A DNA stretch of 50,854 nucleotides from Synergistaceae bacterium (lineage in GTDB: Bacteria > Synergistota > Synergistia > Synergistales > Aminobacteriaceae). Made by a program: the position numbers and the translations under genes. Of the stretch, positions 1 through 50,854 are shown one piece after another (within the stretch, counting starts at the first letter, position 1; each line of letters begins with the position of its first letter). The DNA lies in NCBI GenBank assembly GCA_017445205.1, contig JAFSUP010000007.1, positions 1 to 50,854 on the forward strand. The letters run 5' to 3'. Below the pieces are notes generated by a model. The model had not been told where the DNA came from. It ran no database searches and saw only the letters and a program-made list of their open reading frames with translations.

Positions 1-429
1 GAGATTTTGAAATTTGACCCTTGCAAATGCCGTCGCAAATTAAAATAAATTTTTCAGGGACGCAAATTGATAACGACGCGACAAATTTTGCCCTTCGATT
101 TTCAATTCCGTCAAGCTGATTCAAAATCCATTGAACTTTATCGCCTTTAGTGGCACGCGCCGAGAACAAACCTGGAGCGCCGTTTAGAGCTTCAACTTCA
201 AGGCCGCTGTCGTCAGCAAGGCACGGAAACCCGGACTTCACGGCCCATTCGCGAGCCTTCAACATAGCGTTTTCTGAATAAGTTTTGCCCGTCTCTTCGA
301 CGACAAGATTTGCGATTTCGGGAGCAAAAATTAATTTTTCGGCAAGATTTCCACAGACTGAATTAAGATATTGAAATTCTTTATATTTGCCTTCGTTTGC
401 TGTAGCGATGACTAATTCTTTTAACATTG
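1..429 (-). CDS. rdgB: XTP/dITP diphosphatase (RdgB/HAM1), 3' part beyond window
   Basis: Hydrolyses non-canonical purine nucleoside triphosphates (XTP, dITP) to monophosphates in the cytoplasm, keeping them out of DNA. Read from the complement of the CAT at 427..429, the protein begins MLKELVIATANEGKYKEF, the family's N-terminal T-x-N-x-x-K substrate-binding motif. It continues through a T-Y-x-E-N-A segment and then LADDSGLEVEALNG-PG-FSAR, which holds the conserved acidic pair and the SAR motif. The first 143 codons are present; the remaining 50 or so lie beyond base 1. It starts only 7 bases after the GerMN gene stops, so it is the last visible gene of a cheW-amidase-gerMN-rdgB operon. An amidase/GerMN/RdgB order is common in Firmicutes-like genomes. 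Family assignment is firm. Confidence 0.93.
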
Positions 430-436
430 CGGCCTC

Positions 437-1231
437 TCATGAATTTTTTGAAGGCATCTTCCACGGCGCGGATAAGTCAACAGTTCCGCCGGATTTCGGT
501 GGCTTTGAATCAATCAAAAATCTAACTTGCGACAATGGCGAAAAATTTTCTTGCACAGTCCTAACGATCCCCGTGAGAAGTAAAAGGCTTTTTCGTTGTC
601 CCGCGGATTCAATAGATGAGGCAAACTGCCCCGACATATCCAAGAATGCCGTATCTGACATTCTGAACACGTGAAGCAGTTTGATTTTTTCAGCTTGAGG
701 CATTCCGCTTAAATTTATGACGGCTGTAACGGCCTCGCGAATATTATCTTCAGGCGTTCGCGAAATAAAATTTTGTTGCATCTCTGCGATCGTGTCATTT
801 CGGACGTGATAGAGATTTAATGAAACCTGCTGAACGTTTGCGCCTGAACTCATGGCTTCTTTAGCTATTCGCTCTTGTTCGACGTTGTTGAAGTTCGTTA
901 AGTCTTCTTGATTTTCAATTCGATTTTCAGGCTTCAAAAGTAATTTTTTGTTCATGAAGTCCACGAGCCACGATGTCCCAAGATAGCCAAGCACGAAGCA
1001 AAGCAAAATAATTCCTAGCCACGATAAAATTTTCAAAAGTAGCGGAGCCGATTTATTTTCATCTGGCACCGGAGCAGGGCGAGGACGTTGCGGAATTTTT
1101 TTCATAGTTGCTTGTTTTAATTGTCTTCGTCGTGGTGCCGGGACTCTCCCACGAGAAGGCACAGATGATAAATCTCTTTCGCTCGAGCCAGAAGCTCCGC
1201 TACTTCGTCTTACTGTAGGCAATTTTTTCAC
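437..1231 (-). CDS. Membrane-anchored GerMN-domain protein
   Basis: 264 residues. The first 65 are basic and proline/serine rich and probably disordered. A single hydrophobic helix follows at about 67-90 (LLLKILSWLGIILLCFVLGYL region), so the rest should be outside the membrane. The C-terminal 110 residues fit the GerMN fold: a block FLDMSGQFASS, then LLLLTGIVRTVQENF, then VRFLIDSK and a final GGTVDLSAPW. The spore-germination name of this domain is historical; in non-sporing bacteria it usually sits beside a cell-wall amidase, as here (8 bases to the amidase). A cell-envelope or peptidoglycan-associated role is inferred from that neighbourhood. The biochemical function is not known. Confidence 0.8.
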   Translation of the reverse strand: MKKLPTVRRSSGASGSSERDLSSVPSRGRVPAPRRRQLKQATMKKIPQRPRPAPVPDENKSAPLLLKILSWLGIILLCFVLGYLGTSWLVDFMNKKLLLKPENRIENQEDLTNFNNVEQERIAKEAMSSGANVQQVSLNLYHVRNDTIAEMQQNFISRTPEDNIREAVTAVINLSGMPQAEKIKLLHVFRMSDTAFLDMSGQFASSIESAGQRKSLLLLTGIVRTVQENFSPLSQVRFLIDSKPPKSGGTVDLSAPWKMPSKNS

Positions 1232-1239
1232 ACTCCTTT

Positions 1240-3159
1240 TTACTTTATATAATTCATAATTCCTTCGGCCATAGCTGCCGCGATTTTTTGTTGATAAGCT
1301 TGCGTCGCGAGCAGTTGTGATTCAGTTGCGTTCGTCACGAATCCCGTTTCGAGCAACACGGCCGGCATACCTGCGCCACGAAGTACAAAGAACGGAGCTT
1401 GAGCCACTCGCCTCATCGGAAGACTGTTGCGAACGCCTGCGTTATATAAGGCCGCGGCGAATTCTGTACTTTCACTAATTTTATTATTTTGCTGCATGTC
1501 GCCCAAAATTCGCAAAAGCATCTCCGTGCGTCGGTCAACGTTTTCGACGTCAACGCCCTTCCCTTCAACATATTCGCGGTTTTCAATCTTAGCAAGATTC
1601 ATTGCGTCTCTGTCGGTAGGCAAAGCCATTATATAAATTTCAAATCCCGTCATGCTTTTTTTCGACGGCAAAGCGTTTACATGAATACTTACGAATAAAT
1701 CCGCGTTTGCGTTGTTGGCAATGTCGGTGCGCTCTTGAAGTTTCAAATAAACATCAGTGCGTCGCGTCATGATGACGTTATAGCCACGAGCCGCGAGGAC
1801 TTTTTCAAGTTCGAGGCCGATTGCTAAATTTACATTTTTTTCATTCACGCCATTATCAGAAGCTCCGGGGTCTTTTCCTCCGTGGCCGGGGTCAACTACG
1901 ATCGTTTTGCGGCCTGACGTTCTTAAATTTTGCGCTGCTTGTGGCGAAGTCGGAATTATTAAAGTCGGCTGCGTCGATGGCTGCGATATAACAGGGTCAG
2001 GCTTGGTTACGTTTGTGATAGTTCGCGTCGGTGTGTTCGCAACCGGCGTAGCTGGGGTTGCAGGCGCTGACGGTTTCGGCGTTTCGATTTTTTGCGCTGT
2101 CGGAGCCGTTTGAGTTTTTGCCGGAGCTGCACTCAAAATTTTTGTCCCCGCTGACAAGAAGAAATCAAAAACTATTCGTTTCGGATTAGTCAGAACAATT
2201 TTTTCGGCCTTCGTGATTTTTTCGGCCGTGAAAACGAGATCGACACCTTTAGAATTTTTTTTAAGTTCAGCTTTCACGTTTGCAAACGGCGAAGCAATTC
2301 CCTCGGAATTTTCGAGACTTGACGCGAAGAGGGCGTGAAGTTGTCGCTTGTTCATAAAAACGGCCGGTTCTGCGTCATCTTCGACCATAACGACGGCGCG
2401 GATTTTTCTGTGCGCTCCTTCCTGTGAAGTCCAGCGAATGCCCTGAACAGTGCCGCTATAAATTTCTTGAGTGTCGCCCTTCGAGTCGCTTAATTTGAAA
2501 GTTTCGTATTTCGATTGAGCCTTTGCGGCTGCGTTAGACTTTTTGGGCGTTGACGCAGCAATAACCGGCTGCGCTTCCTGCTGCGTTGACGGCTGAGGAG
2601 CCGGTGCTGGTGTCGGATTTACTTTCACTTCTGGGACTATCAAAGCCGGCACAGAAGCAGGCGTTTGAGTTTTAGCTACAGTCGTGGGCGCAGGCTCTTC
2701 AAAATCTCCGAACTCGATATCGCTGCGCGCGTTATTGGCGTTGACGGTGTAGCCTGAAATTTTGCTAAGTCTCAATTTATTATTTTGCCCGGAGCCTACG
2801 ACGCGTTGAAACAAGGCCGCTGCGCTTGCAGAATCGAGCCAAGTTTTTCCATTTTGACTAAACGGAGCGGAATATAAAGGCACGATTGAGAAACCGTACC
2901 ACGCTGCTGCGGAATTATCTACAACTCTTAATTGAGTGTGGTCGCGCTGAAGCCAAAGTTCATCGCCGACGCGTGAAGACGAAAATCCCAACAGCCGCCC
3001 TAAATCTTCTACAGGGACTGCGAAGCCGGAAGCATTATCAATCGTCTTGACCGCTCCGGCACTGCGTGAACCAATATATAAGGCAGCGTCTGCATATGCG
3101 CAGGCACAAAAAATTAAAGCAGCCATTAAAACAGCTGCCGTAAGAAAAAACCTCCGCAT
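1240..3159 (-). CDS. Secreted N-acetylmuramoyl-L-alanine amidase (Amidase_3, AmiC-like)
   Basis: Cleaves the bond between N-acetylmuramic acid and L-alanine in peptidoglycan. 639 residues, starting with a clear signal peptide (MRRFFLTAAVLMAALIFCAC then YADA). Residues about 25-130 resemble a stalk domain. Proline/threonine-rich linkers flank a central AMIN-like domain (about 237-345), which in this family targets the enzyme to septal cell wall. The Amidase_3 domain spans about 418-639 with the expected zinc ligands H426 (DPGHGG), E440 (NEKN) and H493 (SIHVNA), and catalytic E604 (LLETGF). The domain is intact. It is preceded by cheW at 8 bases and followed by the GerMN gene at 8 bases, so one transcript is likely. 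A part in daughter-cell separation is inferred from the AMIN domain. Confidence 0.9.
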   Translation of the reverse strand: MRRFFLTAAVLMAALIFCACAYADAALYIGSRSAGAVKTIDNASGFAVPVEDLGRLLGFSSSRVGDELWLQRDHTQLRVVDNSAAAWYGFSIVPLYSAPFSQNGKTWLDSASAAALFQRVVGSGQNNKLRLSKISGYTVNANNARSDIEFGDFEEPAPTTVAKTQTPASVPALIVPEVKVNPTPAPAPQPSTQQEAQPVIAASTPKKSNAAAKAQSKYETFKLSDSKGDTQEIYSGTVQGIRWTSQEGAHRKIRAVVMVEDDAEPAVFMNKRQLHALFASSLENSEGIASPFANVKAELKKNSKGVDLVFTAEKITKAEKIVLTNPKRIVFDFFLSAGTKILSAAPAKTQTAPTAQKIETPKPSAPATPATPVANTPTRTITNVTKPDPVISQPSTQPTLIIPTSPQAAQNLRTSGRKTIVVDPGHGGKDPGASDNGVNEKNVNLAIGLELEKVLAARGYNVIMTRRTDVYLKLQERTDIANNANADLFVSIHVNALPSKKSMTGFEIYIMALPTDRDAMNLAKIENREYVEGKGVDVENVDRRTEMLLRILGDMQQNNKISESTEFAAALYNAGVRNSLPMRRVAQAPFFVLRGAGMPAVLLETGFVTNATESQLLATQAYQQKIAAAMAEGIMNYIK

Positions 3160-3167
3160 GAAAAAAT

Positions 3168-3701
3168 TTACTCGCTGTCTTCTAAAATCTGGTCAAGCTC
3201 AAACAGACTCGGGACATCAAGTAATAAAATCAGTCTGTCATCAGATGGTTTCGCTACCCAAAGAACATAACGACGGTCAATCGCCGACGATAATTTTGTA
3301 GCTGCTTCAAGTTGAGCGTCATAAATCGTAAGAACTTCTCGCACCGAATTAACAATCATTCCGAACATTACGCTATTAACTTCGATAACTACAATTCGAG
3401 CTTCGTCTGTTAATTCGTTTCCAAGCATTCCAATTTTAAGATGCATATCGAAAACCGGGACTATCGTTCCACGAAGATTAATAACTCCTCTTATATAAGA
3501 CGGCGCGTTTGGAACTCGCGTTATAAAAGCCGGGACTCTGACGATCTCGCGCACCATGTTGACATCAACACCGAAATTTTCGCGTCCAAGAGTGAAAACG
3601 AGATTAATATGTTCTTCGCCCAGTGATTCTACGTCAACTTCTCTGAAATCCTGATTAACTTCCTGTTTGGGAGCCTGCTCTACTTTTTGAATATCTGCCA
3701 A
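3168..3701 (-). CDS. cheW: Chemotaxis coupling protein CheW
   Basis: Adaptor that links methyl-accepting chemoreceptors to the CheA kinase. 177 residues. After an acidic N-terminal tail of about 30 residues, the CheW fold shows FTLGRENFGVDVNMVREI, then R-V-P-NAPSYIRGVINLRGTIVPVFDM with the family's hallmark R-G-x-x-N-L-R-G block, followed by RIVVIEVN and GMIVNSVREVLTI. It is a stand-alone CheW, not a CheV, because no receiver domain follows. No cheA or receptor gene is in the window. It is first in an operon with the cell-wall amidase, which is an unusual neighbour for a chemotaxis gene. The motility genes elsewhere in the window fit its role. Confidence 0.92.
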   Translation of the reverse strand: MADIQKVEQAPKQEVNQDFREVDVESLGEEHINLVFTLGRENFGVDVNMVREIVRVPAFITRVPNAPSYIRGVINLRGTIVPVFDMHLKIGMLGNELTDEARIVVIEVNSVMFGMIVNSVREVLTIYDAQLEAATKLSSAIDRRYVLWVAKPSDDRLILLLDVPSLFELDQILEDSE

Positions 3702-3737
3702 AAAAATCTGCCTCTCTCTATCTAAAATCTAAATTAA

Positions 3738-3771
3738 ATTAGGAGTTAGGAATGAGGAATCAGGAACGAGA
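3738..3771 (+). repeat. TTAGGAR-type heptad repeat, copy a
   Basis: Short run of related heptads (ATTAGGAGTTAGGAATGAGG and onward to CAGGAACGAG) between cheW and the ROK kinase gene. The same degenerate heptads occur in four other intergenic gaps (30401, 36787, 42786, 46060). No protein is encoded here. Confidence 0.6.
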
Positions 3772-3781
3772 AAAAATTATT

Positions 3782-4684
3782 TTATTCTGCGGCTGCACTT
3801 TCTGCGAGCTTGATAGCCCCCATAACTCCCTGATAGCCATTAAGGGCAGCAGGAGCGATGAAGCTATTAATATTGCGAAGTTCTTTAGTGTCAATATATT
3901 CGTTGACGTACTCAAGAACATATTTGCGAACTAACGGGAACAACGGCGCATGATTCATAACGCCACCACCAAGAATAATTTTTTGCGGGCTCAAGATTAA
4001 TAAAATGTCCGTGATGGCCTGGGCGATATATTTTGCTTCAAGTTCCCAAACTTCGGGACGGTCGCCAAGTTCTCTAGCGGGTTTGCCCCAGCGTTCCTCG
4101 ATTGCAAGACCGCAAGCCATTCCTTCAAAGCAAGCGCCATGAGAAGGACAATGACCTTTATAATCGTCACCGGGAACTCTTGACATCATTAAGTGGCCTG
4201 CTTCAGGGTGAAGCATTCCGTGAATAGGATTGCCGCCGGAGATTGCGCCCATACCGATACCGATTCCGATCGTGATATAGACAGCGTCATTAAGACCTTT
4301 TGCGCTTCCCCACGTGGCTTCGCCAAGCAGCGAGCAGTTTACGTTCGTGTCAAAACCCATAGGAATGTCGCCGAGAGCGTCTTTGAGGGTCTTCAACATC
4401 GGGAAATTTCTCCACGCGATTTTAGGAGTGTTGAGAATGTTTCCGTAAGTCTTTGAACCTTCTCTGACATCGACGGGGCCAAAACACGCTATGCCCAGTC
4501 CCTGAATTTTTTCATCGTCAGGAAGCGAATCATCAAGTTTAGATTTGAAATACTCAATGACTTTTGGCATAGTTTCATCAGGCGTTGTAGTCGGAATGAT
4601 GACCTGATCCAAAATTTGTCCGCTTTCGTTGCCGACCGCGCAGATCATTTTTGTGCCGCCGGCCTCTAATGCTCCATATAACAT
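3782..4684 (-). CDS. ROK-family fructokinase / sugar kinase
   Basis: ATP-dependent hexose kinase, most like the Bacillus YdhR/GmuE fructokinases. The chosen start is the ATG at 4684 (MLYGALEAGGTKM), 1 base after the enzyme I stop, giving 300 residues; an ATG 7 codons upstream overlaps ptsI and adds nothing to the fold. The phosphate-binding ALEAGGTK loop is at the N-terminus and DTNVNCSLLGE holds the ROK catalytic-aspartate region. GHLMM with HCPSHGACFEG is the zinc motif in the CPxHGxCxEG form typical of this subfamily. ILGGGVMNH lies near the C-terminus. It is the last gene of a ptsH-ptsI-kinase operon. Fructose as substrate is inferred from the subfamily; glucose or mannose are possible. 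Confidence 0.85.
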   Translation of the reverse strand: MLYGALEAGGTKMICAVGNESGQILDQVIIPTTTPDETMPKVIEYFKSKLDDSLPDDEKIQGLGIACFGPVDVREGSKTYGNILNTPKIAWRNFPMLKTLKDALGDIPMGFDTNVNCSLLGEATWGSAKGLNDAVYITIGIGIGMGAISGGNPIHGMLHPEAGHLMMSRVPGDDYKGHCPSHGACFEGMACGLAIEERWGKPARELGDRPEVWELEAKYIAQAITDILLILSPQKIILGGGVMNHAPLFPLVRKYVLEYVNEYIDTKELRNINSFIAPAALNGYQGVMGAIKLAESAAAE

Positions 4685-4685
4685 A

Positions 4686-6398
4686 TTAGCTAAATAACCT
4701 CCCAAAAAATCCCTTCGGCTTTGAAGCTTCGTTTTCCGATTTCGCCGCAGGAGATTCAGTTTTTTGATTGCTATTATAATTTGAAAGATCGGTGTTTCTG
4801 ATTCTATCTCTTAACGGGAGAATGCTCTTAGGATTAACAGAAAGTTCATCGACGCCCCACTTCAAAAACTCTTCAGTGAGTTCCGGGTCTGCTCCAAGTT
4901 CTCCGCAAATTCCTACCCAAGTGTTGTGACGATGTCCTGCTTCGATAGTTTCGCGAATTAATCTTAACAAAGCCGGGTGATGAGTGTTAGCGAATCTCTC
5001 AAGATTTGCGCTCTGACGGTCTATAGCGCAGGTGTATTGCGTCAAGTCGTTCGTGCCGAGCGAGAAAAAGTCAACTTCTTCGGCTAAGTCATCAGCGCAT
5101 AACGCCGCCGCCGGAGTCTCAATCATGATTCCGATTTCGTATTTTCCAATCTTAACGCCTTCGGCCTCAAGTTCTTTCTTGCATTCGTCGAGAATCGCTT
5201 TGCATTCCTGAACTTCCCACTTACTGATAATCATCGGGAACATGATCCCAAGATTTCCGAACGCTGAAGCCCTTAATAATGCTCTAAGCTGACGTTTGAA
5301 AAAGTCCTTGCGCGTAAGACAGATTCTGATCGCTCTAAATCCTAACGCGGGGTTTTCTTCTTTGTCGAGATTCATATAGTCGATTGTCTTGTCGGCTCCG
5401 ATATCGCAAGTTCTGATTACGATTAAGCGCGGTGAAAGAGCTTCGAGGACTTTCTTGTAAGCTTGGAACTGTTCTTCTTCTGTGGGGTCGGTCTTGCTGT
5501 TGAGATAGACGAACTCGGAACGGAAGAGGCCGACTCCTTCTGCGTCATTTTCGATAACGGCGTTAATGTCCTTCGGGCCGCCGATATTAGCATAGAGTCT
5601 GACTTTGTAGCCGTCTTTAGTTTCAGTGGGCTTGCCTTTGAGTTCCTGAAGTTTTGCTTCTTTCTCTTTGTCTTCCTTCTGCTTAGCTGTGAGTTCGTCA
5701 ATTATGTTCTGTTCCGGCTCGATATAAATGCAGGAGTTGTAGCCATCGAGGATAGCAAATTTCCCGTCCCAATCATCAGCGGCATCATGACACTGAATTA
5801 GCGTCGGCCAGTTCATGCTGCGGGCTAAGATTGCTGTGTGGCTGTTTGAACTTCCCTGACGAGTTACGAGACCGAGCAACAAAGATTTATCAAGTTTAAC
5901 GGTTTCGGACGGTGCTAAGTCTTCCGCAACTAGAATTGCGGGTTCGGTGCCTTGTAAGTTCGCAGTGTCGGCTCCAAATAAGACATCAAGCATCGAGTTT
6001 TTGAGATCGATAACGTCCGCGCTGCGAGCCTTGAAATATTCGTCGTCCATATTTCTGAACATCTCGGCGGCGGCTTCAAAGCCATCACGAACAGCAAACT
6101 CTGCGGTGTGGCCTTCGGCCATGATTTCTTTACATGAGTCGATTAAATCCTCGTCATCAAGCATCATAGCGTGAGCCTCGAAAATTCCGGCGGTGTCTTT
6201 GTGCCCTTCCTTCATTTCTTTTTCATAGAGGGCGTTCTGCTCCTCCTGAACTTTAAGGCGAGCGGCTTCAAAGCGTTCTATTTCGGCGGCTATGTCGTTG
6301 ATTAATTCTTCGTTAATTTCATAAACAGGAGCTTTGTAGACTTTAATTTTGCCGATGGCGATCCCGTTTACTATTTTTGTGCCTTTAACGACCTGCAT
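4686..6398 (-). CDS. ptsI: PTS enzyme I (phosphoenolpyruvate-protein phosphotransferase)
   Basis: Transfers phosphate from PEP to HPr, the first step of the sugar phosphotransferase system. 570 residues. The phosphorylated histidine is H187 in GSSNSHTAILAR. The TIM-barrel PEP domain follows, with GVGLFRSEFVYL, a long RTCDIGADK stretch, GIMFPMI, IGIMIETPAAALCADDLA and the C-terminal GICGELGAD cysteine region. The order matches classical EI. An extra tail of about 25 residues, rich in S/N/K/E, ends in a short hydrophobic KGFFGRLFS, which is not part of the catalytic fold. Start and stop touch both neighbours (1-base overlap with the ptsH stop, 1-base gap to the kinase). No EII permease gene is in the window. 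Confidence 0.93.
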   Translation of the reverse strand: MQVVKGTKIVNGIAIGKIKVYKAPVYEINEELINDIAAEIERFEAARLKVQEEQNALYEKEMKEGHKDTAGIFEAHAMMLDDEDLIDSCKEIMAEGHTAEFAVRDGFEAAAEMFRNMDDEYFKARSADVIDLKNSMLDVLFGADTANLQGTEPAILVAEDLAPSETVKLDKSLLLGLVTRQGSSNSHTAILARSMNWPTLIQCHDAADDWDGKFAILDGYNSCIYIEPEQNIIDELTAKQKEDKEKEAKLQELKGKPTETKDGYKVRLYANIGGPKDINAVIENDAEGVGLFRSEFVYLNSKTDPTEEEQFQAYKKVLEALSPRLIVIRTCDIGADKTIDYMNLDKEENPALGFRAIRICLTRKDFFKRQLRALLRASAFGNLGIMFPMIISKWEVQECKAILDECKKELEAEGVKIGKYEIGIMIETPAAALCADDLAEEVDFFSLGTNDLTQYTCAIDRQSANLERFANTHHPALLRLIRETIEAGHRHNTWVGICGELGADPELTEEFLKWGVDELSVNPKSILPLRDRIRNTDLSNYNSNQKTESPAAKSENEASKPKGFFGRLFS

Positions 6399-6655
6399 TA
6401 AAAATTCTCCTTAAGGAATTTCTCAATGGCGGCGGCGCAGGCTTCCTCGTCTTCGCCTTCAACTTGGACGGTAACTTCGTCGCCCTGTTTGATGCCCATT
6501 CCCATGAGCTTCATTAAAGCAGTAGCTTTAGCGCTCTTGTCGCCTTTGATGAAAGTTGCGGTGCTTTTGAAATTTTTTGCCTCTTTGACGAGTAAACCTG
6601 CGGGGCGAGCGTGGATTCCTACCGGGTCGGTGATGACGTACTTAAATTCCTTCAT
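6398..6655 (-). CDS. ptsH: PTS phosphocarrier protein HPr (Ala at position 46)
   Basis: Phosphocarrier between enzyme I and sugar-specific EII proteins. The start is set at the ATG at 6655 because a GAAAGGAAG ribosome-binding site lies just upstream and the product MKEFKYVITD... is a standard 85-residue HPr. The catalytic histidine is H15 in GIHARPAG. In Gram-positive HPr the regulatory serine is Ser46; counting from M1, position 46 here is alanine (K43-A44-T45-A46-L47-M48), with a threonine one residue before. This suggests that HPr kinase control at Ser46 is absent, though Thr45 could be considered. It is the first gene of the ptsH-ptsI-kinase operon. Confidence 0.94.
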   Translation of the reverse strand: MKEFKYVITDPVGIHARPAGLLVKEAKNFKSTATFIKGDKSAKATALMKLMGMGIKQGDEVTVQVEGEDEEACAAAIEKFLKENF

Positions 6656-6790
6656 TGTCTTCTGCTTCCTTTCTAAAATTCTTGATTTAGTTTGCAAAAA
6701 TTGTCCATTAAGATAATGGCGCAGTGTTGAACAAATTATAATATATATTTCAAAATTCGCGTTAAAGAAGTCAGATTTTTAATTATAATA

Positions 6791-6826
6791 GCGCCCTCAC
6801 TCCCACCCGCCCTCCCGTTCGGGCGC
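6791..6826 (-). repeat. G-quadruplex hairpin repeat, copy 1 (G-rich strand is minus)
   Basis: A perfect 6-bp stem (GCGCCC at 6791..6796 with GGGCGC at 6821..6826). On the minus strand it encloses GAAC, then GGGAGGGCGGGTGGG, then AGTGA and a last GGG that belongs to the stem. Four G-triplets separated by single bases form a textbook parallel G-quadruplex motif. It lies between the divergent starts of ptsH and the tRNA, so it is not an ordinary terminator for either. It belongs to a four-copy family in this window and shares its loop flanks (GAAC / AGTGA) with copy 3. Confidence 0.75.
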
Positions 6827-6851
6827 ACCACGATTGCAAAAAATTTGATGC

Positions 6852-6880
6852 TTGACGTAAAATCAAGGCTCGTGTAAAAT
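6852..6880 (+). promoter_or_regulatory. Sigma-70-type promoter of the tRNA gene
   Basis: TTGACG at 6852..6857, a 17-base spacer, then TAAAAT at 6875..6880. The tRNA begins 13 bases after the -10 box. Both hexamers differ from consensus at one base and the spacing is optimal. Confidence 0.8.
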
Positions 6881-6893
6881 TCTCAAAGTTGAC

Positions 6894-6970
6894 GGGCCCA
6901 TAGCTCAAGTGGTTAGAGCCACCGGCTCATAACCGGAAGGTTCCTGGTTCGAGTCCAGGTGGGCCCACCA
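6894..6970 (+). tRNA. tRNA with CAU anticodon (elongator Met; Ile2 possible)
   Basis: 77 bases including an encoded CCA end. The acceptor stem is GGGCCCA (6894..6900) with TGGGCCC (6960..6966) and discriminator A. The T-loop is TTCGAGT between CCTGG and CCAGG. The anticodon loop CT-CAT-AA puts the CAU anticodon at 6928..6930. G1 pairs with C72, so it is not the initiator tRNA. CAU can also be tRNA-Ile2 after lysidine modification, which cannot be decided by eye. It ends 9 bases from the stop of the convergent RyR gene, so the accessory operon abuts the 3' end of the tRNA. Confidence 0.92.
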
Positions 6971-6979
6971 AAAATAGCC

Positions 6980-7255
6980 TTACACTATTTTATATCCCAA
7001 TTTGATAATTAATTTTAAAGTTTCCAGCGCGGTGTTTCTGTCGTATTCTTTTTCACTATCGGGCAATTCCGAATAAGGCACAAGCAGAGGCGTGATTTTC
7101 TTTTCATTGTTTCTGACAGGGCCGTAAGTCCAGCCTTCAGAAATTCGACCAACCGCCCAGACATCATGAACATTTGACGCAATTTTTTCAGTTAAGCTCA
7201 GCAACGCTCCGGGCAAAACTACATCGCCCGTATAAATTGGATTAGGTGTATACAA
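6980..7255 (-). CDS. Stand-alone RyR-domain protein
   Basis: 91 residues, almost exactly one RyR (ryanodine receptor) repeat domain: YTPNPIYTGDVVLPGALLSL, then IASNVHDVWAVGRISEGWTYGP, then PLLVPYSELPDSEKEYDR and a closing TALETLKLIIKLGYKI. These are the conserved blocks of the domain (H-D-x-W, G-W-x-Y-G-P, P-Y-x-x-L-P-x-x-E-K-x-Y-D-R). Bacterial RyR domains are known as small soluble proteins and as parts of predicted nucleotide-signalling or conflict proteins; their ligand is not settled. It is the last gene of the four-gene operon, 3 bases after the fusion gene, which itself contains a diverged RyR-like segment. A heteromer or shared ligand is an inference. Confidence 0.88.
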   Translation of the reverse strand: MYTPNPIYTGDVVLPGALLSLTEKIASNVHDVWAVGRISEGWTYGPVRNNEKKITPLLVPYSELPDSEKEYDRNTALETLKLIIKLGYKIV

Positions 7256-7258
7256 TTT

Positions 7259-10200
7259 TTATTCCTCCGAAGTTATATAAGTTCCGTTTATAATTTTTAG
7301 CAAAGTGTGGCCAATATCATTGATTTCATCAGGTTTCCAGATTGTAATAACGTCCAACATGTCGCCACGTTTTCGTTGCATAGCATTGAAGGCCGCGTTA
7401 TCGTGAAAACTTTTTTCTTGAGTGTCAGCAACTAGCACAGCCTTTGCGTTTATGCCGAATTGATGAGCTAATGCAGCCAACTTAAAATAAAATTCTTGTG
7501 AAATATCAGAACGTGCTTTGCATTCGACAAATAAACTTCTGAATCCTTTTGTGAGAACACAGTCAAATTCACTTTTTACTTCAGTGCCCTTCCAGTTTAC
7601 TTCAAAACTGCTTGCAACGTCATCAAATTTTCCAAGTTCTTTGACTTTATGTGATGTGTAAATTTCTAAAATTTTTCCTGCTGTAGTTAAAAGTTCCTTG
7701 ATTGTGCCGGTTGCGTATGTAAAGCTAATTTTTGTATCTTGATTTTGATTCACGCATAAATCAAGAATGTATCCCTTATTTTTGAAAAACTTCAGTAAAG
7801 AAAGGATTTCAGCAGGTCTACTTCCTGTAATTTGAAGATCTTTTACAACAAGACCATTGAAAATTACTTTGACTTCATGACGTTTTGTATCGAGAAAAAG
7901 CCTTACGTCATCAGGAAGCATGAGGGCATAAACATTTGCAAACAGGCTATCATATTCAGCGAGAGCATTACAACGATCCGCAATAACGACCTGACAAGAA
8001 TCAGCAGTGTAATTTCTAACATAGCTTTCTTTTTCTAAAATTTCTTGTGTTTTCAAGTAGTCGATGATTTTAGATACAGTTTTTCTGCACATAGATGGAA
8101 GAATGTAAGTGTATATTTTTGCATCATTGCTTTTTTCATGCTGTTGAGTCCTCCTAAACGAGGCTATAATGTCATTTTTATCGGAATACTCGGCCAAAAT
8201 ATCACACGTAAGTTTCCAAAATCCTGGTTTTTCGCAATATTTAGCCCAAAGTTCTTTGTAATCTTCGAAAAATTCAGATTGAACGCCTCGTTCCCCCGAA
8301 GAAAGATTGAATGTAGCCATGTCCGAAACAGTTATATAAGGTCTTTTTGTGATATATTCAAGCATATCACAGCCATCAATATCATAAAATTTGATGTTGT
8401 ATGAATCAAAGCTGTAACTTGCAAACGAGTTATATAAACCGCTCCCTTGCAACATGTAAGAAAGGATCGTAGAATTCTTTTCGAGCGCGAAGAAGCGTTT
8501 ATTTTTTGCTCTTTGTTTTAGATACGACTTCAATTTTCGAGAAATGCTTTCAGGATAAGAGAACGTTATAATCTTAATTTGCCTGATTTTTCCATTTCCA
8601 ACTTCAAGCAAACTTTCTTTAAGTTCGTCAATCACAAAATTTTTTGTATTTTTGCAAATTAAGACAAATTCAACATTTGCATTGAAATTCTTCTTTCTCA
8701 TGTATTCAATGACATATGGAACGTATTCACAAAGCGCGTTAAAATCTTCGTTTGTTTCAACAAGGCACAAGTATATAATATTTGATGGGCCGGCGACTGT
8801 CGCTGCTGAAACATTTCCAAATACAGAGGTATTATCACCAAAAGCAAACGGAACTACTAAATATGCCTCTTCAGTGTAAGTGAGTATAAATGGTATGTTA
8901 TCAACAAGTGCCATATCGTCGTTTTTGAAGTTACGATATTCCATGCTTGCTAATATTGGCCTGAAAATAGTTTCTAATGCATTAATTTGTTCTTCTAAAG
9001 CTATTTTGCGTTCACTAGTGAATTTATCCGTTATTTTCAAAAAAGTATTTTTCAAACTTTTATACAAGGGAGCCTTGGAAATGTCACCATTTTGTATATC
9101 TCTCATACAAGCTAACCACTCTTCAAACGCTGTAACAGCTTGTTTATTATCGTCAATTAGCGTTGAAATTCCAATCAAAATATTATTTAAAAGTGGATTA
9201 TGAATTTCTTTTATTACTTTTGCTTTTTTTAGAAACATCAAATGCAGTTCTACAGACATTCTGTCGAGATCATCGAGCTTACTAAGTTCGGTTTCTGACA
9301 TTGTATCCCATTTTGTAAGATCAGTATATTCATGAGCTAGTTTCTGATCTGGCCTGCTTTTTCTGATACAAATGTGAAGTTTTTGTTTTTCATTTTTGGT
9401 ATTACTAGAGCTAATGCATTGTTCTATATCTTGTAAAGTTCGCCAACCACTACAAATTTTCTCTGTAACCCATCTCCGATGCTCAATCCATATTAACTCA
9501 TTTCGGAGTGTACGATTTTTCTTGTTAAAAATTATCTCTTTGAAAATTTTAGCAGCCTCACTAAAGCTAAAAACATCGAGGTTTATCCCCATGCTAAATA
9601 ATTTATATTTTAAAGAAAAAACACTTGATATACAAGAATCATGATTATAATTTCTCTTGTAGTCTGATTTTATGCTCCTAAGTCCGATGTTTAGATTTTT
9701 TTCCCAAACTAGATGAGTATTGAAGGCCATTCGTTCAATTTCAGGATACAATGCCAATTTTTTTATATCTTTATTTATGTATAACGGGCAAATTCCTGAG
9801 TCCTTTTGCTGCATTTTATTATTTTCATAAATGTAGCTTATAAAACAGTTTATATCTAAAATTTCTGTCGAAGTCTTGAAAGTTTGAGCTACTTTATAAT
9901 TCAGTTCGTCCTGACCTAATGCAACAAAAATGTAATGTGGAGGCTGATTATCATGGCATTGGCAAATAAGATTCTCTAAAGCAGTTGTATCAACACCTTC
10001 TTCTTCGTTCAGTTTGGTTATTATAAATGAAACGTTCCCATAATTCTCATCATCCGAATTAGCTCCATCTATATTAAAGAAATTAGGTAATGCCGGCCTT
10101 TCAGATAAATAAATTTCCTTAAAAGCTACATCATCAGATACAACTACAACATTCAATTTTTTGTTGCGAAGCTGGCCATTTTGAAGGCATATATCAAGAA

Positions 10201-11428
10201 ATTTTTGTCCATGTTTACCTAGTCCAACGATAAGAACATTTATGCTATCTGAATCTGGACAAGATTGATAAAGCGGATTTTTATACAAATGATACTGAAT
10301 TGCAAGTGAAGAATTTCTATCTTTTTGCGTATCCAATAATTTTTCAACATCTGCCAAAATCCATTTTTGATTATCTTGTCTTAATTGTGTAAATTCAGAT
10401 GGCAACGCATAAAACAGGGCTATTTGAAGATCCGAAAGAATTTCTTCACACCTAGCGTAGCGATATGTTCTTTCACACAGACACTTACGTAGCATTGTAG
10501 TTAAAATATTTCTCAATCTAGGGTGTGAATTAGCTTCTGACGCCTGTATTAATAAAGAATCATCAACAAATTCATTAAGTCTGTCATAATACTCAGTTTT
10601 ATAATTTCCACCGTTTTTTTCAATTTCATCAGATACAACAATCGCACGAAATAATGTTGCACCGATTGAGTAAATATCCGTCTGGTTATCAGCGGTTTCA
10701 TAGCCTGCTTCAGGTTCCATATATCCTCTTGTACCGATGGCGGTTGTATCATTTGCATAAACAGAGCATAATGAATTTATGTCAAATAATGATAACGTCT
10801 GAGTTAATGTCTGATCGCCGCGCTTCAAAAAACCAAAATTTGAAGGCTTAATATCGCGATGAATCACCCCCATAGAATGAAGTATGCAAATACATTTTGT
10901 AAGAGAATCTATTGCCGTCAATACAGTTAATAACTTATGTTCAGGCTTATAAGTTGGCGATTCATGAATTTTTTTACAAATTACATCAAAAGTTTCTAAT
11001 TCAGGCGTGGGCGTCCAAATATAGGTGGTGCCTATTATGTTTCCGTATTCATCGCAACCGTGATAAATTTCAAAAATTGGTATAAATGTTGATATATCTT
11101 GATTACTATCACTTTGTTTAGCTGCAAGCAACATTTCATAAGGCTGAATGTACTCTTTTTCTAATTCTGTAAAATTTTTATTGAGTTCATGGAAATCTGA
11201 AGAACACAACAATTGACCGTTTTTATCTCGAACTAAGCCGAGGATATTTTTAGGGTAAAATTCCTTCAAAACTCCTCTTCCACTTTTTTCGTGATAGGCT
11301 TCGTAACAGATAGAAAATGCCCCTTCATCGTTGATCATTTTAGTAATTGTAAATGTTCGCTTGAATACAATTCCGTCACTTACAGCACAAAGAAGAATTT
11401 TATTTTTTAAATATTTTCTTTTATTCAT
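7259..11428 (-). CDS. Ser/Thr kinase - RCK-like - RyR-like - Card1/Can2-like nuclease fusion
   Basis: 1389 residues. Residues about 20-345 form a protein kinase: K55 in VLKEF, HRDIKPSN at 190-197, D216 of a DFG-equivalent that reads DIN, then GTRGYMEPE. Residues about 394-540 form a Rossmann domain (VLIVGLGKHG) like TrkA-N/RCK. Residues about 640-735 carry EHRRWVTEKICSGW and a later DLDRM, a diverged RyR-like segment. Residues 843-960 are an alpha/beta domain I cannot name; a CARF-like sensor is possible by position. Residues about 1245-1380 match the PD-(D/E)xK nuclease of the Card1/Can2 (DUF1887) type: SEFDCVLTKG with D1289, then E1302 and K1304 in VECK. The start overlaps the phosphatase gene by 4 bases. 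No membrane segment is visible. The inferred role is a nuclease effector controlled by phosphorylation and a ligand. The kinase call is firm, the nuclease good, the others moderate. Confidence 0.78.
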   Translation of the reverse strand: MNKRKYLKNKILLCAVSDGIVFKRTFTITKMINDEGAFSICYEAYHEKSGRGVLKEFYPKNILGLVRDKNGQLLCSSDFHELNKNFTELEKEYIQPYEMLLAAKQSDSNQDISTFIPIFEIYHGCDEYGNIIGTTYIWTPTPELETFDVICKKIHESPTYKPEHKLLTVLTAIDSLTKCICILHSMGVIHRDIKPSNFGFLKRGDQTLTQTLSLFDINSLCSVYANDTTAIGTRGYMEPEAGYETADNQTDIYSIGATLFRAIVVSDEIEKNGGNYKTEYYDRLNEFVDDSLLIQASEANSHPRLRNILTTMLRKCLCERTYRYARCEEILSDLQIALFYALPSEFTQLRQDNQKWILADVEKLLDTQKDRNSSLAIQYHLYKNPLYQSCPDSDSINVLIVGLGKHGQKFLDICLQNGQLRNKKLNVVVVSDDVAFKEIYLSERPALPNFFNIDGANSDDENYGNVSFIITKLNEEEGVDTTALENLICQCHDNQPPHYIFVALGQDELNYKVAQTFKTSTEILDINCFISYIYENNKMQQKDSGICPLYINKDIKKLALYPEIERMAFNTHLVWEKNLNIGLRSIKSDYKRNYNHDSCISSVFSLKYKLFSMGINLDVFSFSEAAKIFKEIIFNKKNRTLRNELIWIEHRRWVTEKICSGWRTLQDIEQCISSSNTKNEKQKLHICIRKSRPDQKLAHEYTDLTKWDTMSETELSKLDDLDRMSVELHLMFLKKAKVIKEIHNPLLNNILIGISTLIDDNKQAVTAFEEWLACMRDIQNGDISKAPLYKSLKNTFLKITDKFTSERKIALEEQINALETIFRPILASMEYRNFKNDDMALVDNIPFILTYTEEAYLVVPFAFGDNTSVFGNVSAATVAGPSNIIYLCLVETNEDFNALCEYVPYVIEYMRKKNFNANVEFVLICKNTKNFVIDELKESLLEVGNGKIRQIKIITFSYPESISRKLKSYLKQRAKNKRFFALEKNSTILSYMLQGSGLYNSFASYSFDSYNIKFYDIDGCDMLEYITKRPYITVSDMATFNLSSGERGVQSEFFEDYKELWAKYCEKPGFWKLTCDILAEYSDKNDIIASFRRTQQHEKSNDAKIYTYILPSMCRKTVSKIIDYLKTQEILEKESYVRNYTADSCQVVIADRCNALAEYDSLFANVYALMLPDDVRLFLDTKRHEVKVIFNGLVVKDLQITGSRPAEILSLLKFFKNKGYILDLCVNQNQDTKISFTYATGTIKELLTTAGKILEIYTSHKVKELGKFDDVASSFEVNWKGTEVKSEFDCVLTKGFRSLFVECKARSDISQEFYFKLAALAHQFGINAKAVLVADTQEKSFHDNAAFNAMQRKRGDMLDVITIWKPDEINDIGHTLLKIINGTYITSEE

Positions 11429-12138
11429 GCAGCTTTTCCCTTCCTTGATTGTTTCATATCCAACGATATAAAACTAAAATCATCAAAACATTTTTGTCGC
11501 CTCAAAAATTGTTCTAAAACGTCATATTTACTTGCTGCTATTAAAGCAAATACTTCATATTTTAACTTGTTTTTCTGAAACATTTGCTTCCAAGCTCCAT
11601 CTGAACATATTACAACTGAATCGATAGAAGATGTATCAAAAAAATTTACAACAGTTGCTAAATATGCATTGTATGTTGTAGTAACACAGCAACCTTCTGA
11701 ACTATCGTATGGCATTGTCAAAACTTTACAATTTCCAGGATCTGAAGCAAGAATTATAGCATCTCCAAGATTCATGCAAAGGATTTTATTTCTTCTTTTA
11801 TCCAGTAGAACACAAGATAGCGTGCTTGAATAGTCTTCAATTTTTTTTGAGTCTCGATTGGCTACATATCTAAGTTCATATAAAACATGCGAAATCACAA
11901 TTTGAGCAATTTTTTGATTATCAAGCTCCATAAATAAATCTCCATGTTTCAAAAGTAAATTAGTAGATGCACGACTCGCTATTTCAGCTCCTGTACGGGC
12001 TTGAAGACATTCAGATACGCCATCAGCTAGAGATATTACAGTGAAATTTTTATTGTTGCCATAATACACAGCGTCTTGATTATCTTGATTCATTTCTGCA
12101 TGATGAAAACCATGTTCGCTAAAAGATTTTATTAACAT
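11425..12138 (-). CDS. PP2C-type Ser/Thr protein phosphatase
   Basis: 237 residues, one PP2C catalytic domain. The metal-binding aspartate motifs are in order: NQDNQDA near residue 20, SLADGVS near 38, LGDAIIL near 125, SDGAW near 180 and the terminal DDFSFISL. All core acidic residues look intact, so it should be active with Mn/Mg. No sensor or transmembrane segment is added. It overlaps the kinase fusion by ATGA, so the two are translationally coupled. It probably dephosphorylates that kinase or its targets. A kinase-phosphatase pair is usual in Ser/Thr signalling; pairing it with a nuclease fusion is not. Confidence 0.88.
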   Translation of the reverse strand: MLIKSFSEHGFHHAEMNQDNQDAVYYGNNKNFTVISLADGVSECLQARTGAEIASRASTNLLLKHGDLFMELDNQKIAQIVISHVLYELRYVANRDSKKIEDYSSTLSCVLLDKRRNKILCMNLGDAIILASDPGNCKVLTMPYDSSEGCCVTTTYNAYLATVVNFFDTSSIDSVVICSDGAWKQMFQKNKLKYEVFALIAASKYDVLEQFLRRQKCFDDFSFISLDMKQSRKGKAA

Positions 12139-12163
12139 ATAAAACGAATTTCTCTTTACTATT

Positions 12164-13855
12164 TTACATATTTAGATATGCGTAAGATGAAAATACAACA
12201 AGAAGATCAAAAATGTTTCTGCCGCTCAAAGGCTGATAATAGGCTTTTTCGAGTTCTGGATTAAGTAGTCTTTTGTATTCGTTGAAGAGTTCAGCAAAAT
12301 TTTTCCATTTATCTTGTCCGTCTTTCTCGTGGAGCGCATTGTAGTAATAATAAAACGCAACAATTATCGAACTTCTTGTTACAGTACTCTCCGATGCATA
12401 CAACGTTTTTGTTTTCATAGTTGAAAGCTCTGCCCGTTCCTGTTCTCCGCTTTTTGTGCTCTCATCTTCTTTTACAGCGTAACCAAGGAAATTATTCATA
12501 GCAAGAAGCAATTCCATGAATTCAGCAAATTTTTCGCGTTCAATTTCAGGATTACGCTCGCAAATACTCTCGCAGCCGTATTTCCAGAAAGCTGCAACAT
12601 CGGTAAACCACAAACCATAATTACAATTTTCCAGTGTCATGAGTTTCCTTAGTTTTCCTAGAAGCTCGCTATAAATCTTAAAAGCGGAATTTTGTGTCGT
12701 ACCGAGCTGTAAAACTCCCCTGCTGTAGTTTCCCTGGGATGTGTCGCAATCGTAGTTTTGCTTGATAAATTCTTCAAACTCAGCCTCCGATTTATTCAAA
12801 ATTTCTTCGCTGAATAAATTCCTGTAAGTTTCAGTTCCATTGTTCTGAACACTAGGTTTTGAGCCTTGTTGACGTCTTTCTTTTTTGATTTTTTCTATCA
12901 TGGCGCTTGATTTTGCTATTTTTTCTCGCGTAGTGAAGTTCTGCGATATGTAATATAAGTAAATCATTTCAGCAAAATTTTTGTAATTTATGCCTTGCCC
13001 TGATGGATCAAGCTCGTATTCATCAAGTTTCCCTTTGTAAACGTCAGAAATAAATCTCATTAAATTGTTGGTGTAGTAATCGCGAAAGAGATTTATCTCG
13101 ATATCTGTTTTGGCATCTATCCTTGTGTCATCTGCGCCTGAATAATACGTCATTCCATAAGCCATTGCAAATAAATACAACTGTTTTTTAGTAGAGCCTT
13201 CAGTATGAAATTTGCCTAAAGCAAGATCATCAGCAATTTTAAGAAGTCCAAACTTACCTTCAGGACTTTTTTGGTCGGACGAGGCAGTATCAAGAGCTTT
13301 GAAAATACCATCATCGAGAGCAGCAATTATTCTAACTACGTCAGCCTTTGAATCCAGGGATTTTGAAGAAATTTTATCTTTAGCATAGTCAGTTATAAAT
13401 TTTCTACCGTTGTACCCTGCGCTCGATAAATAGTCTCCGTACTTTATAAATTGCTTCACGATTCTAAGTCGCAGTGAATCGTCTTCCCAGTGGTCATCAG
13501 GATCAGATAAACGATTTACAATTCGTCTCATGTATTCTGTAGGCGTTGGATATCTTTCATATATAGAGTACAGATTGATTAACATCTTGTCTTCAAGGTC
13601 TTTGAAGCTTGGGATCGCTAAATTTGCAATTAGATCTTCGTAATACTCGTTGCTCATTCCACGCTCATACTCAATTCCAAACACATCGAACATTTCAAAT
13701 AATTTTTTGAGTTTGCTTGGGCGATCTGATTGAGTACCTGCAAGCTTTAAAACTTCTATCTTTGCTATAAAATCGCCTTTACAATACAACGTTTGAAACT
13801 CACTTTGAAGATTATCAATCACACTATCCAACCTGCGCGTAATTGTACCTCTCAT
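12164..13855 (-). CDS. Unknown 563-residue helical protein, first gene of the kinase-nuclease operon
   Basis: I do not recognise this family. The protein looks soluble and largely alpha-helical, rich in aromatic and charged residues, with no signal peptide or membrane helix. A lysine-rich linker at about 325-350 separates an N-terminal part of about 320 residues from a C-terminal part of about 215. The second part has conserved-looking patches such as GLWFTDVAAFWKYGCES and a C-terminal QPLSGRNIFDLLVVFSSYAYL. The start is well supported: AAGGAGG precedes the ATG by 12 bases. It leads the operon with PP2C 25 bases downstream, so it is probably a dedicated component such as a sensor, scaffold or kinase substrate. 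That role is inferred from position only. Confidence 0.75.
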   Translation of the reverse strand: MRGTITRRLDSVIDNLQSEFQTLYCKGDFIAKIEVLKLAGTQSDRPSKLKKLFEMFDVFGIEYERGMSNEYYEDLIANLAIPSFKDLEDKMLINLYSIYERYPTPTEYMRRIVNRLSDPDDHWEDDSLRLRIVKQFIKYGDYLSSAGYNGRKFITDYAKDKISSKSLDSKADVVRIIAALDDGIFKALDTASSDQKSPEGKFGLLKIADDLALGKFHTEGSTKKQLYLFAMAYGMTYYSGADDTRIDAKTDIEINLFRDYYTNNLMRFISDVYKGKLDEYELDPSGQGINYKNFAEMIYLYYISQNFTTREKIAKSSAMIEKIKKERRQQGSKPSVQNNGTETYRNLFSEEILNKSEAEFEEFIKQNYDCDTSQGNYSRGVLQLGTTQNSAFKIYSELLGKLRKLMTLENCNYGLWFTDVAAFWKYGCESICERNPEIEREKFAEFMELLLAMNNFLGYAVKEDESTKSGEQERAELSTMKTKTLYASESTVTRSSIIVAFYYYYNALHEKDGQDKWKNFAELFNEYKRLLNPELEKAYYQPLSGRNIFDLLVVFSSYAYLNM

Positions 13856-13883
13856 CGTATCAATTAACCTCCTTTATGTCTAT

Positions 13884-13910
13884 ATCATACCCCCTAACAT
13901 CGAATGACAA
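13884..13910 (-). promoter_or_regulatory. Candidate promoter of the kinase-nuclease operon
   Basis: On the minus strand, TTGTCA (complement of 13905..13910) and TATGAT (complement of 13884..13889) are separated by 15 bases, a little short for sigma-70. The left arm of an inverted repeat (CCCCCTAACA, 13890..13899) fills most of the spacer, so a protein bound there would block RNA polymerase. Placed by eye. Confidence 0.4.
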
Positions 13911-13946
13911 AATTATAACAGGTGAATCTTTGCATGTGTTAGGGGG
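13890..13946. repeat. 10-bp inverted repeat, possible operator upstream of the defence-like operon
   Basis: CCCCCTAACA at 13890..13899 and its exact complement TGTTAGGGGG at 13937..13946, with 37 bases between. It occupies the gap between the HTH gene and the operon start. Neither strand has a T-run after the second arm, so it is not an intrinsic terminator. A two-site operator for the neighbouring HTH protein is an inference. Confidence 0.6.
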
Positions 13947-13967
13947 GAGGGAAAAATAATCCTACAA

Positions 13968-14471
13968 CTATAATAATTTAGTCATTGCAAGCCTTAATTT
14001 ATCAAGTTGCTGCTCGTACGCTGCGATCTGTTCTTTTAAGATCGCGTTTTCAAATTCCAACGCTGTATAAGTTTTCTGTTCATGGCGTGAAACAGGCTGC
14101 TCTATTGGCGCTGTTTTCTCGGTTGTTGTTGGAATTCCTGCGGGGGTCGGTTTTGCTTTAGTAGCTGCAATTTTCGCATTACGTCTCCATTTTGCGATTG
14201 TCCATTTGCTAACCCCTGCTTCTTCAGCTGCCTTGGCAACTCCGATCTCGGCGGCTCTTGCTAAGATTGCATCGCGTTTTTCAATTTTTATTCGTTTAGC
14301 ATGAGAGCGTTTGGTTACTTTGCGCGAAGCGTTTTGAAGCGCCACGATGACCTGCCACGATGTCCCCAAATCTTTAGCAACATCAACGGCCTTCTGAGTC
14401 TTCAAACGTGCAAGGATAACGGCTTTTTCTTCCTCGGTGAAATCTTTTGTGCTTTGATACACTCTTGGCAT
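13968..14471 (-). CDS. Helix-turn-helix DNA-binding protein with C-terminal coiled coil
   Basis: 167 residues from the ATG at 14471, chosen because GAAAGGACG lies just upstream; an in-frame extension of 13 codons has no such site. Two helix-turn-helix units are visible: KAVDVAKDLGTSWQVIVAL near residues 27-45, and AAEEAGVSKWTIAKWRR near 80-100. A proline/threonine-rich linker follows, then a leucine-rich coiled coil (ALEFENAILKEQIAAYEQQ onward). This pattern suits a dimeric regulator, or the OrfA half of an IS3-type transposase, but no OrfB or terminal repeats are seen. It lies just upstream of the kinase-nuclease operon on the same strand and could regulate it. Confidence 0.7.
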   Translation of the reverse strand: MPRVYQSTKDFTEEEKAVILARLKTQKAVDVAKDLGTSWQVIVALQNASRKVTKRSHAKRIKIEKRDAILARAAEIGVAKAAEEAGVSKWTIAKWRRNAKIAATKAKPTPAGIPTTTEKTAPIEQPVSRHEQKTYTALEFENAILKEQIAAYEQQLDKLRLAMTKLL

Positions 14472-14571
14472 AATAATTCGTCCTTTCAAAATTTTTTTGT
14501 ATTTTAGCATGAAGTAGCTTACATTTCTATAACAAAGTGCTAAAATAAAATTTACGAAAGGAATGATATTT

Positions 14572-14941
14572 ATGAATTTTAAGATGGTTCATGAAAATTA
14601 CAACGTTCAAGACCTCGACAACTCCGTAAATTTTTATGCTAAGGCTCTAGGTTTAAGCGAAAAACGACGCAAAACGGCTCCCGATAGCTCTTTCATACTT
14701 GCGTATCTTGGTAATGACACTTCGGACTTTGAATTAGAGCTAATATGGCTTGCCGACCATGTTGGTAAATATGATTTAGGGATGAGGAATTTCACCTTGT
14801 GTTTCATGTTGATGATTTTACTGCTGATCATGAGCTTCATGAAAAAATGAGCTGCATTTGCTACGAGAATCCAGCAATTGGAATTTATTTCATACAAGAC
14901 CCGACGGATATTGGCTTGAGATAATACACGCGCACAGATAA
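14572..14941 (+). pseudogene. Glyoxalase I (lactoylglutathione lyase) family gene with two frameshifts
   Basis: The reading MNFKMVHENYNVQDLDNSVNFY... is a typical glyoxalase I-like start, and continues to ELELIWLADHVGKYDLG. At about 14780 one base is missing. In the next frame the family sequence resumes at 14781 (DEEFHLVFHVDDFTADHELHEKM, then CYENPAIGIYFIQDP). At about 14902 a second base is missing; the frame again changes to give DGYWLEIIHAHR and a stop at 14939..14941. With both bases restored the protein would be of normal length (about 123 residues). GAAAGGA upstream fits the ATG at 14572. Either a recent pseudogene or two base errors in G/C runs; the sequence alone cannot decide. Confidence 0.85.
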
Positions 14942-14952
14942 GGGAGGATACA

Positions 14953-15750
14953 ATGCAGCGACTAACTGTAACACCTTGTGGCATAAGCGTTTTTTTAAAT
15001 GGAACACGCTTTGAACACATCAAATTTTTAAAGAAAAATATAAACAAGAGCTACTCTGAATATACGCCAGGAGAACTTAGTGTATTTGAACAAATCTGCA
15101 AAGTTAGACATGATAAGCTAGCACATGCTGAACTTTATGAAGCTAGTACAATGTCAATAGAGCTCAACGGCTTTATTAAATTTTATGATGACAACTTAGA
15201 CGAGGCTACAAAAGATGTTCATTACTTGTTGCATACTGACACTTATCAAGGACAAAGAGCTGCGGAACTTATACAATCTTGGGGTGCTTGCAACAACATT
15301 AAATTTCAACCTGTATTAATAAAAGAAATTAACTTGTTCGATGTTGATGAATTTCAGCTAGGTGTGAATAATCTCGTTAAATGGTGTGCGGAAAAATTGC
15401 CCGCATTTCGTTCACAAGATTATAAAATTATATTTAATCTTTCAGGCGGCTTTAAGTCGTTACAGTATTACATGCAAATTTTAGGAATGTTTTACGCTGA
15501 CGAGATTTTTAGCACTTTTGAAAACTCTGATGAGCTCTTAAAAATACCAATGACGAAAATTTCTTTTTTACCTAATGTCAAAGAAGTTGTAAGAAAAAAT
15601 GTTGATGTATTTCAAAGAATGCAAAATAAAAAAATTTCTCGTAGTGAATGTCTTGATATTCCTGAAAATTTGCTCAACATAGTAAATAATAATTGCTCTG
15701 TTTCCGTGTTTGGTCAAATTGCATTTGAAGAAGTCAAACGGGAAATATAA
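14953..15750 (+). CDS. Stand-alone CARF-domain protein (Cas_APE2256 / TIGR02619-like)
   Basis: 265 residues. The N-terminus RLTVTPCGISVFLNG matches the first strand and loop of the CARF-type Rossmann fold. A middle block HYLLHTDTYQGQRAAELIQ is the second segment, and YKIIFNLSGGFKSLQYYMQILG, with G165-G166, then IFSTFE, is the hallmark C-terminal block. These domains bind cyclic oligoadenylates in type III CRISPR systems, and some are ring nucleases. No HEPN motif (RxxxxxH/RxxxxH) is evident in the C-terminal region, so a sensor or ring-nuclease role is likelier than an RNase effector. GGGAGGA precedes the ATG. It lies 12 bases after the broken glyoxalase and overlaps the convergent HD gene by 17 bases. 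No CRISPR array or cas gene is visible in the window. Confidence 0.8.
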   Translation: MQRLTVTPCGISVFLNGTRFEHIKFLKKNINKSYSEYTPGELSVFEQICKVRHDKLAHAELYEASTMSIELNGFIKFYDDNLDEATKDVHYLLHTDTYQGQRAAELIQSWGACNNIKFQPVLIKEINLFDVDEFQLGVNNLVKWCAEKLPAFRSQDYKIIFNLSGGFKSLQYYMQILGMFYADEIFSTFENSDELLKIPMTKISFLPNVKEVVRKNVDVFQRMQNKKISRSECLDIPENLLNIVNNNCSVSVFGQIAFEEVKREI

Positions 15751-16468
15751 AATTTTTTATCTCCCAAGCTTTTTTAATCTCGACCTTGACTACGGCTAAC
15801 TCAGGAACGTCTAATAATTTTTTCAAATATCCTTGTTTATATACAATTTCGTGTGTTTTAGTATAAGTAAGCTCAAAGGCCATACAACACTGTGAAGCCA
15901 GTAATTCAAGCTCATTAACTTGAATAGCCATTCGTGGTACACATCTATGCTCAAAAACGCACTGCATTATTTCATTTCGTATAGTCAGGTTCTTAGTTTT
16001 GCGCTCATTATACGGCGGTTCCGTTAGTACTCTGAATATGTCGACTTTGTCTGCATCACGAAGAATATTACTATACATTTTAGTTTCATTGTCGAGTTTG
16101 TTTGGTACGGTTAGTTTATTGTGAAGCCTTATAGCAGTTTCCACAAGCTCTTTTTTTGAGTCAAGGACTGGGAAATTTTTAATTAGACCGTCGCGAAATA
16201 AAATATCCGCACCAAGCTCAGCATGATCTACTGAAAAAGCGTCCTTGAAAGTTCCATATCGTGTAATTTGTTCAAATCTCCCAATATCATGAAGCAATCC
16301 TAGTAGCCACGCTAAATCAGCTTCCACACCAGCAACACTGCGCGCAATACTATCTGCAATTTCAGCTACCCTGTATGTGTGTGCAATTTTCAAAGATACG
16401 CCCGCATTTTTAGTATCGTAGGCGGCAACATAATTTCTAAACGAATCTAAAGCTTTTTTTCTGTCCAT
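15734..16468 (-). CDS. HD-domain phosphohydrolase
   Basis: 244 residues of one HD-type metal-dependent hydrolase. Metal-binding motifs: H in KIAHTYRVAEIA, HD in GLLHDIGRFEQ, H in VDHAELG, H in RLHNKL and a late D in RDADKVDIFR. HD enzymes of this general shape hydrolyse nucleotides or cyclic nucleotides; the substrate cannot be told here. It is convergent with the CARF gene with a 17-base overlap, and divergent from the ACT gene. Whether it belongs with the CARF protein as a signal-degrading enzyme or is a background gene is open. Confidence 0.8.
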   Translation of the reverse strand: MDRKKALDSFRNYVAAYDTKNAGVSLKIAHTYRVAEIADSIARSVAGVEADLAWLLGLLHDIGRFEQITRYGTFKDAFSVDHAELGADILFRDGLIKNFPVLDSKKELVETAIRLHNKLTVPNKLDNETKMYSNILRDADKVDIFRVLTEPPYNERKTKNLTIRNEIMQCVFEHRCVPRMAIQVNELELLASQCCMAFELTYTKTHEIVYKQGYLKKLLDVPELAVVKVEIKKAWEIKNFIFPV

Positions 16469-16573
16469 TTTGTTTTACAAGTCTCTTCCATAAAAATTTT
16501 TATGAATTTTATCACAAAAAATAAAAGTTTTGCTATAATTACGAAAATAAAAACTAGAAAGGCAGTGTTATTT

Positions 16574-16843
16574 TTGAAAGCGATAATGACTGTAACGGCC
16601 GCAGATCGTGTCGGCATCATCGCGAGCGTTTGTTCGTTGCTTTCTTCAATGAGCGTAAATATTTTGGATATTAACCAAACTGTAATGGAAGGAATTTTTA
16701 CAATGACACTTTTGGTTGATACTTCTACATCATCATTTAGTTTTGATGAAATTCGTTCAGCACTGATTCAACGTGGCGAATCTGAACAACTTAACATTCA
16801 TATACAACGGGCGGACATTTTTAACGCCATGCACAGGGTGTAA
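16574..16843 (+). CDS. ACT-domain protein, UPF0237 family
   Basis: 89 residues. The start is taken as TTG at 16574 (product MKAIMTVTAADRVGIIASV), because family members begin at exactly this point and AAAGG lies 12 bases upstream; an upstream in-frame ATG would add 24 unrelated residues. The whole protein is a single ACT fold, with DRVGIIA at the ligand turn and VNILDINQTVMEG. ACT domains bind small molecules, often amino acids. It is 3 bases before the PFL gene; the UPF0237-UPF0210 pair is a common gene couple in Firmicutes and related groups, so they probably act together. Confidence 0.88.
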   Translation: MKAIMTVTAADRVGIIASVCSLLSSMSVNILDINQTVMEGIFTMTLLVDTSTSSFSFDEIRSALIQRGESEQLNIHIQRADIFNAMHRV

Positions 16844-16846
16844 ATC

Positions 16847-18205
16847 ATGCTCAATATTTCAGACATAATGCAAACGGTCAACATGATTGACCATCAGCAT
16901 TTAGACATAAGAACAATCACGCTTGGGATTTCGTTGCATGATTGCGCAGACTCGGATATAAAAAAATGCGCAGAAAAAATTTATACAAAAATTTGTAAAA
17001 AGGCAGAAAATCTTGTGAGCACTGGTTGCGAGATTGAGAAAGAATATGGAATCCCAATAATTAACAAACGAATTTCTGTTACTCCCATAGCACAAGTTGC
17101 AGCAGCATGTGAAAATAATGATTATTCAATAATCGGTCATGCACTTGATAACGCAGCAAAAAATTGCGGTGTGAACTTCATCGGCGGCTTCTCGGCACTC
17201 GTTCATAAGGGATTTACTAATGCGGATTTGAATTTAATTAACTCAATACCAAAAACTTTATCCGAAACTGAACTTGTATGTTCAAGCGTAAATGTAGCAA
17301 CTACAAAAGCCGGCATAAACATGGACGCTGTAGCATTAATGGGAAGAATCATAAAACAAACTGCGGAACTTACAGCAGAAAATGATGGCATAGGCTGTGC
17401 AAAGCTAGTTGTATTTGCGAATGCTGTTGAAGATAATCCCTTTATGGCAGGTGCTTTTCATGGTGAAGGTGAGCCGGAATGTGTTATCAATGTCGGAGTT
17501 TCTGGGCCGGGAGTTGTATATAAAGCGTTGCAAGATGTTCGCGGAAAAAGTTTTGACATTGTCGCTGAAACTGTGAAGCGAACTGCTTTTAGAATAACAA
17601 GAATGGGACAAATGGTAGCTAATGCGGCTTCAGAACGTTTGGGTATTCCTTTTGGAGTTGTAGATTTATCACTCGCTCCGACTCCGGCTCAAGGCGACAG
17701 TGTGGCTCGAATACTGGAAGAAATGGGCCTTGAGACTTGCGGCGCTCACGGTACTACAGCTGCACTTGCTTTACTAAATGACGCTGTAAAGAAAGGCGGC
17801 GTAATGGCTTCAGGGCATGTTGGAGGATTATCGGGCGCGTTTATTCCAGTTAGCGAAGATGAGGGAATGATTGCGGCAGTCGAAAAAGGCGTGTTAAACA
17901 TCGAAAAACTTGAGGCTATGACTTGTGTTTGCTCCGTTGGTTTGGATATGATAGCTGTACCCGGCGATACAAGCGCGGAAATTCTTTCAGCCATAATCGC
18001 TGATGAAGCCGCTATCGGCGTAATTAATTCTAAAACTACAGCTGTGAGAATTATACCAGCTCCACATAAAAATTTTGGTGATACAGTTGAGTTTGGTGGA
18101 TTATTAGGCGCTGCTCCGGTTATGAAAGTAAATCAAGCGAAAAGTTCAGATTTTATAAGGCGCGGAGGAAGAATCCCTGCCCCTATTCACAGTCTTAAAA
18201 ACTAA
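16847..18205 (+). CDS. PFL family protein (UPF0210 / DUF711)
   Basis: 452 residues, full length for the family. Recognisable blocks: [10 protein letters not shown] near the start, [17 protein letters not shown], a [15 protein letters not shown] segment, [25 protein letters not shown], and toward the end [11 protein letters not shown] and [11 protein letters not shown]. Structures are known for the family, but its reaction is not established. No signal peptide or membrane span is seen. It follows the ACT gene at 3 bases and precedes an unknown gene at 5 bases, so all three are likely co-transcribed. Confidence 0.88.
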
Positions 18206-18210
18206 TTAAC

Positions 18211-18780
18211 ATGTATGCTATTAGTGAAAAATTCAAAAATTATTACAGCGTCATTGAGCCTAAACAAAGATTGGAAATATTAAACTCGTTGCCTATTGGT
18301 GAAGATTCCAGCTTTTTACGCGTCTTATATGATGAAAGATACTCTGATCATACTAACAAAAAGCGCGATAATATAGACTGGTGGCTCTGGCGTGCTATTT
18401 GTCTTAACATGTTATGCGGCAAGATGAATCTTTTCGGCAGTAGGCGGCGAGAATTAAATACAATCTGCGCAGAACTTAGAATGAATGATTTTAAGCATGT
18501 TGCATTTTTGTATCATGAATATAGGAACGTTGCTCGACGCTATCTCTCTACTTGCAAAAGCGCGGGTTATGCAAGTCGTTTTATGGGATTGAGTCCAGCT
18601 AATGATAATCAGAAAGTTGTAAAAGCGTGTTCAGATATTTGGTATATGTCGAAAGGGATCGCGCTGCTTGACGGCGTTTATGACAAAATGAAAACTTGGT
18701 GCGACGCGCTATATGATGAGTTAATCGACTTTGATCCAATTTGTATTGACGAATATAAAAAATTAGAGGGAACAAATTAA
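18211..18780 (+). CDS. Hypothetical protein, 189 residues
   Basis: I do not recognise this family with confidence. It is soluble-looking and mostly helical, with tryptophan/arginine-rich patches (DNIDWWLWRAICLNMLCG) and a central LYHEYRNVARRYLSTC. No signal peptide or catalytic motif stands out. It starts 5 bases after the PFL stop and shares its reading direction, so it is probably co-transcribed with ACT-PFL. A G-quadruplex hairpin repeat begins 8 bases after its stop. Confidence 0.7.
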   Translation: MYAISEKFKNYYSVIEPKQRLEILNSLPIGEDSSFLRVLYDERYSDHTNKKRDNIDWWLWRAICLNMLCGKMNLFGSRRRELNTICAELRMNDFKHVAFLYHEYRNVARRYLSTCKSAGYASRFMGLSPANDNQKVVKACSDIWYMSKGIALLDGVYDKMKTWCDALYDELIDFDPICIDEYKKLEGTN

Positions 18781-18787
18781 AGGCAAA

Positions 18788-18833
18788 GCCGCGCCCGAAG
18801 TCGGGGTGGGTGGGTGGGAGACAAGGGCGCGGC
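18788..18833 (+). repeat. G-quadruplex hairpin repeat, copy 2
   Basis: A perfect 9-bp outer stem (GCCGCGCCC at 18788..18796, GGGCGCGGC at 18825..18833). Inside are GAA, a 3-bp inner stem (GTC with GAC) and the loop GGGGTGGGTGGGTGGGA, an uninterrupted (GGGT)n G-quadruplex motif. It fills the gap between convergent genes, so it may also end transcription, though no clear T-run follows. Confidence 0.8.
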
Positions 18834-18844
18834 CTAATAAAAAC

Positions 18845-21499
18845 TTATTTCAAAACTCCAAGCGCTGCATGTGCCGCGGCAATTCTGGCTACAGGAACTC
18901 TGAACGGTGAGCAGCTCACGTAATTCAAATTCACGCTGTGGCAGAACGCAATACTCGCCGGGTTTCCGCCATGTTCGCCGCAAATTCCAACGGACATATT
19001 CGGATTCACGCTGCGTCCCTTCTCGACCGCCATTTTAACAAGCTGGCCAGGGCCGTCTCTGTCAAGTTCCGCGAACGGATTCTCTTTGAAGACTCCCTTG
19101 TCGATGTACTGGAACAAGAATTTATTTTCGGCATCGTCGCGTGAGTAGCCTAATGTCGTTTGCGTCAAGTCGTTCGTTCCGCATGAGAAGAACTGAGCAT
19201 ATTCAGCCAACTGGTCAGCAACTAACGCGGCTCTCGGAATCTCAATCATCGTTCCAACAAGATAACTGAAATTCACGCCTGTTTCTTTCATAACTTCGGC
19301 GGCAATTCTGTCGGCCATTTCACGGAAGAATTTCATTTCCGCCTTCGTGCCTACCAACGGGATCATGACTTCGGGCTTGACTGTTACACCGGCTTTAGTC
19401 TGCTCAACGACAGCTTCAAAAATCGCGCTCATCTGCATCTCGTAAATTTCCGGGTAAATCATTCCTAAGCGGCAGCCTCTGAAGCCCAACATCGGGTTAT
19501 TCTCGTGAAGCTGATGAACTCTTTCGAGAGTTTCGTTAAGGCGCTTGGCCTCCTCGGGCGTTGCTGTCTTGAGGTCTTCGAGAATGTTCGGCTCTTTTGG
19601 AAGGAACTCATGAAGCGGCGGGTCAAGTAAACGAATGATGACCGGGAAGCCGTCCATAGCTTTGAAAATTCCGTTGAAGTCGTCCCTCTGCATGACTTTC
19701 AATTTTGCGAGAGCGTCCTTGCGTCCCTCTTTGCCCTCTGCGCTGCCCGTGAGAGCTACGATCAAACGCTGCATTGTCGGCAGTCTGTCAACTCCCATGA
19801 ACATATGTTCGGTGCGACAAAGTCCTACGCCTTTAGCTCCGAAATCACGTGCGCGTTTTGCGTCTTCAGGTGTGTCGGCGTTCGTCCAGACCATTAACTT
19901 TGCGTTTTCGTCGGCCCATTCAAGAATCTTTTTGAAGTCGTCAGTGAACGTCGCGTCAACCATCTTAGCTTCGCCGGCCAAGAAATTACCTGTCGTTCCG
20001 TCAACCGTTACCCAATCGCCTTTCTTGAAGACTCGGTCGCCTACGGTCAAAGTTTCTTTGTCAACGTCGATCACAGCTTCTTCGCAACCGCAGACAGCAG
20101 GCTTGCCCATTCCACGAGCAACGACGGCAGCGTGTGATGTCATTCCACCGCGTGATGTTACAACGCCGTTTGAAGCAAAGAGTCCGTGAATGTCATCGGG
20201 GCTTGTCTCAGGACGTGCGAGAATTGTCGGCTTGCCGGCTCTTGCCCATTCTTCGGCCTCGTCAGCGGAGAACACTAACATTCCTGCGCCTGCACCGGGT
20301 GAAGCCGGAAGTCCTTTTGTGATTACGTCCTGTTTAGCGGACTTGTCAACCTGACGGTGTAAGAGCTGCTCGACTTGATCCGGCGAGACTCTAGTTACGG
20401 CGGTTGCTTTGTCGATTAAGCCTTCGTTCACCATGTCAACAGCGATTTTGACTGCCGCGCTTGCTGTACGTTTGCCGGCGCGTGTCTGAAGAAGATGAAG
20501 TTTGCCGCGTTCGATTGTGAACTCAACGTCCTGCATCTCGTGATAAGTCTTTTCAAGCAAGCTCGTTAATCTGCAAAGTTCTTTATAAATGTCGGGCATT
20601 TTCTGCTCAAGTTCGGCTATCGGCATTGGCGTTCTAATTCCTGCGACAACGTCCTCGCCTTGAGCGTTGATTAAAAATTCTCCGTAAAGTTTATTTTCGC
20701 CTGTTGACGGGTTGCGAGTGAAGCAAACGCCCGTTCCGCAGTCGTCGCCGAGGTTTCCGAAAATCATAGCGATGACGTTTACGGCTGTTCCGAGATTGTC
20801 ATCAATCTTGTTGATTTTTCTGTAAGTAACTGCGCGAGGGATATTCCAGCTCTTAAAGACTGCTTCGATAGCACGGCGCAGCTGTACCCAAGGATCTGAC
20901 GGGAAGTCGTTGCCTGTCGCTTCTTTGTAAATCGCTTTGTACTCGACTAATAATTTTTCGAGAGCCTCGGCCGGGATTTTGTAATCTTCTTTTGCGTCAG
21001 TAATTCCTGATGCTTCGCGGGCGCGAGCTAATGCCTTCTCGAATAAATCAAAGTTGACTTCATCGACGACGCTTGAGAACATCTGAATAAATCTTCTGTA
21101 AGAGTCATAAGCAAATCTCTTGTTGCCGGAGCTTTCAGCAAGTCCCTTGACGGTCTCGTCGTTAAGTCCGAGATTCAAAATTGTCTCCATCATGCCGGGC
21201 ATTGAAATCGGTGCGCCGGAACGAACGGACACGAGCAACGGGTTCTTGCTGTCGTTGAAGCCTTTGCCGGTCTCTTTCTCAAGTTGAGCGACTGACTTTT
21301 TGACATCGTCCCAAACTTCGTCCATGATTTTGGGGTCTTGCATGTACTTGCGGCAGACTTCTGTCGTTAAAATGAATCCTGCCGGGACTGGAAGGCCGGA
21401 CTGTGCCATTTTGCAAAGGTTCGCGCCCTTGCCTCCGAGTAACAAACGCTTGTCGCCGTCGCCGTCTTTAAGGCTGTAGACGTAACGTTCTGTGGGCAT
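18845..21499 (-). CDS. ppdK: Pyruvate, phosphate dikinase
   Basis: Interconverts pyruvate + ATP + Pi and PEP + AMP + PPi. 884 residues, normal length. The N-terminal ATP-grasp domain opens with LLLGGKGANLCKMAQSGLPV, followed by VSVRSGAPISMPGMMET. The phosphohistidine domain carries SRGGMTSHAAVVARGMGKP near residue 455, and the C-terminal TIM barrel has GLCRTEHMF, MIEIPRAALVADQLA, FSCGTNDLTQ and GICGEHGG. GAGGTGA sits ahead of the ATG. It is monocistronic here, between two G-quadruplex repeats. In amino-acid fermenters the enzyme links pyruvate with PEP in either direction. Confidence 0.97.
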   Translation of the reverse strand: MPTERYVYSLKDGDGDKRLLLGGKGANLCKMAQSGLPVPAGFILTTEVCRKYMQDPKIMDEVWDDVKKSVAQLEKETGKGFNDSKNPLLVSVRSGAPISMPGMMETILNLGLNDETVKGLAESSGNKRFAYDSYRRFIQMFSSVVDEVNFDLFEKALARAREASGITDAKEDYKIPAEALEKLLVEYKAIYKEATGNDFPSDPWVQLRRAIEAVFKSWNIPRAVTYRKINKIDDNLGTAVNVIAMIFGNLGDDCGTGVCFTRNPSTGENKLYGEFLINAQGEDVVAGIRTPMPIAELEQKMPDIYKELCRLTSLLEKTYHEMQDVEFTIERGKLHLLQTRAGKRTASAAVKIAVDMVNEGLIDKATAVTRVSPDQVEQLLHRQVDKSAKQDVITKGLPASPGAGAGMLVFSADEAEEWARAGKPTILARPETSPDDIHGLFASNGVVTSRGGMTSHAAVVARGMGKPAVCGCEEAVIDVDKETLTVGDRVFKKGDWVTVDGTTGNFLAGEAKMVDATFTDDFKKILEWADENAKLMVWTNADTPEDAKRARDFGAKGVGLCRTEHMFMGVDRLPTMQRLIVALTGSAEGKEGRKDALAKLKVMQRDDFNGIFKAMDGFPVIIRLLDPPLHEFLPKEPNILEDLKTATPEEAKRLNETLERVHQLHENNPMLGFRGCRLGMIYPEIYEMQMSAIFEAVVEQTKAGVTVKPEVMIPLVGTKAEMKFFREMADRIAAEVMKETGVNFSYLVGTMIEIPRAALVADQLAEYAQFFSCGTNDLTQTTLGYSRDDAENKFLFQYIDKGVFKENPFAELDRDGPGQLVKMAVEKGRSVNPNMSVGICGEHGGNPASIAFCHSVNLNYVSCSPFRVPVARIAAAHAALGVLK

Positions 21500-21602
21500 A
21501 ATAAATCACCTCATTTAAAAAATTTTTGTTGCTAAATGAAAACGCGAAAAGATTATAAAAAATTTTCATATAAAAATCATTGCGCCGTTTTAATTAATTT
21601 TG

Positions 21603-21645
21603 TCGCCGCGACCGAACGGGGTGGGTGGGAGTGAGGGAGCGGCGA
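21603..21645 (+). repeat. G-quadruplex hairpin repeat, copy 3
   Basis: A 7-bp stem (TCGCCGC 21603..21609, GCGGCGA 21639..21645) encloses GACCGAAC, GGGGTGGGTGGG, AGTGA and GGG. The loop flanks match copy 1. It lies upstream of ppdK and upstream of tRNA-Glu in a divergent gap. The rest of the gap 21500..21902 is AT-rich; apart from the features listed I see nothing coding in it. Confidence 0.72.
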
Positions 21646-21746
21646 ATCAAACTTTCTTTTTTCGAGCTTGAAATTAAAAAATTGAATTTATAATTTCAAA
21701 ATCATCTTCGTGAAATTGCGTTAGAACTATAAAATTTTTATTTTTT

Positions 21747-21770
21747 GTAGTGACCAAAGTAGTGACCAAA
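21747..21770 (+). repeat. Tandem 12-bp direct repeat
   Basis: Two perfect, adjacent copies of GTAGTGACCAAA (21747..21758 and 21759..21770) in the AT-rich gap about 130 bases upstream of tRNA-Glu. Function unknown; a protein-binding site or the scar of an integration event are possibilities. Confidence 0.6.
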
Positions 21771-21858
21771 ATATCTCTTTTCTGCGTAAAATTTGGAAAG
21801 GAAACTTTCATTAATAAGTTTGATTTATTATAACATTAACCAGAAAATTCGTTCACGC

Positions 21859-21886
21859 TTGCAAAAAAAATTTTTCGTGATATTAT
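21859..21886 (+). promoter_or_regulatory. Promoter of tRNA-Glu
   Basis: TTGCAA at 21859..21864, a 16-base spacer, TATTAT at 21881..21886, and the tRNA starting 16 bases later. A reasonable sigma-70 match. Confidence 0.65.
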
Positions 21887-21902
21887 TCCATATGTTTTTC
21901 AT

Positions 21903-21978
21903 GGCCTTATCGACTAGTGGTCTAGGTCGTAGCCCTCTCAAGGCTAAAACACGAGTTCGAACCTCGTTAAGGCTACCA
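21903..21978 (+). tRNA. tRNA-Glu (CTC anticodon)
   Basis: 76 bases with encoded CCA. The acceptor stem GGCCTTA pairs with TAAGGCT, giving a G-U at the first pair, and the discriminator is A. The anticodon stem TAGCC/GGCTA holds the loop CT-CTC-AA. The T arm ACGAG-TTCGAAC-CTCGT is canonical. A promoter lies upstream and an intrinsic terminator 47 bases downstream. Confidence 0.92.
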
Positions 21979-22025
21979 AAATTAAACATTGTTTTAATAT
22001 CTGTAAGTACAAAAAGAAATTAATG

Positions 22026-22052
22026 ACCTTCGTGGAAATCACGGAGGTTTTT
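22026..22052 (+). terminator. Intrinsic terminator after tRNA-Glu
   Basis: Nine-bp stem ACCTTCGTG / CACGGAGGT with one T-G pair and a 5-base loop GAAAT, followed directly by a T-run. Confidence 0.8.
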
Positions 22053-22100
22053 CATTATATAACGAATGATTTATAATATTCGCTTGTGGACGTGTAAAGA

Positions 22101-24689
22101 ATGAATGAAAAAACAGCTGAAGAAAAATTAAGACAAACCCTCGAGGGTAATACATCTGGTGAAACACAACAACGGGCACGCCGCACCGTTCGAAGCGTTA
22201 GAAAAAAGCCCGTCGCAGATAAAGTTGCGGACCTATTTATGGAAGACTTTGAAAAAAATTTCGTGCAAAGTCTTCAAGTTGATAATACTCAAAAAAAATC
22301 GAAAGTTAAAAAATCTGCTCCTAAAATTCAGCCGACTGAACATAAATCAAAATCTAAACCTGCTGCAGCTCCAAAGCCAATCGAAAAAACGGCGCCCGCA
22401 GAACCAGAGCCAGTATCGCAACCAAAAACAGAAATTAAAATTCCAGAGCCACCGGCAAAAATAGAAGAAGTCGAAACTCATGAGCCAATTCCGGAGCCGC
22501 TAGAACAAGAGCCAATCTCACAGCCGGAGCAAAATTCAGAAATTCTTGAAGTCGTTGAACCTGAAGAAATTCAAGCTCCTGAGCCGGAACCTGAAATTAT
22601 TGATGCGCCGCTCGAATTTGAGATAAAAAATGAAAAATCAGAATTAGTTCCCGCAGAACCTGAAACGCAAGAGCCAAGTGAAGAAGCTGAAATTTTCGCC
22701 GCGTCTGAAAAATCTCAATCGATAGAGCCAGAGCCGGAACAAGTTCAAGAACTTCCGGAAATCCCGTTAATCAGCGAAAATAATGACGTTGTGCAAAACG
22801 AAAATTTAGATTCTGACGTTTTTGAAGAAGTTTCAAGCGGGGCTGAAGGCGAACTTCCTGACATTCCCGTCATAAGCGCTGACGAAGCGGACGAAAAAGA
22901 CGCAAGCGAAGAAATCGCAATCGATTCGCAAGAGCCTGACGAAATCTTAGAAGAGAAATTAGAAGACTCTGAAACGGCGTCAGAAATCGAAAATGAAATC
23001 AACGATTTAGAATCAGAAGAGCCTGAAGCACTCATAGAAGATGAAATCGACGAAACGGAAGAAGCTGACGAAGCGGGCGAAGCTGATTCTTTTGTACCAT
23101 CGGCCGACATCGTTTTGAACGTCGAGGACGAAATCCCGCAAGCTCAAGAGTCGGCTGAAAATCCTGAAGGCGAATCCGTTCCCGTCTCTGTTTCAATGCC
23201 TGAAACAACTAAAACAGCCGAGGATAAATTAATGGCCGATATTGCAGAGGCAATGACCGGCAGCCCTTTGACGCTCGAGGCGCGCGAAGCTCCCGAACCT
23301 TACAAAATTCCCGAAAATTTCTTGAGCGAAGCAAATAGCGACCCTTCAAAGCAATCTGCGGAAGAAAAATTAATCGCAAATATCGCCGAGGCCATGTCTG
23401 ATTCCCCGATTGAAACGGCCGCGCGAAATTCTTCACAAAATTTTGAAGAAGACTTAAATAATTTAAACGAGCTTATGCCAGATTTTCCACCGCGCGAAGA
23501 GCCTTTGACCGAAGAAATCGATCTTTCTCGCTACGAAGAAGACCCGCAAGAACCTGAATCACAACCCGAAAATGCGGAGCAAGAATCAGAAAAGCCTGAA
23601 ACAGAAATTGAAGCTACTTTTGATGAAGTTCCTTTGCCGGAGCCTGTTGAAGAGCCTGACCCGGAGCCGGCCGAAGTCCCGGAACAGAATGAAGAATTAT
23701 TAAACGAAGAATCTGACTCTGAATCAGAATCAGAAATTCTGCCCGAAGCCGAAGAAACGCTTCCTAAAGCTGACGTTTCAGAGCCTGAAACAGTTTTAGA
23801 ATCGTTTGAAACTCCCGCAGACTTAGAACCGGAAACGGACGAACCCGAAGAAGAAGATTTTTCAGGACTAGATCCCGAAGCAGCAATTTCGTTACTTGCA
23901 GACGATGACGAAGAAGAGCCAGATACGGAGGTATCACAAGAAAACGACATGCCTGAACAAAGTTTATTAGATGATAGTGAAGAAATTTCTTCAGGTGAAA
24001 TCACGCCTGAAAGTGATTTTGAAGATTCTAGCGAAGATGATTTTGATATTAATTCACTTGGTGCAATCAGCGCAGCAACTTCAATGCCGGATTATGACGA
24101 GCCAGAAACTGAAACAGAATCTTATGAGCCGGCTGAAGAAGCAAGTTATAGCAGTGTAAATAATAATTTTAGAAATTTTGATAATTTTGACGAAGACAAC
24201 ACTCCCCCGGAAAATTTGAATCAGGGCGAAGAAGAAGAAAAAGGAAAAGTCATGGGTTTGCGCGAAAAAATCGCAGAAAGGAAAGCAGAAAACGAAATGA
24301 GCAAGAAAACAGACGCGGGCGAAAAAAAGAAAAAATCTTTACCATCATTTAATATCGCTGGCAAAATTATGCCGCTCCTCTTGATTTCGTTGCTTGCTGT
24401 CGGCGGCTTCATAGCGTGGCAACTTATGCAACTTAACAACAAACTCGCAAACGGTTTCACGAATCTGGGAATGTCGGCCGGCAATTTTAATTCTGCTCCT
24501 GCCGAAACTGCTACAAATCCTTCTTATGAGTATTCAATAGATTTTATTTTTGACACTAATTTAAGCGGCAAAATGGCGCAGCGTGGCAAAGAAGGTTGGC
24601 AAGTCGTAGGCTCGCGCCGAACTCAAGACACTGTTACGGGCCAACTTGGTTACGAGTTTATTTTTATGCGCAAGACTGTGGGGAAATAA
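22101..24689 (+). CDS. Very acidic, proline/glutamate-rich membrane-anchored protein with DUF4177-like end
   Basis: 862 residues. A short basic N-terminus is followed by about 650 residues dominated by E, P, S and D in low-complexity runs, surely disordered. A related box A-E-x-K-L recurs three times: near residue 5 (AEEKLRQTLEG), near 371 (AEDKLMADIAEAMTGSP) and near 417 (AEEKLIANIAEAMSDSP). A lysine-rich stretch precedes one membrane helix at about 753-775 (IMPLLLISLLAVGGFIAWQL). The last 60 residues (YEYSIDFIFDTNL, then KEGWQVVGSRR, then YEFIFMRK) resemble the small DUF4177 fold. It is 4 bases upstream of ftsY, so co-expression is likely. The function is unknown; the helical boxes in a long acidic tail suggest a scaffold or tether. 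Confidence 0.8.
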   Translation: MNEKTAEEKLRQTLEGNTSGETQQRARRTVRSVRKKPVADKVADLFMEDFEKNFVQSLQVDNTQKKSKVKKSAPKIQPTEHKSKSKPAAAPKPIEKTAPAEPEPVSQPKTEIKIPEPPAKIEEVETHEPIPEPLEQEPISQPEQNSEILEVVEPEEIQAPEPEPEIIDAPLEFEIKNEKSELVPAEPETQEPSEEAEIFAASEKSQSIEPEPEQVQELPEIPLISENNDVVQNENLDSDVFEEVSSGAEGELPDIPVISADEADEKDASEEIAIDSQEPDEILEEKLEDSETASEIENEINDLESEEPEALIEDEIDETEEADEAGEADSFVPSADIVLNVEDEIPQAQESAENPEGESVPVSVSMPETTKTAEDKLMADIAEAMTGSPLTLEAREAPEPYKIPENFLSEANSDPSKQSAEEKLIANIAEAMSDSPIETAARNSSQNFEEDLNNLNELMPDFPPREEPLTEEIDLSRYEEDPQEPESQPENAEQESEKPETEIEATFDEVPLPEPVEEPDPEPAEVPEQNEELLNEESDSESESEILPEAEETLPKADVSEPETVLESFETPADLEPETDEPEEEDFSGLDPEAAISLLADDDEEEPDTEVSQENDMPEQSLLDDSEEISSGEITPESDFEDSSEDDFDINSLGAISAATSMPDYDEPETETESYEPAEEASYSSVNNNFRNFDNFDEDNTPPENLNQGEEEEKGKVMGLREKIAERKAENEMSKKTDAGEKKKKSLPSFNIAGKIMPLLLISLLAVGGFIAWQLMQLNNKLANGFTNLGMSAGNFNSAPAETATNPSYEYSIDFIFDTNLSGKMAQRGKEGWQVVGSRRTQDTVTGQLGYEFIFMRKTVGK

Positions 24690-24693
24690 AATC

Positions 24694-25623
24694 ATGGCAT
24701 TTTTTGCAAAACTTAAAGACAAATTAAAGGGCGTTCGCGAAAAATGGAGCGGAGGAATTTCAAAATTATTTTCCGCAAAAAATTTCGATTCTGATTTTTG
24801 GGATTCTCTTGAAGCTCAATTAATCGCGGGTGACACCGGACTTGATTTCACTGAAGAAATTATTGACTTTCTTAAAGCCGAGGCCAAGAGCAAAAATATT
24901 AAAACTCCCGGCGAATTAAAAAATATTTTTGTCGAAAAAATTACCGGCGAGTTAAATTCTGTCCCGGGCATGGGCAAGAGTTTTGAACTTAAAAAAACTC
25001 CTCTAATTTTGTTAATGATCGGCGTCAACGGAAGCGGAAAAACAACTTCGGCCGGCAAACTTGCGACTTTATACAAAAATCAAAATAAAAAAGTCATCAT
25101 GGCCGCCGCTGATACTTTCAGAGCCGCAGCAGTCGAGCAGTTGAAAATTTGGGGCGAACGTTCGGGCGTCCGCGTTATTGCTCAAGGTCAAGGAAGCGAC
25201 CCCGCTGCTGTGGCGTTTGACGCATGGAAAGCCGCAGAAAGTTCAAAAGCTGATGTCTTAATTGTCGATACCGCCGGGCGACTTCATGATAAACATAATT
25301 TAATGGAAGAACTTAAAAAAATTCATCGCGTTCTTTCACGTGAAGCCGGAGCTGACAGAATCGAAACTGTGCTTGTGCTTGACGCTGTTTTAGGTCAAAA
25401 TTCTGTTGTCCAAGCTGAGACTTTCAATAATATAATTCCAGTGTCTTCGATAATTTTGACGAAGTATGACAATACTGCAAAAGGCGGCGTCGTATTATCG
25501 ATTGCCAAAAAATTAAAAGTCCCTGTTCGTTATATCGGACTTGGTGAGGGCGCGGACGATCTTAATAATTTTGACCCTGCCGAATTTGCAGCCGCTCTTC
25601 TCGAACTTGAAACAGAAAAGTGA
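24694..25623 (+). CDS. ftsY: Signal recognition particle receptor FtsY
   Basis: SRP-receptor GTPase that brings ribosomes making membrane proteins to the membrane. The start is the ATG at 24694, just after the stop of the upstream gene; the product begins MAFFAKLKDKLKGVREKW, a short amphipathic membrane-binding segment, so it lacks the long acidic A domain of E. coli FtsY. NG domain: P-loop GVNGSGKT at 110-117, then DTFRAAAVEQL, DTAGRLHDKHNLMEEL and TKYDNTAKGG, where the family usually has TKLDGTAKGG. 309 residues. The next gene overlaps the stop by 4 bases. The upstream neighbour is a long acidic membrane-anchored protein; a link to the missing A domain is only a thought. Confidence 0.95.
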   Translation: MAFFAKLKDKLKGVREKWSGGISKLFSAKNFDSDFWDSLEAQLIAGDTGLDFTEEIIDFLKAEAKSKNIKTPGELKNIFVEKITGELNSVPGMGKSFELKKTPLILLMIGVNGSGKTTSAGKLATLYKNQNKKVIMAAADTFRAAAVEQLKIWGERSGVRVIAQGQGSDPAAVAFDAWKAAESSKADVLIVDTAGRLHDKHNLMEELKKIHRVLSREAGADRIETVLVLDAVLGQNSVVQAETFNNIIPVSSIILTKYDNTAKGGVVLSIAKKLKVPVRYIGLGEGADDLNNFDPAEFAAALLELETEK

Positions 25624-26600
25624 AAACTCCAGAAACAAATTTATCGGCTCTGACGCCTGATTCAACGCTTCTACAATTTTTGCGCACTCTGTTCAGCACG
25701 GCTGCCGAGTACGCTGTTTATGTTCCTGATGTCGGCGATGTAATTGTGATTAATAAAGGCCAGCTTATTTCTATGGTTGAGCGCAACTGTGCAGACGCAA
25801 TGATTAAACGCCTGCCGCAGCTGGCTGAACGAAATATTTTTAGGCCGCTCGACGTTTCTGTAATCGAATCGCCGGAGGACTCTGAAGCGCTTTACGTTAA
25901 AAACACCGGGGCTTTTGTTGCGTCGCTTGACCTCGCACTTGACCCCGATGTCCCGCAGTTTCCTGAATGGTGGAACGCTCCTGTGCCGTTTGCAATGTCT
26001 TCGCGAGGAGTTTTGAAGCTCAATGACAGAGCCGTAAGTATGTTTGGAAACGGACTTGAAAAATTAAACGCCGCAGAACTTCCTGACCGTGACGAATTTA
26101 TAGTGCGTCTTGAAGGGCTCAATGGCACGAGATTTATAGCGTTTAGATATTTAAGTCCCGGAATTTTTACGATTGACGACTGCACCGATGACTTGACTGA
26201 CGCTCAGGATATAACGTGGTGGGCTGCAGTCGGTCAGACTTGGGTTAAAGAAATCGAAGCGCGCGGCGGAACGTGGCAAAGATTTTCAAATCCTCCCGAA
26301 GATAAAGATTCAAAAAATTTTCGCGCCTGTGAATGGAACGGAGAAGTTCAAGGATATTTAAGCATCGACGTGCCGAAAAAGAAAATTAAAAATGAAAATT
26401 TAGGAATTAAGGCCGCAAATAAGAACACAAAAAAGAAAAAAATTTCTTCAAATTCGAAAGAAAATATTAAAACTTCGCAGCCAGAATCTGAAATTAAAAA
26501 TCCTGATGACGTAATCGGACATATAGGCCCGCAGGCTATGGCGTTGTTGACAGCGGGACAAACTCGTGAAGGTAACGGCGGAGCAGCTTTTTTGATGTAA
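25620..26600 (+). CDS. Hypothetical protein coupled to FtsY
   Basis: 326 residues starting at a GTG that overlaps the ftsY stop (GTGA), so translation is probably coupled. I do not recognise a named family. Residues about 1-120 and 120-230 look like two alpha/beta modules; the second (FAMSSRGVLKLNDRAVSMFG and later DEFIVRLEGLNGTRFIAFRYL) has a PAS-like flavour but is not convincing. A lysine-rich disordered stretch (about 255-300) leads to a conserved-looking C-terminal tail. No signal peptide or membrane helix. A G-quadruplex hairpin repeat begins 6 bases after the stop. Confidence 0.7.
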   Translation: MKTPETNLSALTPDSTLLQFLRTLFSTAAEYAVYVPDVGDVIVINKGQLISMVERNCADAMIKRLPQLAERNIFRPLDVSVIESPEDSEALYVKNTGAFVASLDLALDPDVPQFPEWWNAPVPFAMSSRGVLKLNDRAVSMFGNGLEKLNAAELPDRDEFIVRLEGLNGTRFIAFRYLSPGIFTIDDCTDDLTDAQDITWWAAVGQTWVKEIEARGGTWQRFSNPPEDKDSKNFRACEWNGEVQGYLSIDVPKKKIKNENLGIKAANKNTKKKKISSNSKENIKTSQPESEIKNPDDVIGHIGPQAMALLTAGQTREGNGGAAFLM

Positions 26601-26605
26601 TCGCA

Positions 26606-26653
26606 GCCGCGCTCGAAGCTCGGGGTGGGCGGGTGGGAGAGCAAGAGCGCGGC
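26606..26653 (+). repeat. G-quadruplex hairpin repeat, copy 4
   Basis: Outer 9-bp stem GCCGCGCTC (26606..26614) / GAGCGCGGC (26645..26653). Compared with copy 2, one base pair differs with both sides changed. An inner stem GCTC/GAGC, also compensated relative to copy 2, closes the loop GGGGTGGGCGGGTGGGA. Confidence 0.8.
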
Positions 26654-26665
26654 ATAAAAAATTAT

Positions 26666-26693
26666 TAAAGTAATGAAAATATTGTTCCGAAAA
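26666..26693 (+). promoter_or_regulatory. Candidate sigma-28 (FliA) promoter of the main flagellin
   Basis: TAAAGTAA at 26666..26673 and TCCGAAAA at 26686..26693, 12 bases apart, compared with the FliA consensus TAAAGTTT-N11-GCCGATAA. It would give a leader of about 315 bases before the flagellin start. Its position ahead of a flagellin gene is what FliA promoters do, but the match is partial. Confidence 0.5.
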
Positions 26694-26756
26694 TGTGAAT
26701 GAACATTGGAAAGGCCGTTACCATTTAGGCCAATTTGTAAAATTTAATTTATTTTT

Positions 26757-26940
26757 GAAACCTTTTCGCGAAAGAGGATAAAGGTTAATTGCAACAAAGC
26801 GCACGCAGCCAACGCCGCAGAATATTCGCAACCCGGTACCCGCATGGAACGGGCGCGAGCGTTTCAGAAGTGGGATAAATCCCGAGGAAAAGATTTCTGC
26901 GAAACGGGCGGGGAACTCTCGATATATAAAGCGCGAGAGG
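26757..26940 (+). promoter_or_regulatory. Structured 5' leader of the flagellin mRNA with alternative stems
   Basis: A GC-rich island in an otherwise AT-rich gap of about 410 bases (26601..27014). Visible pairings: CGCAGAA 26816..26822 with TTCTGCG 26895..26901; CCCG 26839..26842 with CGGG 26850..26853; GGGA 26872..26875 with TCCC 26880..26883. CGAGAG 26934..26939 can pair either with CTCTCG 26916..26921 or, as part of CGCGAGAGG, with CCTTTTCGCG 26761..26770. AACCTTT 26759..26765 can instead pair with AAAGGTT 26780..26786. Such mutually exclusive stems are typical of regulatory leaders. I cannot assign it to a known riboswitch class. The rest of the gap shows no gene. Confidence 0.5.
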
Positions 26941-27014
26941 TGGAATTTTAAGAAAAACTCTTGCACACGGATGGCAGGAGAAATTTACTAAACATTACAG
27001 GGAGGTTTTTTACA

Positions 27015-29858
27015 ATGTCAATGGTAATTCAACACAACATACCGGCTTTACAGAGCTACAACATTGTTAATAACACAAGCAATGCTCTTCAGAAGTCGAT
27101 AGCGAAACTTTCAAGCGGTCTTCGCATTAACTCAGCTGCAGACGACGCCGCAGGCCTTGCAATCAGCGAGAAAATGCGCGCACAGATTAGCGGACTCGAC
27201 CGTGCAGTAGCCAACACTCAGGACGGCATCAGCCTTATCCAGACAGCTGAAGGCGCACTCGGCGAGACTCACTCAATCCTTCAGAGAATGCGCGAGCTTT
27301 CAGTTCAGGCAGCCAACGACACACTGACCCAGCAGGACAGAAGCTATATCCAGGAAGAAATCGGGCAGCTTAACGAGGAAATTACCCGTATCGGCAACAC
27401 GACACAGTTCAACAAAAAGAAACTCCTCAACGGCGACGCCGCAGCACTCTGGAGCAGCAGCGACAGCGAAACAAAAGCTATCGTTAAAGGCGGTCTTCGT
27501 GAAATCGACCAGTTCGGCCAGAAGAGATCAGTCGAAGGCAACTACAAGATCAGCGTTAAAGCTGACCCCGGGCAGGGCGAAGTTCAGAAGTCGGACATCA
27601 TGAAAATTAAACATGATAACGTCGTAATGAACAAGACCGTCAACAGCAACGCTGGCGTAGAAGATTTCACGGTTAATAACGTACCGGCCGGCAGCTACAA
27701 GCTTTCTTATACGACGAACGCACCTGCCGCCAATGAGCAGCTTACAGCAGCTTACGGAATCGGCGGTCCGATGCAGCAAACGACCAGTACGTTCACTTTC
27801 AACGGAACGACCGGCCCCGTAACAAAGATCACCGTTTCGACAGATGACGGAGTTGAAATTTGGTCAACCAGCGGCACTGACATTTTCGGAACTGGCGATA
27901 ATGGTGCGCCTTCTGAGCTTGAACAAGCGTTCTTTGACGGAACGGTTGACTATACAGGTGCCGATACGCCTGTTGCTGACAACGATGGGAATAACCACTC
28001 CTATTCAGGCGTTAGAGACGAGATCGTTAAAGCTGCTAAAGAAAAGGGAATCTCTCTCACTGGCGATTTCACAAACGGCATTACCGCCACGAAAGTTGGC
28101 AATAACAAAGCAGCCGGTATTAAGATCACTTATGAAGGCGGCGGAGTCACTGACGCAAGCCCGGTGTCATCCATTGATGATACTCAGACGGCCAATGCTG
28201 ACCCTGCGACCGGTGTATTTACGTTCGCTTCCAACGATATCGTTGACAACGCAAGCATTCTCTTTGAAGTTACCAATGTTGACCAGGTGAACCGTGCAGT
28301 TACCCTCAAAGCGACGGCTCAGACAATGTCAGAGAACGGCACAACCTCAACATCAACGCAGGACAACATCGTTCTTTCGCTTGGCGCAGACCCATCGAGT
28401 GACAACCCCAATACGGTTGACCTTAGCGATCTTCTCAACGTTACTGACGGAGGCACAGCCGCGCAGATTTCGTTGGTAGACACAACTGGTTTCCTTTCGA
28501 TTCAGGACGGTGCGAAGTTCGTCTATTCAGTAACACCGCAGGGCTTGACCGCAGGCGGCAGCAACGAACTTAGAATCAATATTGATTCTTCAATCGACAG
28601 CACTTGGGACGAGAAATGGGACGGCGGTCCTTTCCGCGGCCAGCAGCCTCAGTACTTGTTAGATGCTGATAAAGTTGCAAACGCTGAGCTTGATTTCAAC
28701 CAGTTCTATCTCAACGAGAAGACCGGAACAGTCGATATGGGGACACTCACCCTTAAGACCAACAATGACTTCAAGTACACGAACGGTGCTCTTGACACTG
28801 GTTTGAATAATCCTATTCAGGACGGCGATGTTCTTGCTAGCGGCGATGTTGCGTATATCGGCAAAGTTGCAACCGGCGACACGAAGCTCCGCGACCTTGA
28901 CAAGTTCTGGAACTCAGAGGGAACTTTCCTTCTTGACGATCCCAAGACGATCACGCTTAATCAGGGCAACGGCAGCACCGCTTCAGTGACGCTTTACGCG
29001 AACGACACGCTTGACGACGTAGCAAAGAAGCTTAATAACGCGATAGCCAATGACCTCGGCCAGAGCAAATACGTCAATGACTCATCGAAGTTTGCGACAT
29101 TTGTCAGCGGCGGTTCAAAAGAATCCGAATCGGTTGATGGTACATTCATTCTCCGTTCAGTTGTTCCCGGCAAAGACGGCGAAATCACACTTTCCGGCGA
29201 CGAGCAGGTGTTGAACGCTTTCTCACTGAACACGATTCAGGAATCAAAAGAAACGAAATACACCGTCAACGTTACTGACGCTCACACCGGCGCAACAGTC
29301 GCGCAAGATGTCAAAGTAACGGGCAACGTAGCTCACGGCTTAATTTCCGAAAACGTTGATGTTGAGTTCAGCGCACTTGGCGGAGTCAACGCTACATGGA
29401 ACGACAAACTCAAAAAGTTCGATTACTCGTCAACAACGCAGGATTCAGTTCTTCACCTTTCCGACAACACCACAGTGCTTCAAATTGGTGCAAACGAAGG
29501 CGAAGACATGGGCCTCAATATCGGCGATATGCGTTCACACGCTCTCGGACTTGACGGAGTTAACGTTATGAGCCATGATAGAGCAGCTCGCTCAATCACG
29601 ATCATCGACAACGCTATCGACAAAGTTTCGACACAGCGCGCTAAACTCGGTGCTTACCAGAACAGACTCGAGTACACAGCGAATAACTTGACGACGGCCA
29701 GCGAGAACCTGACCTCCGCAGAGAGCAGAATCCGCGACGCCGACATGGCGAAGGAAATGATGCAGTTCACGAAACTTAACATCATGCTTCAGGCTGGTAA
29801 CTCAATGCTTGCACAAGCAAACCAGCAGCCTCAGAACGTCCTCAGCCTGATCCGTTAG
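27015..29858 (+). CDS. Giant flagellin (main filament protein), 947 residues
   Basis: Structural subunit of the flagellar filament. Start at the ATG at 27015, 9 bases after CAGGGAGG; an upstream in-frame start lies in the leader and has no such site. The N-terminal D0/D1 region (residues 1-170) is textbook: [20 protein letters not shown], then [16 protein letters not shown] and [19 protein letters not shown]. The C-terminal 75 residues form the matching helix and end in VLSLIR. Between them lie about 700 residues of variable, probably surface-exposed sequence, including a flagellin_IN-like block ([11 protein letters not shown]). Codons are strongly biased (CAG, AAC, GAC), unlike the neighbours, as expected for very high expression. 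Preceded by a sigma-28-like promoter and structured leader, followed by a terminator. Most flagellins have 270-500 residues. Confidence 0.94.
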
Positions 29859-29907
29859 TAAACAGAGTCTTTACTGACCCTAAAAAAACTTAATAAGCGC
29901 TGCAAAC

Positions 29908-29940
29908 GGGGGAAGGGGGGAAATCTCTCCTCCCCTTTTT
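29908..29940 (+). terminator. Intrinsic terminator of the main flagellin gene
   Basis: GGGGG-AA-GGGGGG pairs with CTCTCCTCCCC around a 4-base loop AAAT (AA bulge, three G-T pairs), followed by TTTTT at 29936..29940. Confidence 0.8.
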
Positions 29941-29979
29941 ATTTTTATAGCTTATTAATGCCTTGCTGAACGGAAGCAG

Positions 29980-30396
29980 GTGATTGACCATGAAAATGGG
30001 ATGAGCACGAATGACTTGTCAGACCCGTTTAATCAATCACAATCTGCTGAACAACGTCAGGTAATCAGGACTAAAACACTTGGCCACGCTTCGGACGCGC
30101 CGTCATCTTCAGAATACAAAAAAGTTGCTGACAAAATCGCACGCGAAGAGGCTCAAGCAAAATCAGAAAACAGAGCCGAACAAGCCGATGAAATCAAAGC
30201 AAAAATTCTTGACAAAGCCTCCGAAATGCGCCATCTGAAATATGATGTTATAGAGGACGCTGATATTGTTCAGATCAGCGTGGTGAGTTCTGCGGACGGC
30301 ACGATTATTCGTAAAGTTCCACCAGATAAAATTGTCAGTTTCGTTAAAAGAATTCGCGAAAAAGAAGAAAAACGAAAACTTGACATTAAAGCATAA
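29980..30396 (+). CDS. flaG: FlaG-family flagellar protein
   Basis: 138 residues. The N-terminal 70 are polar and low in structure. The C-terminal half is the FlaG domain: MRHLKYDVIEDADIVQISVV, followed by DGTIIRKVPPDKIVSFVKRI, which holds the family's I-R-x-x-P block. FlaG proteins influence filament length in some bacteria. The start is uncertain: GTG at 29980 has GGAAG a few bases upstream, while ATG at 30001 is the alternative and would drop 7 residues. It lies between two flagellin genes, as flaG commonly does. Confidence 0.85.
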   Translation: MIDHENGMSTNDLSDPFNQSQSAEQRQVIRTKTLGHASDAPSSSEYKKVADKIAREEAQAKSENRAEQADEIKAKILDKASEMRHLKYDVIEDADIVQISVVSSADGTIIRKVPPDKIVSFVKRIREKEEKRKLDIKA

Positions 30397-30400
30397 AAAA

Positions 30401-30455
30401 TTAGGAGTTAGGAGTTAGGAGTGAAAAAACATTCCTCACTCCTCATTCCTCACTA
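30401..30455 (+). repeat. TTAGGAG heptad repeat with inverted half, copy b
   Basis: Three tandem TTAGGAG/TTAGGAGT units (30401..30422) are followed after GAAAAAAC by the reverse-complement type ATTCCTCACTCCTCATTCCTCACT (to 30455). The RNA could fold into an imperfect hairpin. Located between flaG and the second flagellin. Confidence 0.65.
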
Positions 30456-30476
30456 AAAAGAAGGTGAGAAAAAATT

Positions 30477-32942
30477 ATGTCGATGATAATGAACCACGAT
30501 ATGACTTCTTACATGGGACAAAGAATTATGGCGAGAAATTCTTTAGCCATGAAAAGATCCCTCGAAAAATTATCTACCGGAATGCGCACAAAAATTGCTG
30601 ATCTTGACCACACCGCCGAACTTTCTATAGGTGAAGTCATGCGCTCACGAATTTACGGAATGGAGAAAGCTCTGAACAACTCCCAAGACGGCGTGAGCTT
30701 GATTCAAACTGCGATCGGCGGATTGTCTCAAACTCAATCAATGTTAAATCGAATGCGCGAATTATCCGTTCAAGCCGCTAATGACACTTTAACACAGCAA
30801 GACCGAAGTTATATTCAAGTCGAAATTAATGAAATTCGCGACCAAATAGACTTAATCGGAAATTCAACGCAATTTAACCGCAAAAATCTTCTTAACGGCG
30901 ACAGTGCGATTTTATGGAGCAGCACCGACAGCAATGTAAAAGCAATCATAAACGGCGGGTTACGTTCAATCGATCAATATGGCCAAAAATACAGCGTTGA
31001 CGGAAATTTCAAAATTAATGTCGAAACTCAGGCTGGCAAAGCACAAACTCAAAAATCTAACGTCTTCAGAATAAAACACGATAACTCGGTTTCAAACAAA
31101 ACTGTAAATTCCGACATCGGAGTTAGCGACGTTGAAGCCACTGGCGCAATGCCTTCGGGCTCTTATAAAATTTCAATCGCGAGTTCCGAAGGTCAGGAAG
31201 TGAAATTCACCGGCGCTCACAAAATCGGCGGGAAAATTGCTGTTACTGAAGAGCAGTTGACCGAAATTTATTCGCGAAGTATCGTTTTGACTGACGATGA
31301 AGACGAAGAAGACTACGAAATTGATCTTAGTGATATTGATTTCGAGGCCGTGAAGAGTGTTGATGAAGTTTTCACGCTAGAAGCCTCCGAAGAACTTGCC
31401 GACAACGCAAGCATTTTATTTGAAGTTCAAAATGTTGACAGAGTAAACAACACTGTGAGTTTACGTGCAACAGCAAATATTTTGACGCAAGAGGGAGTTT
31501 CAAAAAAAGCGACGCTTGATAATATTTTGCTCTCAAACGACGGCAGCGAAGTTAATTTAGATAAACTGTTTGGCTCGTCGTCATTAAGTATCAAGCTCAA
31601 CGATATAAATTACGTCGAAAAAGGCGGAGCCTTCACCGTCAGCGTATCGGCTCAAACTCCAGTAGATGACGCAGTCGGAATTGACATTGAAGGCACTATC
31701 GACAGCAATTATCCCGATAAATGGTCGGGCGCGCCGTTTAGAAGTCAAAGGCTTCATTATGTCCTCAATAGCGACAAAGCAGCCGGGAACGAAATTAAAT
31801 TTTCAAATTTCATGTTAAACGAAAAAACCGGCGTCGCGTCAGAAGGCAATTTATATTTGAAGACTGATTCGACTTTCAACGATTTTGATAACGTTGAAGA
31901 CGGAACATTTCTCGCAAGCCTCATTACAACTCCCAAAGGCGAAGAAGCTAAAGCTAAAACACAACTGCGCGATATTGATAAATTTTGGGACGCTCAAGGA
32001 AATTTTCTTTTGAACGACCCCAAAGAAATCACTTTGACACAAGGCGACGGCAAACAAGCTAAAGTAACTTTGTATGCTGACGACACGATGAGCAGCGTTG
32101 CGAAAAAATTAAATGACGCTGTCGCAAACGGACTCGGACAAATTAATTATGTCGATGACGCTACAAAATTCGTTACTTTTGTTGAAGGCGGAACTCAAGG
32201 CTCCGAAGCCGTAGCTGGAACTCTCGTTATGCGTTCGGTACTTGCTGGAAAACGCGGCGAAATCACTATGTCTGGCAACGAAGAATTATTAAATGCTTTC
32301 GGCTTGAACACGATTCAAGAATCCTCTGAAAATAGTTACAGCGTAACAGTCAGAAACGCTCACGATGATTCACTTGTCGCTGCAAGAACAAAAATCACGA
32401 ACAATAGATTAGTCGGCGCGATTCATCAGAATGTTGACGTAGAATTTGATCCTATGCTTGGAATTACGGCCAGTTGGAACGACGCGAGCAAAAATTTTGA
32501 TTTACTTGAAACTAAAAGCTCCGAAGTTACGCTTCACTTAGCCGACAACACGACTGTAATTCAAAACGGAGCTTCTGAAGGCGAAGACGTCATGATTAAT
32601 ATCGGCGACATGAGATCGCACGCTCTTGGCCTTGACGCTGTGAACGTGATGAGCCAAGCAGACGCTATGCGCTCTGTGTCAGTGATTGACGCGGCTACGG
32701 ATAAAGTTTCTATGCAAATGGCAAAACTCGGAGCTTCACAAAATAGACTTGAACATCATATCGGAAATTTAACCGACGAGATGGAAGCTCTAATCGGTGC
32801 TACCAGTACTATAAGCGATATTGATTACGCTAAAGAAATGATTGAGTTCACAAAAATCAGGATTTTAATGGAATCAAATTCCGCTATGCTGGCTCAATCA
32901 AATGCGATACAGCAAAATAGCATATTAAGTATCATGAGATAA
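30477..32942 (+). CDS. Second giant flagellin, diverged paralogue, 821 residues
   Basis: Start at the ATG at 30477 behind AAGAAGGTGAG. The D1 segment [21 protein letters not shown] and the following LLNGDSAILWSS are nearly the same as in the first flagellin. The D0 part is altered: LEKLSTGMRTKIADLDHTAELSIGEV replaces the normal [17 protein letters not shown] segment. The variable region is shorter because a block present near residues 235-415 of the first protein is reduced. The end is SILSIMR rather than SLIR. Codons follow the AT-rich genomic background (CAA, AAT, TTA), so it is probably expressed less than the first gene. A minor filament component or specialised flagellin is inferred. Confidence 0.9.
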   Translation: MSMIMNHDMTSYMGQRIMARNSLAMKRSLEKLSTGMRTKIADLDHTAELSIGEVMRSRIYGMEKALNNSQDGVSLIQTAIGGLSQTQSMLNRMRELSVQAANDTLTQQDRSYIQVEINEIRDQIDLIGNSTQFNRKNLLNGDSAILWSSTDSNVKAIINGGLRSIDQYGQKYSVDGNFKINVETQAGKAQTQKSNVFRIKHDNSVSNKTVNSDIGVSDVEATGAMPSGSYKISIASSEGQEVKFTGAHKIGGKIAVTEEQLTEIYSRSIVLTDDEDEEDYEIDLSDIDFEAVKSVDEVFTLEASEELADNASILFEVQNVDRVNNTVSLRATANILTQEGVSKKATLDNILLSNDGSEVNLDKLFGSSSLSIKLNDINYVEKGGAFTVSVSAQTPVDDAVGIDIEGTIDSNYPDKWSGAPFRSQRLHYVLNSDKAAGNEIKFSNFMLNEKTGVASEGNLYLKTDSTFNDFDNVEDGTFLASLITTPKGEEAKAKTQLRDIDKFWDAQGNFLLNDPKEITLTQGDGKQAKVTLYADDTMSSVAKKLNDAVANGLGQINYVDDATKFVTFVEGGTQGSEAVAGTLVMRSVLAGKRGEITMSGNEELLNAFGLNTIQESSENSYSVTVRNAHDDSLVAARTKITNNRLVGAIHQNVDVEFDPMLGITASWNDASKNFDLLETKSSEVTLHLADNTTVIQNGASEGEDVMINIGDMRSHALGLDAVNVMSQADAMRSVSVIDAATDKVSMQMAKLGASQNRLEHHIGNLTDEMEALIGATSTISDIDYAKEMIEFTKIRILMESNSAMLAQSNAIQQNSILSIMR

Positions 32943-32960
32943 GAAGGAAATTTTTTTATT

Positions 32961-34610
32961 ATGGCATTTGGACCAGAATTTATCTCAGGACTCGCAGGGG
33001 CGTTAAAAAATTTTCTGCCTCTGCGGGTCAATCGTATTGAGGGCGGCGAATCATGGATCGCTATGAAGACTTCAGAAAATTGGCTTTTGTTTTCTTGGTC
33101 ATCAGGCTCGGCAGGGATTTGTCCCGCCTCTCAAAACGAAATCAACGCGCTAAAAGAAATTTCTCCATCGCGTGCTTCAATCTCCGAAGCTCTTAAAAGC
33201 AGATTGTTACACGGGGGCGAGATTATAAATGTAAAACAGTTAAATCACGATCGAATTTTAGAATTTGAAGCCCGTCGGCGAATTTCGGCAGGCGTCAGCG
33301 TGAATTATTTTTTAATTTTAGAAATCACCGAGCCGGTCGCAAATTTTTTGTTGCTCGATGAAAATCACAAAATCGACGAGGCCGCGCGACATTCTACCCC
33401 AGATGTAAATTCTTTCAGAACGATTTTGCCCGGACATGTTTATAATGCTCCGCCCGCGTTTGAAGGAATTGAATTAAATCACACTCGCGCATTAAATTTT
33501 GAAGACGTCCCGAATATTAAAGGCGTCGGACGCCCGTTAGCGCGATTAATTCAATCGCATTGGGAAGAGCGCGAAAATCTTTCTTGGCTGTCGGCACTTT
33601 CAAAACTTACGGACGAAGATTCAAAAATCACTTGCCGCGTTATCAAAAAAAATAATTATGTAACGCGAATCGATTTTGATTTTCCTGAAACAATTTCGCT
33701 AGGCGATGACGTAATGCGAGCTTCGAGGCAAGGAGTTTTGATTCCGTTATTGCGGAAGGGCCGTGAAAAAGTTCTTCATAACGTTGACGCAAAATTAAAA
33801 CGCGCAGCAAAATCTAAAGAACGTCATCGCGACGGATTATTGAAACAATTAAAAGAATGTCAGGACGCAGAAATTTTTAGACGCAAGGGCGAGGCGATTT
33901 TGTCGCATATTTACGAAATTCCTAAACGCGCCGAAGAAATTAAAATCACAGATTGGAACGGCGAAGAACTAAATATAACTCTCGATCCGAATTTGAATCC
34001 GTCCCGAAACGCCGAAAAATATTTCAAACGCTATCGAAAGGCCAAGGGCAATCCCGAAGAAATTAAATCCAATCTCGAAGCCATCAACGCCGCAATTAAA
34101 GAATTAAAAGAACAATCGGCTTTGCTTGATGCCATAGACGACCCCGAAAATTTTAACGAAGCTGTCAAAGATTTGAACGAATGGATTACACCGAGCGAAA
34201 AAGATTCAAAATCGAAATTCAAAAAGAAGAAGCAGCCGGAAGTCCCTCCGCACTTGAATATCATGAAAGACGGCGTGAATATTCTCGTCGGACTTTCAGC
34301 GCGAGGAAACAGATTTGTAACTTTCAAATTGGCGCGTCAAGATGATATTTGGTTACATGCTCACGAACTCCCCGGCGCTCACGTGATTATAAAAGGCGCT
34401 ACGCGTGAAGAACTTGAAACTTCAAAGCGCGAAATTTTAGAATATGCGGCAAGTTTAGCGGCTAGTCATTCGTCAGGTAAGGAATCAAATTCGGTGCCTA
34501 TTGATTACACTGAACGAAAATATATTCGATCCGTGCCCGGTACCGTCGCTCTTGTAACTTACATTAATCCGGGGACTTTAAGAATCTCGCCTTTGGAGAC
34601 ATCATCATGA
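32961..34610 (+). CDS. rqcH: RqcH / NFACT family protein (ribosome quality control)
   Basis: Binds stalled 50S ribosomes with peptidyl-tRNA and recruits tRNA-Ala to add alanine tails that mark the peptide for degradation (known for bacterial RqcH). 549 residues. NFACT-N domain about 1-220, a helix-hairpin-helix-like segment (FEDVPNIKGVGRPLARLI), a long central coiled coil about 265-410, then the NFACT-R domain with GLSARGNRFVTFKLARQDD, IWLHAHELPGAHVII and a VPIDYTERKYIRS end. Older annotations call it fibronectin-binding protein A. The upstream gene is a flagellin with a short gap; the downstream mntA overlaps its stop by 4 bases. Confidence 0.92.
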   Translation: MAFGPEFISGLAGALKNFLPLRVNRIEGGESWIAMKTSENWLLFSWSSGSAGICPASQNEINALKEISPSRASISEALKSRLLHGGEIINVKQLNHDRILEFEARRRISAGVSVNYFLILEITEPVANFLLLDENHKIDEAARHSTPDVNSFRTILPGHVYNAPPAFEGIELNHTRALNFEDVPNIKGVGRPLARLIQSHWEERENLSWLSALSKLTDEDSKITCRVIKKNNYVTRIDFDFPETISLGDDVMRASRQGVLIPLLRKGREKVLHNVDAKLKRAAKSKERHRDGLLKQLKECQDAEIFRRKGEAILSHIYEIPKRAEEIKITDWNGEELNITLDPNLNPSRNAEKYFKRYRKAKGNPEEIKSNLEAINAAIKELKEQSALLDAIDDPENFNEAVKDLNEWITPSEKDSKSKFKKKKQPEVPPHLNIMKDGVNILVGLSARGNRFVTFKLARQDDIWLHAHELPGAHVIIKGATREELETSKREILEYAASLAASHSSGKESNSVPIDYTERKYIRSVPGTVALVTYINPGTLRISPLETSS

Positions 34611-34897
34611 ATATATCACAGAGAGTTATCAACGAAATTATTAAGTTTGCTCGAAAATATAATATTAATGAAGTGATATTATTTGGCTCACGGGCAAGAG
34701 GCGACAACATAGAAAGAAGCGATATTGATATTGCGGTGAGTGGTGGCGATTTCGATTCTTTTTATTGGGACATAAAGGAAAATTTTCACTCGCTCTTAAT
34801 GTTCGATATCATCAATCTTGATGATACACTTTCTCAAGATTTATTATGCGAAATTCAAAAAGACGGAGTGAAGCTATATGAACATGAAAAAATTTGA
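34607..34897 (+). CDS. mntA: MntA-type nucleotidyltransferase antitoxin
   Basis: 96 residues. Minimal nucleotidyltransferase with the signature GSx10DxD: G27-S28 followed, ten residues later, by D39-I-D41, in FGSRARGDNIERSDIDIAV. In characterised MntA/HepT systems the antitoxin adds AMP to a tyrosine near the HepT active site and so blocks the toxin. It overlaps the rqcH stop by ATGA, and the hepT start lies inside its end. Placed directly behind rqcH, it may be translated by re-initiation. Confidence 0.92.
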   Translation: MNISQRVINEIIKFARKYNINEVILFGSRARGDNIERSDIDIAVSGGDFDSFYWDIKENFHSLLMFDIINLDDTLSQDLLCEIQKDGVKLYEHEKI

Positions 34898-35303
34898 AAA
34901 TTTCTCAAATTGTCTTAATGTCTTAAAGAACGCTGATTTTGAGAAGATCAACGAAGAGGATATATATAGGACAGGAATAATCGGTCAGTTTAATATGACT
35001 TTTGAACTTGCATGGAAAGCCTTGCAAGTCGTTTTGAGATTACACGGTGTTGAAGCTGCTGAAACTGGGTCGCCCAGAGATATTTTGCAAATTGCTTATA
35101 AATTTCATTTTATAAACGATCCTACGGTGTGGCTTACGATGTTAAAAAAACGCAATATTATTGCTCATGTTTATAGCGAAGATGAAGCCGACGAATTAAT
35201 CTTGCTAATTCGCGACAGTTTCATAAATGCTTTTGTAGCTCTGGAAAAAACTTTGAAAGCAAAATTTGAGGAGTTAGAAACTCAAGATAACAAATTATTC
35301 TGA
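34878..35303 (+). CDS. hepT: HepT-type HEPN ribonuclease toxin
   Basis: 141 residues (an ATG two codons later is equally possible). All-helical HEPN domain with GIIGQFNMTFELAWKALQ in the middle and the catalytic RX4HXY motif complete: R92-N-I-I-A-H97-V-Y99. The tyrosine is the residue modified by MntA in studied systems. It overlaps mntA by 20 bases, giving the usual antitoxin-toxin pair, and is convergent with the metallophosphoesterase gene by a few bases. Confidence 0.92.
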   Translation: MNMKKFENFSNCLNVLKNADFEKINEEDIYRTGIIGQFNMTFELAWKALQVVLRLHGVEAAETGSPRDILQIAYKFHFINDPTVWLTMLKKRNIIAHVYSEDEADELILLIRDSFINAFVALEKTLKAKFEELETQDNKLF

Positions 35304-36410
35304 ACGAAGAGTGAAAAGCGAAATTTCTGAAGGATCAAAAAGTCTGAAGGCGAAGCCATTCCATTGCGACGTTCCCGGACTTACATATAATTTCATGTTG
35401 GCAATTTCGTACCAGCCACGAATAAAGCCTTTATTAGCGCGCTTCACTAATTGATACATGCCTGGCATTTGTCCGCCGTGAGTGTGTCCTGAAACTTGAA
35501 GCGCGATTTTATATTTCGCGTTTTCTCTTGCTGCGTCGGGTCTGTGGTCCATTAATATAATGGGCTCGTCGGGAGCGTCTTTCAGAGCCTGTTCTAAATT
35601 CGGCGCAGTAAATCCCATCATCAAGCTTGTTATATCTGGAATTCCGGCTATGATTAATTTTGCGTCACCGGAATTTATAATCACATGTTCATTCATCAAT
35701 AAACGCACGCCGAAATTTTGAATTTCTTTTAGCCAGCCGTGATAGTCAAAATAATATTCGTGATTGCCAGTTACGCCTAAAACTCCAAACTTAGCTTTAA
35801 GATTTTTAATCGGCGCCAAATCTTTTGAACGCGCTTTCACGGAGCCGTCAACAAAATCACCTGGAATCAAAATTAAATCTGGATTCAAAGCGTTCGTTCG
35901 GTCAACAATTTTTTGAACGGCGCTTTCATTCGTGAGTTCATCGGCGTGAATGTCAACAAGCATTGCGATTTTAAAATTTTCAAATTCGGGAGCGAGATTT
36001 TTAATTTTGACTTCGTGATTTACAACCGGCGGGAGCTTCAAGCCTTCGTAAGTTCCGTATAGCGTTGTGCAGGCTGCAAGACTAAATACGAACAACGAAG
36101 TATAATAGCCGGGGAACTTGACGCGCGAAAAAATTTTCCAGATTATAAAAATCGCGTCTTTAACCAAAAGCATAAAGAACGCAACGATTATAAAATTAAA
36201 AATCACGGATATAAACAGCGCGCCGCCGTAAGGAAGTTCGATAATCTCGAAGCCTGTTGGCGTTTGTCGATACAACATACCCTTAAGCAAACCTGAAAGC
36301 AAAATCGCATACGCCAAAATCCGACCATAAAGCGGAAGTTTCAACGGCAGAATTAGGCTTACGATTTCATAAATGCAAACCGCGAATGGAATTAATATAA
36401 ACGCTCTCAT
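35295..36410 (-). CDS. Membrane-anchored metallophosphoesterase (YkuE/YaeI-like)
   Basis: 371 residues. About four hydrophobic helices fill the first 125 residues, so the enzyme domain is tethered to the membrane. The calcineurin-like domain then shows the metal motifs in order: DIHAD, GDFVD, GNHEYYFDYHGW, and near the C-terminus SGHTHGGQMPG. The first motif usually has SD-x-H; here it is VDIHAD, with metal-binding D and H kept. Some relatives dephosphorylate lipid intermediates, but the substrate here is not known. It overlaps the flgJ-type gene by 4 bases, so it shares a transcript with flagellar genes. Confidence 0.87.
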   Translation of the reverse strand: MRAFILIPFAVCIYEIVSLILPLKLPLYGRILAYAILLSGLLKGMLYRQTPTGFEIIELPYGGALFISVIFNFIIVAFFMLLVKDAIFIIWKIFSRVKFPGYYTSLFVFSLAACTTLYGTYEGLKLPPVVNHEVKIKNLAPEFENFKIAMLVDIHADELTNESAVQKIVDRTNALNPDLILIPGDFVDGSVKARSKDLAPIKNLKAKFGVLGVTGNHEYYFDYHGWLKEIQNFGVRLLMNEHVIINSGDAKLIIAGIPDITSLMMGFTAPNLEQALKDAPDEPIILMDHRPDAARENAKYKIALQVSGHTHGGQMPGMYQLVKRANKGFIRGWYEIANMKLYVSPGTSQWNGFAFRLFDPSEISLFTLRSE

Positions 36411-36775
36411 GCCGTTATATCAAGCCTAGCAGCTTCCTCGTTAGCTTCACGAATTTCTTGAGCTTCTTTATCGGCAGCGAGTTTGCTTATCATGCTGTCA
36501 TAAAGCATTTTCCAAAGTCCTGCGCCGCCGGAACTTTCAATTAAATCGTCCGTGGCCATTTCAAGAGATAAATCTTCCATTTGTTTATAAGGTCGTTCTT
36601 TGTCAGCACCGCTTATGGCCATTGCAGATTGCTTCATGTCTTTCCAGAGCTTCGACCACAAAATACTTTCAAATTGTTGACAAGACTCTTTTAATTTTAA
36701 AGCGTCTTCAGTTTTATGAATTTCAGGATTGATTTTTGTTTTCACGATTCTTGATGAGCTAATGCCATTTATCAT
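36407..36775 (-). CDS. flgJ: Flagellar rod-binding protein (FlgJ N-terminal domain only)
   Basis: 122 residues with only the rod-binding domain: CQQFESILWSKLWKDMKQSA, then MEDLSLEMATDDLIESSGGAG and LWKMLYDSM. Classical FlgJ also has a C-terminal peptidoglycan hydrolase; that part is absent, as in many non-proteobacterial species. It acts as a scaffold or cap for rod assembly in the periplasm. It follows flgI after a 41-base gap that holds a heptad repeat, and overlaps the metallophosphoesterase gene by ATGA. Confidence 0.88.
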   Translation of the reverse strand: MINGISSSRIVKTKINPEIHKTEDALKLKESCQQFESILWSKLWKDMKQSAMAISGADKERPYKQMEDLSLEMATDDLIESSGGAGLWKMLYDSMISKLAADKEAQEIREANEEAARLDITA

Positions 36776-36786
36776 TTTTTAACTTT

Positions 36787-36813
36787 CTACCTCCTACTTC
36801 CTAATTCCTACTT
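36787..36813 (-). repeat. TTAGGAR heptad repeat, copy c
   Basis: On the minus strand: AAGTAGGAATTAGGAAGTAGGAGG-type heptads between flgI and flgJ. Its AGGAGG end lies about 13 bases ahead of the flgJ ATG and may serve as, or sit near, its ribosome-binding site. Confidence 0.55.
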
Positions 36814-36816
36814 GTT

Positions 36817-37974
36817 TTACATTATTACTAATTCGCCGTGTAAAGCGCCGGCCTTGTCGATAGCTTGCAAAATTTCGATTATATCTCGTGGCGTTGCCCC
36901 TAAAGAGTTCATGACACGCACTAAATCTCTTACTGTAGTAGTCGCAGGCATTGCCAACATAGAGCCGTCAGCTTCATCTTCGGTGATGTCGTTTCGACGA
37001 GCGCGAACGAAATTATCTTCACCGGCCGTTTCAGGCATGACGTTAGCATCTTCGCCGACTTCTACGGTCAACATTCCGTGAGCAACTCCTACTGAACTTA
37101 TTCGGACGTTGCCCCCCATTACGACAGTTCCGGAGCGTTCATTAATTGCGACTTTGGCGGTCGTGTCAGGTTCAATTTCGATCCCTCCCATGTTCGCGAG
37201 GAACGCCGCGGGAGCTTGAACGTATTGCCCCGGCAAATTTATTTCTACACGTCCTGCATCGACAGCGTAAGCGACAACACCATAAGCACGATTTATAGCG
37301 TCTGTAACTCTTTGCGCCGTCGTGAAATCGGGGTCGCGCAACAACAACGCAACTTGCCCGCCCATTGTGTAATCACTCGGGACTTCGCGCTCAACTATTG
37401 CGCCCTTGGGGATTCGTCCGGCGGTCATTATGTTTTGCGGCCGCATGTTTCTAGCTCGAAGGTCCGCAGTTTCTTGAGCAGTGTTTAGCCCGGTAATCAC
37501 AGGCCCTTGAGCGACAGCGTAGACTTTTCCGTCAGCAGCGCGCAGCGGCGATTGAAGCAGAACGCCTCCTTGAAGGCTCGAAGCGTTGCCCATGGTGTTT
37601 ACGTTCACGTCGATGTTTTGACCGGGGCGAACGTAAGGCGGCAAATTCGCAGTTAGAGCCACGACAGCGATATTACGAGTTCTGACCGAGCGAGCGTCAA
37701 GAGTAACGCCGAAATTTCTCATCATGTTCCGCATCATCTGAACGGCCATTTGAGAATTATCGCCCGTTCCGTCAAGTCCCGTAACAAGTCCGATACCTGT
37801 TAATTGATTATTTCGTGCGCCTTCGACTTCCGTAATATCTTTAATGCGAACTCGCGAATTCACTCGCGAATAATCCATATCTTGCAAATTCACAGCCGCG
37901 AATGAAATTTTGCACGAGACGAAAACAAAAATTAAAATCAAAAAAATTTTTTTCATGATTAAAGGTTTCTTCAC
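36817..37974 (-). CDS. flgI: Flagellar P-ring protein FlgI
   Basis: Forms the periplasmic P ring that bears the flagellar rod. 385 residues starting at GTG (37974), chosen because GAGG lies 9 bases upstream; an ATG six codons later has worse spacing. Signal peptide: IFLILIFVFVSCKISFA. Family blocks: SRVRIKDITEVEGARNNQL, GIGLVTGLDGTGD, NIAVVALTANLPPYVRPGQ, and at the end RDLVRVMNSLGATPRDIIEI and LQAIDKAGALHGELVIM. A P ring implies an outer membrane, which fits Synergistota. flgH and flgA are not beside it; flgF-flgG-flgA lie about 11 kb away on the other strand. Confidence 0.95.
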   Translation of the reverse strand: MKKPLIMKKIFLILIFVFVSCKISFAAVNLQDMDYSRVNSRVRIKDITEVEGARNNQLTGIGLVTGLDGTGDNSQMAVQMMRNMMRNFGVTLDARSVRTRNIAVVALTANLPPYVRPGQNIDVNVNTMGNASSLQGGVLLQSPLRAADGKVYAVAQGPVITGLNTAQETADLRARNMRPQNIMTAGRIPKGAIVEREVPSDYTMGGQVALLLRDPDFTTAQRVTDAINRAYGVVAYAVDAGRVEINLPGQYVQAPAAFLANMGGIEIEPDTTAKVAINERSGTVVMGGNVRISSVGVAHGMLTVEVGEDANVMPETAGEDNFVRARRNDITEDEADGSMLAMPATTTVRDLVRVMNSLGATPRDIIEILQAIDKAGALHGELVIM

Positions 37975-38037
37975 TAAATCTCACCTCAAAAAAATTATAT
38001 CAGCCAATAAAAATTTCTCCTCCCCGAAAATTCAGCG

Positions 38038-38066
38038 TTGAAGTATAGAAAAGATTGGTATATAAT
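38038..38066 (+). promoter_or_regulatory. Sigma-70-type promoter of the 38103 gene
   Basis: TTGAAG at 38038..38043, a 17-base spacer and TATAAT at 38061..38066, 36 bases before the ATG, with GAGGAG in between as ribosome-binding site. Confidence 0.75.
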
Positions 38067-38102
38067 AGTCAATAATTAAATTTGAGGAGTTGGTAAATTA
38101 CT

Positions 38103-38573
38103 ATGTGTACCGCAAATTATCTTAACAATGTTACTTCTTCTAAAGCTATTTGGATTAGTACAACGACAGGAAAAAGCCAAGAAATTAATATAGAGCATTC
38201 TCACCCTGATAGATTTATTGTTCTTTTTGAAAGGGACGAACAAGATAAGCCTCGCCGTTTAAACATAAAAGACGATGATGTCATAGAATATGATAATGTA
38301 AAATACCGCATTCTCGCACATATAGATGATGAATATAGTTGTACTTTAACGGTAGAAAGAATAGAAATGATTTCACAACCTACTCCAAGTATTGTTGTTA
38401 ATAACAATGGTAGTAATGTCTTTAACGTATCAGGCAGCGAAAATAAAATTAATGCTAATCAGGGAAATAATTCTGCTAATACCATTAATCAAACGCTTCC
38501 TAATAGTTTTTGGGAGGAAGTTTGGGAATGGTTTAAAAATTGTCCATTATTCAATTTATTCAAGAAAAAATAA
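38103..38573 (+). CDS. Hypothetical protein, 156 residues
   Basis: Not recognised. The first 85 residues look like a small beta-rich domain (KSQEINIEHSHPDRFIVLF, then YDNVKYRILAHIDDEYSCTL). A linker of about 40 residues rich in asparagine and serine follows (VVNNNGSNVFNVSGSENKIN region), then a short amphipathic, tryptophan-rich C-terminus (FWEEVWEWFKNCPLFNLFKKK split over the last 20 or so). No signal peptide. It stands alone with its own strong promoter and terminator, lower in GC than flgI beside it, so it may be an acquired single-gene unit. The N-rich linker and hydrophobic end could suggest membrane contact. Confidence 0.65.
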   Translation: MCTANYLNNVTSSKAIWISTTTGKSQEINIEHSHPDRFIVLFERDEQDKPRRLNIKDDDVIEYDNVKYRILAHIDDEYSCTLTVERIEMISQPTPSIVVNNNGSNVFNVSGSENKINANQGNNSANTINQTLPNSFWEEVWEWFKNCPLFNLFKKK

Positions 38574-38576
38574 ATC

Positions 38577-38617
38577 AAATCTCCCTTCTGTAAAAATTCA
38601 GAAAGGAGATTTTTTTG
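38577..38617 (+). terminator. Intrinsic terminator
   Basis: AAATCTCC (38577..38584) pairs with GGAGATTT (38605..38612), continued by TTCTG/CAGAA after one mismatch; loop of 8 bases; a T-run follows. It ends the 38103 gene. Confidence 0.85.
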
Positions 38618-38641
38618 TGGAAAACTTACTCGCCCGATCGT

Positions 38642-40249
38642 TTAATCCAGTTCTTCTAATTCCATTAACGCTTTGAAGAGATTATCATCAAAACCCTTGA
38701 ACATTTCTTCAAGTTGTGAAATATTAGGTCTGGCATCCCTGAGAACGTCATAACTTAAAGACAAAGTTTCCTCAGAACCCGAAAGTGACCAATCACCTCC
38801 AGAACTAAACGTAACAACCGCATGAGAATAGAAGTAAACACATCTAAGTCTTCTAAGCCCCAAACTTAACCCTGTAAAAAAACCGTCGAGAAGCCCACCC
38901 TCATTCATTGTACAAAGTTCTGCGTCTTTTGTAACACCATTGTCATCCTTATATGTAAAAGCGTATTTAGAGACTGACGCACGATCTGCAACAGTGAAGC
39001 CATACTTTGTTGTTATCCTGATAATTTCTTCTTTTGTCAAATTACGCCGTTTTGTTTCCTCATTTTGTTTAGGCATATTGGATGTTTTAACTTCAGTCTG
39101 TTGGTTTTGAGCTTTTTCGATTGCTTCCTGAATGTCATCTTTCAGCGCGAACAGCGCAAATGCGTCAAGTTTTCCGTTTTTCATTTCGGATAAAAATACA
39201 TTGCTGACCGTTGTTTCAAATTCAAAATCAACGTTAGGTTCAACGCACGAAATGCCCTCGTACTTGTCGCCCAAAAGGAAATAAGCAATGCCCGCGAAAA
39301 GATTGTTGCTCCAATCCCCGTCCTGCGTGTAGTCCCGGATAATTTCAAGATGTTTCCTGATTTCCGCCGTGTCGGGATTTTCTTTTGCCGCGAGAGCCTG
39401 CACCCTGTATTTCTCGGCTTCGAGTTTGTACGGGTCGTATCTCAGGACGGGCCGCCAGATTTCATCGAACTTGTCATAGCATTTCAAAGTTTCCGCATCG
39501 TCTTTAATCTCCTGCGCGGCTTTTGCACGGTAAAACCAATACGGCGGGTAAACTTGAAAATTTCGCTCAACGTTACGCGCCTTTAACATTCTAAGACGCT
39601 TTGCCGGGTCAGGCTCATTAACGGCCTTGAAATATCCGTTGAGGCTGTCCTGCGTGAGCCTGTATTCATCGGGAAGTTTATACTGGCGAAGTAAATTCCA
39701 TGACGAATTTAACAATCTCACTTGCAAGTCGTTGCAGTCCTCAATGTCTTCTTTCTGCAAACGCCATAAATCATCGTCAAGGCCCTCCAAAAGTTCAGCC
39801 TTTGAATTTTGATACGTGAAATATGACGATACGCACGACGTCGCAAGGCTTCCGAGCCAGCTCCATAAATTTCCGCCGTAAGCCCGGATTCCCGAAAGCG
39901 CGCCGATAAGCTGCCGCTGTTCGCGCCTGTTGTAACGTTCTTGAAAACGCTTGGCTTCTTCCTGACGCAGAGTCTTGCCCGTTATGAAGTTCATCATTTC
40001 GGTAAAAAGTCCCGTGAGTTCGTAGTCGCTCTCAATGTTCCCAAGCGCAAGTTTGTTGATTATATTGTTGTACTCTTGGTCGAGAACGATTCTGTCTTGA
40101 GTGCTGACAATACTGTTAATCGAAACAATCGCCATGTTAAGCGCTAGCATCGTGTGTTGTGGGTCATAATCATTGTCTTCCGCAGTGCAGACAGGAACGG
40201 AAACAAAAACGAAGATCATAGACACAAAAATTAAAATTAGACGGCGCAT
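38642..40249 (-). CDS. Hypothetical secreted protein with helical repeats
   Basis: 535 residues. A signal peptide is clear: MRRLILIFVSMIFVFVSVP then CTAED. The mature part is helical and TPR-like in the middle, for example FYRAKAAQEIKDDAETLKCYDKF and LLGDKYEGISCVEPNVDF, at about residues 235-330. The C-terminal 100 residues are beta-rich (FTYKDDNGVTKDAELC, VYFYSHAVVTFSSGGDWSL). I do not recognise a family or catalytic motif. No gene is co-transcribed. It sits with the 38103 gene between flagellar and amino-acid fermentation genes and may be lineage-specific. Confidence 0.7.
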   Translation of the reverse strand: MRRLILIFVSMIFVFVSVPVCTAEDNDYDPQHTMLALNMAIVSINSIVSTQDRIVLDQEYNNIINKLALGNIESDYELTGLFTEMMNFITGKTLRQEEAKRFQERYNRREQRQLIGALSGIRAYGGNLWSWLGSLATSCVSSYFTYQNSKAELLEGLDDDLWRLQKEDIEDCNDLQVRLLNSSWNLLRQYKLPDEYRLTQDSLNGYFKAVNEPDPAKRLRMLKARNVERNFQVYPPYWFYRAKAAQEIKDDAETLKCYDKFDEIWRPVLRYDPYKLEAEKYRVQALAAKENPDTAEIRKHLEIIRDYTQDGDWSNNLFAGIAYFLLGDKYEGISCVEPNVDFEFETTVSNVFLSEMKNGKLDAFALFALKDDIQEAIEKAQNQQTEVKTSNMPKQNEETKRRNLTKEEIIRITTKYGFTVADRASVSKYAFTYKDDNGVTKDAELCTMNEGGLLDGFFTGLSLGLRRLRCVYFYSHAVVTFSSGGDWSLSGSEETLSLSYDVLRDARPNISQLEEMFKGFDDNLFKALMELEELD

Positions 40250-40269
40250 TAATTTTTCAGCTCCTAAGT

Positions 40270-40296
40270 TCTCTCGCTTTGGCGGGAGATTTTTTT
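40270..40296 (+). terminator. Terminator-like hairpin upstream of iorA
   Basis: Eight-bp stem (TCTCTCGC 40270..40277 / GCGGGAGA 40282..40289, one T-G pair) with a 4-base loop and then a run of seven T. It points in the plus direction, although no plus-strand gene lies between 38573 and iorA. It could stop antisense transcripts or be an attenuator if iorA transcription starts further upstream. Confidence 0.55.
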
Positions 40297-40394
40297 ATAC
40301 ATTATACATTTATGCGAGCTTAGTTTAATAATGATTTACTTGAAAAATAATTTATAATGCTAAAATCACTTCAAATCTGAAGGGGGAAATTAAA

Positions 40395-42188
40395 ATGAAG
40401 CAACTGATGCAGGGAAACACCGCCGCCGCTCGTGGACTTTATGAAGCTGGCTGTTGTGTTGCATCAAGTTATCCCGGCACTCCTAGCACAGAAATCACTG
40501 AAGAGGCCGCGAAATTTAACGAAATCTATTGCGAATGGGCGCCTAATGAGAAAGTCGCAATGGAAACCGCTTTTGGTGCAGCTCTCGCAGGCCGCAGGAG
40601 TTTTTGCGGAATGAAACACGTAGGCTTAAACGTCGCTGCCGATCCTTTGTTCACAGTTTCTTACACTGGCATTAACGCCGGCATGGTCATTTGTGTAGCC
40701 GATGATGCCGGTATGCACTCGTCGCAGAACGAACAAGACTCGCGACATTATGCCCGCGCCGCGAAGCTGCCAATGCTCGAACCGTCGGATTCTCAAGAGG
40801 CTCTCGAATTTTTTAAAAAGGCTTATGACATTTCAGAAGAATTTGACACACCTGTAATCGTGAAAATGTGTACTCGCGTAGCTCACTCGCAGTCTTTAGT
40901 AGAAATCGGCGAACGCGAAGAAGATATTGACGTTCCTTACGAAAAAAATATTGCTAAGTACGTCATGATGCCCGGCAACGCGATTAAACGACACCCGATA
41001 GTCGAAGAACGAATGCGAAAGTTAAGAATTTATTCAGATTTTTCAAAAATGAATCGCTTTGACGACGGCAAAAGCAACAAAATCGGAATCATAACGTCGT
41101 CAACATGCTATCAATATGTAAAAGAGGCGTGCGGAGATTTATATCCAGTTTTTAAAATTGGAATGGTGTGGCCATTGCCGGACGAAAAAATTAAAGAGTT
41201 CGCGAAGGCTGTCTCGCGTCTTGTGATTGTTGAAGAGCTTGACCCGTTCATCGAAGAGCATTGTAAGTCGCTCGGCATTGAATGCGAAGGCAAAAATTTA
41301 TTCCCTGTCGAAGGCGAGTTAAATCAGAATATAATCGCGCAAAAATTATTACACTCGAAGACAACAGGCAAAAAACTTGATGAAAAAATTCCGCCGCGTC
41401 CTCCCGTCATGTGTGCAGGCTGTCCGCATAGAGGACTTTTCTACACTTTGAACAAAAATAAATGCACGGTTCTTGGCGATATTGGCTGCTACACTCTCGG
41501 AGCTGTTGCGCCGCTGTCAGCTATGGATATGACGCTGTGCATGGGAGCTTCAGTCAGTGCGCTTCACGGATTTAATAAAGCTCTTGAAAATTACAACGGC
41601 GGGAGCCCCGCTGACAGTGAAAAAATTAAAAACGTCGTTGCGGTCATCGGTGATTCTACTTTCATGCACTCGGGAATGACAGGGCTTGCTAATATAGCTT
41701 ACAATCAAAGTAAATCCGTCGTAATCATTCTCGACAACTCTATAACCGGCATGACCGGCCATCAACAGAATCCCACGACCGGATTTAATATCAAAGGCGA
41801 CCCGGCGGGGAAAATTAATCTTGAAAATCTTTGCCGCGCTATGGGCTTCAATCGCGTTCGAGTCGTTGACCCTTATAACTTAAAAGAATGCAATGACGCT
41901 CTGAAAGAAGAACTCGCCGCCGATGAGTCAAGCGTGATAATCTCGCGCCGCCCGTGTGCATTGTTAAAGTACGTGAAACACAAACCGCCTTTGAAAGTTA
42001 ATGAAAATAAATGCGTCGGCTGTAAATCCTGCATGAGAATTGGCTGCCCGGCTCTTTCGATTAAAGATAATTGCCAGCGGGGCTCCCGCCACGCGCAAGT
42101 CGACTCGACTTTGTGTGTCGGCTGCGGAGTTTGTGAACAGCTCTGTAAGTTTGACGCGTTCGAGAGCACAGCTAAGGAGGGCGAGTAA
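40395..42188 (+). CDS. iorA: Indolepyruvate:ferredoxin oxidoreductase, alpha subunit
   Basis: Thiamine-diphosphate enzyme subunit that oxidatively decarboxylates aryl-pyruvates (from Trp, Phe, Tyr) to aryl-acetyl-CoA with ferredoxin as acceptor. 597 residues. N-terminal pyrimidine-binding part: SSYPGTPSTEITEEAAK and EWAPNEKVAMETAFGAALAG. Diphosphate-binding part: MCAGCPHRGLFYTLNK, GDIGCYTLG and VIGDSTFMHSGMTGLANIAYN with ITGMTGHQQNP. The C-terminal 65 residues carry two [4Fe-4S] motifs, CVGCKSCMRIGCP and CVGCGVCEQLCK. iorB follows at 2 bases. Confidence 0.96.
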   Translation: MKQLMQGNTAAARGLYEAGCCVASSYPGTPSTEITEEAAKFNEIYCEWAPNEKVAMETAFGAALAGRRSFCGMKHVGLNVAADPLFTVSYTGINAGMVICVADDAGMHSSQNEQDSRHYARAAKLPMLEPSDSQEALEFFKKAYDISEEFDTPVIVKMCTRVAHSQSLVEIGEREEDIDVPYEKNIAKYVMMPGNAIKRHPIVEERMRKLRIYSDFSKMNRFDDGKSNKIGIITSSTCYQYVKEACGDLYPVFKIGMVWPLPDEKIKEFAKAVSRLVIVEELDPFIEEHCKSLGIECEGKNLFPVEGELNQNIIAQKLLHSKTTGKKLDEKIPPRPPVMCAGCPHRGLFYTLNKNKCTVLGDIGCYTLGAVAPLSAMDMTLCMGASVSALHGFNKALENYNGGSPADSEKIKNVVAVIGDSTFMHSGMTGLANIAYNQSKSVVIILDNSITGMTGHQQNPTTGFNIKGDPAGKINLENLCRAMGFNRVRVVDPYNLKECNDALKEELAADESSVIISRRPCALLKYVKHKPPLKVNENKCVGCKSCMRIGCPALSIKDNCQRGSRHAQVDSTLCVGCGVCEQLCKFDAFESTAKEGE

Positions 42189-42190
42189 AC

Positions 42191-42766
42191 ATGACTACGA
42201 AAAATATTATGATTGTTGGAGTCGGCGGTCAAGGCAGCGTCCTTGCAAGCAAGTTACTTGGCCACTTGCTCACGACGCAAAATTTTGATGTCAAAGTCTC
42301 CGAAGTTCACGGAATGAGCCAGCGCGGCGGCAGCGTCGTTACATACGTCAAGTACGGCGACAAAGTTTACTCCCCTGTCGTTGAGAAGGGCGAAGCGGAT
42401 TTCATTGTGTCGTTTGAAATTTTAGAGACGGCTCGATGGCTCGAATATCTCAAACCCGACGGACAAATCGTAACTTCGACTCAACAAATTGATCCTATGC
42501 CTGTATTAACGGGCGCGATGACTTACCCGGAGAATTTGCTCGAAAAAATTCAAGCTACGGGCGTGAAAGTTGACGCTCTCGACTGCTTAAAACTCGCTGA
42601 AGAAGCCGGAAGCTCAAAGGCCGTTAATCTCGTCTTGCTCGGACGACTCAGCCACTATTTTAATGATATTAAGCCGGGAGCTTGGCAAGAAGCTATTGAA
42701 GCTTGTGTTCCGCCAAAATTCCTTGAACTTAATAAAAAAGCTTTTGAATTAGGGAAGCAGGCATAA
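42191..42766 (+). CDS. iorB: Indolepyruvate:ferredoxin oxidoreductase, beta subunit
   Basis: 191 residues, the gamma-type domain of 2-oxoacid oxidoreductases. Blocks: MIVGVGGQGSVLASKLLG, VSEVHGMSQRGGSVVTYVKYG, and AGSSKAVNLVLLGRLSHYF. It partners IorA to bind coenzyme A and complete the enzyme. It starts 2 bases after iorA, so the subunits are made together. The next gene (paaK) follows after 76 bases that hold a heptad repeat. Confidence 0.95.
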   Translation: MTTKNIMIVGVGGQGSVLASKLLGHLLTTQNFDVKVSEVHGMSQRGGSVVTYVKYGDKVYSPVVEKGEADFIVSFEILETARWLEYLKPDGQIVTSTQQIDPMPVLTGAMTYPENLLEKIQATGVKVDALDCLKLAEEAGSSKAVNLVLLGRLSHYFNDIKPGAWQEAIEACVPPKFLELNKKAFELGKQA

Positions 42767-42785
42767 ATTAAAATTTTTTCTTTTA

Positions 42786-42820
42786 ACTTCCTACTTCCTA
42801 CTTCCTAACTCCTACTTGTA
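42786..42820 (-). repeat. TTAGGAR heptad repeat, copy d
   Basis: On the minus strand: TAGGAGTTAGGAAGTAGGAA and one more AGTAGGAAG unit, between iorB and paaK. Same family as copies at 3738, 30401, 36787 and 46060. Confidence 0.6.
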
Positions 42821-42842
42821 GTTTTGAAAGAAGGTTTTTAAT

Positions 42843-44144
42843 TTGGGAAAATATTTTCAGCAAGAAATCGAATGTATGCCACACGAAAAAATTCGTGAGC
42901 TTCAGAACGAGAAATTATTAAAACAAGTCCGCCACGTCTGGAACGATGTGCCTTACTATCGCGCAAAAATGCAAGAGAAGGGACTCACGCCCGACGACAT
43001 TAAATCACTTAATGACTTACATAAGCTCCCGTTCTTAACTAAAGACGATTTAAGAAAAGCTTATCCTTACGGACTTATGGGCAAGCCCTTAAAAGACTGC
43101 GTGCGAATTCAATCGACTTCGGGCACAACTGGTCAGCGCGTCGTAGCGTTCTACACTCTTCACGATATTCACATCTGGGAAGAAATGTGCGCCCGTGCAA
43201 TCGTCGCGGCGGGTGGTTCTAATGAATCAGTCGTTCAAGTTTCATATGGTTACGGCCTCTTCACGGGTGGCCCGGGACTTAACGGCGGAAGCCATTTGCT
43301 CGGTTCTCTTACAATTCCGACATCATCAGGCAACACCGACAGGCAGATTATGTTCATCAAGGATTTGTCGGCTACGATTTTATGCTGCACACCGAGCTAC
43401 GCTGCTTTCATCGGTGAACGAATGAAAGAAATGGGACTCACGCCCGACGATATTCCATTGAAGGCCGGAATTTTTGGCGCGGAAGCGTGGAGCGAAGAAA
43501 TGCGACGCGACATCGAAGCAACGATGGGAATCAAAGCCTACGACATCTACGGATTAACGGAACTTTGCGGCCCCGGCGTTTCGTTTGAATGCGAAGACCA
43601 GCACGGAATGCACATTAACGAAGATTATTTCATCGCTGAAATTATTGACCCGAAGACCGGAGAAGTTTTACCTGAGGGAAGTCTCGGCGAGCTTGTTTTC
43701 ACGACACTTGACAAAGAAGCTTTCCCGCTGTTGCGCTACAGAACACGCGATATAACTTCTTTATCTCATGAGCCATGCCCCTGCGGTCGTACTCACGTCC
43801 GTATGTCAAGACTTAAAGGCCGCACCGACGACATGTTAATCATTCGCGGCGTCAACGTCTTCCCGAGCCAGATTGAAACAGTCTTAATTAATCAGGGTTA
43901 CCCGGCGAATTATCAAATTATTGTCGATCGTGTCAATAACACTGATACTCTTGACGTCAGAGTCGAAATGACTCCGGAAATGTTCACGGACAACCTTGGC
44001 GAAGTCAACAAGCGTCAGGCCGAACTCGTTGACGGTTTGAAGTCAATGCTTGGACTTAAAGCAAAAGTTACACTCGTCGCACCGAAGACGATTGTTCGCA
44101 GCGAAGGCAAAGCTGTTCGAGTTATCGACAACAGAAAAATTTAA
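42843..44144 (+). CDS. paaK: Phenylacetate-CoA ligase / aryl-acid CoA ligase
   Basis: Activates phenylacetate or a related aryl acid to its CoA thioester with ATP. 433 residues, usual length. Start TTG at 42843, supported by GAAAGAAGG 9 bases upstream. The AMP-binding loop is RIQSTSGTTGQRVVAFYT near residue 85-105, YDIYGLTELCGPG is the adenine-binding block, and LRYRTRDIT with GRTDDMLIIRGVNVFPSQIE is the hinge and C-terminal lid. Directly behind iorAB, the enzyme probably works in reverse or forward with aryl-acetyl-CoA from aromatic amino acid breakdown, where ATP can be gained. Confidence 0.94.
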   Translation: MGKYFQQEIECMPHEKIRELQNEKLLKQVRHVWNDVPYYRAKMQEKGLTPDDIKSLNDLHKLPFLTKDDLRKAYPYGLMGKPLKDCVRIQSTSGTTGQRVVAFYTLHDIHIWEEMCARAIVAAGGSNESVVQVSYGYGLFTGGPGLNGGSHLLGSLTIPTSSGNTDRQIMFIKDLSATILCCTPSYAAFIGERMKEMGLTPDDIPLKAGIFGAEAWSEEMRRDIEATMGIKAYDIYGLTELCGPGVSFECEDQHGMHINEDYFIAEIIDPKTGEVLPEGSLGELVFTTLDKEAFPLLRYRTRDITSLSHEPCPCGRTHVRMSRLKGRTDDMLIIRGVNVFPSQIETVLINQGYPANYQIIVDRVNNTDTLDVRVEMTPEMFTDNLGEVNKRQAELVDGLKSMLGLKAKVTLVAPKTIVRSEGKAVRVIDNRKI

Positions 44145-44159
44145 GAAAGGGTGAAAATC

Positions 44160-44594
44160 ATGAGCGTAAAACAAATTTCGGTTTTTTTAGAAAATCGTCC
44201 CGGCTGTCTTAACGAAATGACGCAGGCACTTGCGGACGCAAAAATTGATCTTCGCGGGCTCTCTTTAGCAGAGACTAGCGACTTCGGAATTGTTCGCTTA
44301 ATCGTCGATGATGTTCTCGGCACTGCGACAGTTTTGAAAGATTCCGGCTTCGTCGCAAGTTTAACGGACGTTCTAGCGGTTGAAGTTCCAAACGTCCCCG
44401 GCGGACTTAACAAAGTTCTTTGCATTTTGAACAAAACGGGCGTAAACATTGAATACATGTATGCGATCCTCGGAAATAAAAGATCGGAGACTGCTTACAT
44501 GATCTTCAGAGTGAATGACAACGAAAAATCTTCGGCGGCTCTTGAAGGCGAAGGCATCAGGATTTTGAATCAAGCAGCACTTTCGGAAATATAA
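44160..44594 (+). CDS. Tandem ACT-domain protein
   Basis: 144 residues from the ATG at 44160; GAAAGGGTG is well placed for this start, while the GTG at 44151 overlaps that site. Two ACT folds follow each other: ISVFLENRPGCLNEMTQAL (first) and LAVEVPNVPGGLNKVLCIL (second), each with the P-G-x-L ligand turn. ACT pairs bind amino acids and often sit next to paaK and iorAB. A feedback sensor for aromatic or branched amino acids in this operon is inferred. A terminator follows. Confidence 0.9.
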   Translation: MSVKQISVFLENRPGCLNEMTQALADAKIDLRGLSLAETSDFGIVRLIVDDVLGTATVLKDSGFVASLTDVLAVEVPNVPGGLNKVLCILNKTGVNIEYMYAILGNKRSETAYMIFRVNDNEKSSAALEGEGIRILNQAALSEI

Positions 44595-44625
44595 ATCTCA
44601 AATTTCACTTTATTGTTCCCGTTTT

Positions 44626-44662
44626 AACTTCTGGATTTTGTGTCCGGAAGTTAATTTTTTTT
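44626..44662 (+). terminator. Intrinsic terminator of the iorAB-paaK-ACT operon
   Basis: Ten-bp stem AACTTCTGGA (44626..44635) / TCCGGAAGTT (44643..44652) with one T-G pair and a 7-base loop, followed by AA and a run of eight T. Confidence 0.88.
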
Positions 44663-44703
44663 GTATATAATTAGCGAAAAAATTTTGGGAGATGTTATGA
44701 ATT

Positions 44704-46059
44704 TTGGGTAATGAACAAAGACAACGAAAATATTTTGGAACTGACGGCGTTAGAGATTTAGCAAACTCCGGCAACATGACCCCCGAACTTGCTTTGAAGC
44801 TCGGCCGGGCTTTCATAAAGTTCAATCACGCTCATAGGCCGAACGCTAAAAAGAAAATTGTAATCGGGCTTGACACTCGATTAAGCGGCGGAATGCTCGA
44901 AGGTGCTCTAAGTGCGGGTATGACGTCCGAAGGCGCGGAAGTGTTTTCGGCCGGGATAATTCCAACTCCGGGCGTGAGCTTCGCGGTCAAAGATTTACAA
45001 GCGGACGGCGGCGCTGTCATCAGTGCTTCACATAACCCCGCCGAATATAACGGAATTAAATTTTTAGGTTCAGACGGCTGCAAGTTATCCGACGATGAAG
45101 AACTTGAAATCGAAGATTTATTATCAACGGACGATAACAAAAATTCAGAAGTCGGAAAGATTCATCAACGTCCCGACCTCGTTACACGTTACGCCGAACA
45201 CATTGCCTCGTATCTCAATGACGAAGCCGCTTTTGATAATGTCGTTTTCGATTGCGCGTCAGGCGCTTCGGCCAAGAGCGTCCCTGTTTTAGTGGCGGCA
45301 ACAAAATTTTCAAAACTCAATACCGCAATAATCTCTCACGAATACGACGGACGAAATATTAATAAAGACTGCGGCGTAATGCACATGGAAAATTTAACAA
45401 GTTATGTCGTAAATCACAAAATGGCGCTTGGCTTTGCGTTCGACGGCGACGCGGACAGAGTTTTAATTTCAGACTCTCACGGCCGCATTATTGACGGCGA
45501 TATTATTTTGTGGGTCTTAGGTCGCTGGCTCAAAAAACGCAACGCCCCAGGCTCTGATAAAGTCGTCGTAACCGTCATGAGCAACATGGCTCTTGAAAGT
45601 CATCTAAAGAAAAACGGGATCAAAACTCTTCGTTGCCCTGTCGGAGATCGTTACGTCCTTGAGACAATGCGATCATCAGGCGCGGGACTTGGCGGCGAAC
45701 AATCCGGCCACATAATTGCGAGCGAGTTCACGGGCACGGGCGATGGTCTTTGCACAGCGATGCTTTTCATGAACGCAATCAAAGATTTAGATGAAGACGT
45801 TTCAACTTTAATTGACCGATTCGGACGTTATCCGCAGAAACTCACGAACTTGACTTTGACGAAGCCGCGCGAACTTGTCGATATGGAAGCGGTTAATGAA
45901 ATCGTGAAGGGATACGAAGCGAAGCTCACCGACGGAAGAATTTTTGTGCGAACGTCAGGGACAGAGCCTTTGCTTAGAATTTTGGTTGAAGCTCCCGAAA
46001 AGTCCACCGTCGAAAATCTTTCAACAGAACTTGCAAATAAACTCGAAAAATACAGTTAG
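44704..46059 (+). CDS. glmM: Phosphoglucosamine mutase
   Basis: Converts glucosamine-6-phosphate to glucosamine-1-phosphate for UDP-GlcNAc and cell-wall synthesis. 451 residues. KYFGTDGVRDLAN near the start, phosphoserine S109 in GAVISASHNPAEYNGIKF, metal loop FDGDADR, sugar loop GGEQSGHI and phosphate site VRTSGTEPLLRI are all present. The start is TTG at 44704, 11 bases after GGGAGA. An ATG at 44697 is closer to that site but opens a 4-codon frame (ATG AAT TTT GGG TAA) overlapping the true start; it may be a start-decoy or a coupling mini-ORF. Confidence 0.95.
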   Translation: MGNEQRQRKYFGTDGVRDLANSGNMTPELALKLGRAFIKFNHAHRPNAKKKIVIGLDTRLSGGMLEGALSAGMTSEGAEVFSAGIIPTPGVSFAVKDLQADGGAVISASHNPAEYNGIKFLGSDGCKLSDDEELEIEDLLSTDDNKNSEVGKIHQRPDLVTRYAEHIASYLNDEAAFDNVVFDCASGASAKSVPVLVAATKFSKLNTAIISHEYDGRNINKDCGVMHMENLTSYVVNHKMALGFAFDGDADRVLISDSHGRIIDGDIILWVLGRWLKKRNAPGSDKVVVTVMSNMALESHLKKNGIKTLRCPVGDRYVLETMRSSGAGLGGEQSGHIIASEFTGTGDGLCTAMLFMNAIKDLDEDVSTLIDRFGRYPQKLTNLTLTKPRELVDMEAVNEIVKGYEAKLTDGRIFVRTSGTEPLLRILVEAPEKSTVENLSTELANKLEKYS

Positions 46060-46139
46060 AAATTAGGGATTAGGAATGAGGAATTTTTTTCGCGATTGTT
46101 GTTTTCACTTCCTCCTTCCTAATTCCTCCTTCCTAATTA
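46060..46139 (+). repeat. TTAGGAR heptad repeat with inverted half, copy e
   Basis: AATTAGGGATTAGGAATGAGGAA (46060..46083) and, after 26 bases, the reverse type TTCCTCCTTCCTAATTCCTCC and onward to 46139. The halves can form a long imperfect hairpin between glmM and larB. Confidence 0.65.
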
Positions 46140-46175
46140 ATATGATATTATCTTCGTGAAGAGGTGAAAAATTTT

Positions 46176-46934
46176 TTGAACGACATTAAAAAAGTCCTTC
46201 ATGAACTCCACGAAAATAAAATTACGGTTGAAGAAGCCTATCTAAAATTAAAAGAGCAACCGTTTGAAGACATCGGTTACGCAAAAGTCGATTTACATAG
46301 AAAGATTCGTCAAGGTGCTTCAGAAGTCATATATGGCGCCGGCAAGACTCCCGAACAGATAGCCGGGATTATTGACGTTATGAAAGAACATCATCAAGGC
46401 GCAATCTTAATCACTCGTCTTTCAAATGAATCCGCAGAAAAATTAAAATCGCTCGGCTGTGAAATAAATTATCATTCCGAAGCTCACGCAGGGATTTATG
46501 GCACAATGCCCACGCCTGAAGGTAAAAATTTCATCGTCGTCGCAACCGGCGGCACTAGCGACATTCCGGTAGCTGAAGAAGCTGCGCTAACGGCCGAAGT
46601 CCTTGGGAACAAGGTGAAGAGATTATATGACGTTGGAGTCGCGGGCCTTCATAGAGTTCTTTCACACATTGACGACATCATGAGCGCAAGCGTAATTGTC
46701 GCAGTCGCAGGCATGGAAGGAGCTTTAGCGAGCGTTCTCGGCGGCTTGGCGGATTGTCCCGTTATCGCTGTCCCTACGAGCGTCGGTTACGGTGCGTCGT
46801 TCGGAGGCGTTTCAGCGTTGCTGGCTATGTTGAACTCGTGCGCAAGCGGTGTGAGTGTCGTTAATATAGATAATGGATTCGGAGCCGGTTATCTCGCCGG
46901 CATGATTAATAAAATCAGAATAGAAGGGGAATGA
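46176..46934 (+). CDS. larB: Nickel-pincer cofactor biosynthesis protein LarB (NCAIR-mutase-related)
   Basis: LarB carboxylates and hydrolyses nicotinic acid adenine dinucleotide in synthesis of the nickel-pincer nucleotide of lactate racemase-type enzymes. Start is TTG at 46176, 9 bases after GAGGTG; the in-frame GTG at 46164 lies inside that site. 252 residues: VDLHRKIRQGASEVIYGAGKT, then IVVATGGTSDIPVAEEAALT, then DVGVAGLHRVLSHI, VAVAGMEGALASVLGGL and PTSVGYGASFGGVSALL. The last half resembles PurE. larC and larE are not next to it in the window. Confidence 0.9.
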   Translation: MNDIKKVLHELHENKITVEEAYLKLKEQPFEDIGYAKVDLHRKIRQGASEVIYGAGKTPEQIAGIIDVMKEHHQGAILITRLSNESAEKLKSLGCEINYHSEAHAGIYGTMPTPEGKNFIVVATGGTSDIPVAEEAALTAEVLGNKVKRLYDVGVAGLHRVLSHIDDIMSASVIVAVAGMEGALASVLGGLADCPVIAVPTSVGYGASFGGVSALLAMLNSCASGVSVVNIDNGFGAGYLAGMINKIRIEGE

Positions 46935-46937
46935 GTT

Positions 46938-47651
46938 ATGATTAAAAAAATTTTTTTAGCTTTTACAATTTTCGTTCTTTCATGTTCATCAATCGCGGCT
47001 GAAGATTTTGAAGAAAAAATTATTCCGGGCTTGTGGTACATCAAAGGCACCGGCTACGGAGAATATTCTCCGATTCGACTAAAATTAACTCTCGAAGGCA
47101 CAATGAACGTCGAAACAAAAACTTTAAACGAAATCAGCAACGACGTAACGACAATCTTGAGCGAAGATGCTTCAACTGAAATCGCCCTTGACCTTGAGAA
47201 CAGTGAAGTTTTAAGCTGCGACATGAAAGCCTTGACGAGCTACGATATATATTTAAGATTGAATCTCACCGGCTTACAGGTCAAAGCGTGGGACGAAGAA
47301 TATCCCAACGGAATAAAAATCCCTGTTTTACTTCCGGCTATGCGACCATCAACAAGTAAGCCGTTCGTTTTGCCGACAGTCAGAATCGACGATGACGAAT
47401 CGACAATAGATGTAACCGTCAGCTTTGTATCTCCTAGCGCAGGCAAAGTCAGAATCAGCGGCGTAGCTGACGTCAGCGGCTTCGATTGCGAAATTCAAGG
47501 CGACTGCAAAATCTGGCGAGCCGGATACTCTGAACCAGAACTTGAAGAAAGCACGAACAGCGGCTGCAACACCGGACTAGGAATAATCTCTGCGCTTGCT
47601 GCTTTATTAGTGATTGGAAGGAGCAAAAAATTTTGTTCGGGACAGATATAG
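46938..47651 (+). CDS. Secreted protein with Synergist-type C-terminal sorting signal (Synerg-CTERM)
   Basis: 237 residues. Signal peptide IFLAFTIFVLSCSSIAAED at the start. The mature part, about 180 residues, is beta-rich with no catalytic motif I know. The C-terminus is diagnostic: a GCN tripeptide in NSGCNTGLG, a hydrophobic helix (IISALAALLVI) and a basic end (GRSKK). This tripartite tail is the Synergistota protein-sorting signal, so the protein is probably anchored or processed at the cell envelope. It overlaps the next gene (mreB-like) by 19 bases. Confidence 0.8.
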   Translation: MIKKIFLAFTIFVLSCSSIAAEDFEEKIIPGLWYIKGTGYGEYSPIRLKLTLEGTMNVETKTLNEISNDVTTILSEDASTEIALDLENSEVLSCDMKALTSYDIYLRLNLTGLQVKAWDEEYPNGIKIPVLLPAMRPSTSKPFVLPTVRIDDDESTIDVTVSFVSPSAGKVRISGVADVSGFDCEIQGDCKIWRAGYSEPELEESTNSGCNTGLGIISALAALLVIGRSKKFCSGQI

Positions 47652-48679
47652 GCATTGACCTTGGCACAGCCACAGTTTTAATTTACGAAAAACATCACGG
47701 CGTCGTTTTGCGTGAGCCGTCTGTCGTAGCCGTTGACCAAGAAACAGGCGAAATTTTGGCGGTCGGTGATGACGCTAAGAGCATGGTAGGACGAACGCCC
47801 GGCAGCATTACATCAGTCAGGCCGCTTCGTGATGGCGTTATCGCGAATTACGAAATGACGGAAGCAATGCTTCAGCACTTTATGCGACGTGTAACAAAAG
47901 GTTCACAAAAATTTTTCCGAAATCGCGCGATGATTTGTGTACCGTCGGGAGCTACTGACGTTGAACGCCGCGCAGTCCTCGAAGCCGCTCTTGAAGTCGG
48001 AGCGCGTGAAGCTTATCTAATTGAAGAGCCAATGGCGGCGGCAATCGGTGCGGATTTAAAAGTCGAAGAAGCGCTCGGGAAAATGATTGTAGACATCGGC
48101 GGAGGTACTACGGACATAGCCGTAATTTCTTTGGGCGGTGTTGTTGTGTCGAAGTCGTTACGAATAGGCGGCGACAAATTTGATGAAGGCATAATGAGAT
48201 ATTTGCGTCGTCAATATAATCTCGCGATTGGCGACCAGACAGCCGAAAATTTGAAAATCATGATCGGAACATGCCTGCCGCTTGACGAAGACGAAAAAAT
48301 GATCGTGAAGGGCCGCGATTTAGTTCAAGGTCTTCCGCGTCAAATTGAAGTTACAAGTTCGGCGGTTAATATGGCGATTGGCGAAATGGTTCAGACATTG
48401 GCCGACGGAATTCGCAATGTCCTTGAGCTAACTCCCCCGGAACTATCAGCCGACATAATTGATAGAGGAATCGTCTTGACTGGCGGAGGCGCTTTGCTTC
48501 GTGGACTTCCTGAACTTGTTGCGCAGCAGACCGGCATAAACTGCTTCACCGCCGAAAATCCTATGGACTGCGTGGCGCTTGGAACAGGTAAAGCCTTGGC
48601 CGAGATTGATAATATAAGAAGTTCTGGACGAAGCAACTTGTTAGTAAATCTCAAGCGCTCAAGCCGAAAACGATATTAA
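47633..48679 (+). CDS. mreB: MreB-family rod-shape cytoskeletal protein
   Basis: Actin-like ATPase that guides lateral cell-wall synthesis. 348 residues, starting at TTG (47633) behind GGAAGGAG. Nucleotide-binding motifs of the actin fold: GTDIGIDLGTATVLIYEK (phosphate 1), IEEPMAAAIGADL, IVDIGGGTTDIAVISLGG (phosphate 2), and VLTGGGALLRGLPEL (adenosine). It overlaps the Synerg-CTERM gene by 19 bases and precedes flgF by 16 bases, so it is transcribed with flagellar rod genes, an arrangement seen for mbl-type paralogues in several phyla. The paralogue type (MreB or Mbl) is not decided. Confidence 0.92.
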   Translation: MFGTDIGIDLGTATVLIYEKHHGVVLREPSVVAVDQETGEILAVGDDAKSMVGRTPGSITSVRPLRDGVIANYEMTEAMLQHFMRRVTKGSQKFFRNRAMICVPSGATDVERRAVLEAALEVGAREAYLIEEPMAAAIGADLKVEEALGKMIVDIGGGTTDIAVISLGGVVVSKSLRIGGDKFDEGIMRYLRRQYNLAIGDQTAENLKIMIGTCLPLDEDEKMIVKGRDLVQGLPRQIEVTSSAVNMAIGEMVQTLADGIRNVLELTPPELSADIIDRGIVLTGGGALLRGLPELVAQQTGINCFTAENPMDCVALGTGKALAEIDNIRSSGRSNLLVNLKRSSRKRY

Positions 48680-48695
48680 AGGGGTGATTTTCTAA

Positions 48696-49502
48696 ATGAA
48701 CAGGGGAATATACGAAGCTGCTTCGGGCATGATAGTTCAAGAAACTAATCTTGATGTCGTTGCCAACAACCTCGCTAACGTAGATTCAGCCGGGTTCAAA
48801 AAACGTGTTAGCGCAAACGCGGACTTTTCAGCGCTGCTTGACAGAATCGAAAAAGTTTCAGAGGACGGCGAAACGAAATTAACAACCGTTCTCCCCGCCG
48901 ATATGCCTTTCAAGGGACGCGCGGTTATCGGTTCGCTTGCTCTTTCGACAGTTTTTTCTGAAGATGTCATGGACACGACGCCCGGAGTCATCAAAACGAC
49001 TGAAAGCCCGCTTGACCTAGCTATAGACGGGCCGGGATTTTTTTCAGTTGCTGACACAAACGGAAATGTATATTACACGCGCGGCGGAAGTTTTGTTCCA
49101 GACGAGAACGGAAACATAATCACGTCGAACGGCCTTTATCTTCAAGGCGAAGGCGGAAATCTTTCAATCGGAACTGCCACACGTGTTGAAGTCAACAGAA
49201 CTGGCCAGATAATCGCAGATGGCGAAATCGCAGGGCGTGTTGCTGTATTTAATTTTGAAAATCCTACATACTTGAGGCAATCGGCACGAAATCTTTTATC
49301 ACCGACGGAGCAATCAGGAGCAGCCGAAGCCGTTGAAAATGTAAAAATTTGGTCGGGGGCGTTGGAAGTTTCAAATGTCAGTGTTGTTGAAGAAATGGTG
49401 CGAATGATTGAGGCTCAACGAGTTTACGAAGGCGCATCGAAGGCCCTCATGACCCACGACGAACAAACTTCGAGATTAATAACTTCATTCAGCAGAGGAT
49501 AG
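48696..49502 (+). CDS. flgF: Flagellar basal-body rod protein, FlgF type
   Basis: 268 residues. The N-terminal rod-protein signature MNRGIYEAASGMIVQETNLD is followed by VVANNLANVDSAGFKKR. The middle has LAIDGPGFFSV and YYTRGGSFVPDENGNI, and the C-terminus EEMVRMIEAQRVYEGASKAL gives the paired coiled coil. It is more diverged than the following FlgG and lies first, so it is called FlgF. It is secreted by the flagellar export system without a signal peptide. Confidence 0.92.
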   Translation: MNRGIYEAASGMIVQETNLDVVANNLANVDSAGFKKRVSANADFSALLDRIEKVSEDGETKLTTVLPADMPFKGRAVIGSLALSTVFSEDVMDTTPGVIKTTESPLDLAIDGPGFFSVADTNGNVYYTRGGSFVPDENGNIITSNGLYLQGEGGNLSIGTATRVEVNRTGQIIADGEIAGRVAVFNFENPTYLRQSARNLLSPTEQSGAAEAVENVKIWSGALEVSNVSVVEEMVRMIEAQRVYEGASKALMTHDEQTSRLITSFSRG

Positions 49503-49514
49503 GAGGAAAATAAA

Positions 49515-50306
49515 TTGCTTAGGTCATTATGGACAAGCGCGTCAGGAATGATAGCCCAGCAAACGCATTTAGACGTCGTTACTCACAATTTAGCTAACGT
49601 CAACACGCAAGGCTATAAAAAACGTCGCGCAGATTTTGAAGACTTAATGTATCAAATTAACAGAGAGCCGGGGTCGCCGGTTGAGCCGGATTCGCTTGTG
49701 CCTACGGGTATTCAGGTTGGATTGGGAACGCGAGTAATCGCTACACCTAGTTTCATGGTGCAGGGAAATTATCAAATTACGGACGGAACTTTAGACTGGG
49801 CAATTAACGGCGAAGGCGCTTTCTTTCAAGTTACGCTAGGCAACGGACAAATAGGCTACACTCGCGGCGGTTCGTGGCAAATTGACGACCAAGGCCAGAT
49901 AGTTGACGAGAACGGCCTCTTGCTTGAGCCTGCGATCACTGTCCCCGATAATGCCGTTTCGATTATATTATCGCCTACGGGTGTCGTAAGTGCCAAGGTC
50001 GGAGATGAAATTGAATTGCAGGAACTCGGACAAATTCAGCTTGCTAGATTCGTAAACCCTACAGGTCTTCGTGCTTACGGCGATAGAGTTTTTCTTGAAA
50101 CGCCTGCGAGCGGTGCCCCGATCGTCGGCAACCCCGGCGAGGACGGTATGCCAACGGTTGTTCAAAACGCTGTCGAAATGTCTAACGTCCAAGTTGTTGA
50201 AGAGATGGTCGAAATGATTGTCGCGCAACGTGCCTACGAAGCTAACTCAAAAGGCATTCAGACCGCTGACGACTTATTAAGAATCGCGAACGGATTAAAA
50301 CGTTAA
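49515..50306 (+). CDS. flgG: Flagellar distal rod protein FlgG
   Basis: 263 residues starting at TTG (49515) behind AGGAGGAAA. N-terminal LRSLWTSASGMIAQQTHLDV and VVTHNLANVNTQGYKKRRADFEDLMYQ are typical of FlgG. LDWAINGEGAFFQV and YTRGGSWQIDDQGQIVDENG form the core, and VQVVEEMVEMIVAQRAYEANSKGI closes the protein. It assembles the distal rod between hook and basal body. It follows flgF by 12 bases and precedes flgA by 11. Confidence 0.95.
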   Translation: MLRSLWTSASGMIAQQTHLDVVTHNLANVNTQGYKKRRADFEDLMYQINREPGSPVEPDSLVPTGIQVGLGTRVIATPSFMVQGNYQITDGTLDWAINGEGAFFQVTLGNGQIGYTRGGSWQIDDQGQIVDENGLLLEPAITVPDNAVSIILSPTGVVSAKVGDEIELQELGQIQLARFVNPTGLRAYGDRVFLETPASGAPIVGNPGEDGMPTVVQNAVEMSNVQVVEEMVEMIVAQRAYEANSKGIQTADDLLRIANGLKR

Positions 50307-50317
50307 TAATTTTCATC

Positions 50318-50854
50318 ATGAAGAAAAATTTTTTTGTGGGGCAATTTAGTTTGCTCCTTTTTTTTGTAATTTTGTTTTCAGGAATTGCGAACGCCGCGCA
50401 AAATATTAAAATCGAAATCCCCGAAGTCATTTATTCAAGTCGCTCTTCGTTTACGTTGGGACAAATTGCGAAAATCACCGGCGGCAATCGTCAGACACGA
50501 ACAACGCTATCGAAAGTTGAACTCTTCCCCGAAGGCAACAGGCTTGCCCGTAACGAAGTTCTTCGCGCCATTGACGACAGCGACGCAGCAGACGCTCGAA
50601 TAGAATTATACATGCCGCAATACTCACGAATCGAAGCTCCTGACTACGAAGGCAATTTCACAGAGACAGAGCCGCAAACGCAATCACGCTCGCCCGCCGA
50701 GTTAATCCCGCTTATAAAATCAATTTCAGCTTGGAACGGCGGACTTGAAATTTCAACAAACAACGCTCCCGTGCCTGAAGGAAAATTAATTGAGCCCGCT
50801 AGCATCGTCCCCGGCACAAACGCCGCAATTTTGAGATTTCAAGATAAGAACGGA
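50318..50854 (+). CDS. flgA: Flagellar P-ring formation chaperone FlgA, 3' part beyond window
   Basis: 179 codons visible from the ATG at 50318. A signal peptide is clear (FSLLLFFVILFSGIANA). The mature part begins with a beta-clip/SAF-like region (IKIEIPEVIYSSRSSFTLGQIAKITGG) and continues with KVELFPEGNRLARNEVLRAI. FlgA is the periplasmic chaperone for the P-ring protein FlgI, which is encoded about 12 kb away at 36817..37974 on the other strand. The identification rests on position after flgG, signal peptide and this N-terminal domain; the diagnostic C-terminus is outside the window. Confidence 0.82.
   Translation, partial: MKKNFFVGQFSLLLFFVILFSGIANAAQNIKIEIPEVIYSSRSSFTLGQIAKITGGNRQTRTTLSKVELFPEGNRLARNEVLRAIDDSDAADARIELYMPQYSRIEAPDYEGNFTETEPQTQSRSPAELIPLIKSISAWNGGLEISTNNAPVPEGKLIEPASIVPGTNAAILRFQDKNG

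Follow-up and report, generated by a model that had tools for sequence, protein, structure and literature searches.

What purpose might be served by the long untranslated region ahead of the main flagellin gene of a Synergistaceae bacterium? In the window (the whole 50,854-nt stretch of DNA analyzed here), the intergenic stretch 26601–27014 lies between an ORF that ends at 26600 and has no Pfam match and the main flagellin gene (27015–29858; Flagellin_N, E 9.2e-46; Flagellin_C, E 1.4e-29); this gene and all leader features described below are on the + strand. The initial annotation of the region had suggested a sigma-28-like promoter, a leader of about 315 nt with mutually exclusive stems, and control by a ligand or a protein.

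A search with the leader plus gene start gave some match in all 43 genomes of the genus (43/43), and leaders readable from promoter to ATG were recovered from 33 of them, corresponding to 32 distinct sequences (L026 is identical to L025 and was dropped from the counts). Among the ten genomes without a readable leader, G024 carries a tandem flagellin array, in G029 the sequence stops at a contig edge, and in the remaining eight the search for a main-type flagellin start returned other flagellins or weak matches only. A sigma-28-type promoter (TAAAGT, N15, CCGA region) occupies positions 26666–26693 of the window, with TAAAGT at 26666 and CCGA at 26687–26690. The pattern TAAAGT-N(13–16)-CCGA is present in 32/32 distinct congeneric leaders (mean 0.12 and maximum 2 out of 32 in shuffled upstream DNA), 197–393 nt upstream of the main flagellin ATG and with a spacer of 15 in 31/32. 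Promoter geometry would place the transcription start at ∼26700, giving an untranslated leader of ∼315 nt (26700–27014), in agreement with the original proposal; the corresponding estimates across the genus are 164–360 nt. A start close to the ATG would refute this picture, and within the limits of sequence analysis the region offered no strong promoter candidate nearer to the gene: a pattern script detected no second sigma-28-like or sigma-70-like match near the ATG of the 32 leaders, and a looser scan returned a single weak sigma-70-like match (26989–27016), at about the level of shuffles. Overall, the product of this promoter is predicted to be a late, sigma-28-dependent flagellin mRNA with a long, conserved and structured leader. 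Our literature search (including the text of PMC8040213, with most subscription papers outside its scope) found no description of this leader.

The whole leader folds with an unremarkable energy (z −0.94; matched by 19 of 100 shuffles), so that energy alone would miss the structure, which is revealed by the comparison of species. RNAalifold applied to a simple MAFFT alignment of 29 full-length leaders yielded almost no structure because the length of one hairpin (P3, see below) varies greatly, and the helices were therefore tested individually. In the arm-swap test used for this purpose, the arms of each helix are exchanged between species; phylogeny is outside its model, and parsimony on a tree built with FastTree from 300 nt of flagellin (fewer for three sequences) provided a partial answer on that point. 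The variants of the P2 loop and most anchors were picked by eye ahead of the tests.

The 3′ part of the leader contains two hairpins and the Shine-Dalgarno sequence. Hairpin P4 (26916–26939; CUCUCG/CGAGAG, 26916–26921 paired with 26934–26939) is essentially the pairing of 26916–26921 with 26932–26940 foreseen in the initial annotation, and it is borne out by covariation, with 5/6 pairs changed on both sides. It is directly followed by a GGA (26942–26944; pattern present in 23/32 leaders), a possible third contact for CsrA. Hairpin P5 (26958–26980), with the loop ACACGGAUG and a GGA at 26969–26971, is the proposed upstream CsrA site; all of its pairs (7/7) are changed on both sides, its arm-swap z is −8.1 (0/2000 permutations, 32 leaders) and its local fold z is −4.5. 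The proposed second site is the Shine-Dalgarno sequence itself (ACAGGGAGG, 26997–27005), whose GGA (27001–27003) is 32 nt away from that of P5. For P4 and P5 together, 12/13 pairs are changed on both sides, with a covariation of 0.376 (0.183±0.016 when shuffled, ≤0.219 when slid), and parsimony on the flagellin tree counts 29 double compensatory and 15 single pair-keeping changes alongside 32 changes to and 20 from broken pairs. In the P5 alignment 77% of cells are paired, the imperfection being due to a one-base shift of the stem register between groups. The P5 GGA is predicted to be unpaired (≥0.85) in 28/32 leaders and mostly paired in the folds of the other 4/32; under a strict contiguous-stem rule, a GGA-loop hairpin is scored in only 20/32 genus leaders.

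Columns invariant across the 32 leaders include the P5 GGA and, at the Shine-Dalgarno, ACA.GGAGGT. The motif ACAnGGAG is found at the flagellin Shine-Dalgarno in 32/32 genus leaders vs 0/13 other Shine-Dalgarno-bearing ORFs of the window. The distance between the two GGAs is 21–46 nt in the genus, mostly 30–38, and an excess of GGA is limited to the last 110 nt (4.56 per leader vs 3.28 in shuffles). The SELEX consensus for CsrA is RUACARGGAUGU with ACA and GGA invariant, according to PMC7652899. The P5 loop departs from the CsrA consensus in having C for a purine (ACAC instead of ACAR) and, in the window, 9 rather than 6 nucleotides. A hairpin enclosing the Shine-Dalgarno (UACA/UGUA) is unsupported in the genus of the window (arm-swap z +1.2). 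Taken as a whole, the 3′ end of the leader has the layout expected of a CsrA target with two sites, as judged from its motifs and helices.

The genome that carries the window has adjacent csrA and fliW genes (contig C33, 29464–30047), and within the genus CsrA is encoded in 41/43 and FliW in 40/43 genomes. The best matches of its CsrA are PDB 1T3O and chain D of 5DMB, and that of its FliW is chain A of 5DMB, a structure of FliW together with CsrA. The invariant motifs, the csrA and fliW genes and the published two-site CsrA leaders combined make FliW-CsrA control the preferred interpretation of the 3′ module, and we consider it probable that the flagellin leader of this sigma-28-dependent late mRNA is under FliW-CsrA homeostasis. 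By analogy with Bacillus subtilis and Campylobacter jejuni, from which we infer CsrA binding, repression and partner switching at this leader, a CsrA dimer would dock on the GGA loop of P5 (26958–26980) and bridge 32 nt to the Shine-Dalgarno (26997–27005), excluding the ribosome. FliW would strip CsrA from the message and cytoplasmic flagellin would titrate FliW, so that translation would open after hook completion, as flagellin leaves the cytoplasm. Thus, of the two kinds of control originally envisaged, the protein-responsive one is favored from sequence (CsrA and FliW), and no positive evidence was obtained for a ligand, c-di-GMP included. CsrA leaves the 200-nt domain upstream of this module unexplained.

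This domain comprises three helices and a conserved strip. The 5′-proximal hairpin P1 (26713–26731; GGCC/GGCC) gave arm-swap z values of −5.5 (duplex) and −6.4 (cofold gain), with 0/2000 permutations, in 27/32 leaders (L019, L046 and L053, divergent or with an insert, and L034 and L045, with an arm of ≤5 nt, were excluded; L011 and L012, whose windows are off by one anchor, were retained). P2 (26759–26786) is an inverted repeat around CGCG, with an inner stem (26761–26766/26772–26777; arm-swap z −5.1 for 24 unique sequences, 0/5000 permutations) and an alternative outer stem (26759–26765/26780–26786). Between P2 and P3 the alignment shows a conserved strip, A3 (GCAACAAAGCG, 26791–26801). P3 (26808–26909) is a long irregular hairpin, in the window fold paired at 26808–26810/26907–26909 and 26816–26822/26895–26901; its arms gave a z of −7.2 (0/2000 permutations, 25 leaders). 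The apical stem of P3 (26846–26865; GGAACG/CGUUUC), which carries the near-invariant loop GGCGCGAG, has 6/6 pairs changed on both sides and a covariation of 0.389 vs 0.208 when shuffled (23 of the 25 motif-bearing leaders, L015 and L030 being excluded), as well as an arm-swap z of −6.6 (0/2000 permutations, 25 leaders). By eye, in the clade of the window (L009–L013), CGUUUC at 26860–26865 could pair with the 3′ GAAACG at 26901–26906 rather than with the apical 5′ GGAACG. The leader sequences compared show that P3 has been lost in several species of the genus. The check suggested at the outset, covariation among Synergistota flagellin leaders, applied here within the genus, revealed pairing conserved in relatives and more helices than had been noticed at first.

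The domain P1–P3 (∼200 nt) occurs once per genome, at the main flagellin gene, and its conservation and covariation indicate that it is a real, lineage-specific structured addition to the flagellin leader. We rejected the idea that it acts as a CsrA sponge: the 5′ part is not enriched in GGA (2.88 per leader vs 2.95 in shuffles), and a GGA in the P2 loop occurs in only 13/21 leaders of that class. A conserved reading frame, an Rfam match and a conserved link to the Shine-Dalgarno were all sought for P1–P3, and none was found. This domain may also have a role beyond CsrA. Its putative function, at a little short of an even chance, would be that of a protective and insulating cap structure at the start of a highly abundant transcript; the remaining probability may be divided among an RNA–RNA contact, a ligand, and an input from a small RNA or a second protein. 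A bolder view, possible though on balance doubtful, is that P1–P3 represents a novel class of cis-regulatory RNA structure, known so far only from Synergistaceae flagellin leaders, that would supplement the CsrA-FliW brake with a second input or an RNA–RNA contact (via the loops of P2 and P3, which are self-complementary), e.g. for dimerization or localization of the message.

Could this domain be instead the aptamer of a ligand riboswitch, with c-di-GMP or another metabolite steering alternative stems that gate the ribosome site? It is a large, conserved, single-copy structured domain upstream of one gene, and one strand of P2 has two possible partners. Among known systems, c-di-GMP riboswitches (GEMM classes) are likewise found upstream of motility genes. 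However, unlike those classes, the window leader has no match in Rfam: a search with this leader and five related loci gave none at the gathering threshold and only chance-level scores below it. The upstream domain also lacks any conserved pairing with the Shine-Dalgarno, as the 5′ strand of P2 fails as an anti-Shine-Dalgarno (z −1.1) and the 32 folded leaders have no consistent Shine-Dalgarno partner, the partners differing by species. The long-range helix that had been proposed between 26761–26770 and 26932–26940 reaches −12.3 kcal/mol in the window only; across 25 species its z is −1.9 and 146/5000 permutations reach the native value (L015, L016, L025, L030, L034, L046 and L053, with P4 missing or different, were excluded from the 32). 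No terminator-like site was detected in a scan for intrinsic terminators over 26600–27020. The other suggested alternative, 26759–26765 with 26780–26786 (the outer stem of P2), can form and is without covariation (z −0.2), unlike the inner partner 26772–26777, which covaries with the same 5′ strand. Hence, what is left of the mutually exclusive stems is one local competition within P2, on paper, and not a long-range switch. Moreover, riboswitch aptamers usually recur at several genes with their core retained, while this domain occurs only at flagellin, in a single genus and, as traces, in another, and several species have dispensed with P3. The riboswitch is therefore very unlikely, and FliW-CsrA-flagellin homeostasis is preferred over it as the best reading.

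Other explanations concern P2, the P3 loop or the coding capacity of the leader. P2 might act as DNA, being an operator for a dimeric transcription factor, with only P1 and P3–P5 acting as RNA. An inverted repeat would covary in either form, CCTTTTCGCGAAAAGG is at best a perfect dyad at the DNA level, and the central 4 nt are self-complementary in TCGCG, TGCGCA, TAGCTA and CTATAG (variants picked by eye). Yet P2 lies amid RNA helices at ∼60 nt from the predicted 5′ end of the transcript, and a search of the 43 genus genomes located ACCTTTTCGCGAWNARGATA with ≤1 mismatch at 7 places, all of them flagellin leaders, and with 2 mismatches at another 11; there is accordingly no sign of a regulon, P2 was rejected as a genus-wide operator, and we regard the operator as unlikely. 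The loops of P2 (CGCG) and P3 (GCGCGAG) might alternatively kiss, joining two flagellin mRNAs or P2 to P3 and aiding packing, storage or localization. The retention of self-complementarity in three divergent P2 variants and the invariance of GCGCGA in the P3 loop of 23 aligned leaders speak for this, as does the polar localization of flaA mRNA under the CsrA-FliW network of C. jejuni (PMC4894983). The palindrome count, on the other hand, amounts to few events judged by eye, and kissing between P2 and P3 was rejected as a requirement, given that CGCG persists in the P2 of leaders without P3 and that L030 has P3 together with UAGCUA in P2. We assign the kissing loops a small probability. Still more improbable, to the point of being scarcely credible, is a short CDS or leader peptide with the conserved blocks as codons. 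Stop-free runs of 100 and 99 codons do exist in L023 and L027, but over the 32 leaders such runs barely exceed shuffles (mean z 0.46), for which this candidate was rejected, and the spacing of the conserved blocks varies in single-base steps.

Models were built for P1-P2-A3 (R1, from 16/20 segments; searched over 65 loci) and P4-P5-Shine-Dalgarno (R2, from 20/25 segments; searched over 32, then 57 loci). At the genome level R1 was found at one place per genome in 21/43 genus genomes (E≤0.01) and R2 in 31/43; weak short-type leaders were missed in these counts because of the stricter filters applied, and the short-type leaders (without P3) match R1 weakly. In 38 other genomes of the family, R2 had no match and R1 a single weak one (G048, 34 bits), which we discarded as chance, as that genome lacks a flagellin match at E≤1e-15. 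A second R2 match in the window (13865–13986, E 0.002) was likewise attributed to chance, a long insert replacing the GGA loop. Among 40 flagellin leaders from other genera, a GGA-loop hairpin is present in 22 (shuffle mean 4.0, maximum 9), ACAnGGAG in 22 and CA(n)GGAGG in 36, and among 33 mostly Bacillota loci (hand-picked out of 80, with a rough start finder) the hairpin is found in 22/33 and CA..GGAG in 27/33. The hairpin-plus-Shine-Dalgarno module is thus also present ahead of many of the flagellin genes examined in Bacillota and in other genera of the Synergistaceae.

P1–P3, in turn, appears to be nearly exclusive to the genus, a second genus (g11) showing traces of it. An A3-like GCANNAARGCG is present in 5/5 leaders of g11, which account for all 5/40 among other-genus leaders (0.36 in shuffles). 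By eye, g11 also has a palindrome AGCGCU at the place of P2 (preceded by GAAACC in 2/5) and a 5′-proximal hairpin in the three leaders with a readable promoter. The strip, the palindrome and the 5′ hairpin suggest that the upstream domain may predate the genus.

Several further observations were made along the way, by eye where so stated. In g11 (L096, L098–L100, L133), the last 25 nt before the ATG place the Shine-Dalgarno inside a hairpin, AUUCC-AAGGA-GGAAU by eye (in L098 with the arms AAAAAC...GUUUUU), which puts the GGA in a loop, as in flaA of C. jejuni and unlike the genus of the window. The tandem array of G024 (contigs C33 and C84; L047–L051) consists of similar flagellin genes with, by eye, copies bearing just a P5-like hairpin and Shine-Dalgarno; the sigma-28 promoter is absent from L047–L050. 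In the genus g17 (L110, L113, L130), GGCGCGAGAGCGUA, located some 120 nt before the ATG, is similar to the apical loop of P3 in the genus of the window, but GCGCGAG taken by itself does not exceed chance level in other genera (4/40 vs 2.07 in shuffles). A second flagellin (MRIYHNIPALTAYN...; L052, L055–L064, with the copy of the window's own genome, L059, at G000:C23) is preceded by a separate sigma-28-like promoter, located at −117 to −182 in the leaders read. Its leader, short and of a different kind, terminates in GCAGGAGG and carries CA(n)GGAGG in 11/11 cases; it is possibly a CsrA target too. Elsewhere in the window, a 1389-aa protein matching protein kinase and Card1-like endonuclease domains (7259–11428, − strand) and, near it, a Cas_APE2256 protein (14953–15750, + strand) are possible CRISPR-signaling defense genes.

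The proposed reading places a FliW-CsrA flagellin brake, by sequence and covariation, in Synergistota, which are known mostly through gut metagenomes, and describes a conserved 200-nt RNA domain on an mRNA that is probably among the most abundant of the cell. In addition, it replaces a loose riboswitch conjecture by a binding hypothesis open to direct test. Among the known systems, the closest is the hag leader of B. subtilis, where CsrA binds at two sites, one over the Shine-Dalgarno (PMC7652899). The leader studied here has two candidate sites, one of them likewise on the Shine-Dalgarno, and fliW and csrA in its genome; it differs in its length of 164–360 nt with the extra conserved helices P1–P4, in belonging to another phylum and in being known from sequence alone. 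The flaA leader of C. jejuni (45 nt) has two GGA stem-loops, SL1 and SL2, one at the ribosome site (PMC4894983). It shares with the present leader ANGGA in hairpin loops, a site on the ribosome-binding region and compensatory changes among relatives; its GGA spacing is 21 nt (32 nt in the window), and the hairpin over its Shine-Dalgarno is the element unsupported in our genus. In E. coli glgC, similarly, a high-affinity hairpin site tethers a CsrA dimer that reaches the Shine-Dalgarno, the gene being a different one and FliW being absent from Gammaproteobacteria (PMC7652899). Set against these systems, the novelty predicted here is a FliW-CsrA flagellin leader of a known type that carries a large extra domain.
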